The position numbers and the translations under genes are program-made. From positions 1 to 35,296 of the forward strand of contig CACYXE010000019.1 of the NCBI GenBank assembly GCA_902778275.1: a stretch of 35,296 nt of DNA, given 5' to 3'. Below, piece after piece: positions 1 through 35,296 of this stretch (position 1 is the stretch's first letter; each line of letters opens with the position of its first letter). Origin of the DNA: Oscillospiraceae bacterium (lineage in GTDB: Bacteria; Bacillota; Clostridia; Oscillospirales; Oscillospiraceae). The notes under the pieces are model-generated. The model did not search any database and was not told the DNA's origin. It saw nothing but the letters and a program-made list of their open reading frames with translations.

Positions 1-96
1 ATTTGCCGCGGCTTCCGTACTCATAAGCCTCATGCCGCAGGAAGAGCAAAAAACTGCATTGTCCGGCAGCGACGCCCCACAATGAATACAGAACAT
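1..96 (-). CDS. Zinc-ribbon protein, N-terminal fragment (runs off the left edge)
   Basis: Reading leftward from an ATG at 96 gives 32 codons beginning MFCIHCGASL and continuing to the window edge, so only the N-terminus is visible. It carries two CxxC pairs (FCIHCG and FCSSCG), the signature of a zinc-ribbon/double-zinc-ribbon N-terminal domain. In Clostridia such domains often precede membrane segments of unknown function. The start at 96 is preferred over the in-frame ATG at 102 because the AAGGGGG ribosome site then has normal spacing of about 7 nt. No function can be assigned from the fragment. Confidence 0.7.
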   Translation of the reverse strand, partial: MFCIHCGASLPDNAVFCSSCGMRLMSTEAAAN

Positions 97-152
97 TTCC
101 ATTCCCCCTTCGTGGCAGGTCTTTTGCAAAATAATTACAATTTGTTGGAAAC

Positions 153-181
153 ATTCTACCATAGATACGCGTTTCCCGCAA
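153..181 (-). promoter_or_regulatory. Promoter of the zinc-ribbon gene
   Basis: On the minus strand, TTGCGG (176-181) and TAGAAT (153-158) are separated by 17 nt, and the start codon lies about 55 nt downstream. The match to a sigma-A promoter is reasonable. It was identified by eye. Confidence 0.5.
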
Positions 182-233
182 TGTGGGCGGGAAGAATTTT
201 TAACTCGCGGTTTTGGAGCTATACCCATAACGA

Positions 234-270
234 AAAATGAATCCCTGCCGTCCGGCAGAGATTCATTTTA
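234..270 (-). terminator. Bidirectional terminator hairpin after the CotH gene
   Basis: An imperfect stem pairs AAAATGAATC..CTGCCG with CGGCAG..GATTCATTTT around a very short loop. T-rich sequence follows on both strands. It lies about 60 nt past the stop of the leftward CotH gene and so most likely terminates that gene. Confidence 0.7.
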
Positions 271-330
271 TTTATTATCAGTTCATTCTCCGATCGCTTG
301 GTCGGGAAGGATATCGGCATTCATCGCAGC

Positions 331-2700
331 TCAAAAGTTCCTGTACTTGGCTGTGCGGCCGAAGTAGCGCAGGGCCTCCTCGTCACTGGCGTGAAAGGTG
401 AAAAGCAGCTGGTCTGTTGTAAAGTCGATCCAATCCCGATCGGTAAAGTAGCCCCGCAGATTCTCTACATGCTTCGTCCAGCCGCTGAGAGAGTAGTTCC
501 AACGCTGGGTATCCCGTTCCATCTCCGGCTCCACCGTCGCGGTAAAGCGGTCCACCAGCTCCAGCACATGCTCGTTGGAGAGCACATCCCGGCCCAGCTG
601 GGCATAACGGCTGAACACCTTGTCCCGAAATTCCGGGTTCCCGGACAGGTTCCGGATGATCGGCGGTATGTCCGCCCCCGCGTTGTTCACCTCTGTGAGC
701 ATTCCGTAGAAGCTGCCGCCGATCCATTCAAAGGACCAGTCCAGATCGTAGAAAACGAAATCCCAACGCCCGTCTCCCTCAAAGGAACGGTACAGGCGCA
801 GATTGCCCTGGGTGTCGGTATTGGCGCAGTAAGCCTCCAGCAAAAACCAATCGATGAGGCTGTCCATGTCGATCTGTTCACAGATGTACCGATAGGTATC
901 CGGGTCGTTCATGTCGCCGGTCCAACCCAGCTTCACCAGCGGGTAGAAGGGCGTATTCGTGTTCACCGGGCATCTGTTGGCCTCCACGCTGTCTTTTCCC
1001 ACACCTGTATGGCTTGCGTAAAACTGGCGCGTGATGCCCTCTTTCAAATTGTACAGGCCCCAGTACTGTCCATTCACATACAGGGCACAGTATCGGCTGG
1101 CCTGGGTGTAGACCGCGTCGCTGGCTTCCAGGCACAGGGCCTGGCACAGCTCATTGCGGAAGAAAGCCCGGGTATAGTCCTGCCCGGCCCGGATGGACAG
1201 CTCGTCGATGGGGACGGCTCCGTTGCCGAAAACATCGCAGCTCAGCTCCCCGCCGTAGCGGCCCGAGAAGTTCACGTTCATGCTTTTTTTCGCGCGGGAC
1301 AGGCTGGTCCAGCCTGCCAGCTCCCACGCCCCGTCCTGGTTGAAGATCTCTTCCTTCCCGTCGTAGAAGGACAGATTGACCGGGACGGTCGCCCCCTTCA
1401 GCGCGGCATTGTAGATCATCAGCCAGCGGCCCGGCGTGTCTGCGGCCAGGCTCAGCACCGGCACGGTGTGCCCCTCGTTCATGATATAGCTGAAGCTGGC
1501 CGGGCGGCTGGGCACCGCCCCCTCCTCCAGGGCGACGGCCCGAATGACGCAGGTCTGACCGACGGAGATCGGGCCCTCGTAGTGAGCCGATTCCCGTGTC
1601 GGCAGGCTGCCGTCGGTGGTGTAATAGATCTCGCCCGTGCTGAGCAGCTCTATCTGCAGCGATTCCGTATCCTCATAGACGCCGGGCAGGGTCAGCGCCG
1701 CGGGTTTGCCGGAGACGCGCCGTGCCCCGCCGGCGTTTTCCATTCCGGGGCTGGGCTCGGTGAAGTAGAAGAAGCCCGTGCCCTCCGGGCTGCGGCCCAT
1801 GCTCCCCTCGACGGGGATCTCATGGAGGCTGACCCAGTCCGCCAGTGTACCGGCGGGATCGAAAAGATACAGCTGCTCGCTGACGGCATTCAAAGAAAAG
1901 CCGGTGTTGGTCCGAGAGATATCGTCATCCTCATCGCAGCGGATGACCAGCAGCCCGCCCGGCTCCAGCGTCTGTTCGGGAAAGGCCCAGCGCTTCGGTT
2001 CATCCGGATCGTCGCCGAGGGTCCAGCCGGCCAGGGCAAGGGGCGCCGACCCATTGTTGCGCAGCTCCACCCAGTCGCACAGGCTGTGCTCCACAGAGTG
2101 TGCCTCGTTGGAGACCATGACCTCCCAGATGCACAGCTCCCCCGGTGTTTCCCGTTCCGCCGCGTATGCCTCGTACCCGGCGGTGTTGTTTTTATGTCCG
2201 GGGCTGATCCAGGGCGTCTCGGCAAAGCCGCCGTCCTCCTGCCGGATCAGGGAACAGTCCGCCCCGGTATCCTGGCACAAAGCCTTATCCTGCACCTGGC
2301 CCGCCGGGTCTACAAGATAGAGCGTCTCCTCCGGTGAGAGGGAAAAACCGCCCGGATCCAGCGGCACCAGCAGCACGCCGTCCGGCTCCAGACTTTGTTC
2401 CGGGAGGGTCAGGCCGGTCCCGCCCTGCCTGTCTGTCAGCTGCCAGCCGTTCAGATCCAGGGCTTCGCCGGAGCAGTTCTCCAGTTCTGCCCAGTCCGGG
2501 AAAGCAGGAGCCAGGACGGAGGCCTTGTTCTTGACCATCAATTCCGAGATGCGAAGCAGCCCGCTGTAGTTTACGGCGGGCTCCGCTTCCGGCGTCGGCT
2601 CCGGATCAGTCAGACCGACCCTTCCGCAGCCGGCCAGCACAAGGCACAACAGCAGAAAGAGCGCAATTTGCTTCATTCTCTTTTTCTGGAGTTGAATCAT
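331..2700 (-). CDS. CotH-kinase family lipoprotein with two lamin-tail-like domains
   Basis: Predicted surface lipoprotein of about 789 aa. A positively charged N-terminus, a hydrophobic stretch and the lipobox LVLAGC (Cys25 from this start) indicate lipid anchoring. Two lamin-tail-like domains follow (about residues 45-165 and 188-320, each with a 'WVELRN/WAELEN..L.L.GW.L' pattern). Next is a chitobiase-C-terminal-like beta domain (about 335-408, 'YYTTDGSLP'). The rest is a CotH kinase domain (about 412-780) with the acidic 'FYDLDWSFEW' motif. CotH-family proteins are known as spore-coat protein kinases, and secreted relatives are common in Clostridia. Substrate and sporulation role here are inference. 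The start at 2700 was chosen over an upstream ATG (2769) because it leaves a normal signal peptide. ATG 2676 is an alternative; neither has a strong ribosome site. It is divergent from the Fur-like gene. Confidence 0.85.
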   Translation of the reverse strand: MIQLQKKRMKQIALFLLLCLVLAGCGRVGLTDPEPTPEAEPAVNYSGLLRISELMVKNKASVLAPAFPDWAELENCSGEALDLNGWQLTDRQGGTGLTLPEQSLEPDGVLLVPLDPGGFSLSPEETLYLVDPAGQVQDKALCQDTGADCSLIRQEDGGFAETPWISPGHKNNTAGYEAYAAERETPGELCIWEVMVSNEAHSVEHSLCDWVELRNNGSAPLALAGWTLGDDPDEPKRWAFPEQTLEPGGLLVIRCDEDDDISRTNTGFSLNAVSEQLYLFDPAGTLADWVSLHEIPVEGSMGRSPEGTGFFYFTEPSPGMENAGGARRVSGKPAALTLPGVYEDTESLQIELLSTGEIYYTTDGSLPTRESAHYEGPISVGQTCVIRAVALEEGAVPSRPASFSYIMNEGHTVPVLSLAADTPGRWLMIYNAALKGATVPVNLSFYDGKEEIFNQDGAWELAGWTSLSRAKKSMNVNFSGRYGGELSCDVFGNGAVPIDELSIRAGQDYTRAFFRNELCQALCLEASDAVYTQASRYCALYVNGQYWGLYNLKEGITRQFYASHTGVGKDSVEANRCPVNTNTPFYPLVKLGWTGDMNDPDTYRYICEQIDMDSLIDWFLLEAYCANTDTQGNLRLYRSFEGDGRWDFVFYDLDWSFEWIGGSFYGMLTEVNNAGADIPPIIRNLSGNPEFRDKVFSRYAQLGRDVLSNEHVLELVDRFTATVEPEMERDTQRWNYSLSGWTKHVENLRGYFTDRDWIDFTTDQLLFTFHASDEEALRYFGRTAKYRNF

Positions 2701-2813
2701 ATTGTTCCGTCCATTAAAAAGGGATCGTCTCCATGTCATCCGTGAAAAGCAAGGTAAATAATTAAGCACTGTACCGCTCTTCCATTTTTTTCAAAAAATA
2801 TTTAATAAAAGGG

Positions 2814-2842
2814 TTTACAAAGCGAAATATATATGGTAAATT
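2814..2842 (+). promoter_or_regulatory. Promoter of the PerR-like fusion gene
   Basis: TTTACA (2814-2819) and TAAATT (2837-2842) are separated by 17 nt. The expected transcription start, near 2849, is just upstream of the palindromic operator. Confidence 0.5.
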
Positions 2843-2853
2843 AAAAACGATAA

Positions 2854-2868
2854 TGAGAATTGTTCTCA
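2854..2868 (+). promoter_or_regulatory. Fur/PerR-type operator upstream of the regulator's own gene
   Basis: The 15-bp site TGAGAATTGTTCTCA is a 7-1-7 inverted repeat with one mismatch (TGAGAAT/GTTCTCA), the geometry of Fur-family boxes. It sits between the predicted transcription start and the ribosome site (GGAGGT, 2873-2878). Binding there would block transcription, so autorepression is the simplest reading. Confidence 0.65.
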
Positions 2869-2883
2869 ATTTGGAGGTGCTTC

Positions 2884-3624
2884 ATGGATATCGTCCGAAA
2901 ACACAGCAAGAAGCGGGACGCTATTCTCGGCTACCTGCGCGAGTGCAGCGATCACCCCAGCGCAGATCAGGTTTTCCGCGGTCTCAAGCCGCTGCACCCC
3001 GAGCTCAGTCTGGGGACGGTATACCGCAATCTCGGGATCCTTGCGCAGGACGGACTGATCTCTTCCGTGGGACCCGTCAATGGGCAGGAGCGCTACGAAG
3101 CCCGGACCGATCCCCATCCACATTTTGTGTGCCGGCGCTGCGGCCGGCTGTTCGATCTGGATCTCCCGGATCTGATCAAAGAACTCTACAGCGAGATCGA
3201 AAGCGCCATGGGCTGCGTCCCGGAGGGCTGCGCCCTCACGATCACCGGGCTCTGCCCGGACTGCGCGAAGGGCGAGACAGAGGCGCCGGACCCGGACGCT
3301 GCGGTACAGCAGACGCCCGCCGTGAAGAAATGGCTCTGCTCGGTCTGCGGGCATGTGCATATAGGCAGCGCACCCCCGGTGCTTTGCCCCGTCTGCAAGG
3401 TGACGTCTTCCCATTTCCGAGACGCCGCCGAGGCCGTCCAGGAGGGCGCATCTCCTGTGCTTTTCCCCGAGGACATCGATGAAAAGAAGCTCCGCCAGCG
3501 TCCCGCCCGGAAGACCCGCAAATGGGTATGCTCCGTCTGCGGCTGCGTCCACGAGGGGCCCAATCCTCCGGAGCTCTGCCCCGTCTGCAAGGTCCCGGCC
3601 TCCAACTTCAGGGCCGCGGACTGA
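2884..3624 (+). CDS. PerR/Fur-family regulator fused to two rubredoxin-like domains
   Basis: A 246-aa protein. Residues 1-130 are a Fur-family repressor: a winged helix ('SLGTVYRNLGIL', 42-53), a metal-binding dimerisation domain, and structural-zinc cysteines C83/C86 and C124/C127. By spacing, the B. subtilis PerR regulatory ligands H37, D85, H91, H93 and D104 correspond to H24, E72, H78, H80 and D91, so one Asp is replaced by Glu. Residues 149-178 and 213-242 are two copies of the rubredoxin-like module seen at the C-terminus of rubrerythrins (WxCxxCGxVHxG..PPxxCPxCK). Each has four Cys able to hold one iron or zinc. Ordinary PerR is about 145 aa and lacks these modules. Start ATG 2884 has GGAGGT 5 nt upstream. 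A redox- or peroxide-sensing role is inferred. Confidence 0.9.
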   Translation: MDIVRKHSKKRDAILGYLRECSDHPSADQVFRGLKPLHPELSLGTVYRNLGILAQDGLISSVGPVNGQERYEARTDPHPHFVCRRCGRLFDLDLPDLIKELYSEIESAMGCVPEGCALTITGLCPDCAKGETEAPDPDAAVQQTPAVKKWLCSVCGHVHIGSAPPVLCPVCKVTSSHFRDAAEAVQEGASPVLFPEDIDEKKLRQRPARKTRKWVCSVCGCVHEGPNPPELCPVCKVPASNFRAAD

Positions 3625-3636
3625 GCCGGCTGCCGC

Positions 3637-4209
3637 TCAAACGGAGACGAAGGTGTCCAGCGCGGTGATGAACTGCATCGGGGATTCCAGGATGCAGACG
3701 TGGCCGCCGGGGATCACAAGCTCGATGCACCGGCCGCCTCTGCTCTTGTACTGTTCCATGAAGTGGCGGGTCTGCTTCACCATCGGCTGCGGCGGATAGG
3801 CCTTTTCCCCCGGATAACCGGGGATCATTCCGATGCGGCCCAGGTTCCCGAACTCCAGCATGGAGTGGTCGCTGACTATCTGGTCATCGTCGCCGCGGAT
3901 CCAGAGGACGGGCGGCTTGGGGTCCACATCGAGAAAGTCGTCCAGCCGGGCGTACTTGGGACTCATCGTATTCAGAACACCCTTGTCGCCGGCCACCACA
4001 TAGGGCCATTTCCAGGCGACCTGGTAATTGCCGGGATAGTATTCGTAGCCGATCTTCACGCTGGAGATGGTCTGGATAAACTCCTTCTCCCACTCCTGGT
4101 TCATCCGGAACGGCGCTTTGAACAGATACTTGTTCATCACGTCCCGGATAAACGACGAGTCGCCGACCATTCCGGAGAAGGTCAGCATGGGATTGGCGGT
4201 GCCTGCGCC
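3637..4209 (-). pseudogene. Alpha/beta hydrolase, 5'-truncated
   Basis: The frame encodes about 190 aa matching only the C-terminal half of a larger alpha/beta hydrolase. It begins inside a 'SGAGTANPM' segment and retains a probable acid residue in 'WIRGDDDQIVSD' and the catalytic His in 'IPGGHVCILESP'. The N-terminal half with the nucleophile elbow (GxSxG) is absent. Upstream, homology stops at about 4206-4209, exactly where a repeat shared with the tRNA-Leu downstream flank begins. The first available ATG (4188) has no ribosome site. I read it as a remnant left by recombination at tRNA-Leu. A translated fragment cannot be excluded. It is convergent with the PerR-like gene (12-nt gap). Confidence 0.75.
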
Positions 4210-4275
4210 GGAGGCGGGCCGCCAAAAAGAGGCTTCCGAAAGAAAGCCTCTTTTTGGTGCGGGTATGGGGATTTG
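4206..4275 (-). repeat. Repeat copy A: tRNA-Leu 3' end plus terminator-like hairpin
   Basis: This stretch closely parallels 4411-4479. Positions 4251-4275 are identical to the last bases of tRNA-Leu(UAG), including the encoded CCA. A hairpin (13-bp stem, 4223-4235/4244-4256) stands where the tRNA-Leu terminator stands in copy B. Positions 4206-4227 match 4411-4432 except for possible edge bases. The rest of the tRNA is missing. It is either a scar of an integration event at the tRNA 3' end or a partly deleted tandem tRNA copy. Confidence 0.8.
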
Positions 4276-4410
4276 CCTGCATTTTTCGCTTGCGGGAGAC
4301 GCGAAAAATCACAGACTTCATCAGTACGCAATAATTACAGGTTCGCATGGGGTAGTGCAGGAGGGGATGGGCTTCCCCTCCTGCCAATTTGAGCGAAGCG
4401 GATCTTTGCC
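4276..4410. other. Non-coding spacer between the two tRNA-Leu 3' repeats
   Basis: About 135 bp with no convincing gene. It contains three self-complementary elements: a 9-bp stem (ATTTTTCGC/GCGAAAAAT, about 4281-4309), a 10-bp stem (GCAGGAGGGG/CCCCTCCTGC, 4357-4366/4375-4384) and a 7-3-7 stem (GCCCGCC/GGCGGGC, 4408-4424) that runs into copy B. No integrase remnant or longer open frame is visible. Confidence 0.6.
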
Positions 4411-4479
4411 CGCCGGAGGCGGGCCGCCAAAAAAAGCTTCCTTTCGGAAGCCTTTTTTTGGTGCGGGTATGGGGATTTG
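4411..4479 (-). repeat. Repeat copy B: 3' end of the intact tRNA-Leu and its terminator
   Basis: Partner of 4206-4275, offset by about 204 bp. Both outer segments are the same (GC-rich flank and tRNA 3' end), while the stem of the hairpin between them differs. Identical flanks with divergent stems suggest a recurring tRNA-terminator cassette, not a very recent exact duplication. Confidence 0.75.
4429..4459 (-). terminator. Terminator of tRNA-Leu
   Basis: An A/T-flanked hairpin pairs GCTTCC with GGAAGC around TTTC. In the direction of transcription (leftward) it is followed by a run of seven T, directly after the encoded CCA of tRNA-Leu. Confidence 0.8.
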
Positions 4480-4543
4480 AACCCCAACGCCTCTCGGCAC
4501 AAGAACCTAAATCTTGCATGTCTGCCAATTTCATCATACCCGC
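4459..4543 (-). tRNA. tRNA-Leu(UAG)
   Basis: 85 nt including an encoded CCA. The acceptor stem GCGGGTA/TACCCGC and discriminator A are visible. The anticodon loop is TTTAGGT, giving anticodon UAG, on a CAAGA/TCTTG stem. A long class-II variable arm (TGCCGAGAGGCG) and a T arm with GTTCAAAT complete the cloverleaf. It decodes CUN leucine codons. It is the downstream member of a Gly-Leu tRNA pair. Confidence 0.95.
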
Positions 4544-4551
4544 GGATATGG

Positions 4552-4583
4552 AAAAAGCCTATCGCTTTCGCAATAGGCTTTTT
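4552..4583 (-). terminator. Terminator-like hairpin between tRNA-Gly and tRNA-Leu
   Basis: An 11-bp perfect stem (AAAAAGCCTAT/ATAGGCTTTTT) with a further inner GC/GC pair and T-tract lies 1 nt past the tRNA-Gly CCA. Only 8 nt separate it from tRNA-Leu, so it either attenuates read-through or serves as a processing element. Confidence 0.75.
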
Positions 4584-4584
4584 A

Positions 4585-4660
4585 TGGAGCGGGCAACGAG
4601 GCTCGAACTCGCTACCTCCACCTTGGCAAGGTGGCGCTCTACCGGATGAGCTATGCCCGC
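4585..4660 (-). tRNA. tRNA-Gly(GCC)
   Basis: 76 nt including an encoded CCA. The acceptor stem is GCGGGCA/TGCCCGC with discriminator T. The anticodon loop TTGCCAA lies on a CCACC/GGTGG stem, giving anticodon GCC. A standard D arm and T arm (GTTCGAGC) are present. It is read from the strong promoter just upstream. Confidence 0.96.
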
Positions 4661-4673
4661 GTCAGCAGTAGCT

Positions 4674-4701
4674 ATTCTACCACAAAACGCGAACTTGTCA
4701 A
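4674..4701 (-). promoter_or_regulatory. Strong promoter of the tRNA-Gly/tRNA-Leu pair
   Basis: On the minus strand, TTGACA (4696-4701) and TAGAAT (4674-4679) are separated by 16 nt and lie 13 nt before the tRNA-Gly 5' end. The -35 box overlaps the stop codon (4698-4700) of the upstream lipoprotein gene. Confidence 0.85.
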
Positions 4702-5891
4702 GAGCCATTCAAAATTTCTTCCGACGGCTCAGCGGTCTCCTCCGCCCCCGCTTCCGGGGTACCTTCCGGCTGCGCCAGCAGGGCCTGATAATGCAGCGGG
4801 CCGTCGCAGACCGGGTAAGCCGCCGTATCCCACCGGTAACTGACCCAGGCCTCTTCATCCCGCAGCAGAAAGCCGCTTGGCATTCCCTGGGCCTGGCAGG
4901 CGGTCAGATCCACATGATAGCTCTTCTCGTCCAGCTCAATGATATTCCAGCTGTGGTTTTCCCGGTTCTTCTGTCCGTATACGATCTGGCACGGCACCTC
5001 AAGCCGGCGGCACAACTCCACATAGGCAAGGGCCATGCCCTCGCTGTCGGCCTCCTGCCCGACCAGAGCCGCATAGGCGCTGTGGCCCTGGGAGTCCGCA
5101 GCGTAGACACAGTTATCCACCAAATAGTCCGCCGCCAGCAAGGCTCTGTGCGCAGGATCCAGCATCTCCGTGTCCACATCCCGGAAGGGCTCCAGAGCCA
5201 ACAGCTCCGCGCGTCTGGCCTCCAGCTCCTCACCGGTCATGCCGTAATCCAGCAGGATCTCGTACAGCCGCTGACGGCCGGAGCCGCTGAACATGTTCAC
5301 ACTGACCTTCGGCTCCGCCGGCGCGCTGGCGGGATAGCTGCGGTAGATGCGGCCCACCAGGATCTCCATCTCCTCGGCACTGTAAAAGCTGCGGGTGATG
5401 AGGACCACCAGCCGCCGGTTCCCCGCCTCCATGGCGGAGCGGATGATGTCCTCAATGCCTGTGGAATACTGCATCTGCCGGATATCGGCGGCGTTCAGCG
5501 CAGCCGGACTGTAGTGGATGCTGATCTCAGCCTCGTAGTGGTTTACGATCTTGGACAGCTCATAAGAGATATTGTCCACGCAGTAGGCGCAGAGAGCGTC
5601 CTGGGTGCGGACCTGCCAGCAGGCGCTGGCCATATCCGCCGCGGTATCCCCCTGGTAGGCCGCGTCGAACTGGATCGCGCCGTTGTCCTCACCTGAGGAC
5701 ACCAGCCCCAGCAGCGCGGCTTTCAACTCATTCAGATCGCGCACGGTGATCTTATCCTCCCGGGACACATTGTCCTGCACCGGCGGGACGTAATCGCTCA
5801 CGACCACGTATTCCTTGTCGAACACGCTGCCGCAGCCGCAGAGAAAACACACTGCGGCCACGAGACAGATCCTGATGAGTCGTTTCTTCAT
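4698..5891 (-). CDS. Transglutaminase-like lipoprotein with catalytic Cys replaced by Ser
   Basis: A 397-aa protein with a lipoprotein signal peptide (MKKRLIRICL start, lipobox ending at Cys20). The C-terminal half (about 245-345) resembles transglutaminase-like/CEP1 cysteine-protease folds. In the usual 'xCxGYA' nucleophile motif it reads 'ADSEGMA', putting Ser283 where Cys is expected. The His (NHSWN, H313) and Asp (YHVDLT, D328) of the triad are retained. The N-terminal half (about 40-210) is not recognised. It is probably an anchored binding or scaffold protein with lost or altered catalysis; serine chemistry is an untested possibility. Last gene of the topoisomerase-yitT operon, 6 nt after yitT. 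Confidence 0.8.
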   Translation of the reverse strand: MKKRLIRICLVAAVCFLCGCGSVFDKEYVVVSDYVPPVQDNVSREDKITVRDLNELKAALLGLVSSGEDNGAIQFDAAYQGDTAADMASACWQVRTQDALCAYCVDNISYELSKIVNHYEAEISIHYSPAALNAADIRQMQYSTGIEDIIRSAMEAGNRRLVVLITRSFYSAEEMEILVGRIYRSYPASAPAEPKVSVNMFSGSGRQRLYEILLDYGMTGEELEARRAELLALEPFRDVDTEMLDPAHRALLAADYLVDNCVYAADSQGHSAYAALVGQEADSEGMALAYVELCRRLEVPCQIVYGQKNRENHSWNIIELDEKSYHVDLTACQAQGMPSGFLLRDEEAWVSYRWDTAAYPVCDGPLHYQALLAQPEGTPEAGAEETAEPSEEILNGS

Positions 5892-5897
5892 AAGTCT

Positions 5898-6764
5898 TTA
5901 CCTGATCTCCGAAATGCTTTCAAAGCCTTTGCCAAACACATTCTTCACGTCCGCGACGATGAAAAACGCGTTCTCGTCGATGCTCTTCACCAGGCGGCGA
6001 AGCTGGGCGATCTGGTTGCGCTTGATAACGCACATGATCACATGCTTCTGCCGGTGGGAGTAGGCGCCCTCTCCTTCCAGGATCGTAACACCCCGCTGGA
6101 TGGGGCCGGATATGATGCTTTGGATCAGATCCTCGCTGTTCTCACTGATGATGTAGCACAGGGAAGAGGTGTCGAAGCCGTACAGCACCAGGTCGATGAC
6201 CTTGCTGACCACGAACATGGCGATCACCGAATACATGGCACTCTCGTAATTGCCCAGCACCGCAGCATAGATGACGATGATCAGGGAATCCATGATCAGG
6301 ATCATAGTGCCGAAGTTGATCTGGGAATAGCGCTGGCGCAGCATCTTGGCCACGATATCGATCCCGCCGGTGGTGGCGCCCACGTAGTAGATAGCGCCGA
6401 GCCCGGCGCCCTTGATCACGCCGCCGATAACGGCACCCAGCATGGGCTCATCTGTCAACACGATGCCCGTGGTGGCCAACAGGTCCACGAAGACGGAGGA
6501 GATCGCCACGCCCGCCAGGGAACCCAGCATGAAGTCCAGGCCAAAATGCCGCCATGAGATCGCAAACAGCGGGATGTTGAGTATGATCACCATCATGCCC
6601 ACAGGGAAGCCGGTGAAGGTATTCAGGATCATGGCGATGCCCGTGATGCCGCCGGAGACGATGGCATTGGGATACATGAAAAACTGAAAGCCCACCGCGT
6701 AGATGAAGCCGCCTGCCAGGATGATCAGATAGTTCAGCAGCGTTTTCAAAATCTTGCGATCCAT
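5898..6764 (-). CDS. YitT family membrane protein
   Basis: 288 aa. About five hydrophobic segments fill the first 190 residues, beginning 'LLNYLIILAGGFIYAVGFQFFMYPNAIVSGGITGIAMIL', the hallmark of the YitT/DUF161 family (full motif starts at about residue 10). A C-terminal DUF2179 domain (about 210-285, 'GVTILEGEGAYS', 'IMCVIKRNQIAQLRRLVKSID') is cytosolic. Family members are widespread in Firmicutes and their transport function is unsettled. It begins 1 nt after the ParC-like stop, so it is co-transcribed and possibly translationally coupled with the topoisomerase genes. Confidence 0.9.
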   Translation of the reverse strand: MDRKILKTLLNYLIILAGGFIYAVGFQFFMYPNAIVSGGITGIAMILNTFTGFPVGMMVIILNIPLFAISWRHFGLDFMLGSLAGVAISSVFVDLLATTGIVLTDEPMLGAVIGGVIKGAGLGAIYYVGATTGGIDIVAKMLRQRYSQINFGTMILIMDSLIIVIYAAVLGNYESAMYSVIAMFVVSKVIDLVLYGFDTSSLCYIISENSEDLIQSIISGPIQRGVTILEGEGAYSHRQKHVIMCVIKRNQIAQLRRLVKSIDENAFFIVADVKNVFGKGFESISEIR

Positions 6765-6765
6765 T

Positions 6766-9006
6766 TTACTCCTCGATCAAAGACAGCTGTTCCTCGCCCC
6801 TGTCTTCGGGCTTGAGCAGAGCCCCGGCCGCCGGCAGAGAGTGGGCGCGGTAGCGGCTCACATTCCGGATGCGGGTCTCCTTTACGGGCGCCGCCCCGGT
6901 CAGGCTGCGCTTGGCCTTCAACGCCATCACGTTGACGCCCTGGGCCGTGCGGCTGGTCTTGGTCTGCAGCAGGGCGCTGTTGAACACCAGGGCACGGTCA
7001 TCGCTGGCAAAGCAGGCAATCTCCATCTCATCATGCAGGACGATCACCGCCTTCAGCGGGCTCTTGTCCGAATAGGCGTTGATGAGCTTTTTCCGGTTGG
7101 TCTTGGTCTCGTAGGCGGACAGCTCGATCCGGGCCGCCTTTCCGTTTTCAAATACCAGCAGCAGATTCTTACTGTAGTCCCCCGGATCCACCATGGCCAG
7201 GACGCGCTCTCCCTCGTCCATCCGCAGCTCGGTGGGCAGGTATACGCCCAGGACCGAGGCCTTGCTGTCCTCAAAGTCGTATACATGGGCCTTGTAAAGC
7301 TGCTGCCGGTCCGTAAAGATCAGCAGATCCCGACGGTTGGAGGACTCAAAGCTGTCTCGCAGGCCGTCGCCCTCCTTGTATTTCTGCTCCCCGCTCATGC
7401 GCAGGGACTGGGCGGTGATCTTCTTGAAGTAGCCCTCCCGGGAAAGGAACAGGGTGACCGGATAGTCCTCCACCTGCTCCGTCAGGTCGAATTCCTCCAC
7501 CTCGTCGGCGTAGACGATGCCGGTCTTGCGGGGGATGACGTACTTCTTGTTGATCTGTTTGAGCTCGTCGATGATGATGCTGCGGATCCTGCGCCGGTTG
7601 TTGAGCGTCGCTTCCAGCTCTTCGATATCCTTCTCCAGTTCATCGGTCTCGGCAGTACACTTGAGGATATACTCGCGGTTGATGTTGCGCAGCTTGATCT
7701 CCGCCACATACTCTGCCTGGACCTGGTCGATACCGAAGCCCATCATCAGATTGGGCACGACCTCGGATTCCAGTTCGGTATTGCGGATGATGGCGATGGC
7801 CTTGTCGATATCCAGCAGGATCTTTTCCAGACCCTTGAGCAGGTGCAGCTTGTCCTTCTTCTTGGCCAGCTCAAAGTAGACCCGGCGGCGGACGCACTCC
7901 ATGCGCCAGGCAGTCCACTCGTCCAGGATCTCCCGCACGCCCATGACCTTGGGATTGCCGGCCACCAGAATGTTGAAGTTGCAGGGAAAAGCGTCCTGCA
8001 GAGTGGTCATCTTGAACAGCTTCTGCATGAGCTTGTCCGGATCCACGCCGCGCTTGAGGTCGATGGCCAGGCGCAGGCCGCCCAGATCCGTCTCGTCCCG
8101 CATGTCGTTGATCTCCCGGATCTTGCCGGTTTTGATCAGCTCCGCCACCTTGTCGATGACGGCCTCCGAGGTGGTGGTATACGGGATCTCGTAGACCTCG
8201 ATGATGTTTTCCTTTTTCAGGAAGCGCCAGCGGGCCCGCACCTTGACGCTGCCCCGGCCGCTGCGGTATATGTTCTCCATCTCCGTGCGATCATAGATGA
8301 TCTCCCCACCGGTGGGAAAGTCCGGGGCAGGCATGGTGGAGAGGATATCGTGATCCGGATCCCGCAAATAGTTTATGGTGGTCTCGCATACCTCGTTCAG
8401 GTTGAAGCCGCAGATCTGGCTGGCCATGCCCACGGCGATGCCGGAGTTGGCGGAGACCAGCACATTGGGGAAGGCCGTGGGCAAAAGCGTCGGCTCCTTC
8501 ATGCTGCCGTCATAGTTGTCCGCGAAATCCACGGTATCCTTGTCGATATCCCGGAAGACCTCGCCGCAGATGGCGGAGAGCTTGGCCTCGGTATAACGGG
8601 AGGCCGCGCAGGACATATCCCGGGAATAGACCTTGCCGAAGTTGCCCTTGGAGTCCACAAAGGGCGTCAGCAGCGCCTGATAGCCCACGGAGAGACGGAC
8701 CATGGTCTCATAGATGGCCGCGTCGCCGTGGGGATTGAGCTTCATGGTCTGGCCCACGATGTTGGCGCTCTTGGTGCGGCTGCCGCTGAGCAGGCCCATC
8801 TTGAACATGGTGTACAGCAGCTTCCGATGAGAGGGCTTGAAGCCGTCGATCTCCGGAATGGCGCGGGAGACGATGACGCTCATGGCATAGGGCATATAGT
8901 TGGTCTCCAGGGTTTCGGTGATGGGCTGTTCCAGCACCTCTGCCCGCAGGCCGACCACATCCGGATTATCGTATTTTTTCTTTTCCTGTACTTTTTTCTT
9001 TGCCAT
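6766..9006 (-). CDS. Type IIA topoisomerase subunit A, ParC/GyrA-like
   Basis: 746 aa. This is the DNA-breaking subunit of a type II topoisomerase that passes one duplex through another using ATP from its ParE-like partner. The winged-helix core holds the catalytic Tyr138 in 'AASRYTEAKL'; the quinolone-pocket helix reads 'NPHGDAAIYE' (91-100). A coiled coil (about 355-470) and a C-terminal beta-pinwheel region follow. No clear GyrA box is seen, which favours a ParC-type over a gyrase A role, and the length is shorter than a typical GyrA. The residue equivalent to GyrA Ser83 is Ala96, and that of Asp87 is Glu100. It starts 1 nt after the zinc-ribbon gene. Divergent clostridial copies like this often coexist with canonical GyrAB. 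Confidence 0.88.
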   Translation of the reverse strand: MAKKKVQEKKKYDNPDVVGLRAEVLEQPITETLETNYMPYAMSVIVSRAIPEIDGFKPSHRKLLYTMFKMGLLSGSRTKSANIVGQTMKLNPHGDAAIYETMVRLSVGYQALLTPFVDSKGNFGKVYSRDMSCAASRYTEAKLSAICGEVFRDIDKDTVDFADNYDGSMKEPTLLPTAFPNVLVSANSGIAVGMASQICGFNLNEVCETTINYLRDPDHDILSTMPAPDFPTGGEIIYDRTEMENIYRSGRGSVKVRARWRFLKKENIIEVYEIPYTTTSEAVIDKVAELIKTGKIREINDMRDETDLGGLRLAIDLKRGVDPDKLMQKLFKMTTLQDAFPCNFNILVAGNPKVMGVREILDEWTAWRMECVRRRVYFELAKKKDKLHLLKGLEKILLDIDKAIAIIRNTELESEVVPNLMMGFGIDQVQAEYVAEIKLRNINREYILKCTAETDELEKDIEELEATLNNRRRIRSIIIDELKQINKKYVIPRKTGIVYADEVEEFDLTEQVEDYPVTLFLSREGYFKKITAQSLRMSGEQKYKEGDGLRDSFESSNRRDLLIFTDRQQLYKAHVYDFEDSKASVLGVYLPTELRMDEGERVLAMVDPGDYSKNLLLVFENGKAARIELSAYETKTNRKKLINAYSDKSPLKAVIVLHDEMEIACFASDDRALVFNSALLQTKTSRTAQGVNVMALKAKRSLTGAAPVKETRIRNVSRYRAHSLPAAGALLKPEDRGEEQLSLIEE

Positions 9007-9007
9007 A

Positions 9008-9301
9008 TTACTTCTTAACTTTCTTTCCCGTTATCAGATTCCTGCGGCACTTGGGGCAGCTCTTTACCGCCAGCACCCCTCCGAAGATGCGCTTGCCGCA
9101 ATAGGGGCAGCGGCAGTATTTATAGATCACAAACAGGGCCGCGGCGATCATGGCGAAGGCCGCGATCACCAGCACCCACTGGGCGGTGGAGTTCTGCGGT
9201 ACCAGCAGCGCAGACGCGAGTCCCAGGACGATGACCAGGATCAACAGGTATTTCACGATCTTCTGACCGTATTCGAAGGTTCTGTCGTAGCGTGCTTTCA
9301 T
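9008..9301 (-). CDS. Small two-pass membrane protein with zinc ribbon
   Basis: 97 aa. An N-terminal basic segment is followed by two membrane spans (about 17-37 and 43-66). The cytosolic tail then has two CxxC knuckles ('CPYCGKR' and 'SCPKCRRN'), a zinc ribbon. I do not recognise the family. The start ATG 9301 has GGGAGGA at proper spacing and lies 13 nt after the ParE-like stop. The gene is therefore wedged between the two topoisomerase subunits, 1 nt before the ParC-like start. Function unknown. Confidence 0.82.
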   Translation of the reverse strand: MKARYDRTFEYGQKIVKYLLILVIVLGLASALLVPQNSTAQWVLVIAAFAMIAAALFVIYKYCRCPYCGKRIFGGVLAVKSCPKCRRNLITGKKVKK

Positions 9302-9314
9302 GGCCGTCCTCCCC

Positions 9315-11309
9315 TCAGGATATATCCGCCAGGTCCAGATACCGGGCGCCGAACTCCGCGATGTGGTTCTTCCGCCCCTCCAGATTGTCCCCCAGCAGCA
9401 GGTCGAAGACCTCCGCCATCCGCTCCGCATCCTCGGGCACAACCTTGATCAGGCGCCGGGTCTCCGGGTTCATGGTAGTCATCCACATCATGTCCGGATC
9501 GTTCTCGCCCAGGCCCTTGCTGCGGTTGATGCTGGCCTTGGCGCCGTTCAGGCTTTCGATGATCTCCGCCTTCTCCCGGTCGGAATAGGCGAAGTAGGTC
9601 TTCCCCTTGCTCTCGATCTCATACAGCGGGGATTCGGCAATGTACACGTAGCCCTCGCGGATCAGCGTGGGCACCAGGCGGTAGAGCATGGTCAGGATCA
9701 GCGTGCGGATCTGAAAGCCGTCCACGTCAGCGTCGGTGCAGATGATCACCTTGTTCCAGCGCAGGCTGTTCAGATCGAAGCTGCTCAGATCCTTGGTGTG
9801 CTTGTCCCTGACCTCCACCCCGCAGCCCAGCACCTTCATCAGATCGGTGATGACGTCGCTCTTGAAGATACGCACGTAGTCCGCCTTCAGACAGTTGAGG
9901 ATCTTGCCGCGCACCGGCATGATGCCCTGGAACTCCGCGTCCCGGGACAGCTTGCAGGCGCCCAGAGCGGAGTCGCCCTCCACGATGTAGATCTCCCGCT
10001 GCTCCGGGTCCCGGCTGCGGCAGTCCACGAATTTCTGGACCCGGTTGGCGATGTCGATGCTGCCGGAGAGCTTTTTCTTCATACCCTGCCGGGCCCGCTC
10101 CGCGGTCTCACGGCTGCGCTTGTTGATGAGCACCTGCTCCGCGATCCGGTCCGCCTCGGGCTTGTTTTCGATAAAGTAGACCTCCAGCTGGGATTTGAAG
10201 AACTCCGTCATGGCCGTCTGGATGAAACGGTTGTTGATGGCCTTCTTGGTCTGGTTCTCGTAGGAGGTCTGGGTGGAAAAGCAGTTGGTCACCAGCACCA
10301 GGCAGTCCTGGATGTCCTGAAACTTGATGGAGCTTTCGTTTTTCTGGTATTTCCCGATCTGCTTGATGTAGCCGTCAATGGCGGAGAGAAAGGCGCTCTT
10401 GACCGCCCTGTCCGGCGCGCCGCCGTTTTCCAGCCAGGAGGAGTTGTGGTAATACTCCAGCGCAGTGGTCCTGTTGGAAAAACAGAAAGCGGCGGAGATC
10501 TTCACCTTGTATTCGGGCTTGTCTTCCCGGTCCCGCCCTTTGCGCTCGGTGGAGATGAAGCTTGGCGCGGTAAGCGTCGGCTCCCCGGCCAGTTCCTTCA
10601 CATAGTCCATGATGCCGTCGCTGTAGCGGAAATCCCGGGTCTCGAATTTGCTGCCTTTCTGCAGGCGCAGCCGGAAAGTGACGCCTGCATTGACCACCGC
10701 CTGGCGGTGCAGCACATCCTCAAAGTATTCCACCGGGATGTCGATATCGGTAAAGACCTCCAGGTCCGGTTTCCAACGGATGGTGGTGCCGGTCTTCTTC
10801 CGGTCCGCGGGCTCCACCTTCAGCTCCTGGCCCTTCTTGCCGGTCACCTTGCCTTTTTTGAAATGCAGGCTGTACTTGCTGCCGTCCCGCCACACGGTCA
10901 CGTCCATATACTCGGACGCGTATTGGGTGGCACAGGAGCCCAGGCCGTTGAGGCCCAGGGAATATTCATAATCGCCGCCGTCGTCGTTTTTATACTTGCC
11001 GCCGGCATAGAGCTCGCAGAAAACCAGTTCCCAGTTGTAGCGCTTCTCGGCGGGGTTCCAGTCCAGCGGGCAGCCGCGTCCAAAGTCCTCCACCTCGATG
11101 GATCTGTCTTCAAAATAGGTGAGCGTGATCAGATCGCCGTGGCCCTCGCGGGCCTCGTCGATGGCGTTGGACAGGATCTCGAATACGGCGTGTTCGCAGC
11201 CGTCCAGACCGTCCGAACCGAAGATGACCCCCGGGCGCTTGCGCACCCGGTCCGCCCCTTTCAGCTGGGAAATACTGTCGTTTCCGTATTGCTCGGTGGT
11301 TTTGCTCAT
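9315..11309 (-). CDS. Type IIA topoisomerase subunit B, ParE/GyrB-like
   Basis: 664 aa ATPase subunit. The GHKL ATPase domain has the catalytic Glu and Asn in 'FEILSNAIDEA' (E44, N48) and an 'EDFGRG' motif (75-80). Next come a transducer domain (about 205-400), a TOPRIM domain with 'EGDSALG' (444-450) and 'DADVDG' (526-531), and a C-terminal tail with 'KGLGENDPDMMWMTTMNPETR'-type sequence (from 598). The usual 'GGLHGVG' ATP-lid loop reads 'LGLNGLG' (118-124), so the protein is divergent. It lacks the long insertions of some GyrB proteins. First gene of the operon, with an AAAGGG ribosome site. It would pair with the ParC-like protein to decatenate or relax DNA. Confidence 0.88.
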   Translation of the reverse strand: MSKTTEQYGNDSISQLKGADRVRKRPGVIFGSDGLDGCEHAVFEILSNAIDEAREGHGDLITLTYFEDRSIEVEDFGRGCPLDWNPAEKRYNWELVFCELYAGGKYKNDDGGDYEYSLGLNGLGSCATQYASEYMDVTVWRDGSKYSLHFKKGKVTGKKGQELKVEPADRKKTGTTIRWKPDLEVFTDIDIPVEYFEDVLHRQAVVNAGVTFRLRLQKGSKFETRDFRYSDGIMDYVKELAGEPTLTAPSFISTERKGRDREDKPEYKVKISAAFCFSNRTTALEYYHNSSWLENGGAPDRAVKSAFLSAIDGYIKQIGKYQKNESSIKFQDIQDCLVLVTNCFSTQTSYENQTKKAINNRFIQTAMTEFFKSQLEVYFIENKPEADRIAEQVLINKRSRETAERARQGMKKKLSGSIDIANRVQKFVDCRSRDPEQREIYIVEGDSALGACKLSRDAEFQGIMPVRGKILNCLKADYVRIFKSDVITDLMKVLGCGVEVRDKHTKDLSSFDLNSLRWNKVIICTDADVDGFQIRTLILTMLYRLVPTLIREGYVYIAESPLYEIESKGKTYFAYSDREKAEIIESLNGAKASINRSKGLGENDPDMMWMTTMNPETRRLIKVVPEDAERMAEVFDLLLGDNLEGRKNHIAEFGARYLDLADIS

Positions 11310-11364
11310 ACAGGTACCCTTTCACTATATCTTGTGTTCATATCTGTCATTCTTTAACTGATAT

Positions 11365-11393
11365 AGTTTAACACCCGGTGTCAAATAAAGCAA
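11365..11393 (-). promoter_or_regulatory. Candidate promoter and operator of the topoisomerase operon
   Basis: On the minus strand, TTGCTT (11388-11393) and TAAACT (11365-11370) are 17 nt apart. A 19-bp near-palindrome (11367-11385, arms TTTaACACC/GGTGTcAAA, one mismatched pair) fills the spacer and overlaps the -10. This suggests a repressor site. No known regulator is recognised. Confidence 0.4.
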
Positions 11394-11701
11394 GAACAAG
11401 GGCGCTTCATAGCCGTTTCAAAAAAGTTACAGCGTAGTAAGCGTCCCTGTTTCTGCATATAATCAAAGGGCGGACCGCACTGCAGTCCGCCCCGCGGCAG
11501 GATATTCTCCCACACGGGAAACCTCTCCGGCCGCTTGACATTCTTTCGTTTTGGATGTATTCATATAATGATTTATATGAATTTCATCCGCGGCTGTCTT
11601 TCTCTCGCCGCCGAAAGGCTGTCCGGGAGATAGTATGTGCCGTTTTGTCCGCTTTACAACGGAAGCTTTTTCCGCTGATTCTATGGAAAGGGATATGCTC
11701 T
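11394..11701. other. Intergenic region between the topoisomerase operon and the bofA-like gene
   Basis: About 308 bp with no convincing gene. It holds a 7-bp stem (GGCGGAC/GTCCGCC, 11469-11475/11485-11491) without a T-tract. An isolated TATAAT at 11458-11463 has a poor -35. Near 11535-11569, a perfect TTGACA and a perfect TATAAT lie 23 nt apart, too far for one standard promoter. One of these probably drives the bofA-like gene. Confidence 0.5.
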
Positions 11702-11965
11702 ATGGACACCATTTCCGCCATTTTGATGCTTGCAGCCGCCTTGATCCTGATCGTGATCCTGGTCAAGGTGCTGGCCGCGCCCATCCGCCTGCTTTTCAAG
11801 CTGGCCATCAACGCGGCCCTGGGCTTTGTGATCCTCTTCGTGGTCAACTTCTTCGGGGAGTTCATAGGCGTCAGCCTGGGCATCAATCTCATCAACGCCC
11901 TGATCGCCGGTTTTCTCGGCGTACCCGGGGTGATCCTGCTGGTGCTGATTTCACTGTTGTTCTGA
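11702..11965 (+). CDS. BofA-family protein (pro-sigma-K processing inhibitor type)
   Basis: 87 aa, the usual length for the family, with two or three hydrophobic segments. The conserved pattern 'AAPIRLLFKLAINAALGF' and 'GINLINALIAGFLGVPGVILL' matches BofA/SigK-inhibitory proteins. In B. subtilis, BofA sits in the mother-cell forespore-engulfing membrane and restrains the SpoIVFB protease that activates sigma-K. Start ATG 11702 is preceded by AAAGGGAT. An in-frame upstream ATG (11555) would add an unconserved basic extension and is rejected. It indicates a spore-former or a descendant of one. Confidence 0.85.
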   Translation: MDTISAILMLAAALILIVILVKVLAAPIRLLFKLAINAALGFVILFVVNFFGEFIGVSLGINLINALIAGFLGVPGVILLVLISLLF

Positions 11966-11983
11966 TTTCTCACGAAAAAGGAA

Positions 11984-12020
11984 AACGCCCTGCCGCTTAT
12001 GAGATAAGCGGCAGGGCGTT
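11984..12020 (-). terminator. Terminator of the murF operon (17-bp perfect stem)
   Basis: A perfect 17-bp stem (11984-12000 with 12004-12020) closes a 3-nt loop. On the minus strand it is followed by TTTTCCTTTTT, so it ends the leftward murF-HAD-mgtC operon. It also lies past the rightward bofA-like stop and may act on both. Confidence 0.85.
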
Positions 12021-12032
12021 CATCATATTCCG

Positions 12033-12758
12033 TCACAGGGAACTGTTGCTGACAGAAAGGATCTCCGGGTGGCTTTCCATGAAATCCTTCATCTCCGCGT
12101 AGCTGATCTCCGTGCGCCGGCGTATGGTCAGATCGTAGTCTGTGGTCCCGTCCTTTCTGCGTGTGATCCTGCTGTTTACGGGATGGGCCTTCCACCGGTC
12201 CAGCTGCTCCGTCAGAGAGCGGTTGAATTCATGTCCGTTCTCCACCGTGAAGTGCAGGCGGCTGGTGGCATAAGCGTCCGTCCAGGCAGCGAAGTGATAC
12301 AGCATCCACTGCAGCAATGTCACCAGAACAGTGGCGGCCAGCCCAACGATCCACATACCGGCACCCATGGCCAGGCCGATGGCGGCTGTAGCCCAGATAC
12401 AGGCCGCCGCGCTCAGGCCCTTGACGATGCCTTCGTTTTTGAAGATCACACCGGCGCCCAGGAAGCCGATGCCGCTGACCACCTGGGCCGCAACGCGGGC
12501 GGGATCGGCGCCCCGGGTCCCGCTGAGAGCGGCACCTCCCACATTCGTCAGGTCCACAAAGCCGTATTTCGAGATGACCATGATCAGGGAAGCCGCGCAG
12601 CACACGATGATGTGCGTGCGGATCCCGCCCTCTTTGAAATGCTTGCTGCGTTGGTAACCGATGGCCGCTCCGCACAGGCAGGCCGCCACAAGCCGAAGGC
12701 AAAAGTCCAGCTGCTGCAGCATACTGAACTGGCTGTTGAAGTATTCGAAAAAAGTCAT
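12033..12758 (-). CDS. MgtC/SapB family membrane protein
   Basis: 241 aa. Four or five membrane segments span about residues 15-145 and include the family motifs 'RLVAACLCGAAIGYQR', 'GGIRTHIIV' and 'QVVSGIGFLGAGVIFK'. A soluble C-terminal domain (about 155-241) resembles the ACT-like domain of MgtC proteins. MgtC modulates F-type ATP synthase and magnesium homeostasis in some bacteria, but the role of clostridial copies is less clear. Start ATG 12758 follows GGAGG; an upstream ATG at 12779 overlaps that ribosome site. Third gene of the murF operon. Confidence 0.9.
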   Translation of the reverse strand: MTFFEYFNSQFSMLQQLDFCLRLVAACLCGAAIGYQRSKHFKEGGIRTHIIVCCAASLIMVISKYGFVDLTNVGGAALSGTRGADPARVAAQVVSGIGFLGAGVIFKNEGIVKGLSAAACIWATAAIGLAMGAGMWIVGLAATVLVTLLQWMLYHFAAWTDAYATSRLHFTVENGHEFNRSLTEQLDRWKAHPVNSRITRRKDGTTDYDLTIRRRTEISYAEMKDFMESHPEILSVSNSSL

Positions 12759-12789
12759 TGCTCCCCGCCTCCTCTGCAAATCGAAATCT

Positions 12790-13506
12790 CTATCCCGGAA
12801 AGAGTTCCGCCAACACGCCGGGCAGCTCCGCCAGGTCGTGGATAATGAAATCCGGCGTGATGTCCGGCCGCGGATCTTTGTTCCCGGGGTTATACCAGCA
12901 GGTCCTGATCCCGGCGTTGATGCCGCCGCGGATATCCGAGCTCAGGCTGTCCCCCACGATGAGGGCCCGTTCCCGGTCAAAGCCGGGGATCTGCGCAAAA
13001 CAGCGTTCAAAAAAAGCCGCCGTGGGTTTTTCATAGCCGATTTCCTCGGAAATGAAGATCTTCTCAAAATATCTGCCGATCCCGGCGCTGGCGATCCTTC
13101 CGGCCTGGACGCTGCCGGTGCCGTTGGACACGATGTACAGAGCGTAGCTGCCGCAGAGATCGTCCAGCAGTTTCTCCGCGCCGGGCATGAAGTAATGGCC
13201 GATGGAGAGATTGCGCTCGTACAAATCCCGTGTCTTTTCCGCGGAACGATCCAGTCCCAGCTCCTGAAACAGGATCTCGAAACGCCGCAGCAGCACCTGC
13301 TCCCGGGTCAGCAGCCCCTCCTCCAGCAGTTCCCACTGCTGTTTGTTGATCTGGCTGTAGCGGGCTATGGTCTCCGGCGCCGGGTCCACCTGCATTTCCC
13401 GCAGGGCCTTTGCCAATGCCAGAGCCTCCGCCTTGTGAAAATCCAGCAGGGTATCGTCGATATCCAGCAAAACCGCCGGTTTGGCGGCAAACGTTTCCTT
13501 AGTCAT
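12790..13506 (-). CDS. HAD hydrolase, YjjG-like nucleotidase
   Basis: 238 aa. HAD motif I is 'LLDIDDTLLDF' (nucleophile D15, acid D17), motif II 'VSNGT', motif III the Lys in 'GYEKP', and motif IV 'IVGDSLSSDI'. The helical cap domain and the 'DIDDTL' start fit the YjjG group, which removes phosphate from nucleoside monophosphates, including damaged or non-canonical pyrimidines. Exact substrate is not shown by sequence. It overlaps the end of murF by 8 nt, suggesting translational coupling, and precedes the mgtC-like gene by 31 nt. Confidence 0.87.
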   Translation of the reverse strand: MTKETFAAKPAVLLDIDDTLLDFHKAEALALAKALREMQVDPAPETIARYSQINKQQWELLEEGLLTREQVLLRRFEILFQELGLDRSAEKTRDLYERNLSIGHYFMPGAEKLLDDLCGSYALYIVSNGTGSVQAGRIASAGIGRYFEKIFISEEIGYEKPTAAFFERCFAQIPGFDRERALIVGDSLSSDIRGGINAGIRTCWYNPGNKDPRPDITPDFIIHDLAELPGVLAELFPG

Positions 13507-14866
13507 GGGGCGTTCCCGCGTTCAGTTCCCGGATCGCATCGGCGATCTCCCAGAAACGCATCCCCTTGGACGCCTTCACCAGCACCGAATCCCCGCGCCG
13601 CAGCAGCAGCGGCAAGCGGGAAAGCAGCTCCTCCCGGCTTGCGAAAACATGCCCCTTTTCCCCGGCGCCCCGGCAAAAGGCCTCGCCCAGCGCGCCGTAG
13701 GACCAGACCGCGTCCGCGCCCTTATCGGCGGCATAGCGGCCGACCTCTTCATGCATCTCCGGGGAGCGCTCTCCCAGTTCCAGCATATCCCCTAAAATGC
13801 AGATATGCCGTCCTGGCAGTTCCATCAGGGAATCGATTCCGCACTTGGTGGAATCGGGATTGGCATTATAGCTGTCGTCGATCAAATGCAGAAAGCCGGT
13901 ATCGGCCAGGGCCGCCCGATGCCCCACGTTCTCAAAACGCGACAGGCCATGGACGATCTCTTCATCGCTGAGCCCCAACAGCATCCCCACCGCGGCGCCC
14001 TCCATGGCCGCATAGACCACATGTCTGCCGAAGGCCGGGATCGTCGCCGGGATCCGGCGCCCTTCGTACAGGAGCACACAACTGCTCCCGCCATCCTCCG
14101 TCATGCGGATCTCCTCCGCCCGCAGATCACAATGAGGCCCGAAGCCCACACGAAACTTTCTCTGCCTGCAGGGGAAGCCGTCCAGACGGGGGTCATCCCC
14201 GTTGACCACGATCACCGCGTCGTCCGGCATGAACTCCAGCATTTCCGTCTTGGCCCGGAGCACGCCCTCCAGGTCGTGGAGAAATTCCAGATGCGCATGG
14301 CCGATGACCGTGAAAACGCCAATGGTGGGCCGGGCCATCCGGGCGAGAGCGCGCATTTCGCCAAAGCCGGAGATCCCCATCTCCACCACCGCCGCCTGAT
14401 GCTCAGGTCCGATGCGGGACAGGGTTATGGGCACGCCGATCCGATTGTTCAAATTGCCCTCGGTTTTCAAAACGGAAAAGCGGCTGGACAGGACGGCGGA
14501 GATCATCTCCTTGGCCGTGGTCTTGCCCACGCTGCCGGTGATCCCGACGATAGGGAGGGCCAGCCTCTGCCGGTAAGCGGCTGCGATCCGCTCCAGCGCC
14601 TGCTGCACATCGGGCACCAGAAGGACGGGGCGCGTCTCCCCCTCCGGCAGCCGCTCTGCCAGACAACAGGCGGCGCCCTTGTCCAAGGCGGAGGAGATAT
14701 AGGCATGCCCATCGACCCGCTCGCCCTTGAAGGCGACAAAGAGATCGCCGGGGCCGACCTTGCGGCTGTCGATCACGATCCGTCCCAGCTCAGTATTTTC
14801 AAAAGACGCGCAGCTGATTCTGCCTCCGCAGGCAGCCGCGGCATCGGAAATGGTAAATCCACGCAT
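13499..14866 (-). CDS. murF: UDP-N-acetylmuramoyl-tripeptide--D-alanyl-D-alanine ligase
   Basis: 455 aa, normal length for MurF. It ligates D-Ala-D-Ala to the UDP-MurNAc-tripeptide in the cytosol, the last step in making the pentapeptide wall precursor. Visible are a MurF-type N-terminal substrate domain ('DSRKVGPGDLFVAFKGERVDGH', from residue 33), the ATP-binding loop 'GITGSVGKTTAKE' (108-120), the Mur-ligase 'NLNNRIGVPITL' and 'EMGISGFGEM' motifs, and the C-terminal 'DDSYNANPDS'. Start ATG 14866 has GGAGG 7 nt upstream. It heads an operon with a HAD phosphatase and an MgtC-like protein. No other mur or ddl gene is adjacent. Confidence 0.95.
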   Translation of the reverse strand: MRGFTISDAAAACGGRISCASFENTELGRIVIDSRKVGPGDLFVAFKGERVDGHAYISSALDKGAACCLAERLPEGETRPVLLVPDVQQALERIAAAYRQRLALPIVGITGSVGKTTAKEMISAVLSSRFSVLKTEGNLNNRIGVPITLSRIGPEHQAAVVEMGISGFGEMRALARMARPTIGVFTVIGHAHLEFLHDLEGVLRAKTEMLEFMPDDAVIVVNGDDPRLDGFPCRQRKFRVGFGPHCDLRAEEIRMTEDGGSSCVLLYEGRRIPATIPAFGRHVVYAAMEGAAVGMLLGLSDEEIVHGLSRFENVGHRAALADTGFLHLIDDSYNANPDSTKCGIDSLMELPGRHICILGDMLELGERSPEMHEEVGRYAADKGADAVWSYGALGEAFCRGAGEKGHVFASREELLSRLPLLLRRGDSVLVKASKGMRFWEIADAIRELNAGTPHD

Positions 14867-14887
14867 GTTCTCCCCTCCATTGATTGA

Positions 14888-14916
14888 AGTATAGCATATG
14901 GCCATACGTTATGCAA
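14888..14916 (-). promoter_or_regulatory. Promoter of the murF operon
   Basis: On the minus strand, TTGCAT (14911-14916) and TATACT (14888-14893) are separated by exactly 17 nt, about 22 nt before the start codon. A good sigma-A match. Confidence 0.75.
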
Positions 14917-14970
14917 AAATTATTTCCTTTCGTACCTTTGCAAAAAAGTAGTGCAAGTGGGAAAAGAGTG

Positions 14971-14979
14971 TGCTATAAT
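14971..14979 (+). promoter_or_regulatory. Extended -10 promoter of the exonuclease gene
   Basis: TGCTATAAT is a perfect extended -10. The -35 17 nt upstream (GTGCAA, 14951-14956) is weak, as is usual for extended -10 promoters. Confidence 0.65.
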
Positions 14980-15038
14980 AATTTTGTTATGCTGAAATGA
15001 CCGCGCACTGCGAGTTTACGATATACGAGGAACACACT

Positions 15039-16028
15039 ATGAATTACATCGTGATGGACCTGGAGTGGAACCAGGCAATGAGCTCCAAGTCCTCCGTCTT
15101 CAACAAGCTGCCCATCCACCTGCGGGGGGAGATCATCGAGATCGGCGCTGTAAAGCTCAATGAGGATATGAGCGCCGGTGAGGAATTCACCATCGACGTG
15201 AAGCCCGTTTACTTCAAGCGTATGCACTATAAAGTCAAAAAGATCACCGGCTTTGACAAGGATCGCCTGTCCCACGGCGTACCTTTTGCCGACGCGCTGG
15301 AGCAGTTTCGCAAATGGTGCGGTGAGGATGTGACCTTCCTGACCTGGGGCTGCGACGATCAGGGCATCATGGAGCAGAACATCATCATCCACGATCTGGA
15401 CTGGGATTGGATCTCCGGCTGGATCAATCTGCAGCTGATCTACAACCTGCAGACCGGCGGCGACAAAAACCAGAAGTCCCTGGCCAGCGCCATGGAGCAC
15501 TTCGGCATCGAGCAGACCCGCATCGCCCACGATGCTCTGGGCGACGCCTACAACACCGCCCTGGTCAGCACCCATCTGGATATGAACGAGGGGCTGCGCA
15601 TGTACCCCGACGCCGGACGCATCCTGGCCGAGCGGATGCCCAACTACAATCCGCCCGCCGATAACGCCGGACCGGACGCTTTGCTCCACGAGAGCTTTTC
15701 CGGCTTTGAGAGCAAGGCTGCCGCCTTCGCCGACGAGCGGGTGGCGGAGCTCTGCTGCCCCGCCTGCGGGCAGCGTCTGGCGGGAAATCGCTGGATCAAT
15801 CAGGGCGACCAGCGCTATATGAACATCTTCACCTGTGAGAACGACGGTCCCTATCTGGCCCGTGTCAAATTCCGCAAGAATGCGGACGACAACAGCTGGG
15901 CCGCCAGCAAGCTGGTCTATGAAGCGGACGGCGCCATGCAGGAGTTCTACAAGACCAAGTCCACCCAGGCGCGCCGCCGGGGCCGCGGCCATTCCTCCCG
16001 GAAGAACCGCCCAGCAAGCAAGCTGTAA
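15039..16028 (+). CDS. DEDDh 3'-5' exonuclease domain protein with Cys pair and basic tail
   Basis: 329 aa. The first 200 residues are an RNase T/DnaQ-type exonuclease: Exo I 'VMDLEWN' (D7, E9), a central Asp in 'TWGCDDQGIM', and Exo III 'HDALGDAYNT' (H...D). It resembles KapD-like exonucleases, which trim single-stranded nucleic acid. A C-terminal segment has 'CCPACG' (about 246), a later Cys in 'FTCEND', and a strongly basic end (RRRGRGHSSRKNR), suggesting a metal site and nucleic-acid binding. Whether the substrate is RNA or DNA is unknown. Start ATG 15039 has GAGG 8 nt upstream. It is followed after 24 nt by a lipoprotein gene, probably in the same transcript. Confidence 0.85.
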   Translation: MNYIVMDLEWNQAMSSKSSVFNKLPIHLRGEIIEIGAVKLNEDMSAGEEFTIDVKPVYFKRMHYKVKKITGFDKDRLSHGVPFADALEQFRKWCGEDVTFLTWGCDDQGIMEQNIIIHDLDWDWISGWINLQLIYNLQTGGDKNQKSLASAMEHFGIEQTRIAHDALGDAYNTALVSTHLDMNEGLRMYPDAGRILAERMPNYNPPADNAGPDALLHESFSGFESKAAAFADERVAELCCPACGQRLAGNRWINQGDQRYMNIFTCENDGPYLARVKFRKNADDNSWAASKLVYEADGAMQEFYKTKSTQARRRGRGHSSRKNRPASKL

Positions 16029-16052
16029 AGCCTTGCCGAAAGAGAGTGCACT

Positions 16053-16601
16053 ATGAAAAAAATCATTGCCCTGCTGTTGGCCGCCGTCATGCTGCTGAGT
16101 CTCAGCGCCTGCGGGAAAAAGAAGGCTGCGGAGGAGGCCGAGGAAGCCCCCGCTGCCGCTCCGTCTGACGCTGTAATGGAAGTCAAGATCTCTTTGAGCA
16201 ATCTGTACCAGTATTTTGAGTACAAGGAGTACCCCAGCGCCGTACGGGGCGAGGAGGACACGAGCATCATTTCCGCCGTTCAGGTCTCCTACGGTCTGGC
16301 CCTGCGGGAGGGGTATACGGCAGCCAAAGAACCGGAGTATCACAGCACCATGCAGGTCACCTTCGTCGCGGACGGGGTCATCAAATCCGGGGACTTCACT
16401 GTGGATTTTGATACGCTGCAATACAGCGGACCGGAATACAGCGTCCAGCGGGAGACGGTCTCCGAGACGCTTGATTTCTGGCCGGAGGGCGACCGGACCT
16501 TCATCTGGGCCTTCGGCAACTACAGCAAGAGCAACATCCTGTACCTGGAAAACTTCCAGGTCGTAAGCGCCTCAGGCACTGTCTACCTGCGGGCCGCCTG
16601 A
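16053..16601 (+). CDS. Uncharacterised lipoprotein
   Basis: 182 aa with a clear lipoprotein signal: MKKIIALLLA start, hydrophobic core, lipobox LSAC with Cys20. A Lys/Glu/Ala-rich linker (21-38) precedes a globular domain of about 140 residues with alternating short strands ('MQVTFVADGVIKSGDFTVDF'). I do not recognise the family. It is probably exported and anchored to the outer face of the membrane. Followed by its own terminator, so it likely ends the transcript begun at the exonuclease gene. Confidence 0.8.
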   Translation: MKKIIALLLAAVMLLSLSACGKKKAAEEAEEAPAAAPSDAVMEVKISLSNLYQYFEYKEYPSAVRGEEDTSIISAVQVSYGLALREGYTAAKEPEYHSTMQVTFVADGVIKSGDFTVDFDTLQYSGPEYSVQRETVSETLDFWPEGDRTFIWAFGNYSKSNILYLENFQVVSASGTVYLRAA

Positions 16602-16611
16602 ACGAAAAGAG

Positions 16612-16639
16612 AAATCCCCGGAGTTCCATCCGGGGATTT
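16612..16639 (+). terminator. Terminator after the lipoprotein gene
   Basis: A perfect 10-bp stem AAATCCCCGG/CCGGGGATTT with an 8-nt loop. The T-tract is short (TTTCCT), so efficiency is uncertain. Confidence 0.7.
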
Positions 16640-16662
16640 CCTGTATCCTTTGGAGACTGTAT

Positions 16663-17616
16663 ATGGAACTGTACTTTGCCCCCATGGAGGGCATCACCAC
16701 CTGTCTGTACCGCCGCATCCACGCGGAGATATTCCCCGGAACAGACCGCTATTACGCCCCTTTCCTGGCGCCGGACGGACAGGGCAACTGCCGCAGCAGC
16801 AGCCTGCGGGACATCCTCCCGGAGAATAACGCGGACATCGATCTGGTGCCTCAGATCCTGTGCAACCGTCCGGAAGCCTTTCTGCGGGTGGCCAGGCTGT
16901 TGGCGGACATGGGCTATCGGGAGGTCAACCTGAACGTGGGCTGCCCCTCCTCCACCGTTGTCCCCAAGCACAAGGGAGCCGGCATGCTTCTGGACCTGAA
17001 CTCTTTGGACATTTTTCTGGCGGAGGTATTCAGCCGCTGTCCCCTTCGCATCTCGGTCAAGACCCGCCTGGGAATGGAAAGCGCCGCGGAGTTCCCCGCC
17101 ATTCTGGAGATCTACAACCGTTACCCCATCCACCAGCTGATCATCCACGCCCGGGACCGGAACGGGATGTACAAAAGTGAGCCGGATCTTGCCGCATTCG
17201 CCGCTGCTTACCGGGAGAGCCGCGCACCCGTCTGCTATAACGGGAACCTGTTCTCCCCCGCGTCCCTGCAGACGGTCCTCGCCGCCGCGCCGGAGCTGAA
17301 CGCCGCCATGCTGGGCCGCGGCGCGGTGACCGACCCGGCCCTGTTCCGCAGGCTGCGCGGCGGCGCGCCCCTCTGTGCGGAAGAGCTGGCCGAATTCCTT
17401 CGCCGCCTGGAGGCCGCCTTCTTGTCCGCCGGGATCCCGGAACACTATGCTCTCGCCCGGCTCAAGGAAATCTGGTTTTATACCATCCACATGTTCCCGG
17501 GCAGTCCCAAAGGGGCCAAGGCTATCAACAAGGCGCAGAGCCTTGCGGATTATCATGCCGCCGCAGATCGGCTTCTGCAAAATAATTTTTCGCCAACTGC
17601 CGCATTTTCAGGATAA
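16663..17616 (+). CDS. tRNA-dihydrouridine synthase family protein
   Basis: 317 aa FMN-dependent reductase that converts uridine to dihydrouridine in the tRNA D-loop. The TIM barrel begins with 'YFAPMEGIT' (4-12). The catalytic Cys94 lies in 'NLNVGCPSSTVV', followed by 'KGAGMLL', and 'ISVKTRLG' and 'IIHARDR' provide FMN/substrate-binding loops. The C-terminal helical domain is present. The length matches the DusB-like/clostridial group; the position specificity is not deducible. Start ATG 16663 has GGAG 7 nt upstream, and it begins 24 nt after the upstream terminator. Confidence 0.92.
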   Translation: MELYFAPMEGITTCLYRRIHAEIFPGTDRYYAPFLAPDGQGNCRSSSLRDILPENNADIDLVPQILCNRPEAFLRVARLLADMGYREVNLNVGCPSSTVVPKHKGAGMLLDLNSLDIFLAEVFSRCPLRISVKTRLGMESAAEFPAILEIYNRYPIHQLIIHARDRNGMYKSEPDLAAFAAAYRESRAPVCYNGNLFSPASLQTVLAAAPELNAAMLGRGAVTDPALFRRLRGGAPLCAEELAEFLRRLEAAFLSAGIPEHYALARLKEIWFYTIHMFPGSPKGAKAINKAQSLADYHAAADRLLQNNFSPTAAFSG

Positions 17617-17621
17617 AAGGC

Positions 17622-17649
17622 TTGACAATTCTTTTTGATTGTGTATAAT
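17622..17649 (+). promoter_or_regulatory. Strong promoter of the peroxidase gene
   Basis: Perfect TTGACA (17622-17627) and perfect TATAAT (17644-17649), separated by 16 nt. They start 6 nt after the dihydrouridine-synthase stop. Confidence 0.88.
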
Positions 17650-17650
17650 T

Positions 17651-17670
17651 AAATTGTGCTAAATCAATTT
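17651..17670 (+). promoter_or_regulatory. Candidate operator at the peroxidase transcription start
   Basis: An inverted repeat AAATTG-8-CAATTT covers the expected transcription start just below the -10 box. It is a possible repressor site. It is AT-rich, so chance is not excluded. Confidence 0.35.
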
Positions 17671-17693
17671 GAATTTTTTACGGAGGCAACACG

Positions 17694-18233
17694 ATGAACG
17701 TTTATGATTTTACCGTCAAGACCCGCAAGGGCGAAGAAGTCAATTTGGCCGATTATAAGGGCAAGGTGCTGCTGATCGTCAACACCGCCACCGGCTGCGG
17801 CTTTACCCCCCAGTACAAGGAGCTGCAGGAGATCTACGACGCCCACAAGGACGACGGTCTGGAGATCCTGGACTTCCCCTGCAACCAGTTTGCCGATCAG
17901 GCTCCCGGTACCGATGAGGAGATCCATACCTTCTGCACCGGCCGTTTCGGCATCACCTTTCCCCAGTTCGCCAAAATCGACGTGAACGGCGATGACGCCA
18001 TCCCCCTCTATCAGTATCTCACCGAGAACACCAGGTTTGAGGGCTTCAATGGTCCCTCCGGTCTGATACTCTCCGGCGTGGTCAAGAAGATGGACAAGGA
18101 TTACAAGAACAACGGCAGCATCAAGTGGAACTTCACCAAGTTCCTCATTGACCGCGAGGGCAATATCGTGGAGCGTATGGAGCCCACCATGTCCATGGAG
18201 AAGGTCAAGGCCCAGGTCGAGAAGGTCCTGTAA
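17694..18233 (+). CDS. Glutathione-peroxidase-family thiol peroxidase (2-Cys type)
   Basis: 179 aa. Thioredoxin-fold peroxidase that reduces hydrogen peroxide and organic peroxides. The peroxidatic residue is Cys35 in 'NTATGCGFTPQ' (not selenocysteine). The family tetrad partners are visible in 'FPCNQF' (Q65) and 'KWNFTKF' (W145, N146). Cys81 ('EIHTFC') stands where the resolving Cys of yeast Gpx3-type enzymes lies, so thioredoxin is the likely reductant instead of glutathione. GGAGG lies 7 nt before ATG. A strong dedicated promoter suggests high expression. It is separate from the PerR-like regulator elsewhere in this window. Confidence 0.92.
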   Translation: MNVYDFTVKTRKGEEVNLADYKGKVLLIVNTATGCGFTPQYKELQEIYDAHKDDGLEILDFPCNQFADQAPGTDEEIHTFCTGRFGITFPQFAKIDVNGDDAIPLYQYLTENTRFEGFNGPSGLILSGVVKKMDKDYKNNGSIKWNFTKFLIDREGNIVERMEPTMSMEKVKAQVEKVL

Positions 18234-18251
18234 GCTCTTCCCTGTATATAG

Positions 18252-18286
18252 CAAGCCGACTGCTTTTCGCAGCCGGCTTGTTTTTT
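18252..18286 (+). terminator. Terminator of the peroxidase gene
   Basis: The stem CAAGCCGaCTGC/GCAGcCGGCTTG with a TTTTC loop and one A-C mismatch is followed by six or seven T. It ends 2 nt from the stop of the convergent Na/Pi transporter gene. Confidence 0.85.
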
Positions 18287-18287
18287 G

Positions 18288-20057
18288 TCATATGCTGTAT
18301 TTTTTGGAATACTCCTGATAGAGCTCGTCAAAGCCGTGGGAACGCAGTTCCTTCAGATCCAGCAGATAGCCGTGGGCGTCGAATTCGTTGGCCTCCAGCT
18401 CGATGATGGCGATGGCGATGTTGGAACAGTGGTCCGCCACACGCTCGAAGTTGGTGATGATATCGTTGAACACAAAGCCCTGGGACAGGGAGCAGATCCC
18501 ATCCTTGAGGCGGGTCACGTGACGGCTCTTCATCTCGTCGCACAGCACGTCGATCCATTCCTCCAGAGGCTCCACCTTATATGCGATGTCGATATCGTCC
18601 TCAACAAAGGCCGCAATAGCGGTGGCCAATATTTCGCGCAGGGCCGCGCCGAGGATCCGCAGCTCCTTATCGCCATGTTCGGAGAAGCTCACCTTTTTCT
18701 CATTGATCTCCTGGGCCACTTCCGCGATATTCATGGCGTGGTCGCTGATACGTTCAAAGTCGCTGAGGGTGTGGAGGTACTTGGATACGTTTTGGTTCTG
18801 CTGCGTGTCCAGTTCCTGGGTGTTCAGCTTCACCAGATAAGTACCCAGCTTATCCTCATAGCGGTCTACCAGGTCCTCCGTCTGCTCCACCTGCATCATG
18901 CCCTCATCCGTAAAGTGCTGCATCAGATCCAAAGCCTGCAGCAGATTGTCCCGGGCGGTCTTGGCCATGGAGTTGACCGTCAGACGGCTCTGCTCTACCG
19001 CCAGGGCCGGATAACTCAGGAAGCGCTCGTCCAGGCGGTCCAGATCGCCGGCAGCCGCCCGCTCTTTTTCGCTTTCGCGAAGCAGTGAGGAAATCATGCG
19101 GATCATGGGCTTTTGCAGCGGTACAAGCAAAACAGCCGTCGCCACACGGAAGATCGTATTCAGCGCCGCGATGCTTACCGTACTCATGATGTGGTTATCC
19201 AGGCTGAAGTGCAGGGCGGCATCCAAGATATAATAGACCAGGCCGATGATCAGCACGCCCAGGATCTCGATCACAAGATAGGAGAAGGCCGCCCGCCGTC
19301 CGTCCACCTTGGCGCCCAGCGCCGAGAGCAGCACAGGTACGGAGGAGCCGATGGCGATGCCCAGGATGATGGGCCAGGCCACGGAGAAGGTAACCGCGCC
19401 GGTCATGGACAGGGCCTGCAAAATACCCACAGCCGCAGAGGCGCTCTGCAGGATTGCGGTGAAGGCCGCGCCGAACAGGATGCCCAGCACCGGGTGGGCG
19501 AATGCTGTCAGCATTTTCAAAAACTGTGGGCTTTCCCGCAGCGGGGACACGGCCCCGCTCATGCTGTGCATGCCAAACATCAATACGGCGAAGCCCAGCA
19601 GGATATCGCCCACATGGCGTGTGCGCTGCTTTTTGGAGAACATGCGCATGATAATACCAATGACCGAGACGAGGGCCGCCAGGGTCGATGTGGACAGAAG
19701 CGAGACCCAGCCGGTCCCCTCCAGGCTGGAGAGGCTGACGATCCAGCCGGTGATGCTGGTGCCGATCAAAGCGCCGTGGATCACCGAGACCGCCTGGCCC
19801 AGCTTCATCATGCCGGAGTTCACAAAGCCGACCACCATAGCGGAGGTCGCGGAGGATGACTGGATCACCGCTGTGACCACGGTTCCCAGCAGCACGCCGC
19901 GCAGCGGCGTCCCGGAGAGCCGATAGAGGATCAATTCCATTTTGCTGCCGGCGACTTTTTTCAGGCCGTCCCCCATCAGGGTCATGCCGAACAGGAACAG
20001 CGCCACGCCGCCCAGCAGTGAGATAATGTCAGAGGCTTGCAGTAAAATCCCTCCCAT
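18288..20057 (-). CDS. Na/Pi cotransporter family protein with C-terminal PhoU domain
   Basis: 589 aa. Residues 1-310 are a duplicated NptA/PNaS-type transporter with the two inverted-repeat signatures 'VIQSSSATSAM' (about 63-73) and 'ILQSASAAVG'. Each repeat has about four membrane spans. Residues about 340-570 are two PhoU-like three-helix bundles, which in related proteins sense or control phosphate flux. Predicted role: sodium-coupled phosphate uptake or efflux at the cytoplasmic membrane. It is monocistronic by context: convergent with the peroxidase gene and divergent from the RluA-like gene. The start ATG 20057 has GGCGGTGAT upstream; a slightly later start cannot be excluded. Confidence 0.92.
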   Translation of the reverse strand: MGGILLQASDIISLLGGVALFLFGMTLMGDGLKKVAGSKMELILYRLSGTPLRGVLLGTVVTAVIQSSSATSAMVVGFVNSGMMKLGQAVSVIHGALIGTSITGWIVSLSSLEGTGWVSLLSTSTLAALVSVIGIIMRMFSKKQRTRHVGDILLGFAVLMFGMHSMSGAVSPLRESPQFLKMLTAFAHPVLGILFGAAFTAILQSASAAVGILQALSMTGAVTFSVAWPIILGIAIGSSVPVLLSALGAKVDGRRAAFSYLVIEILGVLIIGLVYYILDAALHFSLDNHIMSTVSIAALNTIFRVATAVLLVPLQKPMIRMISSLLRESEKERAAAGDLDRLDERFLSYPALAVEQSRLTVNSMAKTARDNLLQALDLMQHFTDEGMMQVEQTEDLVDRYEDKLGTYLVKLNTQELDTQQNQNVSKYLHTLSDFERISDHAMNIAEVAQEINEKKVSFSEHGDKELRILGAALREILATAIAAFVEDDIDIAYKVEPLEEWIDVLCDEMKSRHVTRLKDGICSLSQGFVFNDIITNFERVADHCSNIAIAIIELEANEFDAHGYLLDLKELRSHGFDELYQEYSKKYSI

Positions 20058-20074
20058 CCCATGGTATCACCGCC

Positions 20075-20103
20075 AATATAACATATCCTCCGTTCTTACA
20101 CAA
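20075..20103 (-). promoter_or_regulatory. Promoter of the Na/Pi transporter gene
   Basis: On the minus strand, TTGTGT (20098-20103) and TATATT (20075-20080) are 17 nt apart, about 18 nt before the start codon. Confidence 0.5.
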
Positions 20104-20169
20104 TTGGACAAGCACACAGAAAAATGGAAGACACCGGGGCCTGTTTTTGTTCTTCCTGCAAAAGGCCGA

Positions 20170-20198
20170 TTGCAAAAAACGGTTACATGCGATAGAAT
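20170..20198 (+). promoter_or_regulatory. Promoter of the RluA-like / prmA operon
   Basis: TTGCAA (20170-20175) and TAGAAT (20193-20198) with a 17-nt spacer, 16 nt before the start codon at 20215. Confidence 0.7.
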
Positions 20199-20214
20199 TA
20201 AAAACGGTGATAGC

Positions 20215-20847
20215 ATGGATGTTGCAATTCTTTACGAGGACACGGCAATTTTACTCTGTGTAAAGCCCGCCGGCGTTGTGTCCGAGGAGGGCGGCATGCC
20301 CGACCTCCTGCGCAGCGAGACCCGCGCCCGGGATATCTACTGCGTACACCGGCTGGACAAAGCCGCCGCCGGACTGATGGTCTATGCCAAGACGCGGGCG
20401 TCAGCCGCCGCGCTCTCCTCCACGATCGCCGCCGGCGGTCTGGAAAAGGAATACATGGCCGTCGTCCAGGGCGCCGCGGAAGCGGAAGGGAGCATGCGCG
20501 ATCTGCTGTACCACGACGCGGCGAAGAACAAGACCTATGTGGTCAAGAGCCTGCGCCGGGGCGTCCGCGAGGGGGAGCTTTCCTATCAAAAGCTGGCGCA
20601 GACCGAGGCGCTCAGTCTGGTCCGCATCCGGCTTCTGACCGGGCGTTCCCACCAGATCCGGATCCAGTTTGCCTCCCGCAAGCTGCCTCTGGTGGGCGAC
20701 AAAAAATACGGCAGCCGCTATCGGGATTGCCCCCTGGCCCTCTGGTCGGAGCGGCTCAGCTTCCGGCATCCCGTCACCGGGGAGATCCTGGACTACCACA
20801 TCTCTCCGCCCAACGCCTGGCCCTGGAATACATTTGACATGGAATAG
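20215..20847 (+). CDS. RluA-family RNA pseudouridine synthase (copy 1)
   Basis: 210 aa. It isomerises uridine to pseudouridine in structured RNA. The catalytic Asp48 lies in 'VHRLDKAAAGLMVYAKT', and the second family motif is 'LLTGRSHQIRIQF'. There is no N-terminal S4 domain, so it is a short, stand-alone RluA-type enzyme whose rRNA or tRNA target cannot be read from sequence. The start ATG 20215 has GGTGAT upstream; the frame is open further upstream but without homology. It is paralogous to the gene at 28227-28883. It precedes prmA by 16 nt. Confidence 0.9.
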   Translation: MDVAILYEDTAILLCVKPAGVVSEEGGMPDLLRSETRARDIYCVHRLDKAAAGLMVYAKTRASAAALSSTIAAGGLEKEYMAVVQGAAEAEGSMRDLLYHDAAKNKTYVVKSLRRGVREGELSYQKLAQTEALSLVRIRLLTGRSHQIRIQFASRKLPLVGDKKYGSRYRDCPLALWSERLSFRHPVTGEILDYHISPPNAWPWNTFDME

Positions 20848-20863
20848 AAAGGGAGCCCTGCTT

Positions 20864-21787
20864 ATGCGATACATAGAAGTCATCGTGGATACCCCGCCGG
20901 AGGCGCTGGATCAGCGCTGTGAGGAAATGGCGGAGCTGGGCGTGGGCGGCTTCGTCATTGAGAATGAGGCGGACTTCCGGGACTTTCTGGAAAACAACCG
21001 CCAATACTGGGACTATGTGGATCAGGAACTGACCGAGCAGTATGCCGGGGTCAGCCGGATCAAGTGCTATCTGACTGACGACGAGGACGGCCGGGAGACC
21101 CTGCGCCGGATCCGCGCCGCCTACGGGCGTGTGCAGATCGCCTATGTGGAAGACAGTGACTGGGAAAACAACTGGCGGGAATTCTACAAGCCGCTGGAGA
21201 TCGGTGAGAAGCTTGTGGTGGTTCCCGAGTGGGAACCCATCCCGGAAGGAAAACGTCTCCCTCTGCGGCTGGATCCGGGTCTGATCTTCGGCACCGGCAG
21301 CCACGCCACCACCCGTATGTGCCTGGCTGCTCTGGAGGATCATGCCCGTCCCGGGGTCCGGGTCCTGGACCTGGGCTGCGGCAGCGGCATTCTGGGCATT
21401 GGGGCACTGGTACTGGGTGCGGACAGCTGTCTGGGCTGTGACATCGATCCCAAGGCGCCGGACGTGGTCATGGCCAACGCAGCCCTCAACGGTATTGGCT
21501 CCGACCGTATACGGGCCTGCGCCGGAGACATTTTGTCCGATGCCTCCCTGCGCCATTCTTTCGGCGGCGGCTATCAGCTGGTGCTGGCCAATATCGTTGC
21601 GGATGTGATCATCCCCCTGAGCCCTTATGTGCAGGATTTCATGGCGCCGGACGGTGTGTTCATCACCTCCGGGATCATCGATGGCCGCCAGGATGAGGTC
21701 CGCGCCGCCATCGAGCGGGCGGGTCTGCGCGTCACCGGCCACCGCTGTGAGGAAGAATGGCACTGCTTTACCGCGGTGCGTGCGTGA
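20864..21787 (+). CDS. prmA: Ribosomal protein L11 methyltransferase
   Basis: 307 aa, the usual PrmA length. It transfers methyl groups from S-adenosylmethionine to ribosomal protein L11. An N-terminal substrate-recognition domain (1-100, 'DSDWENNWREFYKPLEIGEK' at the linker) is followed by the Rossmann methyltransferase domain with SAM loop 'VLDLGCGSGILGIGAL', the PrmA motif 'FGTGSHATTRMCL', and the catalytic-pocket motif 'LANIVADVI'. GGGAG precedes ATG 20864. Its pairing with an RNA-modification enzyme suggests a ribosome-maturation operon. Confidence 0.95.
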   Translation: MRYIEVIVDTPPEALDQRCEEMAELGVGGFVIENEADFRDFLENNRQYWDYVDQELTEQYAGVSRIKCYLTDDEDGRETLRRIRAAYGRVQIAYVEDSDWENNWREFYKPLEIGEKLVVVPEWEPIPEGKRLPLRLDPGLIFGTGSHATTRMCLAALEDHARPGVRVLDLGCGSGILGIGALVLGADSCLGCDIDPKAPDVVMANAALNGIGSDRIRACAGDILSDASLRHSFGGGYQLVLANIVADVIIPLSPYVQDFMAPDGVFITSGIIDGRQDEVRAAIERAGLRVTGHRCEEEWHCFTAVRA

Positions 21788-21801
21788 CGAAGGAGGCTCC
21801 T

Positions 21802-22278
21802 GTGAACGAACGCAAGTCCTTTCTTGTTCTTGGCATTATCGCTTTGACCTTTGGAGCCACCGGTATGACGGATATAGATGAAAGCAGCGGCCTGGTTTTT
21901 TCCCTTGTCTTCACGGTCGCCGCGCTCGTCCTGCTCGTCCTGTATTTCCGGGCCGCGCTGCGCCGCACTACGCCAAAACGCATCACCATTCCCCTGGTTT
22001 GCGTCTGTCTGTTCTTTGGCGGCATGGGACTGTCGGACATCGGCAAAGATCCCTTCGGTGTGGCTCTGGGTCTTGCTGTAGCCCTTCCGCTGCTGCTGGA
22101 GATCCTGTTGCGTCTGCGCAGCCGGAAATTCCCGGAGCCGATAGAGCGAAAAGCGGCTCCGGTCCGATATGAATCGAAGCCGGAACCGCAGCCTGCGGCG
22201 AGACCGGTCAAGATCTGCCCCAACTGCGGAGCCCCCGGCCGGGGCGACATATGTGAATACTGCGGCGGCCCCATTTGA
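21802..22278 (+). CDS. Four-pass membrane protein with C-terminal zinc ribbon
   Basis: 158 aa from a GTG start at 21802, chosen because a strong AAGGAGG (21790-21796) lies 5 nt upstream. An upstream ATG would sit inside prmA. Four hydrophobic segments (about 8-25, 30-50, 60-78, 86-105) are followed by a Pro/Glu/Lys-rich linker and a C-terminal zinc ribbon (CPNCG...CEYCG). Family not recognised. It lies 14 nt after prmA in the same transcript. It shares the 'membrane spans plus zinc ribbon' plan with the gene at 9008-9301 but shows no obvious sequence relationship. Confidence 0.8.
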   Translation: MNERKSFLVLGIIALTFGATGMTDIDESSGLVFSLVFTVAALVLLVLYFRAALRRTTPKRITIPLVCVCLFFGGMGLSDIGKDPFGVALGLAVALPLLLEILLRLRSRKFPEPIERKAAPVRYESKPEPQPAARPVKICPNCGAPGRGDICEYCGGPI

Positions 22279-22315
22279 GGCCGCCGCAAGCTGTAGACAA
22301 AGTACCGACAGCTTG
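22261..22315. repeat. Two abutting hairpins across the stop codon
   Basis: Stem 1 is TGCGGCGGCC/GGCCGCCGCA (22261-22270/22279-22288), with the stop codon of the zinc-ribbon gene in its loop. Stem 2 is CAAGCTGT/ACAGCTTG (about 22287-22294/22308-22315). They could not both form fully, because they share a base or two. Confidence 0.6.
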
Positions 22316-22319
22316 TGGC

Positions 22320-22357
22320 GCAAAAAAGGAAACTTCCAAAGAAGTTTCCTTTTTTGC
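22320..22357. terminator. Bidirectional terminator between prmA operon and htrA operon
   Basis: A perfect 17-bp stem (GCAAAAAAGG.../...CCTTTTTTGC) around a CAAA loop has A/T runs on both sides. It suits termination of the leftward htrA operon and of the rightward prmA operon. Confidence 0.8.
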
Positions 22358-22360
22358 GTA

Positions 22361-22400
22361 GATTGTACGTGAAAGGGGGCTCCCCGCCCCCCTTCACAAT
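22361..22400. repeat. GC-rich hairpin of unknown role
   Basis: The arms GATTGT..GTGAAaGGGGG and CCCCCcTTCACAATC form an imperfect stem of about 13 pairs. It lies between two terminators and outside any gene. It could be a small mobile-repeat copy. Confidence 0.5.
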
Positions 22401-22449
22401 CCCCCTTACTTGTCCAAGCCAGCCTGTAAGGAGTTTGTCTGCAGTCTGC

Positions 22450-22488
22450 GGCGGGATCCGTTCCGGATCCCGCCGGTTTTTCTGCTTT
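22450..22488 (+). terminator. Second terminator hairpin at the convergent junction
   Basis: A perfect 11-bp stem GGCGGGATCCG/CGGATCCCGCC with a 3-nt loop is followed by TTTTTCTGCTTTT on the plus strand, just before the htrA-like stop. Confidence 0.75.
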
Positions 22489-23775
22489 TTATCCGCCGTA
22501 GATATCGATCAGATCCATCAATACCACTTCGATCTCCAAGGTCTCACCGTTTCGCCAGATGGTGAACAGCATGGTATCGCCCACCTGCAGCTCGTTCTTG
22601 ATATCATTGATCTCCCCAGTGGTCTTGACCGGGGTGTGGTTGACTTCCAGGATAATATCGCCGATCTGGATCCCCTTGGCCTCCGCGTCGGAGCCCTTGC
22701 TCACATCGGAAATATAGACGCCCTCCGGGAGTTTGTAGTGATTTGCCGCGTTTTCGGGGATGGCACCGACCGTGATGCCAATGGCCGGACGGCCGCGCAT
22801 CTCACCATAGCGTGCGATGGAATTGACCACGCTCTGAACGGTGGCGGAGGGGATCGCAAAGCCGATGCCCTCAATACTGGAATAAGAGGAGCGCATCTTC
22901 ATATTGGTGATGCCGATGACCTGGCCGTACATGTTGAACAGCGCGCCGCCGGAGTTGCCCTCATTGATCGCGGTGTTGGTCTGCAGCAGGGTCATGCTGT
23001 GGCCGTTGTATCCGATGCCCCGCTCAATGGCGGAAATGATACCGTCGGTCAGAGTGCCGCGGAAGGTCTGTCCGAGGGGATTGCCGATGGCCGCCACCCG
23101 ATCGCCCACCATCAGACTGCTGCTGTCGCCGAAGACCGCGGCGGGCAAGCCCTTCGCGTCGATCTTCAGCAGGGCGATATCATTGATAGAATCCGCCCCC
23201 ACCAGCTTTGCCTCATACTCGCTGTCGTCATAGAGCATGACGGTGGCACTGTCACAGTCATCGATCACATGGGTATTGGTCAGGATCAGGCCGTCCTCGG
23301 AAATGATCACGCCGGTGCCCCAATAGTAGCCGGCTCTTCCCTCCCGATAGCCGGAGATGGCCACAATAGAGTCCGCGCAGCGCTCATACAGCTGCTGCAG
23401 ATCCAGTTCTTCGCCCTCGGCTTTCTCCAGTGACAGTGTGAAGTCCGGGAACAGCTCGGAACGGGGGATGTCGATCCGGGCGATATCGGTCTCGATCCCG
23501 GTATAGAAATTTTCAAAGAAATCTTTCCAGTCGTCAGGCAGCTGTTCGTCTCCCCAATCCTGGGGATCGTCCGGCAGCTTCTCCTTCCCGGAGCCGCCGA
23601 AGATCAGCGAGCTGCCCACGATCAGCAGCGCCACCAGCCCGACGATCGCCAGCACGTGCCAGGACTTCCAAGCCTTTTTCTTTTTCTTGATCGGTGCGGC
23701 CGAGGCGCTCCGTTCAGGTTCCTGCTGAATCGGAGCGTACCAGCTTTCCGTATTGTACCAGTCGTTTTTGTTCAT
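22489..23775 (-). CDS. HtrA/DegP-like membrane-anchored serine protease with PDZ domain
   Basis: 428 aa. A cytosolic Lys-rich N-terminus and one membrane anchor (about 40-60) are followed by an acidic linker and a trypsin-like protease domain with the triad His169 ('LTNTHVI'), Asp199 ('SINDIALLKI') and Ser275 ('NEGNSGGAL'). One PDZ domain follows (about 330-420, 'AEAKGIQIGDIILEVNHTPV'). HtrA proteins degrade misfolded exported proteins on the outer face of the membrane. It is the third gene of an operon with a response regulator and a histidine kinase (17-nt gap), which recalls the secretion-stress CssRS-HtrA arrangement. Equivalence to CssRS is inference. Confidence 0.93.
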   Translation of the reverse strand: MNKNDWYNTESWYAPIQQEPERSASAAPIKKKKKAWKSWHVLAIVGLVALLIVGSSLIFGGSGKEKLPDDPQDWGDEQLPDDWKDFFENFYTGIETDIARIDIPRSELFPDFTLSLEKAEGEELDLQQLYERCADSIVAISGYREGRAGYYWGTGVIISEDGLILTNTHVIDDCDSATVMLYDDSEYEAKLVGADSINDIALLKIDAKGLPAAVFGDSSSLMVGDRVAAIGNPLGQTFRGTLTDGIISAIERGIGYNGHSMTLLQTNTAINEGNSGGALFNMYGQVIGITNMKMRSSYSSIEGIGFAIPSATVQSVVNSIARYGEMRGRPAIGITVGAIPENAANHYKLPEGVYISDVSKGSDAEAKGIQIGDIILEVNHTPVKTTGEINDIKNELQVGDTMLFTIWRNGETLEIEVVLMDLIDIYGG

Positions 23776-23792
23776 TCTTTATCCCCTGTCGT

Positions 23793-25217
23793 TTACTCCG
23801 CCAATGTCAGTGTGAACACAAATTCCGTCATGCCGTCCTCACTGCGCACGGCGATATCCTCATCGTGGCTGTTGATGATCTCCTTGACCAGATACAAACC
23901 GAGCCCCACGCCGTCCTTGTCCAGGCTGCGGGACCGGTCGGACTTGTGGAAACGGTCAAAGATAAAGGGCAGATCATCCGCCGGTATCGTCTCGCCATAG
24001 TCCTTGATGGACACGTAGGCCTTGCCGTCGTCCTTGTAAAGGCGCAGCGTCAGGCAGCTGCCGGGCGCGGCGAACTTCACCGCATTGTCCAGCAGATTGT
24101 AGATGACCTGGGTAATGGCGTCCTTATCCGCCCGGACCATAATGTGGTTGTCCGGCAGCTGAGGATCCACATCCAGGTTCTTTTTGGTGGCTCTGCTCTC
24201 AAAGCTCAAAAGCGTCTGCAAAATCAGCTCCGTCACATCGAACACATTCCGCCGGCTGGGGTCAGCCGCCCGGGCCCTCGCCTGGGAGACACCCAGCATA
24301 TCCCGCACCAGGCGGGACAGCCGCCGGGTCTCATCCCGGATGGAACGCAGGTATTTTTCCTGGTTCTCCGGCGGGATGGTCCCGTCCAGGATCCCATCTG
24401 CAAAGCCCGCGATGGTGGTCATGGGGGTACGCAGCTCGTGGGAGATGTTGGCGATGAATTCGCTCCTGCGCTTTTCGGCCTGTTCCAGGGAGTCGGCCAT
24501 CTTGTTGAAGGAGTCGATCAGCGCGCCCATTTCGTCCTCAGGGTCCTCGGTCTGCTTGACGCGCACAGAGAAATCCCCCCGGGCAAATTTCCGGGACGCC
24601 GCCGCCATCTCGTCCAGAGGACGGGCCATGTGCTTGGTGTACACAAGGCTGGCGATCAGCGCCGCGCCGAACACGCCGGCGGAGATGATCAGCGCCATCA
24701 TCAGGAAGGTGCTCCAGCCGCCCAGCATGTTTTGGATCTCGTTGGTAACAAAGGCAAAGCCCAGGACCGTACCGTCTCCCACCGCCTCGATGGGGACCGC
24801 CGCCACATAGCGCTGTCCCTTGTACATGCCGCCCAAGGTGCTGAGCTCATCATAGTTTTCTTCCGTCACCTGTTGGATGACCTCTTCCGGGACGATCATA
24901 CCCAGATGGCCGCACACGGGCGCCTGATCCGAGCAGGACACGATCTTTCCTGAGGGGTCCGTAATAAACACGTGGTTTCCCGTGGACTTGCCGATGGAGC
25001 TGATGGACATGCTCAGCACCCAGCTGGTCAGCGAATCGTTTTGGGCCACGGCGGAAGCCGTACGGGCCACCTCGTGGGCGCTGTCCTCCATATTGCTGCG
25101 GTACTCGGTGATCACATAGCTCCTGCCGATGGCCATAAAGGAGAAAGCCACGACCATAAAGCAGATGGTGACCAGCGCCGCCGTCGCCACGAAGTTGCGC
25201 AGATAGATGCTCTTCAT
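23793..25217 (-). CDS. Sensor histidine kinase
   Basis: 474 aa. The first membrane span is at about 8-30, the extracytoplasmic sensor domain at about 31-165, the second span at about 168-193, and HAMP at about 195-245. The dimerisation/phosphoacceptor domain has H260 in 'NISHELRTP'. The ATPase domain has N-box 'NLLDNAVKF', a G1-like 'IKDYGETIP' (usual 'DxGxGI' is altered), F-box 'FDRFHKSD' and G2 'GVGLGLYLVK'. The sensor domain is a dCache/PAS-like region with two close cysteines ('SCSDQAPVC', 94-102). It autophosphorylates and signals to the adjacent response regulator. It starts 1 nt after the regulator gene. Confidence 0.93.
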   Translation of the reverse strand: MKSIYLRNFVATAALVTICFMVVAFSFMAIGRSYVITEYRSNMEDSAHEVARTASAVAQNDSLTSWVLSMSISSIGKSTGNHVFITDPSGKIVSCSDQAPVCGHLGMIVPEEVIQQVTEENYDELSTLGGMYKGQRYVAAVPIEAVGDGTVLGFAFVTNEIQNMLGGWSTFLMMALIISAGVFGAALIASLVYTKHMARPLDEMAAASRKFARGDFSVRVKQTEDPEDEMGALIDSFNKMADSLEQAEKRRSEFIANISHELRTPMTTIAGFADGILDGTIPPENQEKYLRSIRDETRRLSRLVRDMLGVSQARARAADPSRRNVFDVTELILQTLLSFESRATKKNLDVDPQLPDNHIMVRADKDAITQVIYNLLDNAVKFAAPGSCLTLRLYKDDGKAYVSIKDYGETIPADDLPFIFDRFHKSDRSRSLDKDGVGLGLYLVKEIINSHDEDIAVRSEDGMTEFVFTLTLAE

Positions 25218-25218
25218 C

Positions 25219-25902
25219 TCAGTCCAGCAGTTCGAATTTGTAGCCCACGCCCCAAACCGTCTTGAGGCTCCATTTCTCGGAAACGCCCTCCAGCTTTTCC
25301 CGCAGGCGCTTCACATGAACGTCCACGGTCCGGGAGTCCCCGAAATAATCGAAGCCCCAGACTTCATCCAACAGCTGGTTGCGGGTAAAGACCCGGTTGG
25401 GCGAGGAGGCCAGATGGTAAAGAAGCTCCATCTCCTTGGGCGGCGTGTCCACCTTCTTCCCGTCCACGATCAATTCATAGGAGTCCAGGTTGATCACCAG
25501 CTTATCAAAGCTCAGCTTCTTCTCCACGGGCGCGTCCGCGTCGGTGCGGCGCATGACCGCGTGCACCCGGGCCAGCAGTTCCTTGACCTCAAAGGGTTTC
25601 GTGACATAATCGTCCGCGCCCATCTCCAGGCCGTTGACCTTGTCGCTGGTCTCACCCTTGGCTGTCAGCATGATGATGGGGGTGGAGGACTTTTTCCGGA
25701 TATCCCGGCAGACCTGCCAGCCATCCTTCACCGGCAGCATGATATCCAGCAGCACCACGTCCGGCTGGAACAGGTCAAACATGGACTCCGCCTTGCCGCC
25801 GTCCGCTGCGATCATGATCTCAAAACCGTCTTTTCCCAAATACAAACGCAGAAGCTCCGCAATATTGGGGTCGTCTTCCACGATCAGAGCGCGTTTGCTC
25901 AT
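25219..25902 (-). CDS. OmpR-family response regulator
   Basis: 227 aa. The receiver domain (1-118) has the acidic pocket E9/D10, phosphorylation site D53 in 'VVLLDIMLP', T80 and K102. The C-terminal winged helix (about 130-225) binds DNA as a dimer. Start ATG 25902 follows AAGGAGA; an upstream in-frame ATG (25953) lies in the promoter and is rejected. It heads the regulator-kinase-protease operon. Two tandem 9-bp repeats at 25920-25937 are candidates for its own binding site. Confidence 0.95.
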   Translation of the reverse strand: MSKRALIVEDDPNIAELLRLYLGKDGFEIMIAADGGKAESMFDLFQPDVVLLDIMLPVKDGWQVCRDIRKKSSTPIIMLTAKGETSDKVNGLEMGADDYVTKPFEVKELLARVHAVMRRTDADAPVEKKLSFDKLVINLDSYELIVDGKKVDTPPKEMELLYHLASSPNRVFTRNQLLDEVWGFDYFGDSRTVDVHVKRLREKLEGVSEKWSLKTVWGVGYKFELLD

Positions 25903-25919
25903 CCGTATCTCTCCTTTTT

Positions 25920-25947
25920 TCTCAATGATCTCAATGAAATCATTATA
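25920..25947 (-). promoter_or_regulatory. Promoter -10 and tandem operator repeats of the regulator operon
   Basis: A perfect TATAAT (25942-25947, minus strand) has no good -35: TTCACC is 19 nt away. Just downstream are two exact, adjacent copies of a 9-bp unit (plus-strand TCTCAATGA, 25920-25928 and 25929-25937). OmpR-type regulators typically bind such direct repeats. Confidence 0.5.
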
Positions 25948-25988
25948 CTGCATGCCCTACCCAAAAGGTGAATATTTTGTAAAACCGA

Positions 25989-27371
25989 TTATTGAAAATC
26001 CAGCTTCTCCAGCTCAAGCAGCGCCAGGATATACACCTGCAGCGCCTCCAGGAAATACGCCTTGCTGGCGGCCTCATCCACGCCGTGGATGGGCCCGGCA
26101 AAATCCGGCTGGGGCCGTTCCGGGTGCTCCGGTCCGAAGGAGACCGCGTTGGGGAACATACGGGCATAGGTGCCGCCGCCGATGGTATAGGGCACCGCCT
26201 GCTCGCCGGTGATGGCATTATAGGCGTCGATGCACACCTGCACTGCGGGATTGTCCAGTGGCATGTAGAAGGGCGTTTTGTCGCTGTCGATCACGACCTG
26301 GGCTGCGCCTTCCGCCTGCTGAAGCAGGATGGTCCTGAGGTTTTCCGCGCTCATGGTAGTGGGGTAACGGCAATCAAAGACCTGATACAGCCGTCCCTCC
26401 TCAATGCCGATTACCGTACCCACGATGGTCAGCGGCTCAAACACAGAGTCCGAAGCGGCGGCCCCGACGGCGCTGCCGTCGCTGGCCGCGTGGAGTCTGG
26501 AGAGCAGGCGCAGGAAGCGTTCTTCCCTTTCATCCCCCACCTGGTTTTCCAGAAGATACTCCACCAACAGTCCCACCGCGTTGACGGTCCCTGCCGGGGC
26601 AGAGGCGTGACCGCCGACGCCGTTGGCCGTCAGCTTCCAAAGCCCCTGCCCGGTCTCCTCCGCCGTGACCCTCTCTGTAGAAGAAAGCCGATCTGCTTTC
26701 ACCAGGGCCTCCGCCTTGTCCGGAACGGCGTTGGCAGCCACACCGCCCTTCAACTGCAGGATGTTCCCCTGCATGCTGTCGGACAGGATCCTGCCGTGGC
26801 AGATGCCCTTCTCCCCGTTGCACAGTGGGAAATTGGCGTCCGGGCTGAAGCAGAACAGCGGTGCGGGATAATGGCTCAGATAGTACCGCACATCGTTCAT
26901 ATGGGTCTCTTCGTTGACACCCAGCAGCGCCCGCACCGGGTAGCGCAGAGGGACCTGCCGGTCCAGCAGATATTTCAGCGCGTACAGGCAGAGCACACTG
27001 GGGCCTTTGTCATCCATGACCCCGCGCCCGATGATGTATCCCTCTCGCTCCCGCATGACAAAGGGGTCTTCGGTCCAGCCCTCGCCGGTGGGGACCACGT
27101 CCAGATGAGTGATGGTGGCAAGATACTTTTCGCCCTGTCCCAGGGCGGCATAGCCGATCATGCCCTCACAGTCCACAGCGTCCAAACCCAACTCCCGGGC
27201 GATCTGCAGCCCCAGCTCCAGGGCTTCAGCCGGTCCCTTGCCGAAGGGCGCGCCAGGTCCAGGCTCCCCCTCCACGCTGTTGACGGCCACCAGCCGGGCA
27301 ATATCCCGGAAAATACTCTGCTCGTTCTCCTGTACAAAGCGCTCGATATCTCTACGAAGTTCCTCGTTCAT
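25989..27371 (-). CDS. M20-family dipeptidase, PepV-like
   Basis: 460 aa cytosolic di-zinc peptidase that cleaves dipeptides. The metal ligands match PepV: H89 and D91 in 'THLDVVP', D120 in 'GRGVMDDKGP', E154/E155 in 'GVNEETHMND', an Asp in 'FSPDANFP', and the C-terminal His in 'GPIHGVDEA'. The lid insertion characteristic of PepV sits between the catalytic halves (about 190-380). Start ATG 27371 has GGAGGAG upstream; an earlier in-frame ATG (27413) lacks homology. It is separate from the regulator operon by context and has its own promoter. Confidence 0.92.
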   Translation of the reverse strand: MNEELRRDIERFVQENEQSIFRDIARLVAVNSVEGEPGPGAPFGKGPAEALELGLQIARELGLDAVDCEGMIGYAALGQGEKYLATITHLDVVPTGEGWTEDPFVMREREGYIIGRGVMDDKGPSVLCLYALKYLLDRQVPLRYPVRALLGVNEETHMNDVRYYLSHYPAPLFCFSPDANFPLCNGEKGICHGRILSDSMQGNILQLKGGVAANAVPDKAEALVKADRLSSTERVTAEETGQGLWKLTANGVGGHASAPAGTVNAVGLLVEYLLENQVGDEREERFLRLLSRLHAASDGSAVGAAASDSVFEPLTIVGTVIGIEEGRLYQVFDCRYPTTMSAENLRTILLQQAEGAAQVVIDSDKTPFYMPLDNPAVQVCIDAYNAITGEQAVPYTIGGGTYARMFPNAVSFGPEHPERPQPDFAGPIHGVDEAASKAYFLEALQVYILALLELEKLDFQ

Positions 27372-27440
27372 ACACGTTCTCCTCCCCCCGCCGCAAATCC
27401 GCCGCGGAAGCAATATATTGAGCTGTTTTTGCTCCTATGC

Positions 27441-27469
27441 ACTATATCATTCTCCCCGTTCTTTTGCAA
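27441..27469 (-). promoter_or_regulatory. Promoter of the PepV-like gene
   Basis: On the minus strand, TTGCAA (27464-27469) and TATAGT (27441-27446) are separated by 17 nt. Confidence 0.7.
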
Positions 27470-27490
27470 GCAGTCCGACGCAGACGACAA

Positions 27491-27514
27491 ACCGGCGGTC
27501 CTGAGACCGCCGGT
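27491..27514 (-). terminator. Hairpin after plsY
   Basis: A perfect 10-bp stem ACCGGCGGTC/GACCGCCGGT with a 4-nt loop lies 17 nt past the plsY stop. It has only a short T-tract on the minus strand, so its terminator strength is uncertain. Confidence 0.55.
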
Positions 27515-27531
27515 GCTCACACTGTTTTTGT

Positions 27532-28134
27532 TTATTTGTCTTTGGCCGCCTTGAAATCCGCTTCTGTGCCGTCGCGCAGCCGCTTGATGTTCGCTCTGTG
27601 CTGATAGATCGCCAGCACCATGGCGCAGATCGCCAGGATCAGTTTCGGCGTGCTCACGTGGAAGATCAGGCAGGCTACTGTGATCGCTACAGACGCGCAC
27701 AGGGAACCGAAAGAGACCTTTTTGGTCAGGAAGGCCGCGATCAAAAACACCACAACGATAAAAACGAATACGCGCCAGTCAATGGCGATGCCAATGGCCG
27801 CGCCCACGGAGATCCCTTTGCCGCCTTTGAAGTCATGGAACACCGGGAAGCAATGCCCTACGATGCACGCGATGCCGGATACCGCCAGGCCGATGTCTCC
27901 CAGCAGCAGCTTGCCCAACCACATGGCGATCAAGGCCTTCAGCATATCCCCGGCCAGGGTCATCACCCCTGCTTTCATGCCGAAGACCCGGGCCATATTG
28001 GTGGCGCCCGCGTTTCCGCTGCCATGGGAACGCACGTCGCTGCCCATCACATTTCGCGACAGAATAACCGATATACTCAGGGACCCCAGCAGGTAGCCCA
28101 CAACGATCACAAGCAAGTATTTCAAAATGTTCAT
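27532..28134 (-). CDS. plsY: Glycerol-3-phosphate acyltransferase PlsY
   Basis: 200 aa. Integral membrane enzyme that transfers the acyl group of acyl-phosphate to glycerol-3-phosphate, the first step of phospholipid synthesis. The three PlsY motifs are visible: 'GSLSISVILSR' / 'RSHGSGNAGATNMAR' (about 17-49), 'GHCFPVFHDFKGGKGI' (about 93-108) and a C-terminal 'HRANIKRL' motif. About five membrane spans are present and the length is normal. The ribosome site GAGGT lies inside the loop of a perfect inverted repeat (28133-28151). It has its own promoter downstream of the second RluA-like gene. Confidence 0.95.
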   Translation of the reverse strand: MNILKYLLVIVVGYLLGSLSISVILSRNVMGSDVRSHGSGNAGATNMARVFGMKAGVMTLAGDMLKALIAMWLGKLLLGDIGLAVSGIACIVGHCFPVFHDFKGGKGISVGAAIGIAIDWRVFVFIVVVFLIAAFLTKKVSFGSLCASVAITVACLIFHVSTPKLILAICAMVLAIYQHRANIKRLRDGTEADFKAAKDK

Positions 28135-28151
28135 TTCGCACCTCGCGAAAT
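28133..28151 (-). promoter_or_regulatory. Inverted repeat presenting the plsY ribosome site
   Basis: A perfect 7-5-7 repeat, ATTTCGC and GCGAAAT, flanks GAGGT (the Shine-Dalgarno) and includes the first two bases of the start codon. As RNA it would place the ribosome site in a 5-nt loop. As DNA it could be an operator, perhaps for a lipid-synthesis repressor. Confidence 0.5.
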
Positions 28152-28180
28152 ACTACAATTTTTTGAAGTTGTTGCCAGAT

Positions 28181-28209
28181 ATTATATCCCACTGAAAGGC
28201 AGAATGCAA
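28181..28209 (-). promoter_or_regulatory. Promoter of plsY
   Basis: On the minus strand, TTGCAT (28204-28209) and a perfect TATAAT (28181-28186) are 17 nt apart. Confidence 0.8.
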
Positions 28210-28226
28210 GGGAAACGGCCAACAGT

Positions 28227-28883
28227 TTATAGTTTCTTCATACTTGCCAGGTTCTTCATTTCCGTCCAGGGGTACTGCTCCGGCGGCTGCCGGGTAAAGT
28301 CCATGGCCTGTTCCGTACCCGGATGGGAAAACCGTAGTCTCCAGGACCACAGAGCCAGGGGGCAGGGATCTTCCAGCATACTGTACTTTCGTTCCCCCGC
28401 CAGCGGAAGCCCCCGGTGGGCAAACTGGCAGCGGATCTGGTGCGTGCGGCCTGTGTGCAGCAGGATCTTTACAAGGCTCAGCTCCCCGGTCCTGTCCAAG
28501 GTCTCATAGTCCAGCAGCGCCTCCTGGACGCCCTTGCCGGGCTGTTCTGCCACAAAGGTCATTTTCCGTGCCTTGTCCCGATAGAGCAGATCCCGCATGC
28601 TGCCCCGGTCCTCGGTCCGTCCGTGGACCACGGCCAGGTATTCTTTCTGAAAGCGTCCCTCCCGGATCTGGGCGGACAGAGCTGCGGCGGCGGACGCATT
28701 CCGGGCCAGGACCATCAGCCCGCTGACCACCCGGTCCAGGCGATGCACCGTGCGCACGTCGGCCTTCTCGTCGCCGAGAGTTTCCCGCACAAGAGACGGC
28801 AGTCCCCCGGGTTCATCGGTGGACAGTACACCGGCAGGCTTGATGCATACGATCAGGTCCGCATCCTGATATACGATCTCCAT
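28227..28883 (-). CDS. RluA-family RNA pseudouridine synthase (copy 2)
   Basis: 218 aa. The catalytic Asp50 lies in 'VHRLDRVVSGLMVLAR', and the second motif is 'LLHTGRTHQIRCQF'. It has no S4 domain. It is clearly paralogous to the gene at 20215-20847: same length class, 'SMRDLLY', 'CPLALWS' in both, and matching termini. Target RNA unknown. GGGAGGG lies 6-7 nt upstream of ATG 28883. It is transcribed leftward from the symmetric promoter at 28904-28955 and may read into plsY. Confidence 0.9.
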   Translation of the reverse strand: MEIVYQDADLIVCIKPAGVLSTDEPGGLPSLVRETLGDEKADVRTVHRLDRVVSGLMVLARNASAAAALSAQIREGRFQKEYLAVVHGRTEDRGSMRDLLYRDKARKMTFVAEQPGKGVQEALLDYETLDRTGELSLVKILLHTGRTHQIRCQFAHRGLPLAGERKYSMLEDPCPLALWSWRLRFSHPGTEQAMDFTRQPPEQYPWTEMKNLASMKKL

Positions 28884-28903
28884 ATCAGCCCTCCCTTCGG
28901 GTC

Positions 28904-28955
28904 CATTGTACCACAGCTTTTCCGCTTTGCAAACGCCCCTCTCTGTGGTACAATG
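28904..28955. promoter_or_regulatory. Mirror-symmetric bidirectional promoter
   Basis: 13-bp arms CATTGTACCACAG (28904-28916) and CTGTGGTACAATG (28943-28955) are exact reverse complements. Each contains a -10 box TACAAT facing outward (28905-28910 leftward, 28949-28954 rightward). A single palindromic -35 box TTGCAA sits in the exact centre (28927-28932) and serves both directions with 16-nt spacers. Leftward it drives the RluA-like gene, rightward the efflux operon leader. Confidence 0.8.
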
Positions 28956-29143
28956 TCACCCGGCAACGCACGGCCCCCGGGTCTGTCCGGCAGCTTACAG
29001 GCGCCGGCCTTTGCCCGCAATTCATTTGTTTACAATCAGTTCATAATATTTCCATCAACCGTTAATGCCCGAGGCAGGGAAACGGTGTAAAATATATTGT
29101 TCATTCTATTTCCCAGCATCCCACCAGAGCAGGAGGATCCCCC
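28956..29143 (+). other. Long leader of the efflux operon
   Basis: About 188 bp between the symmetric promoter and the first efflux gene, with no gene seen. It is GC-rich at first, then AT-rich from about 29020. A composite hairpin lies at 29058-29086 (outer ACCGTT/AACGGT, inner TGCC/GGCA). No recognised riboswitch class was found by eye. Confidence 0.5.
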
Positions 29144-30859
29144 ATGGACGAGCAGAAAAGAAGAGACGATGAATTATTTGCCGCGCTGAACCGCTCCAAG
29201 AAGCAGAAGCGCCGCAAGCGTTTGCTGACGGCATTGGCGATCACGGCGGTGATCGTGATCATTTTGCTGATCGTGTTTGCCAATCTGCGTAAGCGTGTTG
29301 AGGCAAACATCGCCGCCGATGCGGATGAAGTGCTTCGCTACGAGGTCGAATACGGCAGCGTCAGCACCACGGTCAGCGGCTCCGGCACCATCAACGATGT
29401 GGACACCGAGACGATCACCGTGCCCGAGGGCGTGGAGATCGACGAGGTCCTGGCCAAAACCAACACCCATGTGAGTCAGGGCGACGTCCTGGCCACCGTA
29501 GATATCCCCTCCGTACTGAGTACCATGGCGGATGTGCAGGACGCGATTGCGGAGCTGGATACCCAGCTCCAGGAAGCCAGCAATGCTGCCACCAATGCCT
29601 CCGTTACCACGGGCGCCACGGGTCGCGTCAAGCGGATCTACGCGGAAAACGGCTCCGATGTGGCCGCCGTCATGTATGAGCACGGCGCCATCGCCCTCCT
29701 GTCTCTGGACGGCTATATGGCCGTTGATATCGACGCCTCTTCCCTCTCCGCAGGGGATGCCGTAAAGGTGATCCGTGCCGACGGCAAGGAGCTCAGCGGC
29801 CGGGTGGACACCCGCTCGGACCTGCAGGCCACGATCCTTGTCACCGACAACGGGCCGGAGCTGGATGAGATCGTCACGGTCTGCAGCGCCGAGGGCGAGA
29901 AGTTGGGCAGCGGTGCGCTCTATATCCACAACGCATTGGCCGTCACCGGCTTTAACGGCACCGTCAGTCATGTGGCTGTCCGGGAGAATCAGTCCGTCTA
30001 TGCGGGCGGTCTCATCTGCAGCTTGAAGGATACCTCTTACAGTGCCCGCTATGACACCATTCTCAAGCAGCGGCGGGAGAAAGAGGACGATCTGCGGCAG
30101 CTGCTGGCGCTCCGGCAGAGCGGCGCCCTGCGCGCCCCCTTCGACGGGACGGTATTGACCGTGGATTACGGCAAGGACGAGAGCGCCGAGACCGACACCT
30201 CGCAGTCTAACAGCTCCATGGGGATGGGCCTCTGGGGCTTCTCTTCCGATTGGTCTTCCTTCTATGGTTCTCCCTCCGCCGGCGCTGCCCCTTCCACAAC
30301 AGCAGACAGCGATACCGACGGCGTCACCATCGTCACCATGTCCCACGATGAACGGATGAGCGTGGTCATCAGTGTGGATGAATCCGATATCCTGGCCCTG
30401 CAGAATGGCCAGGCTGCGGAGGTCAGCATCGAGTCCATCGGCGATCAGAAGTACACGGGCACCGTAACCGAGGTGGATAAGACCGCCAACAGTTCCTCCG
30501 GCGTCACCTCCTATTCCGCCGAGATCAGCTTTGACAAGGGGCCCAACATGCTCAGCGGCATGACCGCGGAAGTGGTCATCCGTATCGAGGGAACGGAGGA
30601 CGTGCTGATCGTACCCACCGACGCAGTCCACCGTACCAGCGCCATCTCCTATGTCTATACCGAGTACGACGCCAGCACCGATACATACGGCGGCATGAAG
30701 ACCATCGAGACGGGCATCTCCAACGATGACTTCACGGCAGTCACTTCCGGGCTGGAGCTTGGCGATGTGGTCTACTATACCGAGCGGGAGACCGGCTTCT
30801 TCTTCGGTTTCCCCGGTGCGGGCGGCAGTTACGGCGGTCCCGGCAATTACAGACGCTGA
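29144..30859 (+). CDS. Membrane-fusion / periplasmic-adaptor-like protein 1 of an ABC exporter
   Basis: 571 aa. A basic cytosolic N-terminus and one membrane anchor (about 27-47) are followed by HlyD/MacA-type barrel-sandwich halves (about 65-120 and 305-345, 'RAPFDGTVLTVDYG'), a coiled-coil-like segment (about 290-315), a disordered Ser/Gly/Asp-rich insert (about 345-385), and beta-barrel domains (about 390-470). The C-terminal 'VPTDAVHRTSAISYVYT' part is typical of the membrane-proximal domain. The tail is Gly-rich. In a Gram-positive such adaptors work with MacB-like permeases to export peptides or drugs. GGAGGAT precedes ATG. First gene of the operon. Confidence 0.88.
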   Translation: MDEQKRRDDELFAALNRSKKQKRRKRLLTALAITAVIVIILLIVFANLRKRVEANIAADADEVLRYEVEYGSVSTTVSGSGTINDVDTETITVPEGVEIDEVLAKTNTHVSQGDVLATVDIPSVLSTMADVQDAIAELDTQLQEASNAATNASVTTGATGRVKRIYAENGSDVAAVMYEHGAIALLSLDGYMAVDIDASSLSAGDAVKVIRADGKELSGRVDTRSDLQATILVTDNGPELDEIVTVCSAEGEKLGSGALYIHNALAVTGFNGTVSHVAVRENQSVYAGGLICSLKDTSYSARYDTILKQRREKEDDLRQLLALRQSGALRAPFDGTVLTVDYGKDESAETDTSQSNSSMGMGLWGFSSDWSSFYGSPSAGAAPSTTADSDTDGVTIVTMSHDERMSVVISVDESDILALQNGQAAEVSIESIGDQKYTGTVTEVDKTANSSSGVTSYSAEISFDKGPNMLSGMTAEVVIRIEGTEDVLIVPTDAVHRTSAISYVYTEYDASTDTYGGMKTIETGISNDDFTAVTSGLELGDVVYYTERETGFFFGFPGAGGSYGGPGNYRR

Positions 30860-30870
30860 GGGAGACTGCC

Positions 30871-31542
30871 ATGATCGAATTACGAGACGTTTCCAAGATC
30901 TATCAGATCGGCGACGAACGGGTCCGGGCGCTGGATCATGTGAATCTGCATGTCCATCCGCATGAATTTGTCAGCGTGATCGGGCCCTCGGGCAGCGGCA
31001 AATCCACACTGATGAACATCATCGGCTGTCTGGACGTGGCGGACGCCGGCCAGTATCTGCTGGACGGTATGCCCATCGAGGCCTATTCCGAAAACGACCT
31101 GGCTCAGGTCCGCAACAAGAAGATCGGCTTTGTGTTTCAGAGCTTCAACCTGATTCCCAAGCTCTCCGCGGAGGAAAATGTGGAGCTGCCTCTGATCTAT
31201 CAGGGCGTCAAGCGCGGCGAGCGCCAGGCCCGTGTCAAGGAGGCGCTGGAGCGCGTGGGACTGGAAAACCGGGCAAAGCACCTGCCCACGGAGCTCTCCG
31301 GCGGCCAGCAGCAGCGGGTGGCCATTGCCCGGGCGCTGGTCACCCGGCCCTCCCTGATCCTGGCTGACGAGCCCACCGGCAACCTGGACTCTCACACCAG
31401 CCAGGAGATCATGGATATGTTCAAGGAAATGCACGAGCAGGGCAACACCATCGTGCTGATCACCCACGACAACGACATTGCCAAGCAGGCCAGGCGCGTT
31501 ATCCACATCCTGGACGGCAGATTGACGGAGGTGAATCTCTGA
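30871..31542 (+). CDS. ABC transporter ATP-binding protein, MacB/LolD type
   Basis: 223 aa cytosolic ATPase. Walker A 'GPSGSGKST' (38-46), Q-loop '[18 protein letters not shown]', signature 'LSGGQQQR' (142-149), Walker B '[12 protein letters not shown]' (162-173) and switch His 'LITHDNDIA' are all present. The sequence belongs to the MacB/LolD/FtsE-like group that powers mechanotransmission-type exporters. It begins 11 nt after adaptor 1 and its stop overlaps the permease start (TGATG). Confidence 0.96.
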
Positions 31543-32732
31543 TGTTATCTCTGAAAATGGCGCTGCGCAGCATCGGTGCCAACAAGATGCGCGCCGTTTT
31601 GACCATGCTGGGCATCATCATCGGCGTCATGGCCCTTGTGGTCCTGGTCAGCCTGGTCACCAGCGCCACAAGTACCGTCACCGACAAGGTCTCCAGCCTG
31701 GGCAGCAGCCTGCTCACGGTCACCGTCTCCGACGACAAGGGGAAGCCCGTTAAGCTGGAGGATCTGCGCCGCTGGGTGGATAAGGAGGACAGTGTCGCCG
31801 CCATCGCCCCTTATGCCACCGCCAGCGTCACAGGCAAATATGCGCTGAACAACGGCAGCTTTACCGTTTACGGCACCACCCCCGATTATTATCAGATCAA
31901 CGGCCTGCAGCTGCTCATGGGCCGCTTTCTGAAAAATACCGATATCGACAACAGCAGCCGTGTCTGCGTCATCGACGAGCAGACCGCGGAGGATCTGATC
32001 GGCTATGCCGACTGCGTAGGCGAAGTGATCTCCCTGGATGGGCAGAAATACACCGTGGTGGGCGTCATCGAGACCGAGGAGATGTCCATAACCTCTCTGT
32101 TTCTGGGCGGCACCATGACTGCCTATATCCCATATACCTCTCTGATCCGCCTGTCCGACGATACCGGCACCACCATCGGCAGCTTTTATATCGGCGCGGC
32201 CGACGGCTATGTGGTCGCGGATGCGGAGAGGGACATGAAGCAACTGCTGCTGGAGCGTTTCGATGAGGATGAGGACGCCTTCAGCATCTCCTCCGTAAAC
32301 CTGATCGAAGAGGCCATGAGCAGCATCTCCAACGTGCTGTCCATCCTGCTGGGCGGCATCGCCGCCATCTCCCTGATCGTAGGCGGCATCGGCATCATGA
32401 ATATCATGCTGGTCACCGTCACCGAGCGCACGCGGGAGATCGGCATCCGGAAAGCCATCGGCGCCAGCAGGCACACCATTCTGCGGCAGTTTCTGATCGA
32501 AGCGGTGGTGCTGTGCATGCTGGGCTGCGCACTTGGGATCTTCATCTCCTGGGGCATCCTCCAGATCGGCTCCGCCATCGTGGCCGGCACTGCCATGACC
32601 TTCCGCCTGCAGGGTACCGTGGTCATTCTTTCCGTGCTGTTTTGTTTCATCATCGGCGTGGTATTCGGCCTGTACCCCGCCAACAAGGCGGCGAAGATGA
32701 AGCCCATCGACGCACTGCACTATGGCGGCTGA
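31542..32732 (+). CDS. ABC transporter permease, MacB type
   Basis: 396 aa. The architecture is typical of MacB/FtsX-like permeases: one N-terminal span (about 20-42, 'RAVLTMLGIIIGVMALVVLV'), a large extracytoplasmic domain (about 43-265), and three C-terminal spans with 'GGIGIMNIMLVTVTERTREIGIRKAIGA' between and around them. Unlike Gram-negative MacB, the ATPase is a separate gene. It probably dimerises and couples ATP hydrolysis to export of substrates captured outside the membrane. Its start overlaps the ATPase stop by 1 nt. Confidence 0.94.
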   Translation: MLSLKMALRSIGANKMRAVLTMLGIIIGVMALVVLVSLVTSATSTVTDKVSSLGSSLLTVTVSDDKGKPVKLEDLRRWVDKEDSVAAIAPYATASVTGKYALNNGSFTVYGTTPDYYQINGLQLLMGRFLKNTDIDNSSRVCVIDEQTAEDLIGYADCVGEVISLDGQKYTVVGVIETEEMSITSLFLGGTMTAYIPYTSLIRLSDDTGTTIGSFYIGAADGYVVADAERDMKQLLLERFDEDEDAFSISSVNLIEEAMSSISNVLSILLGGIAAISLIVGGIGIMNIMLVTVTERTREIGIRKAIGASRHTILRQFLIEAVVLCMLGCALGIFISWGILQIGSAIVAGTAMTFRLQGTVVILSVLFCFIIGVVFGLYPANKAAKMKPIDALHYGG

Positions 32733-32745
32733 GGGGAGGAGAACC

Positions 32746-34677
32746 ATGAAGTCAAAAAAGATCAAAAAATATCTCCCCTGGGCCATTCTCGCCCTGGTCG
32801 CCGTATTTCTGGCGGTCCTGCCCGCCGTTGCCCGCTCCCGCGCGGAAGAGGCGAAGGTCAGTATCCTTTCCGCCAAAGCCGAGACCGGGGACTTGGTCAA
32901 CACCCTGGCCGGCGGCGGCACGCTGGCTGCCCAGGAGGCGGAGGACGTGCGTCTGCCCACCGACGTGGAGGTCACGCGCTTTCTCGTCTCCAACGGGGAT
33001 CTGGTGCGGGAGGGAGACCCGCTCGCGGAGATCGACCGGGTCTCCGCCATGGCCGCCGCGATCCAGGTCCAGGATGCGCTGGACAGTCTCGCCCAGGATC
33101 TGACCACCGCCGCCCAGGAGGAGCTGGCGCTGACCATCACAGCCCCTACCGCAGGCCGGATCAAGGCGGTCTACGCCCAACGGGGCGACGATGTGAAAAC
33201 CGTCATGCTCCGAAGCGGCTCTCTGGCCGTACTCTCCCTGGACGGTCTGATGGCCCTGGATCTGAGCGATGACGCGGACCTCACGGTGGGTCAGAGCGTG
33301 ACAGTCCGGCTCTCGGACGGCTCTGAATATCCCGGGCGGGTGGACACCGTCCAGATGGACAAAACCGTTGTCACCCTCACGGACGACGGCCCGGGCCTGG
33401 GCGATACCGCTGTCGTCACCGACCTGGACGGACAGCTCCTGGGCAGCGGGCAGCTCTATGTGCATAACGCCTGGGATGTGATCGCTTCCAGCGGCACGGT
33501 GGTCTCCGTAAACGCACAGGAGGGCGGCCGTGTGTATAAGGACTACGGCCTGTTCACGCTCAGCGAGATGGAGCATTCCGCCGAATATCAGCAGCTTGCC
33601 GTGCAGCATCGGGACTATGAGGAGCTGCTGACCGATCTGTTTCGGATGTATCAGGACGGCGTCATCAAGGCCCCCTGCACCGGCTATGTATCCGGAGTGG
33701 ATAAGGAGATCGCCACCAACATGAGCGCCCATGGCAGCTATACGATCCGATTGCTCGCCGAGGAAGCACCGGAGCCCGCCTTTACCTACGAAATCGTTTT
33801 GGTCACCCGTGTGGATGAAAAGGGCAATCTCATGGGCAGGACCAGTCCATGGCCCAACGACATCAACGACCCGACCCAGCTGAGCATCCTGCTGGCCTCC
33901 GCCAGCACTTTTCTGCAGAGTGCAGAAGAAGTGCCCGTAAGCATCAGCGGCGCGGAAGGACTTGCGGGCCAGCCCCAGCCGGGCGATCTGTTCGTTATCT
34001 CCTCCAACGGTGAGGAGAGTCAGACCATTTATGTGGGAAATGTGGGCGACATCTCTTCGCTCCTGCCCACTGACATCACGATTCCCGATATCTTCACGAT
34101 CCCCTCTTTTGATTTTTCCGGCTTTGCTTTCCCCGGCGCCGCCCCCGAGGAGGAAGAAGAGCTGTTTGATCTGGACGGCAGCACGCTATGTTCCATCACC
34201 CCCAATGAGACCATGACCATCACCATCTCGGTGGATGAGCTGGACATTCTCCAGTACAGCACCGGCATGGAGGCGGAAATCACCGTGGACGCTCTTCCCG
34301 GACAGAGCTTCCGCGGTGTGGTCACAGAGATCGGCGGTGTGGGCGCTAACTCCGGCGGCAGCAGCAAGTACGATGTGGAGCTGACCCTGGACCGCAGTCC
34401 GGACATGCTGGAAGGGATGAACACCTCGGTGGTCGTGTACAAGGACTCCATTACCGGATTGCTGATCCCCGCTGCGGCACTGAACAATATCGGCTCCCGC
34501 ACCTTTGTCTATACTGCCTGCGATGCGAAGACCAAGCAGTTGAGCGCGCCGGTGGATGTGATCACCGGCTCTTCCGACGGGAACCTGGTGGAGATCGTCT
34601 CCGGCCTCACGGAAGGCCAGACGGTCTGGTATGCCTATTATGACAGCCTGTCCGCCGATCCCGTCCACCCCTCTTGA
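32746..34677 (+). CDS. Membrane-fusion-like protein 2 of the ABC exporter
   Basis: 643 aa. A basic start and one membrane anchor (about 12-32) are followed by a body paralogous to adaptor 1: both share 'SLDGLMALDL'/'SLDGYMAVDI', 'YPGRVDT'/'LSGRVDT', 'YVHNAW'/'YIHNAL', and 'IKAP..GYVSGV'/'LRAPFDGTVLTV'. Relative to adaptor 1 it has an insertion of about 100 residues (about 350-480) and an acidic/Phe-rich stretch ('EEEEELFDLDG'). The C-terminal barrel and membrane-proximal regions are recognisable. Start ATG 32746 follows GGGGAGGAG. Last structural gene of the exporter. The insertion suggests it may have a distinct partner or substrate contact. Confidence 0.85.
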   Translation: MKSKKIKKYLPWAILALVAVFLAVLPAVARSRAEEAKVSILSAKAETGDLVNTLAGGGTLAAQEAEDVRLPTDVEVTRFLVSNGDLVREGDPLAEIDRVSAMAAAIQVQDALDSLAQDLTTAAQEELALTITAPTAGRIKAVYAQRGDDVKTVMLRSGSLAVLSLDGLMALDLSDDADLTVGQSVTVRLSDGSEYPGRVDTVQMDKTVVTLTDDGPGLGDTAVVTDLDGQLLGSGQLYVHNAWDVIASSGTVVSVNAQEGGRVYKDYGLFTLSEMEHSAEYQQLAVQHRDYEELLTDLFRMYQDGVIKAPCTGYVSGVDKEIATNMSAHGSYTIRLLAEEAPEPAFTYEIVLVTRVDEKGNLMGRTSPWPNDINDPTQLSILLASASTFLQSAEEVPVSISGAEGLAGQPQPGDLFVISSNGEESQTIYVGNVGDISSLLPTDITIPDIFTIPSFDFSGFAFPGAAPEEEEELFDLDGSTLCSITPNETMTITISVDELDILQYSTGMEAEITVDALPGQSFRGVVTEIGGVGANSGGSSKYDVELTLDRSPDMLEGMNTSVVVYKDSITGLLIPAAALNNIGSRTFVYTACDAKTKQLSAPVDVITGSSDGNLVEIVSGLTEGQTVWYAYYDSLSADPVHPS

Positions 34678-34730
34678 GACGGCGCCGGGCCGCAAAGCCC
34701 GGAGTCTTTGAGGAAAGGAGAATTGACCGC

Positions 34731-35084
34731 ATGAATCTTTTTATCTGCTATGACCGCTGCAGCACCTGCAAAAAGGCCGAGGCCTGGCTCCAGGCGCAAG
34801 GCGTCCTTTATGAAAAACGTCCCATCAAGGAAGAAAACCCGAGTGCGGAGGAACTGCGCTTCTGGCAGCAGAAAAGCGGGCTGCCGCTGCGACGCTTCTT
34901 CAACACCAGAGGTCTGCTCTATAAGGAGCTGCAGCTGAAGGACCGGCTGCCGGGCATGGGCGAGGAAGAGATGCTCTCCCTGCTGGCCGCCGACGGCATG
35001 CTGGTGAAGCGGCCCCTGCTGATTACGGACGACACCGTTCTGGTGGGCTTCCGCGAGGCGGAATGGCATGCGGCTCTGCAATAA
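34731..35084 (+). CDS. ArsC/Spx-family thioredoxin-fold protein
   Basis: 117 aa, normal for the ArsC/YffB/Spx superfamily. The CxxC redox motif 'YDRCSTCKKA' (C10, C13) and the family motif 'LRRFFNTRGLLYKEL' are visible. Family members include glutaredoxin-linked arsenate reductases and the Spx transcription regulator. The absence of a clear third catalytic Cys disfavours a classical arsenate reductase. AAGGAG precedes ATG 34731, which lies 53 nt after the adaptor 2 stop. It is probably co-transcribed with the exporter and ends at a strong terminator. Confidence 0.85.
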   Translation: MNLFICYDRCSTCKKAEAWLQAQGVLYEKRPIKEENPSAEELRFWQQKSGLPLRRFFNTRGLLYKELQLKDRLPGMGEEEMLSLLAADGMLVKRPLLITDDTVLVGFREAEWHAALQ

Positions 35085-35090
35085 GGCAAA

Positions 35091-35130
35091 AAAACAGGAC
35101 CCTCTTTCCCGGGAAAGAGGGTCCTGTTTT
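35091..35130. terminator. Bidirectional terminator (40-bp perfect palindrome)
   Basis: Two 20-bp arms (35091-35110 and 35111-35130) are exact reverse complements. A/T runs flank both sides. It ends the rightward efflux operon and the leftward gene beyond. Confidence 0.92.
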
Positions 35131-35141
35131 CTGTATCCTGT

Positions 35142-35296
35142 TCAGATAAAATGGATGACCCCGAAGGTGAAGGCGGTCATAATGGCTGCCGCAATGCATA
35201 CGCCGGCAAAAATCACCGGTACCGCCCGCCGCAGGCGCATATCCAGCAGCGCCGCGACCAAAGCGCCGGTCCAGGCGCCGGTCCCCGGCAGCGGGA
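35142..35296 (-). CDS. Small-multidrug-export-like membrane protein, C-terminal fragment
   Basis: The last 51 codons of a leftward gene that enters from the right edge. The visible part reads 'PLPGTGAWTGALVAALLDMR', then 'LRRAVPVIFAGVCIAAAIMT'. This resembles the C-terminus of the COG2426/small multidrug export protein family (two membrane segments here). The stop is TGA at 35142-35144. The start is not in the window. It is convergent with the ArsC/Spx-family gene across the palindromic terminator. Confidence 0.7.
   Translation of the reverse strand, partial: PLPGTGAWTGALVAALLDMRLRRAVPVIFAGVCIAAAIMTAFTFGVIHFI

Follow-up and report, generated by a model that had tools for sequence, protein, structure and literature searches.

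A predicted PerR-type repressor joined in one reading frame to two rubredoxin-like modules in an Oscillospiraceae bacterium

The window analyzed here comprises 35,296 nucleotides of contig CACYXE010000019.1, from the draft assembly GCA_902778275.1 of an Oscillospiraceae bacterium. On its forward strand, the open frame call at 2884-3624 gives a gene for a protein of 246 aa (plus stop), in which a Fur-family domain (2899-3240) is followed by a linker (3271-3330) and by two complete rubrerythrin-type rubredoxin (RBDX) modules, delimited by module identity comparison at 3331-3417 and 3523-3609. The initial annotation had described a Fur part running unbroken into two four-Cys rubredoxin-like modules, and this is what the frame contains, with both Pfam domains above their cut-offs: residues 6-119 match FUR with 77.3 bits (cut-off 23.1) and RUBY_RBDX matches two stretches of the protein with 83.3 bits (cut-off 26.5). 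The extent of the Fur-family domain was taken from Pfam together with an alignment to the metal-ligand and structural zinc positions of PerR. When compared with structure chains, the best solved relatives of the protein were the peroxide regulators 2fe3 and 4i7h, presumably PerR of B. subtilis and S. pyogenes respectively, and module 2 matched rubrerythrin chains.

The composition of the frame and the reading of its linker bear on whether this is one gene. The Fur part has a GC3 of 0.77, the linker (residues 130-147) 0.83, the two modules 0.74 and 0.89, and the second linker 0.77; the upstream stretch 2700-2883 has an overall GC of 0.32. The sole inner start-like codon of the linker is a GTG at 3322, which no ribosome-binding site precedes. 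This place reads GTGAAGAAATGG, and its counterpart in a five-module RBDX array on another contig of the same genome (C13, see below) starts ATGAAGAAATGG, behind AAGAGGAGGATACTACA. The presence of GTGAAGAAATGG without the ribosome site found at C13 suggests an old start codon now lying inside a continuous frame. The stretch 2884-3624 is confirmed as a true single-frame fusion, and everything reported here about it comes from one draft genome that is 84% complete.

The gene is preceded, on the same strand, by a promoter-like pair TTTACA-17-TAAATT with TG before the second hexamer (2814-2842), a consensus match only that scored 9/12 in the scan. Eleven bases past it starts a predicted Fur/PerR-type box at 2854-2868, TGAGAATTGTTCTCA, a site already noted by the initial annotation and found again both in the sequence and in the assembly scan; six of its seven pairs are symmetric. 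A ribosome-binding site, GGAGG (2873-2877), stands before the ATG at 2884.

The genome itself is a draft of 2.38 Mb in 59 contigs, presumably assembled from a metagenome, with completeness of 84.44 and contamination of 0.55. Two Fur-family matches were found in it, the fusion and a remnant on contig C13, and only in the fusion is the domain intact. The fusion may be the sole working copy of this Fur-type switch in the cell, with the proviso that another intact Fur or PerR could sit in the missing part of the assembly. C13 carries, in order, a box, the truncated perR, an RBDX gene of five modules that has an AGGAGG and an ATG of its own, and reverse rubrerythrin (revRbr). The perR remnant (L122:3208-3432) still has its DNA-binding half and final CxxC, but the middle, 68 aa by fusion numbering, is gone in frame, so that the sensor/dimer part is absent; there is no ATG at the expected start, and two box-like sites lie upstream. 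Between this remnant and the reverse rubrerythrin, a stand-alone frame of 296 aa (L122:3432-4319) holds five tandem RBDX modules with a period of 195 bases or 65 aa. Its module 2 shares 99% of its DNA with module 3 and 93% with module 4, and modules 2-4 look like recent copies. The revRbr of this set matches Pfam RBDX and Rubrerythrin (PF02915). Composition was also tried as a way to tell whether the contig is foreign. The window correlates at 0.935 with the C13 stretch, and six other stretches of its own genome give values between -0.12 and 0.89; the test was abandoned as non-discriminating, a stretch from a different genome of the genus giving the same 0.935.

The box connects the two loci. 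In the assembly, exact TRAGAATNRTTCTYA, a pattern composed from these two boxes themselves, occurs only before the fusion gene and before the C13 set. Allowing one mismatch adds the second C13 box, at which point the reversed control gives equal numbers. A looser box pattern has 14 matches, against 4 for its control, in 10 places; seven of these are off the two loci, and of the four inspected two fall within reading frames and two between frames. The C13 form, TAAGAATTATTCTTA, also precedes perR in two loci of the same genus (L005 and L168). In C. acetobutylicum, according to one study, the reverse rubrerythrin genes are repressed by PerR. The C. difficile enzymes of this type act on peroxide and O2 in vitro, reducing both at the expense of NADH through E. 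coli partner proteins, and no such PerR box was found upstream of the C. difficile revRbr genes (PMC7482061).

Among the 129 distinct Fur frames in the fetched loci, the fusion alone carries RBDX or a tail of more than 45 aa; it is longer than the family norm. In protein searches, a fusion whose tail matches poorly might appear by its Fur part alone, and further regions were therefore fetched; RBDX was found on none of their 43 Fur frames (40 rows hand-picked, mostly for long reported frames, and 3 others; at least 3 of the 43 repeat earlier genes). Protein searches of 60 relatives' genomes, and of 391, 394, 398 and 400 genomes at the class, order, phylum and family levels, gave no other stop-free join of both parts among the matches listed; the sets are overlapping samples that each include the own genome, and all except that of the 60 relatives used strict E-value cut-offs. 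Except for the fusion, every listed match that starts in the Fur part and reaches beyond about residue 150 crosses a stop. A single scan of an 84,980-species collection, run on six peptide patterns that distant fusions could escape, returned at least 591 stretches, at least 504 of them related, and the best 80 led to 79 loci with no fusion. In viral contigs, two stretches fitted a pattern and neither was related. Within the genus (102 genomes, own included), Fur-family matches occur in 41 genomes and the two-module tail, among the matches listed, in the own genome only. G010 has, at the beginning of a contig, a 65-aa piece that holds a single module and a linker resembling that of the fusion; looking for a Fur part in that genome at E values up to 10 gave none. 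The search for C-terminal rubredoxin-like domains on Fur proteins that the initial annotation had proposed yielded no second fusion in the sets examined, and no title or abstract found by our literature searches describes a Fur-RBDX fusion, which the initial annotation had called perhaps undescribed.

A way to approach the origin of the gene is to look at how its parts are arranged in relatives. In the loci fetched from relatives perR stands on its own as a gene, and in most of them an RBDX gene comes after it, typically a reverse rubrerythrin (RBDX first) that often follows directly. An RBDX pattern lies within 700 bases after 108 of 128 Fur frames, a share inflated by the choice of part of the loci by RBDX motif. 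In locus L195 (genome G541), perR is followed by two single-module RBDX mini-genes and then by an RBDX frame joined to a FAD-binding domain, and RBDX genes beside perR are therefore not confined to the own genome. These mini-genes and the five-module gene of C13 share with the fusion both the modules and the neighbor, and differ in being separate genes. In the Fur tree, built on 123 columns only, the fusion domain sits on a long branch (0.73) in a supported set of 21 rows (96/87), the other 20 being separate Fur proteins of the same genus, which speaks for the fusion belonging to this genus as well. The most likely origin, and the simplest account of these sequences, is a duplication with fusion in one copy. 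The perR-RBDX-revRbr set would have been duplicated; in one copy, perR and a small two-module RBDX gene would have merged into a single frame, and in the other (C13) the sensor/dimer domain of perR would have been lost and the neighboring RBDX gene would have expanded to five modules.

The Fur part was compared residue by residue with PerR. The ligands His37, Asp85, His91, His93 and Asp104 align with His24, Glu72, His78, His80 and Asp91 of the fusion, four of the five regulatory ligands being thus kept, and the structural zinc positions are Cys83/86/124/127 (CxxC...CxxC), the last two just beyond the Pfam FUR match. Neither NCBIfam PerR equivalog cut-off was reached (83 bits against 200 and 76.1 bits against 180). 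The protein shares with PerR (2fe3, 4i7h) the Fur domain, the structural zinc cysteines, the four ligands including Asp104 and the type of box; it differs in the two C-terminal RBDX modules, in Glu at Asp85 and in Arg at Asn61, the latter being usual among its relatives. The alignment upholds the initial placing of Glu72 opposite Asp85 of PerR from B. subtilis. The accompanying suggestion, that a Glu at the peroxide-reactive Asp85 may change peroxide sensing, needs a correction. In the literature, five metal ligands are named for PerR, with His37 and His91 as the oxidized residues (PMC10294975), and Asp104 is pivotal to peroxide sensitivity (PMC8638851). Because the counterparts of His37, His91 and Asp104 are all kept, Glu72 need not abolish peroxide sensing, as judged from the alignment. 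A literature search for PerR D85E gave nothing relevant.

The modules have their cysteines at C152/155/168/171 and C216/219/232/235, and Cys221 is an additional one. Both modules fit C-x2-C-x12-C-x2-C and pass the Pfam cut-off of rubrerythrin-type RBDX (PF21349); the RCKP-type rubredoxin-like model (NF045720) gave 20.7 bits against a curated cut-off of 45. The N-terminal domain of reverse rubrerythrin is an RBDX module with the same Cys spacing. This enzyme also has a ferritin-like diiron domain, of which the Pfam search found no match in the fusion protein, and the latter is accordingly not classed as a rubrerythrin. At the amino-acid level, the closest match of module 1 is C13 module 1 (87%). 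For module 2 it is the G010 tail (87%), followed by C13 module 5 and the C13 revRbr module (80% each). At the DNA level, module 1 is equally near C13 module 5 (79%) and C13 module 1 (78%). Pairing the fusion with C13 module by module is therefore weak, given that the DNA of module 1 resembles two C13 modules and the protein of module 2 resembles both C13 module 5 and the revRbr module.

Taken together, these sequences lead us to favor, as the probable though far from certain reading, a Fur-family repressor of the PerR type that has gained, by fusion, a rubredoxin-like electron carrier of two modules, with the origin given above and the following mode of action. With Fe2+ or Mn2+, the dimer would bind the TRAGAATNRTTCTYA boxes at its own gene and at the C13 revRbr set and repress both. 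Peroxide would oxidize the metal site, the repressor would come off, and the rubrerythrin peroxidase and the poly-RBDX protein would be made. The two modules would form Fe(Cys)4 centers folded independently of the Fur part and would keep their older role of handing electrons on toward rubrerythrin, though now attached to the regulator. The electron carriers of the presumed target pathway would in this way be covalently joined to the sensor, in a genome where the ordinary perR is truncated. Weighing against this reading are its restriction to one incomplete draft genome, Glu72 at the Asp85 position, the weak module pairing, the possible drift of the modules, a box pattern no more frequent than its reversed control once one mismatch is allowed, and the C. 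difficile revRbr genes with no PerR box before them.

The strongest competitor, a minority possibility in our judgment and still a serious one, is that the modules are passive: a near-neutral gene fusion with a normal Fur part and a tail without special role. That the fusion is known from a single genome agrees with this, as do unusual substitutions in both modules. Of 142 distinct modules, 114 carry one and 116 the other of two Glu residues that module 1 lacks, and 126 have a Tyr that is replaced by Cys in module 2; for this reason the modules may be drifting. Against it, all eight module cysteines are kept, as are one Gly and two Pro found in every one of the 142 distinct modules (Cys spacing and the last Phe belonged to the search pattern that gathered them), despite dS of 0.5-1 from the C13 modules. 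Specifically, module 1 against C13 module 1 has dN 0.13 and dS 1.05, and module 2 against C13 module 5 has dN 0.13 and dS 0.51, a purifying signal that cannot be dated to the time after the fusion. If the tail is idle, the gene would be a natural case of two genes of an oxidative-stress set merging.

It is unlikely, in turn, that the protein is now a Fur-like iron sensor and no longer a peroxide sensor. Glu at the Asp85 position is found also in the Fur chain 6d57, which we take to come from C. jejuni. The box has TGA...TCA ends, and Arg48 occupies the place of Asn61, where PerR has its Asn, the Asn61/Arg61 pair being the PerR/Fur box switch according to one study (PMC8638851). In this group, however, most Fur domains have Arg there (121 of 128), and Arg48 was dropped as a Fur-like mark on that account; Asp104, the published pivot, is kept, and the box shared with the fusion gene leads to a rubrerythrin gene.

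Redox coupling of DNA binding through the predicted Fe(Cys)4 modules is possible. A specific version of it, in which the modules now do the sensing, we consider rather doubtful, a little more so than the iron sensor. The repressor of this presumed anaerobe would read the electron state of the rubredoxin/rubrerythrin chain by swapping electrons with it, a relay from peroxidase to regulator that would set the regulatory iron, with Asp85 to Glu retuning, and lowering, the direct reaction with peroxide. The modules are akin to the first domain of revRbr, which is encoded in the presumed target set. The Asp85 column has Asp in 122 of the 128 aligned Fur domains and Glu in six. The other five with Glu, presumably Zur, all carry His at the Asp104 position, so that the pairing of Glu with Asp104 is unique to the only fused domain; one sequence cannot, on the other hand, demonstrate a correlated change. 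If the tail matters, there would be a simple test of whether electron flow, beyond metal and peroxide, can set a Fur-family repressor.

The two remaining explanations survive less well. That the modules are zinc-binding structural ribbons adding protein or DNA contacts is very improbable: zinc-ribbon matches of the fusion stay below the Pfam cut-offs and the C13 array does exceed those of Zn_ribbon_11 and zf-UBP, yet in both proteins the rubrerythrin rubredoxin domain matches far better. An assembly or sequence error joining two genes, conceivable in a draft assembly with related repeats elsewhere in the genome, is hardly credible given that neither the modules nor the linker are C13 copies and that the linker has a coding-like GC3.

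Elsewhere in the window, the end of a tRNA-Leu gene (4459-4543, reverse strand) and the adjoining hairpin-like stretch are repeated 204 bases apart, at 4225-4275 and 4429-4479, a repeat that resembles an old duplication or integration scar.
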